From: Deltaproteobacteria bacterium
Lineage (GTDB): Bacteria > Desulfobacterota > Dissulfuribacteria > Dissulfuribacterales > UBA5754
DNA length: 38,844 nt
NCBI GenBank assembly: GCA_036574075.1
Contig: JAINCN010000047.1
Coordinates: forward strand, 1 to 38,844
Direction: 5' to 3'
The notes below the pieces were generated by a model that had not been told where the DNA came from, made no database searches, and saw only the letters and a program-made list of their open reading frames with translations. Positions 1-38,844 of this stretch are shown one piece after another. The position numbers and the translations under genes were made by a program. Each line of letters begins with the position of its first letter. The stretch's first letter is position 1.

Positions 1-215
1 AGGCCATTAAAAAGCTCCTTGTTGCCAGTAAAGGCCTCTGCTAATGTATCTAAAAACAAGGATTTTCCAAATCTTCTGGGCCGAGAGAGGAAAAAATAGC
101 TATTTCCACTTTCTACAAGCTTTTTGATTAAATGTGTCTTATCTACATAGTAATAATCATCTTCTCTTATCTTGGAAAATGTCTGTATCCCTATGGGAAG
201 CTTTTTTCGTTTCAT
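1..215 (-). CDS. AAA-ATPase-like / DUF1703-type protein, N-terminal part (runs off the left edge)
   Basis: The reverse strand encodes [20 protein letters not shown], followed by [10 protein letters not shown] and [19 protein letters not shown]. This is the usual start of the AAA-ATPase-like plus PD-(D/E)XK (DUF1703) family: G.Q.F..IR, YVDKT, then the degenerate P-loop RPRRFGKS. Only about 71 codons are inside the window. The start at 215 is supported by an AAGGGG Shine-Dalgarno a few bases upstream. These proteins are common, often multicopy accessory genes of unproven function with a predicted C-terminal nuclease fold. A full cruciform repeat lies just upstream. Family assignment is fairly sure; role unknown. 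Confidence 0.75.
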
Positions 216-259
216 AGGCACCCCTTGTTGAGTGGCCAGGGTTCATCCCAAACATTTTT

Positions 260-415
260 CCTGAATCCGTGAGCCGGTGTTTGGGGTATTTGTTCCGTCC
301 ATGGGGGCGGATTTGCCGTTTGAGCCCCGTCCATGGGCGCCTCCATCCACAAATACCCCGAACGCCGGCTTATTTTGAAAATCAAATGGTTGACTGCATG
401 TCTCACGGATTCAGG
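260..415 (+). repeat. Cruciform repeat, copy A (family 1)
   Basis: A 156-bp element bounded by CCTGAATCCGTGAG (260) and its exact complement CTCACGGATTCAGG (ending 415). Inside, GGGGTATTTGT pairs with ACAAATACCCC, enclosing two smaller hairpins built on GTCCATGGGGGC and CCATGGGCGCC. An unpaired linker of about 30 nt follows the inner stem on the right. It fills the gap between the mrp stop and the DUF1703-type gene start. Short open frames across it are artefacts of the palindromes. Confidence 0.9.
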
Positions 416-436
416 TTTACACACAAATTTATGGCA

Positions 437-1357
437 TCATCCATCCTTTTTTGCAGCGCGTTCCTCGATAGTGTCGATGATGCCTTGAGCGAGTTCAACA
501 GCCGGATCTGCGGCATCGGACGCTGATCCATCCTGGTCCCCGGCAAGACGGATTGCGGGTGCCAAAGGGATGCTACCGAGAAAAGGCACGCCCATCTCGT
601 CCGCGAGGGCCTTTCCTCCCCCCGTTCCGAAGAGGTCGTGGACCTGGCCGCACCCAGGGCACCGGAAACCGCTCATGTTCTCCACAACGCCGAGAACGGC
701 GTTTCCGAGCTTTTCGCAAAAGGTGATGGAACGTCTCACATCGTCCACTGCCACGGCCTGTGGGGTGGTGACGATGACCGCCTTGGCATCGGATCCAAGT
801 GTCTGAAGGACGGAGAGGGGTTCGTCTCCAGTACCCGGAGGGCAATCCACCACGAGATAATCCAGGTCCCCCCAATCCACGTCCTCGAGGAACTGCTTAA
901 TAAGGTTCATCTTGATGGGACCCCGCCATATGACCGCCTCCTTGGCGTCAGGAAGAAGAAATCCGAGGGACATGACGGAAAGGCGATCCTCGACCTGAAC
1001 GGGTATGATGGCATCCCCCTTGAGTGCAGCCTTTTTCCCAACGGCACCGAGGATCCTTGGAAGACTCGGACCGTGGAAATCCACATCGAGAAGCCCCACG
1101 GAACGTCCGCGGCGGGCAAGACCACGGGCGATCGTCGCCGCCACGGTGCTTTTCCCCACCCCGCCCTTTCCGGACATAACGACTATCTTGGAACGGATGC
1201 GCGCCAGCCGGGCGTTCACGGCCTCTTTCTGGCGGGATGGACAGCTGGCGGTAGAACATGACTTGCACGATGCGCCGGGCTGTCCGGACGGGCAGGAGGA
1301 ACCTCCTCCTCCCTCCGATGTCACTTTTTCCTTGCCCTTTTTCCTGAACAAGGCCAT
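437..1357 (-). CDS. mrp: Mrp/Nbp35-family P-loop ATPase, Fe-S cluster carrier
   Basis: A 306-residue cytoplasmic ATPase that binds and transfers [4Fe-4S] clusters to apoproteins. The deviant Walker A GKGGVGKST is at about residues 63-71, with CPPGTGDEPL and GVVENMSGF typical of Mrp/ApbC downstream. The N-terminus is Cys-rich (C22, C31, C34, C39), resembling the N-terminal cluster motif of Nbp35 rather than the DUF59 domain of many bacterial Mrp proteins. A CPGC pair in the C-terminal half fits the bridging cluster of the homodimer. The start at 1357 has a strong SD (GGAGAGG). It is a single gene, followed downstream by repeat copy A. The family is certain; the client proteins are not visible from context. 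Confidence 0.93.
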   Translation of the reverse strand: MALFRKKGKEKVTSEGGGGSSCPSGQPGASCKSCSTASCPSRQKEAVNARLARIRSKIVVMSGKGGVGKSTVAATIARGLARRGRSVGLLDVDFHGPSLPRILGAVGKKAALKGDAIIPVQVEDRLSVMSLGFLLPDAKEAVIWRGPIKMNLIKQFLEDVDWGDLDYLVVDCPPGTGDEPLSVLQTLGSDAKAVIVTTPQAVAVDDVRRSITFCEKLGNAVLGVVENMSGFRCPGCGQVHDLFGTGGGKALADEMGVPFLGSIPLAPAIRLAGDQDGSASDAADPAVELAQGIIDTIEERAAKKDG

Positions 1358-1500
1358 ATTCCTCTCCTTTCTGAAGGTATCAATCCGCTTTTCGAGTTTT
1401 TACGAATCCATCAATACATAAGGGCCTCTGCCAATCGGAATGGCCCGCATAATAGCCCCCATTTCCGTAATTGGATAGCCAGAGGCCTTTTGTAGAATTG

Positions 1501-1679
1501 ATTGCACTGCAAAAACTTAAAAATCTGATCCCGCTCAAAAAACCCGAGATGCAAGGCGCAAAATTTTCCCCCTCCCCATCCCTCCCCCAGCGGGGGATGG
1601 GAAGGGTGGGGGATCGTCAGCCGCATGGACTGGAAAATTGAAGCAACGCCGCAAGAATCGGTTTTTTCAGCGGGATCAG
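1501..1679 (+). repeat. Inverted-end repeat, family 2, copy 1
   Basis: The left end carries CTGATCCCGCTCAAAAAACC and the right end GGTTTTTTCAGCGGGATCAG, near-perfect inverted ends. Sub-terminal blocks (CGAGATGCAAGGCGC, AATTTTCC, GCCGCATGG, GAAGCAACGCCGC) are shared with 32035-32206 in inverted orientation. The centre differs: here it is a pyrimidine/purine palindrome around CCCCCAGCGGGGG. It occupies most of the 400-bp gap between the mrp start and the bamD stop. I see no gene in the remainder of that gap. Confidence 0.85.
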
Positions 1680-1756
1680 AACCGAAAAAATCTGATGCGC
1701 CAGGGTGAAAGGTTTTTGGCCCTCTGGGAGGTGAATGAGAGGGGCCCGATGAAGGA

Positions 1757-2557
1757 TCAAAAAAACGGTACCACGCGTCTCCAAAGGGAGGGCCGTGCCT
1801 CGCCCGCATTCACCTCGGCGGCATGGGTCCCCTTCTCCTGACCCTGAAGGAGGGAGCGGGCGTTCATGGCGGCCTTGGTCTCGGGATAGAGGTCAAGGAC
1901 GGTCTCGAGGCGGTTGGTTGCCTGAAGCTGTTGGTCTGTCCTTAAATACCACCTGGCGACCACGATCTCGCTCTCGGCAAGACGCTCCCGGGCCTCCTGG
2001 ATCATCCTCTTGGTCTGAAAGGCGTATGGGCTGTCCGGGAACTTCTTGAGAAGACGTTCAGAGATCTCGATGACCTTGCGTGTTGCTGTCTGATCGCGGT
2101 CCGGTGAGTCCATGAGCAGGTAATAACTCATGGCCTGCTGAAAGATCACATAGGGGATGGCCTCGTTGGTCGGGTGGGTCTTTTCGAACTCTTGATAAAG
2201 GGGGATCGCCTCCTCGTACAGCCCGTCGTAAAACTTACAGTCCGCCAGCCGAAGCTGGGCAAGGACGGCATACGGACTGAACGGATACCGCTCACGGACC
2301 TTCTGAAACTGTTCCTCAGCAAGGAGATAGCGTCCGCGTTCGAAGTTTGCCATGGCCTTGTTGGAGAGGAGGACCTCGTCTTGCTCGTCTTCCGATCCTC
2401 CGGACCGGAACCATGAGAAAAATCCCCCACCTTTGGATACCGCATCCGTACCGGTATGTTTTGCGCACCCGGTCACCAGTAGGCCCAAAAAGAAAAAAAG
2501 GATGAAAAAACAGGATAAGGCCCTTGGGTACCGCATTTTCTGATTGGACATGCTCAT
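1757..2557 (-). CDS. bamD: Outer-membrane assembly lipoprotein BamD
   Basis: A 266-residue lipoprotein of the BAM complex that inserts beta-barrel proteins into the outer membrane. It has a hydrophobic leader with lipobox LVTGC (Cys31 counting from the first Met), then a chain of TPR-like helices (ANFERGRYLLAEEQFQKVRE, RYPFSPYA.LAQLRLADC, YKFYDGLYEEAIPLYQEF, KKFPDSPYA), the YfiO/BamD pattern. The ATG at 2557 overlaps the trxB stop (ATGA), suggesting translational coupling. Starting at Met8 would give a more compact signal peptide, so the exact start is uncertain. It is the last gene of a trxA-trxB-bamD unit, an unusual partnership of redox and envelope functions. Confidence 0.88.
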   Translation of the reverse strand: MSMSNQKMRYPRALSCFFILFFFLGLLVTGCAKHTGTDAVSKGGGFFSWFRSGGSEDEQDEVLLSNKAMANFERGRYLLAEEQFQKVRERYPFSPYAVLAQLRLADCKFYDGLYEEAIPLYQEFEKTHPTNEAIPYVIFQQAMSYYLLMDSPDRDQTATRKVIEISERLLKKFPDSPYAFQTKRMIQEARERLAESEIVVARWYLRTDQQLQATNRLETVLDLYPETKAAMNARSLLQGQEKGTHAAEVNAGEARPSLWRRVVPFF

Positions 2558-3489
2558 GAAAGGGAAAGGGAGGAAAGGTAGTTCTCTGCAGCGTACGCGG
2601 CAATGGCCCCGTCAGCAGTCGCGGTCACGATCTGGCGAAGCATCTTGGATCGGCAGTCCCCTGCAGCGAAGATACCTGGGACAGACGTCCTCATCAACTC
2701 GTCGGTTATCAAGAACCCATACTCATCCTTCCGGATGTCGTCTCCGAGAAAACCCGTATTGGGAGATATGCCAATGAAAACAAAGACCCCCTGGACATGG
2801 AGACGCGAAATGGCCCCGGTCTTGACGTTTTTGATCACCACCCCCTCGACCCCCACACCGCCTTCGATCCGTTCCACGATCGTGTCCCAGACAGGTTCGA
2901 TCTTGGGATGAGCAAGGGCCCGATCCTGAAGGATCTTGGATGCCCTCAAAGTGTCACGGCGATGTACAAGATATATCTTCCTTACAAAAGAGGTCAGAAA
3001 CAGGGATTCCTGGACGGCACTGTCCCCTCCGCCCACGACCACGACCTCCTGATCCCTGTAAAAGGGTCCGTCACATGTGGCGCAATAGGACACCCCTTTG
3101 CCGATGAACTCCTCTTCGCCCGGGACGCCGAGTCGGCGGTAATGGGCCCCGGTCGCAATGATAACAGCACGGGCCGAAAGCGATTCATTGCCGGCCAGAT
3201 GGATGGTAAAGCCACCGCCCTTTTGGAGAACAAGGGATTCTATCTCGCCATTTTTTTCCTGGATGGCGAATTTCTTGACCTGTTCAGAGATCCTTTCGGC
3301 CAGATCAGGCCCGGAGATCCCGTCTGGGAAACCCGGATAATTTTCCACCCGGTCCGTGAGGAGGATCTGTCCACCCGGGCTCAGTTTTTCAAGGACGAGG
3401 GCATCAAGGCCGGCGCGCGCAGCATAAAGCGCCGCAGTCAGGCCGGCCGGGCCTGCCCCGACGATGATGAGCTCAGTCGTCCTTGACAA
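2554..3489 (-). CDS. trxB: Thioredoxin reductase (NADPH)
   Basis: A 311-residue low-molecular-weight thioredoxin reductase: the FAD-binding GAGPAGLTAA at residues 11-20, the redox-active CATC at 136-139, the NADPH-binding GGGDSAVQES, and the C-terminal FAD motif GIFAAGDCR. It uses NADPH to reduce the TrxA encoded 12 bp upstream. The start is TTG with a weak SD; no good ATG precedes GAGPAG, so TTG at 3489 is the best call. The stop overlaps the bamD start by 4 bp. Confidence 0.95.
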   Translation of the reverse strand: MSRTTELIIVGAGPAGLTAALYAARAGLDALVLEKLSPGGQILLTDRVENYPGFPDGISGPDLAERISEQVKKFAIQEKNGEIESLVLQKGGGFTIHLAGNESLSARAVIIATGAHYRRLGVPGEEEFIGKGVSYCATCDGPFYRDQEVVVVGGGDSAVQESLFLTSFVRKIYLVHRRDTLRASKILQDRALAHPKIEPVWDTIVERIEGGVGVEGVVIKNVKTGAISRLHVQGVFVFIGISPNTGFLGDDIRKDEYGFLITDELMRTSVPGIFAAGDCRSKMLRQIVTATADGAIAAYAAENYLSSLSLS

Positions 3490-3501
3490 GGTGGATTCGG
3501 A

Positions 3502-3834
3502 TCAGGAAATGGCCTTTTTGAGGGCCGCGCTGATCATGGCCTTGCCAACCGCACCCGTGATCTGGTCCACGACCTTGCCGTTGTTGAAGAGGATAAGGGT
3601 GGGAATCGCCCGGATACCGTACTTGCCGGGTGTAACAGGGTTTTCGTCCACGTTCATCTTGGCGATCTTCGCCTTGCCGTCATATTCTTCGGCGAGTTCG
3701 TCGATGACCGGTGCGATGGCACGGCAGGGTCCGCACCATGCGGCCCAAAAATCCACAAGCACGGGTTGAGCGGACTTCAAGACCTCGGCGTCAAATGTTG
3801 CATCGGTCACGTGAAGCACTTTGTCAGCAGCCAT
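3502..3834 (-). CDS. trxA: Thioredoxin
   Basis: A 110-residue thioredoxin with the canonical WCGPC active site (W33-C37), the cis-proline loop AIPTLILF and a complete fold. It reduces protein disulfides in the cytoplasm and is recycled by the TrxB encoded next. The start at 3834 has a clean AAGGAG SD 7 nt upstream. First gene of trxA-trxB-bamD, with a sigma-70-like promoter about 40 bp upstream. Confidence 0.97.
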
Positions 3835-3872
3835 GATTTCTCCTTTATCATTTCGAGATTGAATATGGTGAA

Positions 3873-3901
3873 AATGTAGGCGAGGGGAAGAAGGCTGTCA
3901 A
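3873..3901 (-). promoter_or_regulatory. Sigma-70-like promoter of trxA-trxB-bamD
   Basis: On the minus strand a perfect TTGACA (3901-3896) is followed after 17 bp by TACATT (3878-3873), four of six matches to TATAAT. It lies about 40 bp upstream of the trxA ATG and reads in the right direction. Confidence 0.6.
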
Positions 3902-3960
3902 GAAAAGATAGACCGACACACGGCGCCCTATAAGCCGACCCCCTGCACCTGCAACGGCCG

Positions 3961-3991
3961 ATCGCCCTTCCTGGGCCTTCGAAAGGGCGAT
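3961..3991 (-). other. Hairpin downstream of the zinc-ribbon gene
   Basis: ATCGCCCTT (3961-3969) pairs with AAGGGCGAT (3983-3991) across a 13-nt loop, 10 bp after the stop of the minus-strand gene ending at 4001. No T-run follows on the minus strand, so this may be a weak or factor-dependent terminator, or 3' processing structure. Confidence 0.3.
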
Positions 3992-4000
3992 ACGATGGGA

Positions 4001-4363
4001 TTACTCGGCCGATTCCCCCACCGCCTTTGTGACTGCCTTCTGAAAGGCCTCGTCAGATGCGATGAGCTCCAGATCCACAGGCTCGATGTCTTCAAAAGAA
4101 ACGACCGGATCGGGCGAGGATCCTTCCCCGATTGTCAGATCCGAGACATCGATGGAAGAAAGGTCGGGCTTGTAGGCCCCGGGACCAGAAGACGTCTCCC
4201 TTTTTCCCGCGGGATCGGCGGGCGGGGAGACAAACCAGGAAAAATCCCCCTTCCGCTGGGGGAAAACCCCGAGAATAGCCGCCTGTCCTGAGAGATCCGT
4301 GGAACAGTACGCGCATGTCACCCTATAATCATGGCTTGTTTTTCCGCACTTGGGACATCTCAT
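4001..4363 (-). CDS. Small zinc-ribbon protein of unknown function
   Basis: A 120-residue protein starting MRCPKCGKTSHDYRVTCAYC: two CxxC knuckles spaced for one zinc (C3, C6, C17, C20). The rest is acidic and low-complexity, probably disordered (SSIDVSDLTIGEGSSPDPVVSFEDIEPVDLEL). SD AAGGGGA precedes the ATG. There is no transmembrane segment and no recognisable enzyme domain. It stands between the thioredoxin operon and a divergent lipoprotein operon. I infer a small metal-binding regulator or adaptor and know no function. Confidence 0.6.
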   Translation of the reverse strand: MRCPKCGKTSHDYRVTCAYCSTDLSGQAAILGVFPQRKGDFSWFVSPPADPAGKRETSSGPGAYKPDLSSIDVSDLTIGEGSSPDPVVSFEDIEPVDLELIASDEAFQKAVTKAVGESAE

Positions 4364-4464
4364 GACAATTTCCCCTTTGCAGTGTAAAAAATATGCAAGT
4401 TTCGTTATCTTATGCCGGCATGAATACGTTCATCCACTCCCATCGATCCGTCAAGGATCTGCCC

Positions 4465-4803
4465 ATGAAACAGGATACGAACCATTTTCTTCTTATCGGC
4501 ATCCTCCTTCTTCTCCTTTCATCCTGTTCCGGGGCCCCGAAACGATATCTCGCGGCCGATGCCTCGCTCATCTCGCCGGGGCAGGGAAAAGAGGAGGTCA
4601 TCCAGGCCATCGGGCCCCCTGACGCGACCCGGGTCGTCCCATCGGGTGATGAAGAATGGTATTATTACTCGCTTCACCAGTCCGTTCTCGACAGGATCCC
4701 CGTCATACGATCCTTTGCCGACACAGAGCGCGTAGAGGCCCTTCAGGTGGTCTTTTCCGGGGATACGGTCAAAAAGATCCAGTATTATGTCCCCGTGCCC
4801 TGA
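4465..4803 (+). CDS. BamE/SmpA-like lipoprotein
   Basis: I start this at ATG 4465 (SD AAGGA 9 nt upstream) rather than the longer frame from 4393, because MKQDTNHFLLIGILLLLLSSC then forms a typical lipoprotein leader with lipobox LLSSC. The mature part begins with GQGKEEVIQAIGPPD, the signature turn of the SmpA/OmlA (BamE-like) fold, and ends with the strand KKIQYYVPVP. About 112 residues, likely anchored in the outer membrane facing the periplasm. Its 3' end overlaps pcm by 17 bp. Whether it is a true BAM subunit is not shown; many BamE-fold lipoproteins are not. Confidence 0.7.
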   Translation: MKQDTNHFLLIGILLLLLSSCSGAPKRYLAADASLISPGQGKEEVIQAIGPPDATRVVPSGDEEWYYYSLHQSVLDRIPVIRSFADTERVEALQVVFSGDTVKKIQYYVPVP

Positions 4804-5470
4804 AAGTACGGGAAACGATCAATACCGGATCGCGCGGGAGAGGATGGTCTCCCTGCAGATCGAGGCCCGCGGGATCTCGGATCCACGGGTTCTCGATGCC
4901 ATGCGCACGGTCCCGCGTCATCTCTTCGTGGACGAGGCCTTGTGGGACCAGGCCTATGGGGATTACCCCCTTCCCATCGGACACGGGCAGACCATCTCCC
5001 AGCCATATATCGTTGCGGCCATGACCCAGGCACTCAAACTCAAGGGAGGGGAAAAGGTCCTCGAGATAGGGACGGGCTCTGGGTACCAGGCCGCAGTCCT
5101 TTCCAAAATCGCCAGGTCCGTCTATAGCGTCGAGCGCATCCCGGCCCTTTACGCGCGGGCACGAAAGACCCTCGACAAGCTCGGTTGCTCGAACGTCTAT
5201 CTCCGGCTCGACGACGGGACCTGGGGCTGGCAGGCCGAAAGCCCCTTTGACGCCATCATCGTGACGGCCGCTTCTCCCCGCATCCCACCGCCCCTTCTCG
5301 AGCAGCTTCAGGACCCTGGCATCATGGTCATCCCCGTAGGTGACGAGTACTCACAGTCACTCATAACGGTAAGACGAATCCATGGTCAGATCATCCAGGA
5401 GGAGATGGAAGGTGTCAGATTCGTGAAACTCATCGGAGACCACGGATGGAAGGAGCAAAAAGACGGATAG
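4787..5470 (+). CDS. pcm: Protein-L-isoaspartate O-methyltransferase
   Basis: A 227-residue SAM-dependent repair enzyme that methylates isoaspartyl residues in damaged proteins. Family blocks are in order: RERMVSLQIEARGISDPRVL, AMRTVPRHLFV, YGDYPLPIGHGQTISQPYIVA, and the SAM site VLEIGTGSGYQAAVLS, then DAIIVTAASPRIPPPLLEQL. It overlaps the lipoprotein gene by 17 bp and the next gene by 25 bp, so the three are one transcription unit. The start at 4787 has no obvious SD and may rely on coupling. Confidence 0.95.
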   Translation: MSPCPESTGNDQYRIARERMVSLQIEARGISDPRVLDAMRTVPRHLFVDEALWDQAYGDYPLPIGHGQTISQPYIVAAMTQALKLKGGEKVLEIGTGSGYQAAVLSKIARSVYSVERIPALYARARKTLDKLGCSNVYLRLDDGTWGWQAESPFDAIIVTAASPRIPPPLLEQLQDPGIMVIPVGDEYSQSLITVRRIHGQIIQEEMEGVRFVKLIGDHGWKEQKDG

Positions 5471-5913
5471 GGGTCATTGGAGCAGGCATCTGCCCGCCTG
5501 AGATCGCAGATATCGCCCGCCATGTAGGAGAACTCATCGCCAGCAGGGGCGGCATCCTTTACTGCGGCGGACTCGGAGGCGTGATGGAGGCCGCGGCCCG
5601 CGGGGCATCAGAGGCCGGCGGGCTCACCGTGGGCATCCTTCCGGGATCCAAGGCCTCGGACGCAAATCCCTTCATCACCGTTCCGGTCGTCACAGGCATG
5701 GGACATGCGCGAAACGTCATACTCGTCCGGTCCTCAGAGGCCATCATCGCCCTGCCTGGCTCACACGGGACGCTCTCCGAGATCGCCCTTGCCCTCAAGA
5801 TGTGGAAGCCGGTCGTGGGGCTCGGGGCATGGGAAGACCTGCCAGGCGTTTATGTGGCAAAAGACCCGGAGGATGCAGTGGAGCAGGCATTTTCCTTCGT
5901 GGATCGGCCCTGA
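5446..5913 (+). CDS. LOG-family (TIGR00725-type) putative nucleotide-binding protein
   Basis: A 155-residue Rossmann-like protein with IGVIGAG at the N-terminus, ILYCGGLGGVMEAAARGA in the middle and LPGSHGTLSEIALAL, a variant of the PGGxGTxxE motif of LOG phosphoribohydrolases. The motif reads PGSHGT, with Ser replacing the second Gly. The family includes cytokinin-activating and nucleotide 5'-monophosphate-cleaving enzymes; the TIGR00725 branch is uncharacterised. It overlaps pcm by 25 bp, so it is probably co-expressed. Confidence 0.8.
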   Translation: MEGAKRRIGVIGAGICPPEIADIARHVGELIASRGGILYCGGLGGVMEAAARGASEAGGLTVGILPGSKASDANPFITVPVVTGMGHARNVILVRSSEAIIALPGSHGTLSEIALALKMWKPVVGLGAWEDLPGVYVAKDPEDAVEQAFSFVDRP

Positions 5914-5985
5914 AGGATCTCCAGATTTCCCGGCCGATCCAGTTGAGGTCCTAAACGCCACAATGGATGACGACGGCATTCTTCA

Positions 5986-6732
5986 TCAGGAACCCCTGGC
6001 GAGTATGGCAGCGCCCATGGCTCCTGTAAAATCCGGGGCCTCTGGAACGAAGAGCCCGCAACCGAGCTCCTGGGCAAGAATTTGTACGACAGCCTTGTTT
6101 CGAGCCACCCCGCCGCAAAAAACCGCCTTTTCCCTCAGCCCCACCCGTCTGATCATGGAGGAGACGCGATGGACCACTGAGACGACGACCGCACGGGCCA
6201 CGTCCTCCGGGGCCTCGCCACGCGCGCGGAGGGCCACGACCTCGGTCTCTGCGAATACCGTACACATACTCGAGATATAGAGGCGATTACACCCCGAAAG
6301 CGCAAGATCGCCAAACTCCCCGATCCGGCACGCAAGGGCCTGGGCCATCACCTCGAAAAAACGCCCGGTCCCTGCAGAACACCGGTCGTTCATCTCGAAG
6401 GCCACAACCCTTCCCTGTTCGTCCAGGGAGATCACCTTGGTGTCCTGGCCTCCGATGTCAAGGATCGTCCTCGCCTCCGGAACGAGATGATGCACCCCTG
6501 TCGCGTGCGCCTTGATCTCGGTCACGTGCCCCATGCCGAATTCGCGGGCCACGAGGTGGCGCCCATAACCTGTGACCAGGATCCTATCGTATTCCGTCTC
6601 ACTGAGTAGTTCCCGGACCTGCTCGAGATAGTCGAATGAGGTCTCGGAACGCCTCGTGAAAACGGGCCTGTTCTCGTCCAGCACCACAAGTTCGATGGTG
6701 CGTGAACCGATGTCGAGCCCTGCAGTTATCAT
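5986..6732 (-). CDS. 2-hydroxyacyl-CoA dehydratase activase (BadF/HgdC family ATPase)
   Basis: A 248-residue ASKHA-fold ATPase. GLDIGSRTIELVV starts the first phosphate loop, ILDIGGQDTKVI the second. C118 in NDRCSAGTGRFFEVMA and C157 in SSMCTVFAETEVV are the two Cys per monomer that hold the bridging [4Fe-4S] of the homodimer. Such activases couple ATP hydrolysis to low-potential single-electron transfer into a partner iron-sulfur protein. The partner is the gene immediately upstream, whose stop overlaps this ATG (ATGA). Length and motifs match HgdC and the reductase of double-cubane cluster proteins. Confidence 0.92.
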   Translation of the reverse strand: MITAGLDIGSRTIELVVLDENRPVFTRRSETSFDYLEQVRELLSETEYDRILVTGYGRHLVAREFGMGHVTEIKAHATGVHHLVPEARTILDIGGQDTKVISLDEQGRVVAFEMNDRCSAGTGRFFEVMAQALACRIGEFGDLALSGCNRLYISSMCTVFAETEVVALRARGEAPEDVARAVVVSVVHRVSSMIRRVGLREKAVFCGGVARNKAVVQILAQELGCGLFVPEAPDFTGAMGAAILARGS

Positions 6733-8009
6733 TCCTCTCCAATGGTCTCCAGGAACGCCTCGACACGGGTCTTAAGTGGCTCCATGTCTTCAAGGGAATA
6801 ACCAGTATCGATCCTGAGAAAGGGGATACCCTCGGCGGCAAGGCGATCTTCCACCTTTTTAGACTCGATGGCATAGGGCTGGCAAAACTGGAGGGCGTAG
6901 TGGATGACCCCGTCGGCATGGAGCTCTCTGGCCATCCGGACGATGTTATCAAGCCTTTCCGGATTGGGCGTGAAGGTCGCACAATCAATCTTGAGATACC
7001 TATCGCACAGGGCATCGAGCATCCCGTCCACGGTCTCTGCCTCCTCTGAGACGAGGTCCCTGGTATGACGCGCCCCGACACAGCTCTCCTCCCCCACGAT
7101 AACCGCGCCTGAGCTCTCAATCACATAGGGGAGTTTCCAGTTAGGTACGGCCATGGGGCATCCTGAGAGCAGGATCCGCTTCGTGCGCGGGGGAACGACC
7201 CCCTCTCCCTTTTGCACCCTCTCCTCCAGTTCGGAGCAAAGACGCTCGACGGTCTCAGTGAACCGGACAGGGTCGTCGTAAAAGGCGACCTGGTTGATGA
7301 GAAGGGCATCTCTGCCGCTGATGGGAGCGGGCTCAGCGGCCCGGAGGGCGGCGAGCCGATTGAGGGCCCTGCGCCTTCGGTTCACGAGCTTAATTGCGTT
7401 GCGGAGTTTTCCAGGCTCAAGCCCCTTTCCGGTGAGATCTTCGATGGCCTTGCGGAGTCTATCCATCTCGGTCCGAAAAAGTGCGCGCGCAGCAGCACTC
7501 TTGCTCTGGGGGACCTCCATCACGTAGGTGGGCTGAAATTCACCGAAGAGTTCATAAGCCTTCTTCTTCCCATCGCACGTGGTCTCTCCGATCACGAGAT
7601 CGCACGAGGATGTGTAGGGGCAGAGACGGGCGAGGCGGAACCCGAAGAAGGACTTGATGAGAGGGCACGTGTTACGGGGCAGATAACGCTCTGCAGCATC
7701 GAATCCAGCCTCAGCCCCGGCGCAGAGCCCAATGCAGACCCCGTCGAGAGCAAGGATCAGCTCCTCGGGGACGAAGACACAAAAGAGACCTATGACCTTG
7801 CGTCCAGCAGACTTGGCCTCCTGGATCTCCCGGATACGTAGCCCATGGACCTCTCTCATGACGAAATCGAGGTACTCCATGCCCTTGAGCCTACCTGACT
7901 GGGAGAGATAAATGTCGTTGTAAAAACGTCCGAGTACCGTCAAAAGTGCCTCGTGGGCGCTGAGATCGAGGTCCAGTGCCTTCCACATGGCCTCGTGTGT
8001 CTTATTCAT
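6729..8009 (-). CDS. 2-hydroxyacyl-CoA dehydratase-family / double-cubane cluster-type protein
   Basis: About 426 residues when started at ATG 8009 (MNKTHEAMWKALDLDL), chosen over a longer frame because of a GGGGGAG SD and because the extra N-terminus would be antisense-like sequence inside the DUF1684 gene. HgdB-family blocks include GLFCVFVPEELILALDGV, GLCAGAEAGFDAAERYLPRNTCPLIKS, CPYTSSCDLVIGETTCDGKKKAYELF, ILLSGCPM and HYALQFCQPYAIES. Cysteines in these blocks are candidate [4Fe-4S] or double-cubane ligands. Only one dehydratase subunit is present, not the two of classical dehydratases, the arrangement of double-cubane cluster protein plus reductase pairs. The substrate cannot be told. 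Confidence 0.85.
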   Translation of the reverse strand: MNKTHEAMWKALDLDLSAHEALLTVLGRFYNDIYLSQSGRLKGMEYLDFVMREVHGLRIREIQEAKSAGRKVIGLFCVFVPEELILALDGVCIGLCAGAEAGFDAAERYLPRNTCPLIKSFFGFRLARLCPYTSSCDLVIGETTCDGKKKAYELFGEFQPTYVMEVPQSKSAAARALFRTEMDRLRKAIEDLTGKGLEPGKLRNAIKLVNRRRRALNRLAALRAAEPAPISGRDALLINQVAFYDDPVRFTETVERLCSELEERVQKGEGVVPPRTKRILLSGCPMAVPNWKLPYVIESSGAVIVGEESCVGARHTRDLVSEEAETVDGMLDALCDRYLKIDCATFTPNPERLDNIVRMARELHADGVIHYALQFCQPYAIESKKVEDRLAAEGIPFLRIDTGYSLEDMEPLKTRVEAFLETIGEE

Positions 8010-8646
8010 GCGAGGACTCCCCCTTCCAGAGCATCTCCCCGGCCCTGACCGGGACCGCCAAGACGTTTCCGGGCGGGGGAAGCGGGCAAAGATACCTTGC
8101 TGGATCATAGGCGCAGTAAGGATTGTAAGCGAAATTGAAGTCGATAATGTAAAGCCCGTCCCCAGCTGGTTCGAGATCCACGTAGCGGCCTGTTCCGTAA
8201 GTCTCCCGCCCGGATGTTCCGTCCCGGAAGATGACCATAGGGCGATCGTTTCCCTTCTGCCATACCTCGAATTCCACAGGCGTACCGTCAAGCGTAAAGG
8301 CGATGTCTCCTAAAGATACGAGCTTTTCAGCGTCCCCGGCGTGGCCGGCTGCGACGACATGCCTCGGTTTTTCGGCGGGCTTGAGCCGCCCGATGACCCT
8401 ATACCGCGGATCCGGGGGGAAGTACTCAAGCCCCGTGAAGGAATCCCGCTTCGCGGCGGGGATGGGAGAGCGTTCGCTCTCCCGGAAGAATGTGTCTTTC
8501 TGGTGCCGGTACTCGATGACCTGTTCGCGATAGGAATCAGGATCCACGGACAGAGGGGCAAAAGATGCGCTTGGGGCACAACCAGCAAGGGCTCCAGACA
8601 AACAAAATGGAATCAGACGAGACATGAATCGAGAATAGGCCGTCAT
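8002..8646 (-). CDS. DUF1684 lipoprotein
   Basis: A 214-residue protein with a short leader ending in lipobox LAGC and the DUF1684 pattern: REQVIEYRHQKDTFFRESERSPIP, FTGLEYFPPDPRYRV, then near the end DFNFAYNPYCAYDPARYLCPLPPPGNVLAVPVRAGEM. DUF1684 proteins are widespread with no established reaction. The stop overlaps the next start by 8 bp, and an AGAAGG-like SD precedes the ATG. Being in one operon with the dehydratase-activase pair may be coincidence. Confidence 0.82.
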   Translation of the reverse strand: MTAYSRFMSRLIPFCLSGALAGCAPSASFAPLSVDPDSYREQVIEYRHQKDTFFRESERSPIPAAKRDSFTGLEYFPPDPRYRVIGRLKPAEKPRHVVAAGHAGDAEKLVSLGDIAFTLDGTPVEFEVWQKGNDRPMVIFRDGTSGRETYGTGRYVDLEPAGDGLYIIDFNFAYNPYCAYDPARYLCPLPPPGNVLAVPVRAGEMLWKGESSHE

Positions 8647-8657
8647 TAGTGCGCCTT

Positions 8658-9788
8658 CTACTTGATGAGCCCGACGGAGAGGTTGAGTGTGTATTCAACG
8701 AGGAACCACGATGCCGGCTCGTCGAAACCCGTTCGACGTTCCGCGTAGCTTCCGGGCCAGAACCATCCGCCCTGAACGGAAAAGGAATTCTGCTTGTCGT
8801 GGCGGTATTTCACCTCACATTCGAGGACGTTACCCACGTCGTCACCCAGAGCTCCGGTGTTCGTCAAGGACCTCCACTTGTCTGCCTTTTCGTTCAGCTT
8901 GTAGTCGTGATAATGAAATTCGATGACCAGGCCGTCATGCGGGAAGAGTTCGAGACTCGCCTGACGGTCGTCGAAATTCGTGAAGCTGAACATGTTGTAT
9001 TCCTGGCCATAAGCCGCGCCCCATACACCAAAGGCCGTTCCATAACGCTCGTAGTCGGCTGTATCTGGATCATCCCCTGAACTTGACGTATAGCCGATGC
9101 TGAACCGGGGTCGGGCTGGAATCGTCTTGAAGTTGTAGCCTACGCGCCCGTTTAAGTGATATGCGTCTATGTCGCTCGTGCCGTAGTCGCCGAACTCCTT
9201 CACATAGGTCACATCGTAGTCAAAACCGTAAAGATCCCTGCCGTACGACCTGGCGCCGTAATAGAAATCGTCCAGGTCCCCCCATGCACTGGTCGAAGAC
9301 ACCCGGTAATCATCATGATCGTCCCTCTTGGAAAGGAAAAACGGCTCTAAGGCAATGTACGGCATGCCTTTCGGAAGCTGGAAATGGGAATAGATGCCTG
9401 CTCCTTCGTACCAGTGCCGCCTCGTGAGGCTGAAATACTTCTCTTCCTGGTACGAAGTCTGGCCGTAGAACATGTCCACAAAACCGTTCTCGAACCTCTT
9501 GGAAAAAAGGACCGCATCCCACAGATATGGCCCTACGTTTACCCAGTCGCAGAGCCCGAGGACACGGAAATCCCCGTAATCGAGGCGCTGCCTGCCGATC
9601 TTCAGGTTGATGTTCTGGTTGAGGATGTTTTTGAACTCCACGAATCCAAGATAGAGCTCCGGATCCTCCTCATATCTGCTCGTCCTGCTTTTGTAAAAAA
9701 GGGCTTCACTATCCAAATCCCATGCCTCTGCGTCCACGCCCCACAGAGAGACATTCAGGAATCTATCATTCGTAGATTGCAAAAACAA
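8658..9788 (-). pseudogene. Outer-membrane porin of the alginate-export (Alginate_exp) type, 5'-truncated
   Basis: The frame encodes about 376 residues of beta-barrel: alternating aromatic strands, INLKIGRQRLDYGDFRVLG and DYDVTYVKEFGDYG, and a C-terminal strand WFLVEYTLNLSVGLIK. IKIGRQ.L.YG followed by W..VGP..WDA.... is characteristic of Alginate_exp-type porins. It has no signal peptide, no ATG and no SD: the frame opens with TTG at 9788, three codons after an in-frame TAA, and only 38 bp separate it from the uvrA stop. The missing 60-100 N-terminal residues cannot fit upstream. I read it as a deletion remnant, though a misassembly at this point is possible. Confidence 0.6.
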
Positions 9789-9826
9789 ATTGAATTAATC
9801 GATAGATAAGAAAAATATAATAGAGA

Positions 9827-12800
9827 TCACCTATCGTTATCCTTCTTTCTCTCCAGAGACCTAAGAAGGGCATCCCGGGTGGCGGAGGGCACATCGGATG
9901 CAAGAAACTCCCGGACAGGACCGGAAAAGAGGACCTTTCCCCCTTGCCGTCCCCCTTGGGGTCCGAGGTCGATGATCCAGTCCGCCGCCTTCATGACATC
10001 CAGGTTGTGTTCGATGACCACCACGCTGTTTCCCGCATCCACGAGCCTTGAGAGGTGGTCCACGAGCCGGGCCACATCCCGGCGGTGGAGCCCTGTGGTG
10101 GGCTCGTCAAGGAGATAGAGGGTCATGCCCCTGCCCGGGTGGGCGAGTTCACGGACGATCTTGAGACGCTGGGCCTCGCCTCCAGATAGCGTCGGACTCG
10201 GCTGGCCGAGGGTGAGATAGCCGAGCCCTAGTTCGCAGACTAAGGAAATGGTCCTGAAAAGGAAGGGGACAGGCGAGAAGAAATTCCGTGCCTCCTCGAA
10301 GGTCATTTCGAGGATCTGGGAGATGTCCTTCCCCCGCCAGGCGATCTCGAGTGTGGCAGGCTCATAGCGCCGCCCTCCACATTCGTCACAGGTGATGTAG
10401 ACGTCCGGCAGGAAACCGAGGCTTATCTTTTGGCTTCCCTGCCCGGCGCAGGCCGGGCACCTACCCTCTTCCGTGTTGAAGGAAAATCGGGATGGCCCGA
10501 ACCCCCGCCCACGTGCCGCAGGGACCTGGGCAAAGAGCTCCCGGATGGCCCCAAGAATGCCTACGTAGGTGGCAGGGCAAGACCTGGGGGTCCGGCCTAT
10601 GGGACTGTGGTCCACTACGGCGAGACGTGAGACCGCATCCACTCCTTCAGCGACTTCACACCGAACCGGAGGGGAGGTTGGGCTGCCGATCCTGGCCTCG
10701 ACAGTCGGGGCCAGGATCCTGGAAACAAGGGTGGATTTTCCCGAGCCCGAGACACCGGTTACGCAGACAAAGACACCCAGGGGGATGGAAAGGTCCATCC
10801 TTGAGATGTTGTTGCAGGAGGCGCCCCGCAGGTGAATCCATGAGGAAGGTCCTCTCACCCGCTCCCTGAGCCTTCCGAGGGCCGGATCAGCAAAGGCCCT
10901 TCCGGTCTCGGAGGCGGGGTTTGCCAGGATCTCGGCATAGGTCCCCTGGGCCACCACGTACCCCCCACCCGTTCCTCCTCCGGGTCCTAGATCCACAATC
11001 CAGTCCGCCTCCCGAATGGTCTCTTCATCGTGCTCCACCACGAGCACTGTATTGCCCCTGTCGCAAAGGGTGCGGAGAGAGTCGAGGAGCCTCCGGTTGT
11101 CCCGGGGATGGAGCCCGATGGTGGGCTCGTCGAGGACGATCGTAAGCCCCGTGAGCCCGGAGCCGATCTGGGCCGCAAGCCGGATCCTCTGGGCCTCGCC
11201 TCCGGAGAGGGTATCCCCGGCCCTATCCAGGGAGAGATACCCGAGACCGACGTTAGAGAGGAATCCAAGGCGGGAGATGGCCGCGCTCACCAAGGGTGCG
11301 GCTGCCTCATCCAGCCGGCGCGGCCAGGGCCGTTCCTCCAGCCAACCTTCGAGGACCTTAAGCGCCTCATCCACCTCAAGGGCGCAGAACTCGGCGATCC
11401 CCTGGCCTGCGATCCGCCAGACCCGGGCCTCAGGGGCAAGGCGTGTCCCGGAGCACTCGGGGCAGACCTCTTCTGTTTCCGGGTCCATGCCCATGCCGGC
11501 GCACCTGGGGCAGGCCCCTGCCTTAGTGTTAAAGGAAAAAAGCAGGGGATCGGGTTCGGGCAAGCCTATGCGGCACTCCGGGCAGGACCAGCGCCTGCTG
11601 ACAAAGGACTCCCTCCCGTCCGCCTCAATGATGATCACGTCCCCGTCTCCGGCAGCCATGGCCCGTCTGGCCAGGGACTCGGGAGGGTCGTTTCGGGCGA
11701 TGTCAGTCATCACCCATTCAATGGTGTGCTCCCCGAAGCGCGACAGACGGGGGATGGGTGGAATACGGTACATCTCACCGTCGATCCTAACCCGCCTCAC
11801 CCCTGCCCTGAGGGCTGCGTCGAGCTCAGGCTGGTGCCAGCCTTTGCGTCTCCTGACGCGCGGGGCAAGCAGGATCGCCCCCCGGTTTCTGAGGGCGGAA
11901 ACAAGCTCCTGGACAAGTATCTCCTCGTCCATGGATGCCATCTGCCGCCCGCATGAAGGGCAGACCGGACTGGAGACCCGGGCATAGAGGAGCCTCAGGT
12001 AATGAGCGATCTCGGTCAGCGTGGCCACCGTGGACTTAGGTCCGGCCGCACTCGTCCTCTGTTCGATGGCGACCGTGGGCGTGAGTCCCTGGATCCGGTC
12101 CACGTCCGGCCTTTCGTAAAGACGGATGAACTGGCGCATGTAGGAGGAAAGGCCCTCTACGTAACGCCGCTGGCCCTCGGCAAAGACGATGTCAAAGGCA
12201 AGCGAGGATTTCCCGGACCCGGAGACACCCGTCACCACGACGAAACGCCCTTTGGGGATGGAGACAGTGATGTCCTTCAGGTTGTGATGCCGGGCGCCTT
12301 GGATGAGGATCCGGTCCTCCACAGGGGAAACCGCAGAAGCGGAAGGTGCCTCCGGTTCAACATGGCCTTTGCGGAGAACTGCCCCGGTGAGGGAAGCCGG
12401 ACACGCGGAAAGCCCTTCAGGAGGCCCTTCATAGACCACCCTTCCGCCCTGGTCTCCTCCCCCGGGTCCGAGATCAATGACCCAGTCCGAGGCCATTACC
12501 ACGGAGAGGTCGTGTTCCACCGCGACTACTGTACCGCCCGAGTGGGTGATGCGCCTCATGGCCTGGACGACCAGGTCGGTCTCCTGGCAAGAGAGACCCC
12601 GGCTCGGCTCGTCAAGGATGAAAAGATCGTCCTTTTTGATGCCTTTTGCGAGAAACCTGGCGAGTTTAAGTCGCTGGGCCTCCCCACCGGAGAGGGTGTT
12701 CACTGGCTGGCCGAGGCGCAGGTGCCCGAGTCCGAGGTCTATAGCCACACCAAGGGGCCATGAGATCCCGGAAAGATGGGAGAACCTCTCTGCGGCCTCA

Positions 12801-15049
12801 TCTATGGTGAGCTCGAGTATGTCGTGGATCGTGAGCCCTTCCCAACGGACCGAGAGGACCTTGCGGGAAAATCTCGTCCCATGACAGACCGGACACGGCA
12901 GCGTGATGTCAGGAAGGAACTGCATCTCGATCACCTCGCTCCCCTGCCCCTTGCACGCCTCGCACCTGCCTGCCGCGCTGTTGAACGAGAAGGCGCCGGG
13001 GCCGAGCCCGAGACCCCGCGCCTCCCTGGTCTCAGCAAGGAGCCTTCGGATGCCGTCAAGGGCATGGAGATACGAGGCTGGGCAGGCCCTGGGGGTGCGT
13101 CCCAGCGGGCTCTGGTCAACGAGGACCACGTCCCGGACGTATTCAACCCCGATAATCGAGTCGAAAGGACCAGGGGGTTCGGTGGGGACACCCTTGGCCC
13201 TGAGGAGGGCCCGGTACAGAACCCCCTCCACAAGGGTGGATTTCCCAGAGCCTGAGACCCCAGTCACAGTCGTGATGCGGTTGACAGGAAAGGAGACATG
13301 GATGCCAGCCAGATTGTTGGCCCTGACCCCGCAAAGACTGATCCGGCGGGAAGAGGGGGGCCGTCTCTCTTCCCTCCCTAAATGGACTGCCTGGGCCGGA
13401 CGGGGGCGGGGCGGCCCCATGTACGTGATCTCGCCGCCCCGATCTCCGGAACCCGGCCCCAGCTCCACCTCGAGATCAGAGGCGGAGACGATCCCGGGGT
13501 CGTGCTCCACTGCGATCACCGTGTTCCTTTGGGCCTTGAGGTCCTTCATGAGCCCGAGGATCCGGACCTTGTCCATGGGATGAAGACCACCCGTGGGCTC
13601 GTCCAGGACGTAGAGGGTCTCAGAAAGCTCGGTCCCGATGGCGCGGGAGATGGCAACCCGGGCCACCTCGCCGCCTGACAGGGTCCGGGACTGGCGATCA
13701 AGGGTGAGGTAGTCGAGCCCGGAACGCAAAAGGGTCCGAAGACGGCTGAAGAGGTCATCCACGAGCTGACGGACGGCCGGATCGTAGCCTGACTTCGACC
13801 TGAGCCCCTCCACCCACGAAAGGGCACCTTTGATATCGAGGGAATAGAAATCGAAGATCCTTAGACCATTGAGGCGGTACCAGCCCGTCTCGGGCCGAAA
13901 CCGGCTGCCACCGCACTCCGGACAGGTGTGATAGGCCCGGTAACGGGAAAGGAGGATTCGGATATGGGACTTGTAGCGCTTGGTCTCCAGATACTCGAAG
14001 ACGGCATTGACACCTCCCCAGCCTTCCTGTCCGAAAAGGATACCTCTTTGCACATCCTCGGGCAGATCGCGCCAGGGGCGATCCGTCGGAATCCCTTTAT
14101 TCCGGCACCACTCCATGAGCTCCGCCTTTTCCTCCTCCCAGTTCTCAAAGGGCCGAATGGCCCCTTGAGCAAGGGTAAGGGAGGGGTCTGGAACGACCAG
14201 GTCCCAGTCGATGGAAAGGATCCGCCCAAAGCCCTGGCAGCGGGGACAGGCACCGACCGGCGAATTGAAGGAAAAGAGATTGGGATTCGGGGAGGGGAAG
14301 GACCGATCGCATTCTGGGCAGTGCCTCCCACGGCTCGCCCTAATGACCTCCCCATCCGGCATATGGACAGCGAGTCTTCCGCCCCCGATCCCGTAGGCCT
14401 GTTCCACAGAATCGGCGATACGCGCCGAGACCGCAGACGCGAGAGGAATACGGTCTATGACGAGCTCGACATCCCCGCTCCTTCCCCAACCGGCTGGGCT
14501 GAGTTCCCTGACCTCTTGCCCGACAAGTTCCCGGAAATAGCCTGCTGCCACGAGCTCTGAAATCCGACCAGAAGGGACCCGTGCCGTTATGACAGCGACC
14601 CCTTCCTGGCCTTCCTCCTTTTTTTGCTCAAGGAGGCTGGCCACGTCCCCGGGGGCCTGGTCGAGGACGGGCCTGCCGCAGCCCGGGCAGAAGAGCTGGG
14701 CTGCACGGAAAAACAGGTGACGGGTCGGATAGGTGATCTCCGCCAGGGTTCCCACAGTGGAGCGCGCGCTCCGGACTGGATTGGCCTGTGAGATGGCGAT
14801 TGCCGCCGGGAGGTTCTCTATGGCCCGGGCCGGAGGCCGGGGAAGACGCTCGAGGAACTGACGCGCGTACGGGGAAAAGGTCTCGATGTAGCGCCGCTGG
14901 GCCTCTGCGTAGAGGGTATCAAGGGCAAGGGAAGACTTACCTGCCCCAGACGGACCGGTGATGGTGATCATCAGGCCCGTCGGGAGATCCACATCGATGG
15001 CCTTGAGGTTATGAAGCGATAGGCCCCTCAGGCTTATTGTGGGCTGCAT
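9827..15049 (-). CDS. uvrA: Tandem (double-length) UvrA, excinuclease ABC subunit A
   Basis: A 1740-residue protein containing two complete UvrA units head-to-tail, about twice the usual 940. There are four Walker A motifs: GPSGAGKSS (about 32-40), GVSGSGKST (about 598), GVSGSGKSS (about 938) and GVSGSGKST (about 1428). Each of the four ABC modules has an LSGGE(A/V) signature, and UvrA zinc modules (CPGCG, CPECDRSF...CPRCQGFG, CPSCGRQ, CPACAGQG...CDECGGRRYEP) recur in both halves. UvrA normally dimerises to scan DNA for damage and load UvrB, so this chain could be a covalent dimer. No uvrB or uvrC is nearby. Tandem UvrAs are known in some deltaproteobacteria. The start at 15049 lacks a clear SD. 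Confidence 0.95.
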   Translation of the reverse strand: MQPTISLRGLSLHNLKAIDVDLPTGLMITITGPSGAGKSSLALDTLYAEAQRRYIETFSPYARQFLERLPRPPARAIENLPAAIAISQANPVRSARSTVGTLAEITYPTRHLFFRAAQLFCPGCGRPVLDQAPGDVASLLEQKKEEGQEGVAVITARVPSGRISELVAAGYFRELVGQEVRELSPAGWGRSGDVELVIDRIPLASAVSARIADSVEQAYGIGGGRLAVHMPDGEVIRASRGRHCPECDRSFPSPNPNLFSFNSPVGACPRCQGFGRILSIDWDLVVPDPSLTLAQGAIRPFENWEEEKAELMEWCRNKGIPTDRPWRDLPEDVQRGILFGQEGWGGVNAVFEYLETKRYKSHIRILLSRYRAYHTCPECGGSRFRPETGWYRLNGLRIFDFYSLDIKGALSWVEGLRSKSGYDPAVRQLVDDLFSRLRTLLRSGLDYLTLDRQSRTLSGGEVARVAISRAIGTELSETLYVLDEPTGGLHPMDKVRILGLMKDLKAQRNTVIAVEHDPGIVSASDLEVELGPGSGDRGGEITYMGPPRPRPAQAVHLGREERRPPSSRRISLCGVRANNLAGIHVSFPVNRITTVTGVSGSGKSTLVEGVLYRALLRAKGVPTEPPGPFDSIIGVEYVRDVVLVDQSPLGRTPRACPASYLHALDGIRRLLAETREARGLGLGPGAFSFNSAAGRCEACKGQGSEVIEMQFLPDITLPCPVCHGTRFSRKVLSVRWEGLTIHDILELTIDEAAERFSHLSGISWPLGVAIDLGLGHLRLGQPVNTLSGGEAQRLKLARFLAKGIKKDDLFILDEPSRGLSCQETDLVVQAMRRITHSGGTVVAVEHDLSVVMASDWVIDLGPGGGDQGGRVVYEGPPEGLSACPASLTGAVLRKGHVEPEAPSASAVSPVEDRILIQGARHHNLKDITVSIPKGRFVVVTGVSGSGKSSLAFDIVFAEGQRRYVEGLSSYMRQFIRLYERPDVDRIQGLTPTVAIEQRTSAAGPKSTVATLTEIAHYLRLLYARVSSPVCPSCGRQMASMDEEILVQELVSALRNRGAILLAPRVRRRKGWHQPELDAALRAGVRRVRIDGEMYRIPPIPRLSRFGEHTIEWVMTDIARNDPPESLARRAMAAGDGDVIIIEADGRESFVSRRWSCPECRIGLPEPDPLLFSFNTKAGACPRCAGMGMDPETEEVCPECSGTRLAPEARVWRIAGQGIAEFCALEVDEALKVLEGWLEERPWPRRLDEAAAPLVSAAISRLGFLSNVGLGYLSLDRAGDTLSGGEAQRIRLAAQIGSGLTGLTIVLDEPTIGLHPRDNRRLLDSLRTLCDRGNTVLVVEHDEETIREADWIVDLGPGGGTGGGYVVAQGTYAEILANPASETGRAFADPALGRLRERVRGPSSWIHLRGASCNNISRMDLSIPLGVFVCVTGVSGSGKSTLVSRILAPTVEARIGSPTSPPVRCEVAEGVDAVSRLAVVDHSPIGRTPRSCPATYVGILGAIRELFAQVPAARGRGFGPSRFSFNTEEGRCPACAGQGSQKISLGFLPDVYITCDECGGRRYEPATLEIAWRGKDISQILEMTFEEARNFFSPVPFLFRTISLVCELGLGYLTLGQPSPTLSGGEAQRLKIVRELAHPGRGMTLYLLDEPTTGLHRRDVARLVDHLSRLVDAGNSVVVIEHNLDVMKAADWIIDLGPQGGRQGGKVLFSGPVREFLASDVPSATRDALLRSLERKKDNDR

Positions 15050-15111
15050 GAAATGATGCCGGGCATGTAAGAACCGTCAACGTTAAACTGCTCAACCCAT
15101 GGGCCCATTGG

Positions 15112-16212
15112 TCAGCCGAGGCTTCCCACTGCAAGCCCACGGACCTTTTTCCTCATGGCCTCGCTCTCTTGAATGACAGGGGCCAAATCCCCGCCGGCAA
15201 GATTCACCAGGGCCGGATAGCCCGCCTCAACGACCTGGGCGAGGGGAGCGAGAAACGTATCCTCGACACCGAGGGAGCGGAGCAGTTGGACGAGCTCCCC
15301 GCCCCGGAGGGCCGCACCCGGGGGCGCGAGGGAAGCGATCGCCCCGGCCCCCTGCAAGACGGCGAGACGCGAAAAGGCCCCGATTATGGCCGTGTGCGGG
15401 CAGATACAGGCCCACCCAGCGGCCTTCAGTGCGTAGGCGTTTCCATTGAAGGAGATGGCAGCGCCCCCTCCCTCCCTGACAAGGGTGAGGGACTGGACGT
15501 CAGTGATGCTGTCTCCGACGTAGAGACAGTCAGAAATCCGGGCTGAAGACCTCGAAAGGGCCTTTTCCACAGAACGCGCCTTTTCCGCACCGCCTACCGG
15601 GTTCACGTCGCGAAATATGCGGCCTATCTCCATCTCTGGGATGATCTGCCAGAATATCTCGTCAAGCCTTTTGAGGACCTCTTGCGCGGAACTGGAGAGG
15701 TCCTTCCGGCCACCTGCCGATTCCGGCCAGGAAAGGAGGGGCTGGGTGGCGATCTCAAGGGCCAAGGAGCGCAGCGCCCTTTGCTCCTCCTCCGGAAGGA
15801 TATAGCCGTCGAGATCGAGGTCCGTACAGAAGACCAGGTCAGGGGGAAACCCTGTGACTGCGCACAGGGCATGGAGATAGGGCCGGTAACTCGTGCTGAT
15901 GATATAGGTGGGCAGGAGCCTGGAAAGCAGGGGCAGGAGGTCTCGGGCGCCGGGAAGGAGCAGAAGGGTCTTTTCCGAGAAGGACTCCATCCCAGAGTCA
16001 GTGACGCCAAAGGCCTTCAAAAAAGGCAGGACGAGCTTTAATGTGTCTCCGGCCTTGTAGCCAGGGCGCTGCTCGACGTCTGCGAGAAAGTCGTCATACC
16101 TGCTGACGCGGGCGAAAAACGCCCCACCGTTCGGGATGAATGCCTCGCAGAGCTCAAAGGCGTTGTCGTTTTGGGTGATGGGACCTTCGCAGTCAATGGC
16201 GAGAATGGGCAT
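15112..16212 (-). CDS. COG4030 HAD-superfamily phosphatase (EhaR-like)
   Basis: A 366-residue HAD-fold protein whose N-terminus LAIDCEGPITQNDNAFELCE matches the COG4030 group best known in methanogens, where it is labelled energy-converting hydrogenase A subunit R. Motif I is DCEGPIT (the usual DxD is DxE). Motif II is around YIISTSYRPYLHAL. The last acidic motif is VGDSITDVQSL, all consistent with Mg-dependent phosphotransfer. There is no signal peptide or membrane span. No hydrogenase genes lie nearby, so the EhaR name should not be taken as function. A 62-bp gap separates it from uvrA downstream. Confidence 0.75.
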   Translation of the reverse strand: MPILAIDCEGPITQNDNAFELCEAFIPNGGAFFARVSRYDDFLADVEQRPGYKAGDTLKLVLPFLKAFGVTDSGMESFSEKTLLLLPGARDLLPLLSRLLPTYIISTSYRPYLHALCAVTGFPPDLVFCTDLDLDGYILPEEEQRALRSLALEIATQPLLSWPESAGGRKDLSSSAQEVLKRLDEIFWQIIPEMEIGRIFRDVNPVGGAEKARSVEKALSRSSARISDCLYVGDSITDVQSLTLVREGGGAAISFNGNAYALKAAGWACICPHTAIIGAFSRLAVLQGAGAIASLAPPGAALRGGELVQLLRSLGVEDTFLAPLAQVVEAGYPALVNLAGGDLAPVIQESEAMRKKVRGLAVGSLG

Positions 16213-16223
16213 ATGCAGTCCTA

Positions 16224-16264
16224 TATCAGTTGTAAGTTATCAGTTATCAGTTGTCAGTTGTCAG
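16224..16264 (+). repeat. Short tandem TATCAGTT/GTCAGTT repeat
   Basis: About six imperfect 7-8-bp units (TATCAGTT, TTATCAG, TTGTCAG) just upstream of the COG4030 gene. Related units, GAAAGCTATCA (16391-16401) and TGATAGCTTTC (16438-16448), form an 11-bp inverted repeat ending 12 bp before the pabBC start. Such TCAGTTATCAG-type runs are common low-complexity intergenic repeats. Confidence 0.7.
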
Positions 16265-16300
16265 CAAAAACCCTGTAGTCACATAAGGTTTTGAAATTTA

Positions 16301-16389
16301 CCTGAATCCGTGAATATGCGCTCAACCTTTCGATTTCACAGCATAAGCCCACGGCCGTGGTATTTGTGGAGCGAGGCGCCCGTTTCAGG
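16301..16389 (-). repeat. Cruciform repeat, copy B (truncated, family 1)
   Basis: Starts with CCTGAATCCGTGA, then the linker, then GCCCACGGCCGTGGTATTTG and GGAGCGAGGCGCCCG, and stops abruptly. The second half, including one outer arm, is missing apart from a TTTCAGG scrap. Since the linker follows the left end, this copy is inverted relative to copy A. It lies between the divergent COG4030 and pabBC genes. Confidence 0.75.
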
Positions 16390-16390
16390 A

Positions 16391-16448
16391 GAAAGCTATC
16401 ATCTATCAGCAAACCCAACCCCAAAATAACTGAAAACTGATAGCTTTC
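16391..16448 (+). promoter_or_regulatory. Hairpin immediately upstream of the pabBC start
   Basis: GAAAGCTATCA (16391-16401) is an exact complement of TGATAGCTTTC (16438-16448), giving an 11-bp stem with a 36-nt loop ending 12 bp before ATG 16461. In an mRNA it could sequester the weak ribosome-binding region. It may equally be a remnant of the neighbouring repeats. Confidence 0.35.
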
Positions 16449-16460
16449 CTTTGGCAGACG

Positions 16461-18458
16461 ATGTTACCCTATCTGTGCGGAAGACTCTATCCCTTTGACA
16501 TCCGCGAGGCCCTCCCGGCCCTGCGTGAAGAGGACGGGTGTGTCTTCCTCGAAACTGCCCTTGCCCGTAGGGAGGATACCAGGTCCTATCTCTTCACGAG
16601 GCCCGAGGCCGTCATCACGGCGCACGGCCCCCAAGACCGGGACGCCTGTTTCCTCGCAGTGAAAAAGGCCCTTGACCAGGGGAAATATCTCGCAGGCTGG
16701 TGGGCGTACGAGTGGGGGTACTGCCTGGAGCCGCGCCTTGCCCCGCTCCTTGCGCAGAAACATACCGCACTCCCCCTCGTCTGGCTCGGGGTGTATGACA
16801 GGCCAAGGATCTGGGAACATGGAGAATCTCCCCAGGGCGTCCACCCCTTTGACGCCTTTGCCCCCTTCGAGATACGGGACCCGGATCTCGACGTGGACTG
16901 GGCCGGCTATGCGGATGCGGTCACAAGGATCCTGGACCTCATCCGCTCAGGCGAGACCTACCAGGTGAACTACACGACCCGGCTCCGGTTCGGTTTTAGG
17001 GGGGATCCAGTGGATCTCTATCTCTCTTTGAGGGCCGGACAGGCCGTTCCCTATGCGGCCTTCATAAGGACGGGTGGGCTTTCCGTCCTCTCCTTTTCCC
17101 CTGAGCTCTTCTTTCGCATCGATGGGATGCGCATCCGGTCCCGGCCCATGAAGGGGACCATCCGAAGGGGAAAAACCGGCGATGAAGATGCGCGTCTTGC
17201 CTTGGCCCTTGCCTCTGACCCCAAGAACCGGGCCGAAAACGTCATGATCGTGGACCTCATTCGAAACGATATCGGCCGTCTCGCCAGGACCGGAACCGTC
17301 ACGGTGGACGAACTCTTTGCGGTCGAGAGGTATCAGGGCCTCTTCCAGATGACGTCCACGATCTCAGGTGAGATCAGGCCGAATCTCACCCACCGCGAGG
17401 TAATGACGGCCCTTTTCCCCTGCGGGTCTGTCACAGGAGCCCCAAAGATCCGCACCATGGAGATCATCGCAGGTCTCGAGACCTCGCCTCGGGGGATCTA
17501 CACCGGGGCCATAGGCTTTCTCTCCCCGACTGGACATGCAGTCCTGAACGTGGCCATCCGCACGGTGATCCTGGACGGGGAAACCGGGGAGATGGGCCTG
17601 GGAAGCGGGATCGTCATCGACTCGGACCCGAGCTCCGAATACGAGGAATGCCTTCTAAAGGGCAGGTTTCTCACAAATGCCCAGGGAAATCTCGGCAAAA
17701 GACATGGAACCCCAAAAAAGACGGGTGGTCTTTCCCTCATCGAGACCATGCGATGGGAACCAGAGACGGGCATCCATCTTCTAGATCGCCACCTCGCTCG
17801 CATGGCCCGTTCCGCGCATTACTTCGGCATCCCATGGGACCAGGTGTTGGCGAGAAATGCCCTCAAGACATGGGAAAAGGGCCTTACGGCCGAAAAGGGG
17901 GCCTGCCTGGTCCGGCTCCTCCTGCACCAGAACGGAAGGATCGAGCTCTCTTCATCGCCGCTCGAAACGGTCCCTGAGCCCGTCCTCTTTGACATATCCA
18001 CTGCCCGGACAGACCCTGACGATCCCTTTCTCCGGCACAAGACGACCCGGCGGGGGCTCTACGACCAGGAGCTTGAAAAGGCCCGGGAGCGCGGGCTCTT
18101 TGACCGGGTCATGGTGAACACGCGGGGCGAGGTCACAGAGGGCTGCATCACAAACGTCTTTCTCAGACGGGATGGTATCCTCGTGACCCCTGCCCTCTCA
18201 TGCGGGCTCCTTCCTGGGACCCTGCGAGAGGAGCTCCTCGAGCAGGGGTATGCGGTGGAAGGCATCCTCCGTCCGGAGGACCTCTTCGGGGCGGAGGAGA
18301 TCTACTTAGGGAATTCGGTCAGAGGACTCCTTCGCGCCTATATGAGCTCGATGAACTCGCCAGGTGAGAGCGGGACCACTTCCACGTCGAGTTCGAGGGC
18401 GTTTACCTCACGCACAAAGGCATCAACTGTCCCGGTCAAGGCCGGGAAGGTCCCGTAG
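16461..18458 (+). CDS. pabB/pabC: Fused aminodeoxychorismate synthase component I / aminodeoxychorismate lyase
   Basis: A 665-residue bifunctional folate enzyme. Residues 1 to about 405 are PabB: TYQVNYTTRLRF, RPMKGTIRRG, ENVMIVDLIRNDIGRLA, CGSVTGAPKIRTMEII and GSGIVIDSDPSSEYEECL. From about 415 is a fold-IV PLP lyase: GLSLIETMRW, the PLP lysine in RHKTTRR (K527), and EGCITNVFLRRDG. Together they convert chorismate plus ammonia to 4-aminobenzoate. A separate PabA glutaminase would be needed and is not in the window. The lyase normally ends near GNSVRGLLRA; the last 40 residues are Ser/Thr/Lys-rich and overlap the convergent UPF0173 gene by 121 bp, so the tail looks like read-through after loss of the original stop. 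Confidence 0.93.
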   Translation: MLPYLCGRLYPFDIREALPALREEDGCVFLETALARREDTRSYLFTRPEAVITAHGPQDRDACFLAVKKALDQGKYLAGWWAYEWGYCLEPRLAPLLAQKHTALPLVWLGVYDRPRIWEHGESPQGVHPFDAFAPFEIRDPDLDVDWAGYADAVTRILDLIRSGETYQVNYTTRLRFGFRGDPVDLYLSLRAGQAVPYAAFIRTGGLSVLSFSPELFFRIDGMRIRSRPMKGTIRRGKTGDEDARLALALASDPKNRAENVMIVDLIRNDIGRLARTGTVTVDELFAVERYQGLFQMTSTISGEIRPNLTHREVMTALFPCGSVTGAPKIRTMEIIAGLETSPRGIYTGAIGFLSPTGHAVLNVAIRTVILDGETGEMGLGSGIVIDSDPSSEYEECLLKGRFLTNAQGNLGKRHGTPKKTGGLSLIETMRWEPETGIHLLDRHLARMARSAHYFGIPWDQVLARNALKTWEKGLTAEKGACLVRLLLHQNGRIELSSSPLETVPEPVLFDISTARTDPDDPFLRHKTTRRGLYDQELEKARERGLFDRVMVNTRGEVTEGCITNVFLRRDGILVTPALSCGLLPGTLREELLEQGYAVEGILRPEDLFGAEEIYLGNSVRGLLRAYMSSMNSPGESGTTSTSSSRAFTSRTKASTVPVKAGKVP

Positions 18459-19045
18459 TGCATGGGGACAACCATCTCGGGCATGAGGAACCGCACTGCA
18501 CGGGCGGCCTCCCTCGGTCCCATGACATAGTGGCTGCCGATGGGGAGCATGACCACGCGCGGTCGGTAGAGCTCCCCTATGAGGGCCATGTCCCCGAAAA
18601 GGGCCGTATCACCCGCATGGTACACCGAAAGACCATCGGCCAGGCCCACCACGAACCCAGCGGCCTCTCCCCCGTACAGGAAGAGGTTTCCTTCCTGGAT
18701 GGAGGAACTGTGGATGGCTGGGACCATGGTGATGGAGACCCCCTTGGTCACATAGGTCCCGCCGATGTTCATGCCCGTCACGTTGGGAAGACCCCGGGAC
18801 AGGAGATACTGCTGGATCTCGTGGATAGCTACGATCTCGGTGGATGGTGATCTGCCTATGGTCATGCAGTTGCCGAGATGATCTCCGTGGGCATGGGTGA
18901 TGAGCACGAGGTCGGCCTTCAAGTTTTTCGCCCATTCTGGGGCCTGGGGGTTCTCGAGCCACGGATCAATAAGGATGGAGACCCCCTGCCCGGTCCTGAT
19001 TCCAAAGGCTGAATGGCCGTAATAGGTCACGGTTGCAGCAGGCAT
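18338..19045 (-). CDS. UPF0173 metal-dependent hydrolase (metallo-beta-lactamase fold)
   Basis: A 235-residue cytoplasmic protein with the metallo-beta-lactamase motif THAHGDHLGN, later HAGDTALFGDM and VPMHYGTFP, giving a two-metal site. The UPF0173/UlaG-like branch starts with VTYYGHSAFGI and has no settled substrate. A GGAGG SD precedes ATG 19045, which overlaps the upstream HD gene by 19 bp. Its last 121 bp lie antisense to the extended pabBC tail; the SPGEFIELI ending is normal for the family, so this gene is the intact one. Confidence 0.88.
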   Translation of the reverse strand: MPAATVTYYGHSAFGIRTGQGVSILIDPWLENPQAPEWAKNLKADLVLITHAHGDHLGNCMTIGRSPSTEIVAIHEIQQYLLSRGLPNVTGMNIGGTYVTKGVSITMVPAIHSSSIQEGNLFLYGGEAAGFVVGLADGLSVYHAGDTALFGDMALIGELYRPRVVMLPIGSHYVMGPREAARAVRFLMPEMVVPMHYGTFPALTGTVDAFVREVNALELDVEVVPLSPGEFIELI

Positions 19046-19653
19046 ATGTCTTCCTCCGGGAGGATATGGGGTTCAAACCGGTTGAGCAGATTGAGGCAGG
19101 AAGGATCCTGGCTGATGCCCTGAAATATAAGGGCCTCCCACTTAAGGGCCTGGTCCCGCAGGCTCTGGATCCTTTGCCTTTTCTCGGCTGTCGTGCCGTA
19201 GCGAACCGCAAGGTCGTCGAATCGATCTTCCAGGTCCACAACCTCCGTGTGCCTGACCCTCTTGTCCGCATAGTTCACGAGCACTACCTCAGTGATGCAG
19301 GAAAAACCGTCATACTCCTGTCCAAGATGCACATGTCTCCTGACGATCTCTCCGATCTCGGGAAACCCCAAGGATGCAACGATCTCGGCCCCTTGAGCCG
19401 CGTGATCCTCTCCCTTTTCGATGGCGATCATCTTGGCGATGTCGTGGAGCAGGGCCCCGGCCTCAGCCAGGACAAGATCGAGACAAAGCCCGGACCTGGC
19501 AAGGAGCCTGCCTAAGGTGACAGTGACCTGGGCAACCCTCTGGGAGTGGGCGACGATGTGAAAAGGGACATCGTAACGGCAAAGGATCTCGAGGCAGGTC
19601 TCCCTGTCCGGCAAGGATCGTTGTGGGGAGACCGGGGAAACATAATGGGACAT
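19027..19653 (-). CDS. HD-domain phosphohydrolase
   Basis: A 208-residue HD protein. HSQRVAQVTVTLGRLL supplies the first His, GALLHDIAKM the HD pair, and RRHVHLGQ and NYADKRVRH further ligands, as in HDIG-type phosphohydrolases. It probably hydrolyses a nucleotide or related phosphoester; the substrate cannot be told. The 3' end overlaps the UPF0173 gene. The start at 19653 has no good SD and could lie slightly downstream. Confidence 0.8.
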   Translation of the reverse strand: MSHYVSPVSPQRSLPDRETCLEILCRYDVPFHIVAHSQRVAQVTVTLGRLLARSGLCLDLVLAEAGALLHDIAKMIAIEKGEDHAAQGAEIVASLGFPEIGEIVRRHVHLGQEYDGFSCITEVVLVNYADKRVRHTEVVDLEDRFDDLAVRYGTTAEKRQRIQSLRDQALKWEALIFQGISQDPSCLNLLNRFEPHILPEEDICLLQP

Positions 19654-19688
19654 GGAGAAAAATTAACTGCGGCCGGGGATGAAATCAA

Positions 19689-19890
19689 CCTGAATCCGTG
19701 GGCCGACCTGTCTGCCGTGCCCGGCACAGGCAGGCGGCTGGGGTATTTGTGGAGTGAGGCGCCCATGGACGGGCGCCGTCGGCAAATCTGCCCCCATGGA
19801 CGGGGGCTATTTGCCGCACGGAACAAATACCCCAGCCGCCTGTTTATTCTGTGAAATCGAAAGGATGCGTGCATATCTCACGGATTCAGG
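19689..19890 (+). repeat. Cruciform repeat, copy C (family 1, core inverted, with extra palindrome)
   Basis: A 202-bp copy bounded by CCTGAATCCGTG and CTCACGGATTCAGG. The inner stem CAGGCGGCTGGGGTATTTGT pairs perfectly with ACAAATACCCCAGCCGCCTG. The linker is on the right, as in copy A, but the core between the inner arms reads GGAGTGAGGCGCC first and GGGGGCTATTTGCC last, inverted relative to A, F and G. An extra GC palindrome (GTGCCCGGCAC) sits after the left end. It lies between the divergent HD and dnaA genes. Confidence 0.9.
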
Positions 19891-20144
19891 ATCAAGAAAA
19901 TGTTACAAAAAGGTGACAAAGTGAGAAAATGAAAGAAAACAGCAAGGCTTATGAGATCGAACAAGGTGTTGAAAACTGGGGCACACAATCTAAAATATTG
20001 AAATAAAACAATATATCTTAAAGAAAAAACGCTTTTTGTTGCCTAAGGTTACGAATTTTTCAGTGGATCTTTATGTATTTTCGTTGTGATAGGGACTGTT
20101 TACAACCCTTTTTCCCACATCCGCCTAATCGGATCTCATCTCTT

Positions 20145-20173
20145 TTGACAGGCAAAACGGAGAAAAGTAAGAC
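20145..20173 (+). promoter_or_regulatory. Candidate promoter of the dnaA-glcD-ispD operon
   Basis: A perfect TTGACA (20145-20150), 17-bp spacer, then TAAGAC (20168-20173), a weak -10, about 70 bp upstream of the chosen dnaA start. The region 19970-20070 before it is notably A+T-rich. Confidence 0.35.
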
Positions 20174-20242
20174 TTTCGGGCAGGGAACAGGAACGGGTTT
20201 TTTCGCATTTTTCTCATGGCAATACCCAGAGGAAGGACGGAT

Positions 20243-21574
20243 ATGCGGACAGCTTGGGAGAGGCTGAAAGATATTCTGCGTTCAAGATTGGCCGAAAGCA
20301 GCTTTCGTATCTGGATCGAACCCCTCGAATATTCTGGGCATGAAGGAGATGTCCTCGTCCTTTCCTGCCCGAATGCCTTTTTTGCCTCTTGCGTCCAGGA
20401 AAATTACCTCTCTCTCCTTGCGGATGAGGTGGGGGCGGGCAAGGCGGTCTCCCGCATCAGATTGGTCCCAAAAACAGGTACCGACGGTCCTGTCCGGACC
20501 CAGCTCCATCTTCCGAGATTTTCCCCGGGAGAAATTGTAAGACCCCCATTTGTAAAGGGCTACGTATTTGAGGAGTTCGTGGTCGGGCAGTCCAACAGGC
20601 ATGCCTATGAGGTCTGCCGGGCCACTGCATACGACAAAGGGCATGCCGGCCAGATCGTTTACTTACATGCCCGGCCAGGGCTCGGGAAAAGTCATCTCGC
20701 CCAGGCCGTGGGCCATGCCATTTTCGAGGCCCGGCCCTCGACCCGCATCTCCTATCTTTCCGCCAACGACTTTACGCGCCAGGTCGTCACTGCTGTCAGA
20801 GGCGGTGACATGGACGCGGTCTCCCGCCGGTTCAGTGAGGAGTGCGATTGTCTCCTCCTGGAGGAGGTCCATGGTCTGTCCGGCCGGGAACGTACCCAGA
20901 AGGAGCTTGCCAGGACCTTGGACCGACTCCTCGTACGGGGAAAGACCATCCTCCTCACCGGCTGCCAGCCACCAAACCAGATAGAGGTATGCAGCGAATT
21001 GAGCTCCCGTTTTGCCTCCAGCCTCCTTGTGAACATCAACCCGCCGGACCGGGATACCCGCAGAAAGATCCTCGTCAGAAAGGCCCGCAACCATGGGGTC
21101 CATCTGGATGAGGCGGTTCTCGATTACCTCGCTGATCATATACAAGGAGACATTCGGAAGATCGAAGGCGCAGTCATCGGCCTCGCATCCAGATCAAGCC
21201 TTCTTAAGCAAGAGATCGATCTTTCGCTTGCCCGCGAGATGGTGGAAAGCATCGTGGGCAAACAGGCGGACATCACCGTGGATGACATACGGAAGGTCAT
21301 CTGCCGCCATTTCAACGTGGACGCCGAGGCCCTCTGCTCAAAGTCAAGGAAACGTTCCATCACTTGGCCCCGCCACATAGCCATGTATCTGGCCAGGCGC
21401 CTTACCGACGCCTCCCTCGAGGAGATCGGACGGGTCTTCAACCGGGACCATGCAACCGTCGTCCACTCGGTGAAATACATCGCAAAACAGATGGAGACCT
21501 CGCCACGGATCCGGCGTGAGGTCGAATTCGTGTCGGAACGCATCGAGGCGCGGCGCTGGAAAACAGAAGGGTGA
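20243..21574 (+). CDS. dnaA: DnaA-family replication initiator, variant ATPase motifs
   Basis: 443 residues from ATG 20243, preferred over 20216 because of the SD AGGAAGG just upstream and because AWERLKDILRSRLAESSF.IWI is the usual domain I start. Walker A is RPGLGKSHLA (K149, S150 rather than the usual GKTHL). Walker B is LLLEEVHGL with E207-E208 instead of DD. Arg-rich sensor segments (SSRFASSLLVNINPPDRDTR) and a full domain IV (about 369-413, WPRHIAMYLARRLTDASLEEIG then RDHATVVHS) for DnaA-box binding are present. There is no dnaN or gyrB neighbour, and I find no convincing DnaA boxes upstream. It may be the main initiator of a lineage with this variant, or a second copy. Confidence 0.85.
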   Translation: MRTAWERLKDILRSRLAESSFRIWIEPLEYSGHEGDVLVLSCPNAFFASCVQENYLSLLADEVGAGKAVSRIRLVPKTGTDGPVRTQLHLPRFSPGEIVRPPFVKGYVFEEFVVGQSNRHAYEVCRATAYDKGHAGQIVYLHARPGLGKSHLAQAVGHAIFEARPSTRISYLSANDFTRQVVTAVRGGDMDAVSRRFSEECDCLLLEEVHGLSGRERTQKELARTLDRLLVRGKTILLTGCQPPNQIEVCSELSSRFASSLLVNINPPDRDTRRKILVRKARNHGVHLDEAVLDYLADHIQGDIRKIEGAVIGLASRSSLLKQEIDLSLAREMVESIVGKQADITVDDIRKVICRHFNVDAEALCSKSRKRSITWPRHIAMYLARRLTDASLEEIGRVFNRDHATVVHSVKYIAKQMETSPRIRREVEFVSERIEARRWKTEG

Positions 21575-22950
21575 GGAAAAGGGGACTTGTAAAGGCCCTT
21601 CAGGAGGCGATAGGGCGGGAAAACGTCCTGACATCTCCTGCGGACCTGGAATGCTATTCCTATGACGCGAGCGGATCGGCCTCCATGCCTGATATGGTGG
21701 TCCTGCCGCAAGGCCCAGAGGCGGTCTCGAAGGTCCTTGCCATGGCGTCGGATGCCAGTATCCCCATCGTCCCCCGAGGGGCTGGCTCCGGTACCGCAGG
21801 GGGCTCTGTCCCGGTCTTCGGCGGCATCGTGGTCTCCTTAGCCCGCATGAACCGGATCCTCTCCATCCGTACCGACGACCTCACGGTCGAGGTGGAACCA
21901 GGGGCCGTCACCGGAGACATCCAGAAGGCAGTGGAAGAAAAGGGCCTTTTCTATCCTCCAGACCCGGCAAGTCTGGCCTTTTGCACCATAGGAGGCAACG
22001 TCTCCACCGGGGCCGGAGGGCCGCGCGCCGTAAAATACGGGGTCACGAAGGACTACGTCGTTTCCCTGGAAGTGGTGCTCGCTGGGGGCAACATCATCCG
22101 GACAGGGACAAAGACCGCAAAGAACGCCGTTGGATACGACCTCACCCGCCTCATGACAGGCTCGGAAGGGACCCTCGGAATCGTGACCGGCATCACCCTC
22201 AAACTGCTCCCCCTTCCCGAGAAGACGGGTACGGCCATAGCGATCTTTGCCGACCCCCGTTCAGCCGTCCGGTCTGTGACCGCCCTCTTTGAGGCCGGGC
22301 TGCTCCCGCGGTGCGCGGAATTCCTCGACGCCCGATGCATCCATCTCGTCCGTGACCTTTTGCCCCCCATGCCTGATGCACCAGCCCGCGCCCTCCTCCT
22401 CGTGGAGGTGGACGGCACCGCAGCCGCGGTCAAGCAGGAACTCTCGGGCGCGGAGGAGATCCTACGCCATGCAGGCGCTGTCGCCTTTCACCGGGCCGGA
22501 TCCCAGGAGGTGGCCACGGCATTCTGGCGCGCACGCCGTGGACTCTCCCCGGCCATGAAAAGATTGGGACTCACGGGCAAGGTGAGCGAGGACGTATGCG
22601 TGCCGCGCCATGCCCTCCCGGACATGCTCGACGCCATAGAACAGATCGACGCCCGCACCACATGCACTATCGTCACCTTCGGACATGCCGGAGACGGCAA
22701 CCTCCACGTAAACATCCTCTTTGACGCGCAGAGCGAAGACGCAAAGGCTGAGACAGGACGCACGGTCGAGGAGATCCTGGATGCGGCCGTGCGCCTCGGC
22801 GGAACCATCTCCGGCGAACACGGGGTGGGCCTTTCAAAAAGGCCCTACGTGAAAAATGAGCTTGGCCCTGAAACCCTTGGCATCATGAAAGGTATCAAGG
22901 CGGCCTTTGATCCCGGGGGGATCATGAACCCAGGAAAGGTCTTTCCATGA
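21571..22950 (+). CDS. glcD: FAD-binding D-2-hydroxyacid oxidase/dehydrogenase (GlcD family)
   Basis: A 459-residue flavoprotein with a PCMH-type FAD domain (VVLPQGPEAVSKVL, PIVPRGAGSGTAGGSVP, GNVSTGAGGPRAVKYGVTKDYV, GSEGTLGIVTGITLKLLPLP) and a C-terminal FAD-linked oxidase domain (VTFGHAGDGNLHVNI, EHGVGLSKRPYV). It oxidises glycolate or D-lactate-type acids and hands electrons to a partner, typically an Fe-S GlcF-like protein, not seen here. The start is GTG overlapping the dnaA stop (GTGA). Exact substrate uncertain. Confidence 0.9.
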   Translation: MRKRGLVKALQEAIGRENVLTSPADLECYSYDASGSASMPDMVVLPQGPEAVSKVLAMASDASIPIVPRGAGSGTAGGSVPVFGGIVVSLARMNRILSIRTDDLTVEVEPGAVTGDIQKAVEEKGLFYPPDPASLAFCTIGGNVSTGAGGPRAVKYGVTKDYVVSLEVVLAGGNIIRTGTKTAKNAVGYDLTRLMTGSEGTLGIVTGITLKLLPLPEKTGTAIAIFADPRSAVRSVTALFEAGLLPRCAEFLDARCIHLVRDLLPPMPDAPARALLLVEVDGTAAAVKQELSGAEEILRHAGAVAFHRAGSQEVATAFWRARRGLSPAMKRLGLTGKVSEDVCVPRHALPDMLDAIEQIDARTTCTIVTFGHAGDGNLHVNILFDAQSEDAKAETGRTVEEILDAAVRLGGTISGEHGVGLSKRPYVKNELGPETLGIMKGIKAAFDPGGIMNPGKVFP

Positions 22951-23663
22951 AGGTATCGGCCATCATCGTGGCAGCAGGCTCTGGGACCCGCTTCGGGGCA
23001 GGTGTCCCCAAGCAGTTCGTGACCCTCGCAGGCCGCCCTCTCCTCTTCTGGAGCATCTTCGCATTTGCCGACATCCCTGAGGTGGAAGAGATCGTTGCCG
23101 TCATACCCGAGGGGCATGAGGAGACCTTTGAGACGCTCTTGAGACAAAATCCCGTATCCGGGGCCCGAATCAGGTGGTGCGCCGGGGGGGCGACCCGCCA
23201 GGAATCGGTCCTGAAGGGTCTTCGCGCATCAGAACCGGATATCCCATGGGCCGCAGTGCATGACGGGGCCCGTCCCCTCGTGACCCGGGAAATCATTCAG
23301 GACGTCCTCCTTGCGGCCCATTCCCTCGGGGCCGCCATTCCAGGGCTTCCAGTGGCTGACACAGTGAAGCTCGTGGACGAAGAGGGGATGATCATAAGGA
23401 CCCTCGAGCGAAAAAACCTGATACTTGCCCAAACCCCCCAGGTCTGCCGAAAAAGGGACCTAAACGCCGCTTACAAAAGGGCCGAGGAACTTGCCCTCAC
23501 GGCAACCGACGAGGCGGGCCTCCTCGAGGCCGCAGGGGTTCCCGTGGGGGTCCGACCCGGATCGGTCGAGAACATCAAGATCACGACTCGTGATGACCTA
23601 ATCCTTGCCGAAGCGATCCTTGCAAAAAGGGATAAGGCCTTATGGCGCTGCCAAAACCCCTAA
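22947..23663 (+). CDS. ispD: 2-C-methyl-D-erythritol 4-phosphate cytidylyltransferase
   Basis: A 238-residue enzyme of the non-mevalonate isoprenoid pathway, forming CDP-methylerythritol from MEP and CTP. It has the nucleotidyltransferase loop VAAGSGTRFGAGVPKQF, VHDGARPLVT, IPGLPVADTVK, the AQTPQVCR block and ENIKITTRDDL. The ATG overlaps the glcD stop by 4 bp. No ispF follows. The gene ends convergent with tRNA-Gly. Confidence 0.96.
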   Translation: MKVSAIIVAAGSGTRFGAGVPKQFVTLAGRPLLFWSIFAFADIPEVEEIVAVIPEGHEETFETLLRQNPVSGARIRWCAGGATRQESVLKGLRASEPDIPWAAVHDGARPLVTREIIQDVLLAAHSLGAAIPGLPVADTVKLVDEEGMIIRTLERKNLILAQTPQVCRKRDLNAAYKRAEELALTATDEAGLLEAAGVPVGVRPGSVENIKITTRDDLILAEAILAKRDKALWRCQNP

Positions 23664-23683
23664 GATATGATGGCACTCAGGAC

Positions 23684-23709
23684 AAAAAAGGCATCCTTTG
23701 ATGGATGCC
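23684..23709 (-). terminator. Rho-independent terminator of tRNA-Gly
   Basis: On the minus strand GGCATCC (23709-23703) and GGATGCC (23696-23690) form a 7-bp stem with a 6-nt loop, followed by CTTTTTTG (six Ts). It lies 14 bp after the tRNA 3' end and reads only in the tRNA direction. Confidence 0.85.
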
Positions 23710-23722
23710 CTGGGCTTACTTA

Positions 23723-23797
<75 letters not shown>

Positions 23798-23809
23798 GTT
23801 CGGGAGGTG

Positions 23810-23839
23810 AATATAAGGGGCGGCCATCTATTCTGTCAA
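23810..23839 (-). promoter_or_regulatory. Sigma-70-like promoter of tRNA-Gly
   Basis: On the minus strand TTGACA (23839-23834), 18-bp spacer, then TATATT (23815-23810), 12 bp before the tRNA 5' end. The -35 is perfect and the -10 matches 5 of 6. A G+C-rich discriminator fits a stable-RNA promoter. Confidence 0.75.
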
Positions 23840-23929
23840 GGCCAAAAGGCACGGACAGGACCTCTTTGTTCACCGCATCAGTCACGATCGGTGCAATTTT
23901 TATATGTTCTTGTAATAAAATATAGTCTT

Positions 23930-24074
23930 CCTGAATCCGTGAGCTGACGTCCGGGGTATTTGTTCCGTGCGCCTGCCTGTCGGCAGGCAAGGCAGACAGG
24001 GCAAATAGCCTCCGTCCATGGGGGCGGATTTGCCGACGGAAATCAAATGGTTGACCGTATCTTACGGATTCAGG
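23930..24074 (+). repeat. Cruciform repeat, copy D (family 1, internally deleted, palindrome inserted)
   Basis: Begins CCTGAATCCGTGAG and ends TTACGGATTCAGG. The left inner arm CTGACGTCCGGGGTATTTGT and first hairpin are present, but the second hairpin and right arm are missing: GATTTGCCGACGG runs straight into the linker. A GCCTGCCTGTCGGCAGGC palindrome is inserted in the first hairpin loop region. Confidence 0.85.
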
Positions 24075-24120
24075 ATATTGGATGCATTTGTAATTGAGAC
24101 GCATTACCGCCCCCAATCCT

Positions 24121-24303
24121 GTAGGGGCAGGCCCCCGTGCCTGCCCCAATATTCGTGCAACCATGGGATGGTGGGCAGCCACAGGGGGTTGCCCCTACCA
24201 ATATCGTGGATATGGTTCGATATGACCACGAATTCATCGACCAGGAGGATGGATTCGGGGTATATGGATGCAATGTGGGGGCGGGTTCTGAACCCGCCCC
24301 TAC
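24121..24303 (+). repeat. Cluster of three GTAGGGGC...GCCCC-type palindromes
   Basis: Three short hairpins with a common GTAGGGGC/GCCCCTAC frame but different inner arms: 24121-24147 (CAGGC...GCCTG), 24173-24198 (imperfect, GGCAGCC...GGTTGCC) and 24275-24303 (GGCGGGTTCTGAACCCGCC). They resemble REP-like palindromes found near REP-associated transposases. An end-only scrap of the cruciform repeat (GCTCACGGATTCAGG, 24327-24341) follows. Confidence 0.7.
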
Positions 24304-24326
24304 AGAACCCGTCACCCCGGAGGACA

Positions 24327-24341
24327 GCTCACGGATTCAGG
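24327..24341 (+). repeat. Cruciform repeat, isolated end (family 1)
   Basis: GCTCACGGATTCAGG is a perfect right-end sequence with no recognisable inner arms to its left. It adjoins the palindrome cluster and the IS1380-type remnant, so the rest of the element was probably lost by deletion. Confidence 0.6.
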
Positions 24342-24620
24342 GGCTTGATTTTGGGGCTCCTCGACGTTTCGTGTGGATTTGGAGTTTAATCCCAAATTAT
24401 GCACTACTCGTCCCGGGCGGGTGATCGGGCCACGAAATTGCCCTCCCATATCACGAAGGGTGCTTTTTTCAGGTTAGGTTGGGATGAGCGCTATTTCGGG
24501 GATTTTTTGCATGAATATCGCCTTTTGACGGTCCTGAAGCCGGAAATGTCCTATTTTTGGACAGGGACTCCCTTGCCCAGCTCCGGGCCTGTCTTTCTCA
24601 ACCCTGATGGAGGGGGTCTT

Positions 24621-24912
24621 TCAGGTGAGCGCTGCTTTGGCTCTAAGGAATTCTTCCTGGAAAGGCCAGCAACTGGAGAGCTTGAGAAGGGGCCTTCTTC
24701 CGGCCGCCTTTACGAGCTTTGCCGGGATCCAGATGAGGCGCCAGCGAATGGTTCCGGCCATTTCCTTTGTTTTCTCCCGTCCGAGGGCCTTTTCCTTGAA
24801 CCAGTTCATGAGGTTGTAGGAGAGCATGACCAGATCGAAGTAGAGCCTCGCCCCGGCCCAATCCTCTGTGACGCTCTTGTCCAAGCCGAAACCGTAGACG
24901 TTTAATACTGTT
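24621..24912 (-). pseudogene. IS1380-type transposase, C-terminal remnant
   Basis: The minus strand encodes ARLYFDLVMLSYNLMNWFKE, then TIRWRLIWIPAKLVKAAGRRPLLKLSSCWPFQEEFL, the conserved C-terminal end of IS1380-family DDE transposases (YNL.NWFK followed by R.RLI.IPAKLV). Only about 95 residues remain, and the catalytic core is missing. The 5' side abuts a truncated cruciform repeat. The 240 bp downstream (24380-24620) hold no gene and are probably the IS 3' end. Confidence 0.7.
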
Positions 24913-24981
24913 AGGCAGACAGGGAAGGGGGTTATTTGCCGCACGAAACAAATACCCCGGCCGTAGGCTCACGGATTCAGG
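24913..24981 (-). repeat. Cruciform repeat, copy E (half element, family 1)
   Basis: GGTTATTTGCCGCACGAAACAAATACCCCGG-type core and right arm ending CCGTAGGCTCACGGATTCAGG (24981); the left half is missing. Read on the minus strand it starts CCTGAATCCGTGAG directly after the integrase fragment, supplying that fragment's stop codon. Confidence 0.8.
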
Positions 24982-25108
24982 AACGAACAAAGCGCACGAT
25001 CCAGTCCACGTAGGATCGCTCGGTGTGAATGGAGTAGTGATGTAGGCGGAGTACCTGTCGGACTTGATCGAGGAGTTTTGGCTGTTGATTTTTTGTCGAG
25101 TCAGGCAT
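24979..25108 (-). pseudogene. intI: Integron integrase, N-terminal fragment interrupted by a cruciform repeat
   Basis: The minus strand from ATG 25108 reads MPDSTKNQQPKLLDQVRQVL, then RLHHYSIHTERSYVDWIVRFVRS and stop. This matches the N-terminal SAM-like domain of integron integrases (LLDQVR..LR..HYS..TE..Y..WI.RF..FH). At the position where FHg would follow, the sequence becomes the repeat end CCTGAATCC, whose TGA ends the frame. The catalytic R-H-R-Y domain is absent. Divergent orientation from the cassettes to the right is the standard integron layout. Confidence 0.75.
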
Positions 25109-25113
25109 ATAAG
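25085..25113 (+). promoter_or_regulatory. Candidate integron cassette promoter Pc
   Basis: TTGATT (25085-25090), 17-bp spacer, TATAAG (25108-25113), on the plus strand overlapping the integrase start and pointing at the cassettes, as Pc does in class 1 integrons. Four of six and five of six matches to sigma-70 consensus. Confidence 0.45.
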
Positions 25114-25227
25114 ACTCCCATAATGATACCCCGAGATTACTGATAACAGGCATCGGGCAAAACTGCCCGAAAACCCGTTTATTATCACATTATCAGGGCA
25201 AAATGGCAAGTTAATCAGTGGTTGGCC
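25109..25227 (+). other. Probable attI region
   Basis: The 110 bp between the integrase start and the first cassette boundary. It ends in GTTGGCC (25221-25227), whose TTGGCCTGCTTG is an exact 12-bp complement of CAAGCAGGCCAA in the attC at the end of the first cassette. That is what cassette integration at attI creates. No gene in this stretch. Confidence 0.5.
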
Positions 25228-25281
25228 TGCTTGCGAACGGCGTTACTGAAAAGTTAAAACGACGAAACGAAAGGAGGCGAA

Positions 25282-25590
25282 ATGAAACGTTTTTTTGGTG
25301 TTCTTGCTCTGCTCGCCTTAACTGGGCTTGTTGGTTGTGCATCAGGTAGCGATGTCGTGAGCAAGGCCGAGTATGACCAGATTTCCGAAGGCATGTACTA
25401 TTCTCAAGTTGTCTCCATCGTTGGGCAAGGGGGTACAGAGTTATCCAGCGGCACAATGGAAGGTGTGCCTGGTGTCATGCCCAGCATCACTACCAAAATG
25501 TATATGTGGCAGAACTCAGACGGCTCCAACATGACCGCCATGTTCCAGAACTATAAATTGATTAACAAGGCGCAGTTTGGCTTAAAATGA
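25282..25590 (+). CDS. DUF3862-type lipoprotein (integron cassette gene)
   Basis: A 102-residue lipoprotein with leader MKRFFGVLALLALTGLVGC (lipobox LVGC, Cys19) and mature part SKAEYDQISEGMYYSQVVSI, TTKMYMWQNSDGSNMTAMFQNYKL, KAQFGL, as in DUF3862 proteins with an SmpA-like fold. The SD AGGAGG is strong. The gene alone occupies the cassette 25222-25694 and is followed by an attC site. DUF3862 genes are known from chromosomal integron cassettes. It is intact; function unknown, probably envelope. Confidence 0.8.
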   Translation: MKRFFGVLALLALTGLVGCASGSDVVSKAEYDQISEGMYYSQVVSIVGQGGTELSSGTMEGVPGVMPSITTKMYMWQNSDGSNMTAMFQNYKLINKAQFGLK

Positions 25591-25608
25591 CGGGCTATGA
25601 CCTACCAA

Positions 25609-25700
25609 CAAGCAGGCCAACAAATCGCTGCACCGGACTGGCTACAGCTTCGCTCGTTCCTCGCTACGCTTCCGTCAGCCGGTGAGCTCAGGCGTTGGGA
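25609..25700 (+). other. attC recombination site of cassette 1
   Basis: Left core GGCCAAC (25615-25621), then ATCGCTGCACCGG, a variable terminal part, then CCGGTGAGCTCAGGCG and right core GTTGGGA (25694-25700). GCTGCACCGG pairs with CCGGTGAGC leaving one unpaired G, the extrahelical base expected in attC. The left core and flank complement the first 12 bases of the cassette. Cut between G25694 and T25695. Confidence 0.8.
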
Positions 25701-25763
25701 CCAAGAGAACACCAGACTACCAACAGGCTGCAAGTAAGATATAGATTTTACGGAGGTGAAATC

Positions 25764-25982
25764 ATGCAACTAACAGCAGTTTACAAGAAGTTTCCGCAGG
25801 GCTATGCTGCCTTCGTGGAGGAACTTCCCGGGGCGAACACTCAGGGGGAGACACTCAACGAAGCCCGCAGGAACCTGGAAGAGGCTGTACAACTTGTCTT
25901 GGAAGCCAACCGGCAGATTGCAGAAGAGACGCTCTCTGGCGAAGACGTCATTCGCGAGCCGCTTTCACTCCCCGTATCATGA
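25764..25982 (+). CDS. hicB: HicB-like antitoxin
   Basis: A 72-residue protein, MQLTAVYKKFPQGYAAFVEE, then LPGANTQGETLNEARRNLEEAVQLVLEANRQ, a partial RNase-H-like fold typical of HicB/UPF0150 antitoxins. I start at 25764 (SD GGAGGTG) rather than 25695, which would begin in the attC core. The stop overlaps the hicA start (ATGA). It is the first gene of cassette 2. HicB normally neutralises HicA and represses the operon; the C-terminus here is short, with no clear DNA-binding domain. Confidence 0.8.
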   Translation: MQLTAVYKKFPQGYAAFVEELPGANTQGETLNEARRNLEEAVQLVLEANRQIAEETLSGEDVIREPLSLPVS

Positions 25983-26162
25983 AAAGACATGACCTGATTC
26001 GCCATCTAGAAGCCCACGGTTGCCGGTGTCTGCGCGAAGGAGGCAATCACACGGTCTATTTCAATCCGATCACCCGGAAGTGCTCAACAGTGCCACGGCA
26101 TCGAGATACTCGAGTTCACAGCAAGGAAGATTTGTAGGGATCTTGAAATCCCCAACCCATAG
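25979..26162 (+). pseudogene. hicA: HicA-like mRNA interferase toxin, frameshifted
   Basis: ATG 25979 gives MKRHDLIRHLEAHGCRCLRE, then GGNHTVYFNPITRKCSTVPRH, the HicA fold with the catalytic His in GGNH. After PRH (about 26101) the frame drifts and stops at 26137. Another frame continues with EILEFTARKICRDLEIPNP and stops at 26162, the expected C-terminus. A change of -2 or +1 nt near 26100-26106 explains this. The in-frame product of 52 residues keeps the His but loses the last helix, so it is probably inactive unless frameshifting occurs or the base call is wrong. Confidence 0.7.
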
Positions 26163-26171
26163 GAAAGAGGA

Positions 26172-26236
26172 GTCCCAACAGGCGCTTCCATATGAGCGTC
26201 GCTGCGCGCCGCCACTTGAAGCGCAACGTAAGCACC
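26172..26236 (+). other. attC site of cassette 2 (right core degenerate)
   Basis: Left core GTCCCAAC (26172-26179) complements GTTGGGAC at the start of this cassette (25694-25701). CGCTTC (26183-26188) pairs with GAAGCG around a variable loop. The right core reads CAACGTAAGC where GTTAAGC is expected, one T missing, so cassette 3 may no longer be excisable. Confidence 0.6.
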
Positions 26237-26268
26237 AATAGAGATAAACCAGGCATAAAGGAATCAAC

Positions 26269-26475
26269 ATGGCAAAATTAGGGTCAAAAAAAGACCGATC
26301 ATTGCTCGTGTGCATACTGAAGAGAAAGCAAGATATGTTGTGGATGGCACTACATCATTGGATTTGAACCGGACAAACCAGAAGATATTTCGGATTTAGA
26401 AAAACTGTTGAATCCAGCTCGACCGACGGCATCAATAAAAATTGGCAGAAATGAACCTTGTCCATGTGGTATCGG
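26269..26475 (+). pseudogene. SEC-C-motif protein (PBPRA1643-like) cassette gene, decayed
   Basis: Starts MAKLGSKKDR with an AAGGA SD, but homology then moves between frames: PIIARVHTEEKARYVV, then WHYIIGFEPDKPEDISDLEKLLNP and IGRNEPCPCG. These are the successive blocks of short SEC-C metal-binding proteins common in integron cassettes. At least one frameshift and a short deletion (between RYVV and WHYI) are needed, and the C-terminus after CPCG is lost. Confidence 0.65.
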
Positions 26476-26735
26476 GTCCCTCCCTTCGCATCGGAACGAC
26501 AGGTTCCCATGTTCCATGCATGAGCCAGGAATAGGCTCGCGCCACCTTTATGCCGGACACCGCTCAGGCAGTAAGCAGGTCTCCCCATGAACTCGTCGCG
26601 GAGCAGTGGTGCAACCCCGCTTTCGGTGTCATCAGTCATGCTACCGACACGTCATCAGTGGTTCGTTTTCACTCGCCTTCCTATTCCACACCTGACACGA
26701 TCTTTGTCATGCCTTTTCCGTAACGCTCACCACAC
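26471..26735 (-). other. Possible group II intron 5' fragment or other structured RNA remnant
   Basis: No protein match in any frame. On the minus strand the stretch starts GTGTGGTGAGCG (26735), compatible with the GUGYG 5' end of group II introns, and continues with purine-rich blocks (GGCGAGTGAAAACGAACC, ATGGGGAGACCTGC, CATGGGAACCTGTCG) that look like intron domain I. It is antisense to the integron cassettes, the usual orientation for attC-targeting introns. No reverse transcriptase or domain V is present. Low confidence; the call rests on style of sequence, not on a fold. Confidence 0.3.
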
Positions 26736-26794
26736 CGGCTCTTAACCGATGCAGCTTTCGGTGGTTTGATGCCTGCCCCTGCAGACCGACATCA

Positions 26795-26893
26795 AAGGAG
26801 CAGGCCCGCAAGTATGCCTGATCGCAGAACTGCCGTTTCGTGATCCTCACCAACGGCAACCTGCACTACTTCTGGGACCTCGAACGCGGCAGG
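26795..26893 (+). pseudogene. hsdR: Type I restriction HsdR, short N-terminal fragment
   Basis: KEQARKYA, stop, then SQNCRFVILTNGNLHYFWDLERG in one frame: the HSDR_N block in which a REase subunit domain carries LTNG..HYFWDLE.G. An in-frame TGA interrupts it and both sides are unrelated. It ends beside CTCGGATTCAGG (26895-26906), possibly a damaged cruciform-repeat end. Confidence 0.6.
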
Positions 26894-26929
26894 CTCTCGG
26901 ATTCAGGAGAGAAATACGGTCCTGGTCCG

Positions 26930-27832
26930 TTATGCCGTAATGGAGTTCATCCTTTCCTGCCGGAGCCAGGCAAGGGCCATGGCCTGTTCTTCTCGAAACC
27001 GCTCTGCAACCGCGGCACGTACTCGAACCGAAGACGAGCCGAACCTCTTGGATCGGGCCGAATAGATGCGGCGGATGAGTGCCTCTTCCCCTGAGGCGGT
27101 TTGTTGATCCCGATCTGATCCGGATTTCGCTGCCTCGCAAAAGATTCGCGCGGCCCCTGCCGGACCATGCTGGACCGCCAGACTCCAAAGGACCTCTTGG
27201 ATAGCGCGAGAACCCTTCTCCACATCGATCCCCGTCTCTTTCCTGATCCTCTCGAGAGCAGGCCTGTAATGGGTCTCCTCGATGAACTTCCTCTGGAGGG
27301 CCTCGAAAAGCTGCGGGTCCTCGGCGGCGATCTCCTGCCAGACCGTTGGCATTCTCCCTGTCTTGCCCCCAGTATCAGCAGGCCCCGCCTGGGAGAGCCT
27401 TTCTGCCCACTCCGGGGCCTCCTTTTCCAAAAAGGAGATGAATCGATCCATGGTGCCGGAACGGGAGGCGATCTGAAAGGTCCCATAGGAGGTCCCGCCG
27501 CTTCTGTCGTAGCCAATGGCCCCGGAACCCGAGGCCCCAGATTCGAACCGTGCACTTATAAGACCAGGAGACTCGGCCATGGATTGTGCCTCCGTGCCAG
27601 GGGAGGCAACCTGAAAAGGCTCTGCTGCGGGCCACCTGCTGGGCGGCACGGTGACATTACTGCCCACTTTATCAGAGACACGGGAAAAAAATGCCTCATT
27701 CGTGGATTTGGCACGGTCGAGATAAGCGGGAAAGTTCCCTTTTGTCGAGGCGGGGGCACGCCGGGAAATAGGCGGCGAAATGCCGTTTGAATCGGTCTTG
27801 AAATAGACATGGAGGGGCTTCATAAAGGCCAT
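26930..27832 (-). CDS. Putative peptidoglycan hydrolase with VgrG3-C-like domain
   Basis: A 300-residue protein. The first 85 residues are Pro/Ser-rich and probably disordered. From about 90 there is ISARFESGASGSGAIGYDRSGGTSYGTFQIASRSGTMDRF, then FIEETHYRPALERI and LWSLAVQHGPAGAARIF, the pattern of the VgrG3-like C-terminal (lysozyme-like) domain that occurs in T6SS spikes and stand-alone proteins. The Glu in ARFESG is a likely catalytic acid. No signal peptide, VgrG core or other secretion gene is nearby, so a phage-, rod- or effector-type role is undecided. An SD (CAGGAG) precedes ATG 27832. Confidence 0.6.
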   Translation of the reverse strand: MAFMKPLHVYFKTDSNGISPPISRRAPASTKGNFPAYLDRAKSTNEAFFSRVSDKVGSNVTVPPSRWPAAEPFQVASPGTEAQSMAESPGLISARFESGASGSGAIGYDRSGGTSYGTFQIASRSGTMDRFISFLEKEAPEWAERLSQAGPADTGGKTGRMPTVWQEIAAEDPQLFEALQRKFIEETHYRPALERIRKETGIDVEKGSRAIQEVLWSLAVQHGPAGAARIFCEAAKSGSDRDQQTASGEEALIRRIYSARSKRFGSSSVRVRAAVAERFREEQAMALAWLRQERMNSITA

Positions 27833-27916
27833 GATGCAAGCTCCTGAAAGATCCTTTCCTTTTCCAATGCTTATGATGCAAAATGAATGCCTTCAGGGAA
27901 CCTCGGTACGCCACGT

Positions 27917-28591
27917 TTAGGCCAACATGATCCTCGCGTCGGCCACGACGCATCTTTCAGGGGTACACATGACCGGGTTGAGGTCTGCGGACTCCATATC
28001 CCCTTCAATCTCCATGAGGAGGCAAGAAAATTTGACGACCGTCCCAACCAAGGCATTTCGGTTCACTGGGCGTCCTCCCCGATAGCCGTCAAGGAGGCGC
28101 GAGGCCGTCAGCTCTCTGAGCATACCCTCCACGTCTTTTGCTTCGAGGGGCGCCATCCTGATGACGGTGTCCCGGTAGATCTCCACCCCGACGCCGCCCA
28201 TTCCCACAAGCACGACCGGGCCGAATTGTTCGTCCACTTTTCCTCCGACGATGAGCTCCAGCCCTGAGACACTCTCCTCCACAAGGACCCCCATGTACCC
28301 ATCGAGGCCACTAAATCGTTCAAAGACTGCGGACAGGGTCTTGTCATCCCGAATATCCGTTACCACGCCCCCTGCTTCTGACTTGTGGACGATGCGAGGA
28401 GAAACCACCTTGGCGACAACAGGATAGCCTATCTTTCGAGCAAAGCGGCAGGCCTCGTTCGGATCGGCGGTAAAAATTCCCTGTGGTACGTCCATACCCG
28501 AGAGGGCCATCACGCGCTTTGCGTCCGGCTCGAGCACCCAGCCCGTTTCCCGGGACCTTTCGATGACCTTTTTTATCTCCCCGTCCGGCAT
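27917..28591 (-). CDS. acdB: ADP-forming acyl-CoA synthetase, beta (ATP-grasp) subunit
   Basis: About 224 residues from ATG 28591, which has AGGAGG 8 nt upstream; a GTG at 28600 lies inside that SD and is rejected. It carries the ATP-grasp ATP-binding blocks GYPVVAKVVSPRIVHKSEAGGV, LVEESVSGLELIVGGKVDEQFGPVVLVGMGG and MEIEGDMESADLNPV. With the alpha subunit it interconverts acyl-CoA + ADP + Pi and acid + CoA + ATP, which in anaerobes conserves energy from acetyl-CoA or aryl-CoA. It overlaps the alpha gene by 19 bp. Confidence 0.9.
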   Translation of the reverse strand: MPDGEIKKVIERSRETGWVLEPDAKRVMALSGMDVPQGIFTADPNEACRFARKIGYPVVAKVVSPRIVHKSEAGGVVTDIRDDKTLSAVFERFSGLDGYMGVLVEESVSGLELIVGGKVDEQFGPVVLVGMGGVGVEIYRDTVIRMAPLEAKDVEGMLRELTASRLLDGYRGGRPVNRNALVGTVVKFSCLLMEIEGDMESADLNPVMCTPERCVVADARIMLA

Positions 28592-29952
28592 GTTTTGCAC
28601 CTCCTCAAGGCGTCAGCCATCTGCACGGCACCCTCTATGGACCGAGACACGGGGATATCGTTGAGTTCGAAGCCCTCGATGAGCATCCTGTACTTCTCCA
28701 CATGAGGGACATAGGCCACAAGGGCCTTTCCGTACCTCTGACGGATCCTGCTCAGCCGTGCCCCAAGATCCATGGTCGTACCGGGCAGATACGGAAGGAG
28801 GAGGACGATCACGCAGTCAATCGTCGGATCCGATCCCAGAAAAGAGACCGCCTCCACGAAATCGTCGTCCACGGCGCTTCCTGTGAGATCACATGGGTTT
28901 GCAAGGGATGCGATCGCACGGATTCCGGGTGAGAACCTCTCACGGAGGGCCTTTTGGGTCTCTTCGGAAAATGCGGGCACTTCAAGCCCGTATCTCGCGC
29001 AGAGATCCACGCACATGGCCCCGTGACCTCCGCTTCCAGTAACGATGCCGATTCGTCCCCTGATGCCCGACCGGCTCCGGCTCAGGGACTCGCAGAAAGA
29101 GACGAGCTCCTGCTCGTCCTGGGCCTCAATGATCCCATGCTGGGCGCATACGGCCCTAAAAACGGCGTAATCGCCTGCAAGTGAGGCCGTATGGCTGGAA
29201 ACGGCCTTTTGTCCTCCTGGGCTTTTCCCCGCCTTCAGTACCACCACCGGCTTCGGGCACTTTTGTGCAGCCTGGACGAACGCCCTCCCCTGCCTTCTGG
29301 CAAAGCCTTCGATATAAAAGGCAATCACCCGGGTCGCCGCATCCCTTGAAAAATGGGCGAGCAGATCGATCTCCCCCACAACGGCCTTGTTTCCGATGCT
29401 CACCCCTGCCGAGAGCCCGATCCCCTCCTGAGAGAACCTGAGCATCTGGTCCACGAGGACACCGCCGCTCTGACTCACGAAGGCCACGTCCCCAATCTCC
29501 GGCTGGATGATCCTTTCACCCGGCAGGAAAAGGGTATCGAGGCGTGAAGGAATGAAGATGCCGAGGCAATTGGGGCCAATGATGGGGAAATCCGCATTCC
29601 TGGAAAGGGCGACAAGCCGTTCTTCCAGGTCCCGCCTACCTGCCTCGGCGAACCCCCCTGAGATCACCACAGCACCACCGACCTTGGCTGCGATACACTC
29701 CTCGATGACGCCCGGGACGTATTCGGCCCGGACCGCGACCACGGCGAGATCGACCTCTTCCGGTATCTCCCCCACGCCCTTGAAGACGCGTTCCCCGAGA
29801 AGGACCCCACCCTTGGGGTTCACTGCATAGGTCCTGACCCGCGAACGAAAATGGTTTTTGGCATATATGACGTTTGCCGGGTGTACTTCGTTCGAAAGCG
29901 ATACGCCGATTACGGCAAGACTCTCCGGGGCAAACAAGGGGGTAAAATCCAT
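28573..29952 (-). CDS. acdA: ADP-forming acyl-CoA synthetase, alpha (CoA-binding/ligase) subunit
   Basis: Start at ATG 29952 (MDFTPLFAPESLAVIGVS) because of the SD GAGGGAGAG; the longer frame from 29979 is less likely. About 459 residues: an N-terminal CoA-binding Rossmann domain, then two succinyl-CoA-ligase-like domains (IGPNCLGIF, VSQSGGVLVDQM, AGKSPGGQKAVSSHTASLAGD). The His in SSHTASLAGD is the expected phosphorylated residue. It overlaps acdB by 19 bp. Which acid is used (acetate, aryl or branched) cannot be read from sequence. Confidence 0.92.
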   Translation of the reverse strand: MDFTPLFAPESLAVIGVSLSNEVHPANVIYAKNHFRSRVRTYAVNPKGGVLLGERVFKGVGEIPEEVDLAVVAVRAEYVPGVIEECIAAKVGGAVVISGGFAEAGRRDLEERLVALSRNADFPIIGPNCLGIFIPSRLDTLFLPGERIIQPEIGDVAFVSQSGGVLVDQMLRFSQEGIGLSAGVSIGNKAVVGEIDLLAHFSRDAATRVIAFYIEGFARRQGRAFVQAAQKCPKPVVVLKAGKSPGGQKAVSSHTASLAGDYAVFRAVCAQHGIIEAQDEQELVSFCESLSRSRSGIRGRIGIVTGSGGHGAMCVDLCARYGLEVPAFSEETQKALRERFSPGIRAIASLANPCDLTGSAVDDDFVEAVSFLGSDPTIDCVIVLLLPYLPGTTMDLGARLSRIRQRYGKALVAYVPHVEKYRMLIEGFELNDIPVSRSIEGAVQMADALRRCKTCRTGR

Positions 29953-30051
29953 TGCTCTCCCTCTTTTCAATGTCGACAAAAAACGACTTTAGATACGTGA
30001 TGAGGTCCGTCCATGGATGCCACCCTTCGAGGCTGTCTTCACAAAGGTAGC

Positions 30052-30069
30052 GGCGAATCGTGATTCGCC
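30052..30069 (+). repeat. Short palindrome GGCGAATCGTGATTCGCC
   Basis: An 18-bp near-perfect palindrome followed by CCTAC, in the gap between acdA and serA. The same sequence recurs at 32108-32125 inside family 2 copy 2. A CTGCCTGTCGGCAGACAGG-type palindrome (about 30110-30135) follows. Confidence 0.75.
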
Positions 30070-30210
30070 CCTACGTTTCTCAGGATTTGCGCGCCTTCCT
30101 GCCTGTCGCCTGCCTGTCGGCAGACAGGACAGACAGGGCATCTCGGGCTTTTTCATCGGCATCATAACTTTTTTCACCCGAATAGCCTGTGGATTCCTGC
30201 CGGAAAAATA

Positions 30211-30385
30211 CCTGAATCCGTGAGCCTACGGCCGGGGTATCTGTTTCGTGCGGCAAATAGCCCCCATCCATGGGGGCAGATTTGCCGTTCGAGCCCCATC
30301 CGTGGGCGCCTCACTCCACAAATACCCCGGCCGTAGGCTTATTGTGAAAAATTGCCAAGTTAAGTTCATATCTCACGGATTCAGG
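30211..30385 (+). repeat. Cruciform repeat, copy F (family 1, most complete)
   Basis: 175 bp with perfect 14-bp ends. The inner arm CCTACGGCCGGGGTATCTGT pairs with ACAAATACCCCGGCCGTAGG. Hairpin GGCAAATAGCCCCCATCC / ATGGGGGCAGATTTGCC and a second GGGCGCC hairpin lie inside, then the linker TTATTGTGAAAAATTGCC. It sits just after the serA stop. Confidence 0.9.
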
Positions 30386-30411
30386 AAATAAGAAGAACCT
30401 TGAAAAGTGGT

Positions 30412-31992
30412 CTAGAGAACGAGAATACGCGCGCTCGTCACTCCATCCTGTTTCAGGAGATGGGTAAGTGCCTCTTGGGTCATGGGCTCGTCCGTGGTGA
30501 TGAGCATGACGTTCTTTCTGCGGTCTGGGTCCTGGCCAACCTGCATGCGGGCGATGTTGATGCCGAACTCCCCGAGGGCGGTGCCGATACGCCCAATGAC
30601 CCCGGGTCTGTCTTCGTTCTGTATGAGGAGCATGTTCCCTTCAGGGACTGCTTCGAGGCGGAAATCGTTGATGCGAACGATGCGCGGCTCCTTTTTGCCA
30701 AAGATGGTCCCGGCGACGAGATTCTTTCCGTCGGCCGCCTTGACGGTCACAGCAAGGAGGTTTGTGTAATCCTCAGAGGTGACGCTCTTGGATTCTGTGA
30801 TCTTGATGCCGCGCTCACGGGCAAGTATGGGGGCGTTTACGAAGTTCACCTCCTCGCGCAATGCCGGGGTGAGGAGTCCCTTCACCACCGAGATAGAGAC
30901 GGGTGTGGTGTCCAGGTCGGCCATCTCCCCAGAGTAGGCGATGGTCACCTCCTCCACTGGACCTTCGGCAAGCTGGGCATGGAAGAGGCCTAACCGTTCG
31001 GCAAGGACAAGGAAAGGCCCGAGTTTTGCCATGGCCTCCCCGCTTACAGACGGGACGTTTACGGCATTTCTGATCTCGCCCCTTGTGAGATAGTCGGCGA
31101 TCTGCCGGGCCACGGCCGTGGCGACGTTTTCCTGGGCCTCACGGGTGGACGCGCCGAGGTGTGGGGTGCAGATGAAATTGTCGTGCGCAAAAAGGGGATT
31201 TTCCTTAGTGGTAGGCTCTTTTTCAAAGACGTCGAGGGCGGCACCGAAGAGCTTGCCGGATGCGAGGGCCTCGTCAAGATCGGCCTCGTTCACGATCCCG
31301 CCTCGGGCACAGCTTATCAGCACGGCCCCCTTTTTCATCCTGGCGAAGACCGATGCATTGACCATGCCCTTGGTTTCCGGCGTAAGCGGAGTATGGATCG
31401 AGACATAGTCGGCACGTGCAAGAAGATCGTCGAGGGACAGGACCTCAACGCCGATCCGGTCCGCTGCCTCCGGGAGGATGTGGGGATCATACGCGATGAC
31501 CTTCATTCCGAGCCCCTGGGCGTACTGGGCGACTATGCTTCCGATCCGGCCTATCCCGATGATGCCGAGGGTCTTGCCTCTCAACTCCTGCCCCATGAAG
31601 CGCTTCTTTTCCCATTTGCCCGCCTTCATGGAGGCGGTCGCCTGGGGAATGTGACGAGAGACAGCAAACATCATGGCGATGGTGTGCTCGGCAGCGGAAT
31701 TGGTGTTGCCGCCCGGAGTATTCATGACCACGATCCCACGGGCGTTGCAGGCCGGGATATCCACGTTGTCGAGACCGGAGCCGGCCCGGCCCACGACCTT
31801 GAGGTGTTTGGCTGCCGCGACCACCTCCTTTGTCACCTTGGTGCTGCTTCGAATGACAAGGCCGTCGATATCGGCAACGGCCGATAGAAGCTCTTCAGGC
31901 GACATACCTGTCCTGACTACGACCTCGATGCCGGCTTCCTTGAGGATGTTAATGCCATCTTGAGCGATGGGATCTGAAACGAGAACCTTCAT
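30412..31992 (-). CDS. serA: D-3-phosphoglycerate dehydrogenase
   Basis: A 526-residue long-form SerA catalysing the first step of serine synthesis. The N-terminal substrate domain includes GRAGSGLDNVD, the NAD-binding loop GIIGIGRIGSIVAQ, CARGGIVNEADL and the catalytic His region CTPHLGAST. An intervening domain and a C-terminal ACT domain (NMLLIQNEDRPGVIGRIGTALGEFGINIARM) complete it; in long-form enzymes ACT binds serine for feedback. An AAGGA SD precedes ATG 31992. It follows the class V aminotransferase in the same direction, separated by a repeat. Confidence 0.96.
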   Translation of the reverse strand: MKVLVSDPIAQDGINILKEAGIEVVVRTGMSPEELLSAVADIDGLVIRSSTKVTKEVVAAAKHLKVVGRAGSGLDNVDIPACNARGIVVMNTPGGNTNSAAEHTIAMMFAVSRHIPQATASMKAGKWEKKRFMGQELRGKTLGIIGIGRIGSIVAQYAQGLGMKVIAYDPHILPEAADRIGVEVLSLDDLLARADYVSIHTPLTPETKGMVNASVFARMKKGAVLISCARGGIVNEADLDEALASGKLFGAALDVFEKEPTTKENPLFAHDNFICTPHLGASTREAQENVATAVARQIADYLTRGEIRNAVNVPSVSGEAMAKLGPFLVLAERLGLFHAQLAEGPVEEVTIAYSGEMADLDTTPVSISVVKGLLTPALREEVNFVNAPILARERGIKITESKSVTSEDYTNLLAVTVKAADGKNLVAGTIFGKKEPRIVRINDFRLEAVPEGNMLLIQNEDRPGVIGRIGTALGEFGINIARMQVGQDPDRRKNVMLITTDEPMTQEALTHLLKQDGVTSARILVL

Positions 31993-32034
31993 AGAGCTGA
32001 TATCCTTTCCTTTTTGAGAAATTGATAAGGATTA

Positions 32035-32206
32035 CTGATCCTGCTGAAAAAGCCCGATTCTCGCGGCGTTGCTTCAATTTTCCAGCCCATGCGGCTGACG
32101 CTGTAGGGGCGAATCGTGATTCGCCCTCCTCATTCCTGGAAAATTCGCGCCTTGCATCTCGAGCTTTTTGAGCGGGATCAGATTCTTAGGTTTTTGCAGC
32201 GCGATC
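32035..32206 (-). repeat. Inverted-end repeat, family 2, copy 2
   Basis: Ends CTGATCCTGCTGAAAAAGCC and GCTTTTTGAGCGGGATCAG, with the same sub-terminal blocks as 1501-1679 in the opposite orientation. The centre is replaced by a GTAGGGGCGAATCGTGATTC-type palindrome. It fills the gap between the aminotransferase stop and the serA start. Confidence 0.85.
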
Positions 32207-32207
32207 A

Positions 32208-33347
32208 TTACTGTGCGAAATAGGCCTCGGCGGCGGCAACACCCCGGCCTAGCTCTACGGGATGTCCAAGCTCCTTGAGCACACGCTCGACGGCGGAGAT
32301 GGCCATGATCATGTCCCACTCGGAGAGATGTCCCATGTGAGAGATGCGAAAGATCTTCCCCTTTGCCTGGGCCTGTCCGCCTGCAATGGTGATGCCGTAT
32401 TTTTCCCGCATGATCTTGACCACGTCCTGGCCGTTGATCCCGGCAGGGGCCTTGATGACAGTCACGGCCTCGGACGGGGCCTTGGAAAAGAATTCGAGCC
32501 CGAGCGCTGCGACTGCCGCCCTGGTCCCTTCGGCAAGACGCCTGTGATGTTCGAAAACAGCAGGGAGGCCGGCCTCCCTGATACCCTTGAGGACCTCGGC
32601 AAGACCGATGATGAGGGAGACAGCAGGCGTGAAGGCAGTCGTCTGCTTGCCGATGGCCTTTCGCTCCCTTTCAAAGCTCAGGTAGTACTTGGGAAGACGA
32701 GACCTTTCCACGAGACGCCATGCCTTTTCGCTCACACTCACAAGGCTTAAGCCGGGCGGCAGGGCAAGGGCCTTCTGGGAGCCGGTGACGACCACATCGA
32801 GTCCCCACTCGTCAGTCTTGAGTTCATAGACCCCAAGGGCCGTGATGGCATCCACGACCAGGACCGTTTCGGCCCGGTCCTTCACAAGGGCGCCGATCTC
32901 CCGGACAGGATGTTTCGCACCGGTCGAGGTCTCATGGGCCTGCATGAAAACTGCCTTGGCCTCGGGGTGGGCTTCGAGGGCATTTTGCACCGCATCAGGA
33001 TCCACAGCCTCACCCCACGGGACATCGATATTCACTGCGGTAACGCCATACGCCTCACAGAGTTCGGTCCAGCGCTCGCCGAATTTGCCGGCGCGCACGA
33101 CGATTGCAGTGTCTCCAGGGGAGAGGAGATTCACGACCGAGGCCTCCATCCCGCCGGTCCCTGAGGACGCGAAGATGATGACATCGTTAGCGGTCTGGAA
33201 GAGATATTTGAGGTCAGAGCGCACCCCTGTCAGAATTGAGGAAAACTGGGGAGAGCGGTGATGAATGATGGGCTCGGACATGCGCGCGAGGACCTCTGGG
33301 GCAACCGCGACCGGCCCAGGCGCCATGAGATAGCGCTTCTTGAGCAT
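32208..33347 (-). CDS. Class V aminotransferase, alanine/serine-glyoxylate type; candidate phosphoserine aminotransferase
   Basis: A 379-residue PLP enzyme: LMAPGPVAVAPEVLARM, SSGTGGMEASVVNLLSPGD, QAHETSTGAKHPVREI, VVDAITALGVYELKTDEWGLDVVVTGSQKALALPPGL (PLP lysine in SQK), and a C-terminal domain with FRISHMGHLSEWDMI. The family contains alanine-glyoxylate and serine-glyoxylate aminotransferases. Some members next to serA work as phosphoserine aminotransferase in organisms without SerC, and adjacency to serA suggests that here. SD AGGAGG is strong. Confidence 0.85.
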   Translation of the reverse strand: MLKKRYLMAPGPVAVAPEVLARMSEPIIHHRSPQFSSILTGVRSDLKYLFQTANDVIIFASSGTGGMEASVVNLLSPGDTAIVVRAGKFGERWTELCEAYGVTAVNIDVPWGEAVDPDAVQNALEAHPEAKAVFMQAHETSTGAKHPVREIGALVKDRAETVLVVDAITALGVYELKTDEWGLDVVVTGSQKALALPPGLSLVSVSEKAWRLVERSRLPKYYLSFERERKAIGKQTTAFTPAVSLIIGLAEVLKGIREAGLPAVFEHHRRLAEGTRAAVAALGLEFFSKAPSEAVTVIKAPAGINGQDVVKIMREKYGITIAGGQAQAKGKIFRISHMGHLSEWDMIMAISAVERVLKELGHPVELGRGVAAAEAYFAQ

Positions 33348-33368
33348 GTCTTATCCTCCTAAAAAGGA

Positions 33369-33533
33369 CCTGAATCCGTGAGCCGACGTTCGGGATATTT
33401 GTTCCGTGCAGCAAATAGCACCCATCTATGGGGGCAGTTTTGCCGTTCGAGCCCCGTCCATGGGCGCCTCCATCCACAAATACCCCGAACGTCAGCTTAT
33501 TGTGAAAATTGCCAAGTTAAGTTCATATCCAGG
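33369..33533 (+). repeat. Cruciform repeat, copy G (family 1)
   Basis: Left end CCTGAATCCGTGAG; inner arm CCGACGTTCGGGATATTTGT pairs with ACAAATACCCCGAACGTCAG with a few mismatches. The right end is damaged: GTTCATATCCAGG lacks CTCACGGATT. It sits between the divergent aminotransferase and the riboswitch. Confidence 0.85.
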
Positions 33534-33635
33534 AAGGATGAATGGAGATTCACCTTATCCCTGTTTTCCTATACCATGTCAAGGGGAAACGCCCGGTAGG
33601 CCCATCATGACCACTGCGATCGTCTGCCAGCATCC

Positions 33636-33664
33636 TTGACAGAATTTTCTCGAAATAGAAATAT
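33636..33664 (+). promoter_or_regulatory. Candidate promoter of the cobalamin riboswitch operon
   Basis: Perfect TTGACA (33636-33641), 17-bp spacer, AAATAT (33659-33664), a weak -10, about 20 bp before the riboswitch core. The area between is A+T-rich. Confidence 0.4.
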
Positions 33665-33679
33665 CAATATCTAATAAGA

Positions 33680-33815
33680 TCAAAATGGGGAATCCGGTGG
33701 AATTCCGGAGCGGGCCCGCCACTGTGAGTGGGGACGAAGGCAGCATAAAGCCACTGGCCGCAAGGCTGGGAAGGCGCTGCCAGGGGAAGAACCACAAGCC
33801 AGGATACCCAAAGTG
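33680..33815 (+). promoter_or_regulatory. Cobalamin riboswitch
   Basis: Conserved cobalamin-aptamer blocks in order: GGGAATCCGGTGGAATTCCG, CGGGCCCGCCACTGTGAGTG, AAGCCACTGG, GGGAAGGCG and the B12 box AAGCCAGGATACC (33797-33808). An intrinsic terminator 60 bp further (33876-33904) is the probable expression platform, ending transcription when the cofactor binds. Confidence 0.93.
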
Positions 33816-33875
33816 ATAGTCGGATCCTGGTACGAGCACTGCCTGGGTCCAAAAACCATGCGGCAAGACGGGATG

Positions 33876-33904
33876 CCCTGGACATGTTTTGTCCAGGGTT
33901 TTTT
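33876..33904 (+). terminator. Intrinsic terminator, riboswitch expression platform
   Basis: CCCTGGACA (33876-33884) pairs with TGTCCAGGG (33890-33898) over a 5-nt loop, followed by TTTTTT (33899-33904). It precedes the SD of the first gene by a few bases. CCTGG and GGGTCC at 33842-33850 can pair with terminator arms and may form the antiterminator. Confidence 0.88.
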
Positions 33905-33917
33905 GTTTGGAGGGAAC

Positions 33918-34673
33918 ATGATGGAAAAGGCCGTATTCTTCGGGCTTGTCTTTTCGATCTTCGCCTTTGCGGTAAAGGGCGGCATGGGACTTGCTTTCAG
34001 ATCGGGCCTCGGTGACCGCTGGTATATGCGGCTCATGGTCCCCGGTTATTTTGCCGCATACGGTGCCCTGTTTGCAGCAGGCGCCTGGATCGCGCGTTCC
34101 GGATTCATCCACAGGCACATGGAGGCATTTTTGAAGATCGCTGAGGCAGGTATCCTGTTGCACCTTGCCCTTGCCGGGGGTCTTCTCGTTTGGGGGATGG
34201 CACTTCTAAAAAGAGACATTAAAGGATGCGAAAAGACCCGGGCGTCATGGCTCCTACTTGTCCCCTGCCCTGTATGCCTTACGGTGATCCTTACAACCAC
34301 CTCTGTCCTTTACGTCGTCTTCCCGCACGGAGGCATGCTGCCGGCACTTGGCGCCTACGGGCTCTTTGCCGCCATCTCCCTGGTAACCATGGTGTCGGTT
34401 GTGATGATCAGCCGCATCGCCAAGGGCATAGAGGGCTCCTCTCCCCTTCACCGCCTCGGGACCGTCATGGTGCTCCTTGCCTCCTATTTCATTGCAACCC
34501 TCTACATCACCCCCCATGTCTCCGCCATCCCTTCCATCTACGCAATCGCCTCCCGCGACGCTTCCGGCCCGGCTGTTCCAGGGGTCCACAAGGCAGTTAT
34601 CGCAGGCATATGCATCGTCCTTTTCGTCTGCGGATACATCGCTGGAAAACGCAAGCAAGGAGGGGCGCCATGA
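33918..34673 (+). CDS. DUF2162 multi-span membrane protein, putative transporter
   Basis: About 251 residues from ATG 33918 (SD GGAGGG); the upstream extension to 33813 would cross the terminator and is rejected. It has roughly six hydrophobic segments (AVFFGLVFSIFAFAVKGGMG, VPGYFAAYGALFAAGAWIA, LHLALAGGLLVWGMALL, LGAYGLFAAISLVTMVSVVM, VMVLLASYFIATLYI, AGICIVLFVCGYIAG) and a conserved PCPVCLT motif in a loop. DUF2162 proteins occur beside ExbB-like and DUF2149 genes, and control by a cobalamin riboswitch points to B12, corrinoid or cobalt uptake. The transported species is inferred only. Confidence 0.75.
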   Translation: MMEKAVFFGLVFSIFAFAVKGGMGLAFRSGLGDRWYMRLMVPGYFAAYGALFAAGAWIARSGFIHRHMEAFLKIAEAGILLHLALAGGLLVWGMALLKRDIKGCEKTRASWLLLVPCPVCLTVILTTTSVLYVVFPHGGMLPALGAYGLFAAISLVTMVSVVMISRIAKGIEGSSPLHRLGTVMVLLASYFIATLYITPHVSAIPSIYAIASRDASGPAVPGVHKAVIAGICIVLFVCGYIAGKRKQGGAP

Positions 34674-35269
34674 GCCCTAAGGCGATCCTGGAGTCTTTCA
34701 TATACATCGTTTCGAGTTCCCTTCTTTATCCAGTCCTGGCCCTCCTGTCCTTCCTGACGCTCGCTGTCATCGTTTATGCAGGGGCCTTCTGCTCCGAGTG
34801 GATAGGGCGTTCAAGGATGCGTCGTAAAACCGTCGATGACCCGGCGGCAGCGATTGCGCGGGGCGATTTCTCGAGCTTCTCGCCGGCGACCCGCAAGTAC
34901 ATCGAAAAACTTCTTAAAATCCTCGAAAAGGCCCCAAAGGAAGAGGAGATCGAATACGTACTTCAGGAAAACAGACAAAAGCTTATGGCCTCACTCGATC
35001 CTGTGAGGATACTTGTAAGGATCGGCCCGAGTCTCGGACTCCTCGGCACCCTGATCCCCATGGGTACTGGCCTTGCCGCACTCGGCCAGGGGGACATGAC
35101 CCAGCTTTCGTCCCAGATGGTCATTGCCTTTACCACAACGGTCGTGGGGCTTGCCCAGGGGACCCTTGCCTACGTCTTCTTTACCGTAAAATCACGCTGG
35201 GTTGAGAAGGACACCAGGGATATGGAACTGGCAACCGATCTCCTTGCCGGAGGGATAGGCAGGCCATGA
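34670..35269 (+). CDS. MotA/TolQ/ExbB-family proton channel protein
   Basis: 199 residues from ATG 34670 (SD AGGAGG), overlapping the preceding stop (ATGA). An N-terminal membrane span (PVLALLSFLTLAVIVYAGAF), a cytoplasmic helical stretch (EEEIEYVLQENRQKLMASLD), then the ExbB/TolQ core IGPSLGLLGTLIPMGTGLAAL and VIAFTTTVVGLAQGTLAYVFF. It should form a proton-driven stator pentamer, with the ExbD-like role taken by the next gene. Confidence 0.9.
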   Translation: MSPKAILESFIYIVSSSLLYPVLALLSFLTLAVIVYAGAFCSEWIGRSRMRRKTVDDPAAAIARGDFSSFSPATRKYIEKLLKILEKAPKEEEIEYVLQENRQKLMASLDPVRILVRIGPSLGLLGTLIPMGTGLAALGQGDMTQLSSQMVIAFTTTVVGLAQGTLAYVFFTVKSRWVEKDTRDMELATDLLAGGIGRP

Positions 35270-35598
35270 GATATCTCGCAAGGAGACGATCGGCCACTTT
35301 CGATGAATCTCCGAATCCCCTTGATGGCGTCATAAATCTATTCGATCTCGTTCTGGTCTTCATGATCTGTCTTCTCCTTGCCCTCTTCAATGTCTATCAC
35401 TTGAACGGCCTGTTTGATGAGAAGACCGATGTCACGGTCATGAAAAAGACAGCAGACGGCCAGCTCGAGATCATCCAAAAACAGGGAAAGAAGATAGAGA
35501 CCCTAAAGGTGAGCAGGGAAAAAACAAAAGGCCTTGGGGTAAGGCTCGGCACCGCCTACCGCCTCGAGGACGGGACCTACGTGTATGTCCCTGAATGA
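35266..35598 (+). CDS. DUF2149 protein, ExbD-like single-span partner
   Basis: A 110-residue protein: a short basic N-terminus, then NLFDLVLVFMICLLLALFNVY, one membrane segment preceded by a conserved Asp (FDLVLVF), as in ExbD/TolR where that Asp carries protons. A small periplasmic domain with MKKTADGQLEIIQKQGKK and GTAYRLEDGTYVYVPE follows. The start overlaps the ExbB-like stop (ATGA). The three genes are one translationally coupled operon under the riboswitch. Confidence 0.82.
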   Translation: MRYLARRRSATFDESPNPLDGVINLFDLVLVFMICLLLALFNVYHLNGLFDEKTDVTVMKKTADGQLEIIQKQGKKIETLKVSREKTKGLGVRLGTAYRLEDGTYVYVPE

Positions 35599-35604
35599 GT
35601 GAAA

Positions 35605-35781
35605 CCTAAATCCGTGGGTTATGTATTCAACCTTGCGATTTTTCAGAACAAGCCGACTTCCGGGGTATTTGTGGATGGAGGCGCCCATGGACGGGGCTCG
35701 AACGGCAAATCTGCCCCCATGGACAGGAGGCTATTTGCCGCACGGAACAAATACCCCGGCCCGTAGGCTCACGGATTCAGG
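35605..35781 (-). repeat. Cruciform repeat, copy H (family 1, inverted)
   Basis: 177 bp, left end CCTAAATCCGTGGG (degenerate), linker TTATGTATTCAACC on the left, inner arm CCGACTTCCGGGGTATTTGT, hairpins GGCGCCCATGG and GGCAAATCTGCCCCC, right arm ACAAATACCCCGGCCCGTAGG, right end CTCACGGATTCAGG. The whole element is in the opposite orientation to copy A. It starts 7 bp after the DUF2149 stop, so it may double as a terminator. Confidence 0.88.
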
Positions 35782-35873
35782 TGACGGATGATATAGTAGC
35801 GCCAGGGATTATGATGGTGTGAGTGGACTTATAGAGATTGAGAGGATGTGGTGATGAGTATTTTTAATATGCA

Positions 35874-35940
35874 TTCCCAATCTGGAGCTTGGGAACGAGG
35901 GTGAACGTGGGTGAGAAGCTGGAGCTTGGGAACGAGGGTG
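35874..35940 (+). repeat. REP-like direct repeat pair with hairpin
   Basis: CTGGAGCTTGGGAACGAGGG occurs twice (35882 and 35919), the first preceded by TTCCCAA, which pairs with TTGGGAA. This is the widespread REP-like GTTCCCAAGCTCC-type sequence. The rest of the 35782-35981 gap holds nothing recognisable. Confidence 0.75.
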
Positions 35941-35981
35941 AGAATCGCTCAATTTAGGTCATACCAAAGGGGGGGCGCAAA

Positions 35982-38844
35982 ATGAGACCTGGAAGGAGTT
36001 CAGCGGTTTTGTCAGGTTTTTTTTCGATCCTTTTCATCGTGTTGGCAGTAAACTCCTTTGCCAAAACCGAGGCAGGTGCCGGGGATGAGGCCGTCAAGGC
36101 ACGCATCGCCGAGGAGTATGGTAGGCTTCCCCTTGCCTTTGAGGAGAACCTGGGTCAGAGCGATCCACAGGTGCGGTTTTTGTCCCGGGGCAGCGGCCAT
36201 GCCCTGTTTCTTACGCCTGAGGAGGCGGTTTTGACCTTGTGGAAGGCAAAGGATGGGGACTCGGCCAGGGAAAAGGCGGGTAAGTCTTTGGACCGGGCGT
36301 CTTTAGGAAAGGCAGTGGAGAAGGAAGGTGCAGTCATCCGGATGCGGCTTTCAGGCGCCAAGAAGGCCCCTGAGATGGTGGGTGAGGCCAGGCTTTCTGG
36401 TGTGAGCAACTACCTCAAGGGCAATGACCCCTCCAAATGGCGCACCAATGTGCCCAATTACAGCCGGGTCAGATATAAGGGGGTCTATAAGGGCATTGAT
36501 CTCGTCTTTCATGGCAGCCAGCAGCGTCTTGAGTACGACTTTGTGCTTGCCCCCGGTGCCGATCCTCGAGCCATCGGCATGGAGTTTGAGGGCGTGGAGC
36601 AGGTGGATGTGGATGACAAGGGGGATCTGATCCTGCACACAAAGCTGGGGGATGTGATCCAGCAGGCGCCGGTGATCTATCAGGAGATAGACGGCAAAAG
36701 GGTGCCGGTTTCTGGTGGCTATCGCCTTAGCAAGGACGGTCGTGTGGGCTTTCAGGTGGCCTCATGGGACCGGAAGCGGGAGCTGGTGATCGACCCGGTG
36801 CTGGTGTATTCCACCTACCTCGGGGGGAGTGATTGGGATGAGGCCAATGCCATCGCCGTGGACGCCTCGGGTAACGCCTATGTCACGGGGCATACGTACT
36901 CATCGGATTTTCCCCTCAAAAACGCCTATGATTCGATCTACGGGGACGGCTTGGATGCCTTTGTCACCGCTGGTGTTGACAGCATGGACGAGATTAATCC
37001 TGCCACCGTGCCCCAGGTTACATATCAAGGCTCCCAAGACGCTAATAATGCACGCGCTTGGTTGGCCAAGATCCCTAATCAGATCACTAACGTGACCTAT
37101 GACGATGTGGTCAGAGAGGTCCAGCAAAACATTGCTGATCCAGGTGATGTTGTCACCATCCATTTCGCTCCCTCTGCCGCCGACATCCCCAACCCGGAGC
37201 GCGGCTTTCATGCAGACGTGGATTTTACGCAACAAAGCCTGGGTTGGTACAGCGCAATGGGCTACACCCTCGCTTACACCAACTTGGGGAGGCTGGATGC
37301 CTACCGCGACCGCGACCTGCCGCCCGAATACCTGAACGCCCTGCCCGCCCATTTTCAACTCGCGCGCGAGGCGGGCATCAAATTCATCGTGCGCTTTTCG
37401 TATAACGACGGTCCCTCTGCGTCGAATACCGAACCCGACGCCCCGCTTGCGCAAGTCTTGCGTCACATCGAACAACTCGCACCCATTCTCGAAGCCAACA
37501 AGGATGTGATTGCCTGGTTCGAAGCGGGCTTCATCGGCGCCTGGGGCGAGTGGCATTCGTCCACCAACGGGCTGGATACGCCCGAAAACCGCGTCCTTAT
37601 CCGCGACGCGCTTTTTGCCCATTTCCCCCAAGACCGCTTCATTCTCTTTCGCTACCCTAGAGACTTCACCGCCTGGTATCCGCAGCCGCTGACCGAAGCG
37701 CAAGCCTTCACCCAAACTTCTCAGGCGCGGACGGGACATCATAACGATTGCTTCCTTGCCAGCGAGGACGACCAGGGAACGTACTACGACTTTGACGGCT
37801 CGCTCAAAATCGAAGAATGGAAAACCTACATCGCCCAAATGGGACGCTTCGTCCCCATCAGCGGCGAGACCTGCAACCCCAACCCGCCGCGCTCCGATTG
37901 TCCAACCGCCTTGCAAGAGATGGAAATGTTGCACTGGACGGCGTTGAACGAAGCCTGGCATCCAGACGTGATTCAGGGCTGGAAAGACCAGGGCTGTTAC
38001 GCGGAAATTCGCAAGCGGCTGGGGTATCGGTTAACACTCCTCGAAGCAAGATTCAGCCCAACCGTCCGAGCGGGAAGCGAATTTCAGGTGCAGGTCAAAC
38101 TCGAAAACACGGGCTTCGCCTCACCCATGCTGGTTCGTCCCGTGTACATCGTTCTGGCGGGACGAGATGGAATCTCGTCCTACCCCATCCCCGTTGACCC
38201 ACGCCGCTGGGAGCCGGGCGAACACACCTTCACCGCCAGCGTTGCCCTGCCCGCCAGCCTGCCCGCAGGTGAATACCGCCTTGCCCTATGGCTGCCCGAC
38301 CCAGCCAGCGCATTGCGCGACGACCCGCGTTACGCCATCCGCTTCGCCAACGAAAATGTTTGGGACGCGGAACACGGCTGGAATGTGCTTGGCAGCCTCA
38401 TCATTCAAGAAGACGGCTATGACGACAACGCTCTGCTGACTATTTCAATGTCTGGCGCAGTCTTTGGCACAGTTACCAGCAGCCCTGCTGGGATATACTG
38501 CGGCAAAGACTGCACAGAGAGTTATCCCACCGGCACACTGGTGACCCTGACTGCCAGACCTGTTCCGGGTTCTACCTTTGCAGGGTGGAGTGGTGATTGT
38601 AGTGGCACAGGGGACGCTACCGTCATCATGGACGCCGACAAGAGCTGCACTGCCATGTTCTCATCTAACCAAGGCATCGTCAGGCTGTACAACACCATCC
38701 AGAAGATCTTCATCGCCTACTATCAGCGCCCCGCTGATCCGGGGCGGCTGTCCTACTGGGCCCAGATGGCTGAAGAATCATGCGGGGATCTCACCCAGAT
38801 CATCAATGCCTTTGCCAACTCACAGGAGGCACAAGAACTGTACG
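35982..38844 (+). CDS. Large secreted chimeric protein: SBBP-type N-terminus, DUF4874/DUF4832, bacterial repeat, DUF4214 (incomplete)
   Basis: Open to the right edge, at least 954 residues. A signal peptide ends near SFA (27). Residues about 45-275 are the domain preceding SBBP propellers (FEENLGQSDPQVRFLSRGSG, YKGVYKGIDLVFHG, LEYDFVLAPGADP). One SBBP blade (274-327, VYSTYLGGSDWDEANAIAVD) ends at DAFVT, where KL...G would normally follow. From about 404, NPERGFHAD and FIGAWGEWHSS are DUF4874; from about 583, RTGHHNDCFLASEDDQGTY is DUF4832. Then a Cys-rich bacterial repeat (FAGWSGDCSGTG...ADKSCTAMF) and a DUF4214-like end (YYQRPADPGRLSYW). The middle uses more CGC/CCC/CAA codons than the N-terminus. 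Probably a surface or extracellular carbohydrate- or matrix-associated protein. Confidence 0.7.
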   Translation, partial: MRPGRSSAVLSGFFSILFIVLAVNSFAKTEAGAGDEAVKARIAEEYGRLPLAFEENLGQSDPQVRFLSRGSGHALFLTPEEAVLTLWKAKDGDSAREKAGKSLDRASLGKAVEKEGAVIRMRLSGAKKAPEMVGEARLSGVSNYLKGNDPSKWRTNVPNYSRVRYKGVYKGIDLVFHGSQQRLEYDFVLAPGADPRAIGMEFEGVEQVDVDDKGDLILHTKLGDVIQQAPVIYQEIDGKRVPVSGGYRLSKDGRVGFQVASWDRKRELVIDPVLVYSTYLGGSDWDEANAIAVDASGNAYVTGHTYSSDFPLKNAYDSIYGDGLDAFVTAGVDSMDEINPATVPQVTYQGSQDANNARAWLAKIPNQITNVTYDDVVREVQQNIADPGDVVTIHFAPSAADIPNPERGFHADVDFTQQSLGWYSAMGYTLAYTNLGRLDAYRDRDLPPEYLNALPAHFQLAREAGIKFIVRFSYNDGPSASNTEPDAPLAQVLRHIEQLAPILEANKDVIAWFEAGFIGAWGEWHSSTNGLDTPENRVLIRDALFAHFPQDRFILFRYPRDFTAWYPQPLTEAQAFTQTSQARTGHHNDCFLASEDDQGTYYDFDGSLKIEEWKTYIAQMGRFVPISGETCNPNPPRSDCPTALQEMEMLHWTALNEAWHPDVIQGWKDQGCYAEIRKRLGYRLTLLEARFSPTVRAGSEFQVQVKLENTGFASPMLVRPVYIVLAGRDGISSYPIPVDPRRWEPGEHTFTASVALPASLPAGEYRLALWLPDPASALRDDPRYAIRFANENVWDAEHGWNVLGSLIIQEDGYDDNALLTISMSGAVFGTVTSSPAGIYCGKDCTESYPTGTLVTLTARPVPGSTFAGWSGDCSGTGDATVIMDADKSCTAMFSSNQGIVRLYNTIQKIFIAYYQRPADPGRLSYWAQMAEESCGDLTQIINAFANSQEAQELY

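Follow-up and report, generated by a model that had tools for sequence, protein, structure and literature searches.

A cobalamin-riboswitch operon for DUF2162, an ExbB-type protein and DUF2149 in a UBA5754 bacterium and its possible role beside a periplasmic CobN/HmuS-type chelatase

The analyzed window comprises all 38,844 nt of JAINCN010000047.1, contig 47 of 66 in a Deltaproteobacteria bacterium genome (UBA5754; GCA_036574075.1) of 1.99 Mb that is 99.9% complete. The following riboswitch-preceded operon was identified on its forward strand:

33650..33829 (+), cobalamin riboswitch aptamer, full length (RF00174; Rfam, cmscan)
33875..33906 (+), intrinsic terminator/expression platform of the riboswitch leader, a GC-rich hairpin with T-run
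33921..34673 (+), DUF2162 membrane protein, 250 aa (PF09930, 102.7 bits)
34670..35269 (+), stator subunit of the ExbB/TolQ/MotA family, 199 aa (PF01618, 47.3 bits)
35266..35598 (+), DUF2149 protein, 110 aa (PF09919, 97.9 bits)

The aptamer matched positions 1-189 of the RF00174 model with 104 bits at a cut-off of 31.5 bits (cmscan). With a riboswitch model built in this analysis (R1), which had the window among its training sequences, 134 bits were obtained for 33648-33829. In the terminator, a stem of 10 pairs and a loop of 5 nt are followed by the T run; hairpin and T run were placed at 33875-33899, and the leader 33830-33912 folds with −33.9 kcal/mol (z = −3.6). The complete riboswitch with intrinsic terminator that an earlier note on this DNA had described could thus be confirmed, as could the three coupled membrane genes, which all lie 3′ of the riboswitch, are joined by ATGA overlaps and match the three Pfam families listed above. 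Elsewhere in the window, a group II intron D1-D4 match (RF01999, 93.6 bits) was found at 26690-26809 (−), and a long open frame at 35982-38843 (+), the start of which resembles a secreted repeat protein, runs off the contig end.

The second protein is a true member of the MotA/TolQ/ExbB family, as the note had proposed: its PF01618 score compares with a cut-off of 22.9 bits, and the profile-profile comparison with true ExbBs gave 97% in hhalign (E 7e-11, 181 columns). The third protein, DUF2149, has a single membrane helix with an invariant aspartate (Asp27) that is aligned on the ExbD Asp. An ExbB-family protein (Pfam, hhalign) and a partner with an Asp in its single membrane helix are also found in ExbBD-TonB, TolQR and MotAB. 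In contrast to these systems, the partner here is DUF2149, for which a small beta domain past the helix was modelled by AlphaFold at low confidence; this domain is probably located in the periplasm. The hhalign comparison of DUF2149 with ExbD was not significant (1%) and aligned the Asp-bearing helix only, no homology to the ExbD periplasmic domain was detected by hhalign, and the Pfam search of the operon proteins gave no PF02472 (ExbD/TolR) match for DUF2149. Homology over both the helix and the periplasmic domain, which defines the ExbD/TolR family, was thus not found. Since the comparison was not significant and the model is of low confidence, the term ExbD-like applies to position and residue only. 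The one-span, Asp-bearing partner of the earlier description therefore stands, without the homology to ExbD that the name implies; DUF2149 is the positional equivalent of ExbD and of the Bacteroidota HmuV.

For DUF2162, an alignment of 51 homologues revealed invariant Lys19, His81, Pro115, Pro117 and Cys119, while Cys116 is conserved in at least 90%; the PCPVCLT motif singled out previously is real. The six spans given for this protein have to be revised, as the AlphaFold model (pLDDT 85.7) suggests seven long helices, the fourth of which is broken at PCPVC. A LysE/CcdA-type fold, suspected from the broken helix, was not supported (best Foldseek E 0.14, TM 0.38), and Foldseek returned no significant PDB fold match for the model. 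By PDB sequence search, no relatives were found for DUF2162 and no meaningful ones for DUF2149.

The distribution of the genes was analyzed in two surveys. Among 297 genomes of the phylum, DUF2162 was detected above cut-off in 27 genomes at 30 places. CobN is encoded in all 27 of these genomes compared to 85 of the 297 overall, and it lies on the same strand within 8 kb at 24 of the 30 loci; of the remaining six, five lie on broken contigs and one is the locus of the window genome. A cobalamin riboswitch was located within 8 kb upstream at 21 of the 30 loci. Of the nine loci without one, six lie at the end of a contig, which makes 21 of 24 assessable loci, at a chance expectation of about 0.7% per locus.

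For the second, cross-phylum survey, a DUF2149 alignment was scanned over named genomes and the best 80 of 447 relatives were taken, to which all following counts out of 80 refer. Most of these belong to Desulfobacterota, the other hosts being Oxalobacteraceae, Rhodocyclaceae, Lentisphaerota, Planctomycetota, Synergistota and Sphingobacterium. On the same strand, ExbB was present at 79 of 80 and CobN at 78 of 80 loci, the two without CobN (L123 and L127) being small contigs. DUF2162 was found at 63, a TonB-dependent receptor at 59, CbiZ at 43 and BtuF at 40 of the 80 loci, with CbiZ often fused to BtuF. The order DUF2162-ExbB-DUF2149 is fixed in 61 of 80; a complete operon is found, e.g., in Trichlorobacter thiogenes (L131). 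Ten loci which keep ExbB-DUF2149 lack DUF2162 (e.g., Oxalobacteraceae), nine of them with CobN; because these loci lose DUF2162 and keep the other genes, the constant core is ExbB-DUF2149-CobN. DUF2162, placed at the centre by the earlier note, is missing from Oxalobacteraceae and others in which riboswitch, ExbB, DUF2149 and CobN are retained.

With the R1 model, a riboswitch was found upstream of 49 of the best 80 loci, 18 were undecided at contig ends and 13 had none, which corresponds to 49 of 62 non-edge loci across phyla. At two of the loci counted as riboswitch-less (L096 and L148) a match lies just beyond the rule used. An Rfam check of nine loci, including two hmu-like ones, detected no riboswitch in them. 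Unrelated regulators in most genomes, which the note had named as evidence against its proposal, were therefore not observed in either survey, and the co-occurrence with cobN that it had suggested surveying was found in both.

A second cobalamin riboswitch of the window genome was located on contig 9 (locus L003) by a riboswitch search of the genome. A CobN-like protein of 1,321 aa, with a hydrophobic segment at either terminus, is encoded just 5′ of it, and a TonB-dependent receptor, CbiZ, CbiK and a ThiC paralogue (BzaB/ThiC-like) 3′ of it. By eye, CbiZ and CbiK have N-terminal hydrophobic stretches; the ThiC paralogue scored above two ThiC cut-offs, and its BzaB match below the cut-off. The receptor is one of three plug-domain receptors of the genome. 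The previous statement that no TonB or receptor is present is thus correct for the three-gene stretch, beside which no TonB was seen, and does not extend to the genome.

The closest relative, locus L074 (Deltaproteobacteria bacterium UBA5754), is collinear with the window over serA, serC and the riboswitch operon at 81-92% identity. Its operon continues directly into a CobN-like chelatase of 1,300 aa with 87% identity to the CobN on contig 9. The following copies of a dispersed repeat of ~185 bp were found in the window genome:

window 35604..35790 (+), MITE-like repeat at the operon 3′ end
contig C9, L003 529-705, same orientation as the window copy, just upstream of the chelatase gene
window 33368-33530, 30210-30385, 297-416 and 19740-19837, further copies
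L158 5335-5511 and 475-622, further copies

The copies at the operon end and in L003 are 88% identical. With its inverted ends CCTGAATCCGTGAG ... CTCACGGATTCAGG and many copies, the repeat looks like a MITE, and it is absent from L074 at both comparable places. Because the genes are contiguous in L074 and the repeat lies on both loose ends, the three-gene operon is regarded as the first part of an ancestral operon that was longer and that is broken, in the organism or only in its assembly, at this repeat of mobile appearance. A further protein of 65-66 aa (LxHWxEHNxxHxxxYKDWAE), His-bearing and matching no Pfam family, is encoded between DUF2149 and CobN in L074 (6874-7068) and just 5′ of CobN in the window genome (L003 756-956); a relative with a poly-His tail at its end occurs in L092 (6580-6888 −).

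The chelatases encoded near stator genes differ from soluble CobN. Using a simple Kyte-Doolittle test on complete proteins, the C-terminus was hydrophobic in 89 of 91 and the N-terminus in 80 of 91, some of the N-terminal misses probably being wrong start codons, whereas neither terminus was hydrophobic in any of 19 soluble CobN controls. Five CobNs from the unlinked group are anchored; they belong to the stator type, and their partners lie outside the contig. A ChlI/ChlD-like ATPase pair was found near seven of the 19 soluble CobNs (three confirmed by Pfam) and adjoined none of 102 stator-type CobNs; conversely, ExbB and DUF2149 were beside none of the 19 soluble CobNs sampled. Judged by their termini and neighboring genes, the stator-type enzymes do not fit CobNST. 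With CobNST and ChlHID they share the PF02514 superfamily and the conserved GTHG-type histidine, whereas those systems are soluble and have ATP-driven AAA+ partners. A tree of 56 members (midpoint root) separated 19 soluble from 37 stator types, HmuS included, with a support of 100, and the stator-type chelatases branch beside the Bacteroidota heme dechelatase HmuS.

This position raises the question of a true hmu operon, i.e., a heme-iron dechelatase system that stands near B12 genes by chance. In the PDB, the chelatase of the window genome matched HmuS best (504 bits), followed by CobN (477 bits) and ChlH, and the linked receptor scored slightly higher with heme than with B12 receptor models, all of them below the cut-off. 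In HmuS, the heme iron is proposed to be held by His-1209 together with His-538 (PMC12583661). His-538 (HmuS numbering) is kept in all stator-type chelatases; the column of His-1209, however, is Asp in 94 of 96, the two exceptions with His being the hmu-like loci of Bacteroidota, and Glu-1212 is mostly replaced by Gln, so that the HmuS motif LSLDHxxEFMGG is not found in those 94. As the operons also contain a cobalamin riboswitch, CbiZ, BtuF and CbiK, a heme system is very unlikely. His or Asp at HmuS position 1209 provides a diagnostic column for heme versus presumed corrinoid members.

The similarity to Bacteroidota hmuYRSTUV nevertheless extends over the whole core: both comprise a membrane-anchored CobN-superfamily enzyme, an ExbB (HmuU) and a DUF2149 (HmuV), together with a multi-helix membrane protein and a TonB-dependent receptor. 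The window genome has this Hmu core, with the enzyme on another contig than DUF2162-ExbB-DUF2149. Different here are the cobalamin riboswitch, BtuF-CbiZ/CbiK in the operon, the chelatase without the His-1209/Glu-1212 motif, and DUF2162 in the slot of HmuT. Homology of DUF2162 to HmuT was not supported (hhalign ~1%, with an HmuT profile of two sequences only, since DUF2149 matches are few in the Bacteroidota sample, 3 of 296). Because the chelatases branch beside HmuS without its diagnostic histidine, the operon represents a widespread form of the HmuS(T)UV system that is under cobalamin regulation.

The periplasmic CobN-like proteins BtuS1 and BtuS2 of B. fragilis resemble the chelatase described here. 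According to two studies, BtuS was proposed as a third type of CobN, B. fragilis NCTC 9343 has a riboswitch-preceded hmu-like operon without HmuY, and the BtuS/hmu-like operons were tested for heme iron only; the parts considered describe neither the DUF2162 form nor a spread beyond Bacteroidota (PMC6460266, PMC10100974). In addition, a 'cobN-exbB-exbD-tonB' cluster beside corrinoid genes was reported for Geobacter lovleyi pSZ77, in a genome without CobS/CobT, and interpreted as an ordinary TonB system (PMC3403914). By its published description, this cluster may be likened to the present operon for its CobN with ExbB-type genes.

The earlier note had viewed DUF2162-ExbB-DUF2149 as a proton-driven inner-membrane transporter of corrinoids or cobalt; in the form considered here, it would be fed by the chelatase. 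The predicted multi-helix structure of DUF2162 with invariant Lys19, His81 and Cys119 and the gene order fixed in 61 of the best 80 loci are consistent with this, and P. gingivalis HmuTUV is presumed to carry heme inward (PMC13227078). However, Oxalobacteraceae and others without DUF2162 keep the remaining genes, and HmuT, which occupies this slot in Bacteroidota, showed no relationship to DUF2162 in the profile comparison. A replacement of ABC or ECF parts by DUF2162 is not supported, given FecCD/BtuC-type permeases in 25 of the 27 DUF2162 genomes, the window genome included, and the CbiM/CbiQ cobalt transporter in the latter. Such a transporter is thus rather unlikely. Its self-standing three-gene form is not supported, as the constant partner is the CobN/HmuS-type chelatase, contiguous in L074 and split here at the repeat; what holds of the proposed B12-linked energised system are the proton-channel-type genes under B12 control and the link to corrinoids. 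A role in salvage by auxotrophs only was rejected as well: CbiC was found in 26 of the 27 genomes and in UBA5754, and most DUF2162 genomes therefore seem able to make the ring.

Alternatively, ExbB-DUF2149 could take the place of ExbB-ExbD in energising TonB and, with it, the linked outer-membrane corrinoid receptor; CobN and DUF2162 would then do no more than share the pathway. HmuU and HmuV of the hmu operon are usually read as a TonB energiser, as in the Bacteroides literature (PMC10100974). A receptor is annotated at 59 of the best 80 DUF2149 loci. The only PF02472 match of the window genome belongs to a Tol-Pal cluster, although a TonB-like protein is encoded along with the three plug-domain receptors, and ExbB-DUF2149 could therefore serve TonB in this genome. 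On the other hand, complete TonB/ExbB/ExbD sets are located 3′ of the DUF2149-CobN operon in L065 (12790-14613), L104 (14574-16264) and L109 (18150-19755), and a separate true set lies beside the DUF2149 set in L093. CobN is the steadier neighbor (78 versus 59 of the best 80), no homology between DUF2149 and the periplasmic part of ExbD was detected, and among the control rows DUF2149 and DUF2162 matches were found in Methanosarcina acetivorans, an archaeon without outer membrane. Service to TonB is considered improbable to a similar degree as the transporter, the separate TonB sets and the archaeal matches arguing against it as a general role.

As a CobN/HmuS-type enzyme adjoins them in nearly every relative, the three genes probably encode the inner-membrane part of a corrinoid machine. 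The reading we prefer, if tentatively, is that they form the inner-membrane half of a cobalamin-repressed corrinoid complex, the other half of which would be the periplasmic 'BtuS'-type CobN/HmuS chelatase. A corrinoid as substrate is suggested by the riboswitch and by the corrinoid genes in the operons (BtuF-CbiZ fusion, CbiK, TonB-dependent receptor). The TonB-dependent receptor would admit the corrinoid, periplasmic BtuF/CbiZ would bind and trim it, and the chelatase would then insert, remove or exchange the ring metal.

ATP is unavailable in the periplasm, and a periplasmic chelatase cannot use it. For this reason, ExbB and DUF2149 may act on the chelatase as a proton-driven stator in place of the AAA+ proteins CobS/CobT and ChlI/ChlD. 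Since the stator genes accompany the periplasmic type and the ATPases some of the soluble ones, the most economical explanation is that work or gating of the enzyme comes from the stator; the likeliest arrangement would be a coupling of proton flow to the periplasmic chelatase through ExbB-DUF2149. DUF2162, where present, might carry the freed metal, the ring itself or electrons through the inner membrane via its Lys/His/CPxC site. Cytoplasmic CobN and ChlH need their ATP-driven AAA+ partners, while purified HmuS strips iron from heme with NADH and no stator, requires no ATP, and shows low activity when NADH is all that is supplied (PMC12583661). The stator may thus be needless for catalysis, and it is for this activity and the possible TonB role that the preferred reading is kept tentative. 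The more general proposition, a periplasmic tetrapyrrole/corrin chelatase driven by an ExbB-DUF2149 proton stator instead of an AAA+ ATPase, is put forward with still greater reserve.

The hmu operon, the BtuS proteins, the riboswitch-preceded B. fragilis hmu-like operons and the Geobacter lovleyi CobN-ExbB cluster are already published. No paper on DUF2162 and five on DUF2149 were found in the literature search, and none of the open-access literature searched was found to propose a stator-driven chelatase; this mechanism would be new, if shown. A motor family known from TonB, Tol-Pal, gliding and flagella (ExbB/MotA) would then serve an enzyme. Over several phyla, the constant core consists of ExbB, DUF2149 and a membrane-anchored CobN, with soluble CobN relatives lacking the stator, and outside the heme branch this core is mostly under cobalamin riboswitches, sometimes with a separate TonB set adjacent. 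A proton-driven chelatase thereby becomes directly testable, and DUF2162 and DUF2149 gain a working context.

Two further loci with TonB-related genes were noted. On contig C38 (L158), where no cobalamin riboswitch was found, CbiM-CbiQ cobalt ECF transporter genes adjoin a TonB-dependent receptor. L157 encodes a TonB C-terminal protein (6998-7561) in a frame without N-terminal membrane helix, and its neighbors are a receptor and BtuF/BtuC-like ABC genes.
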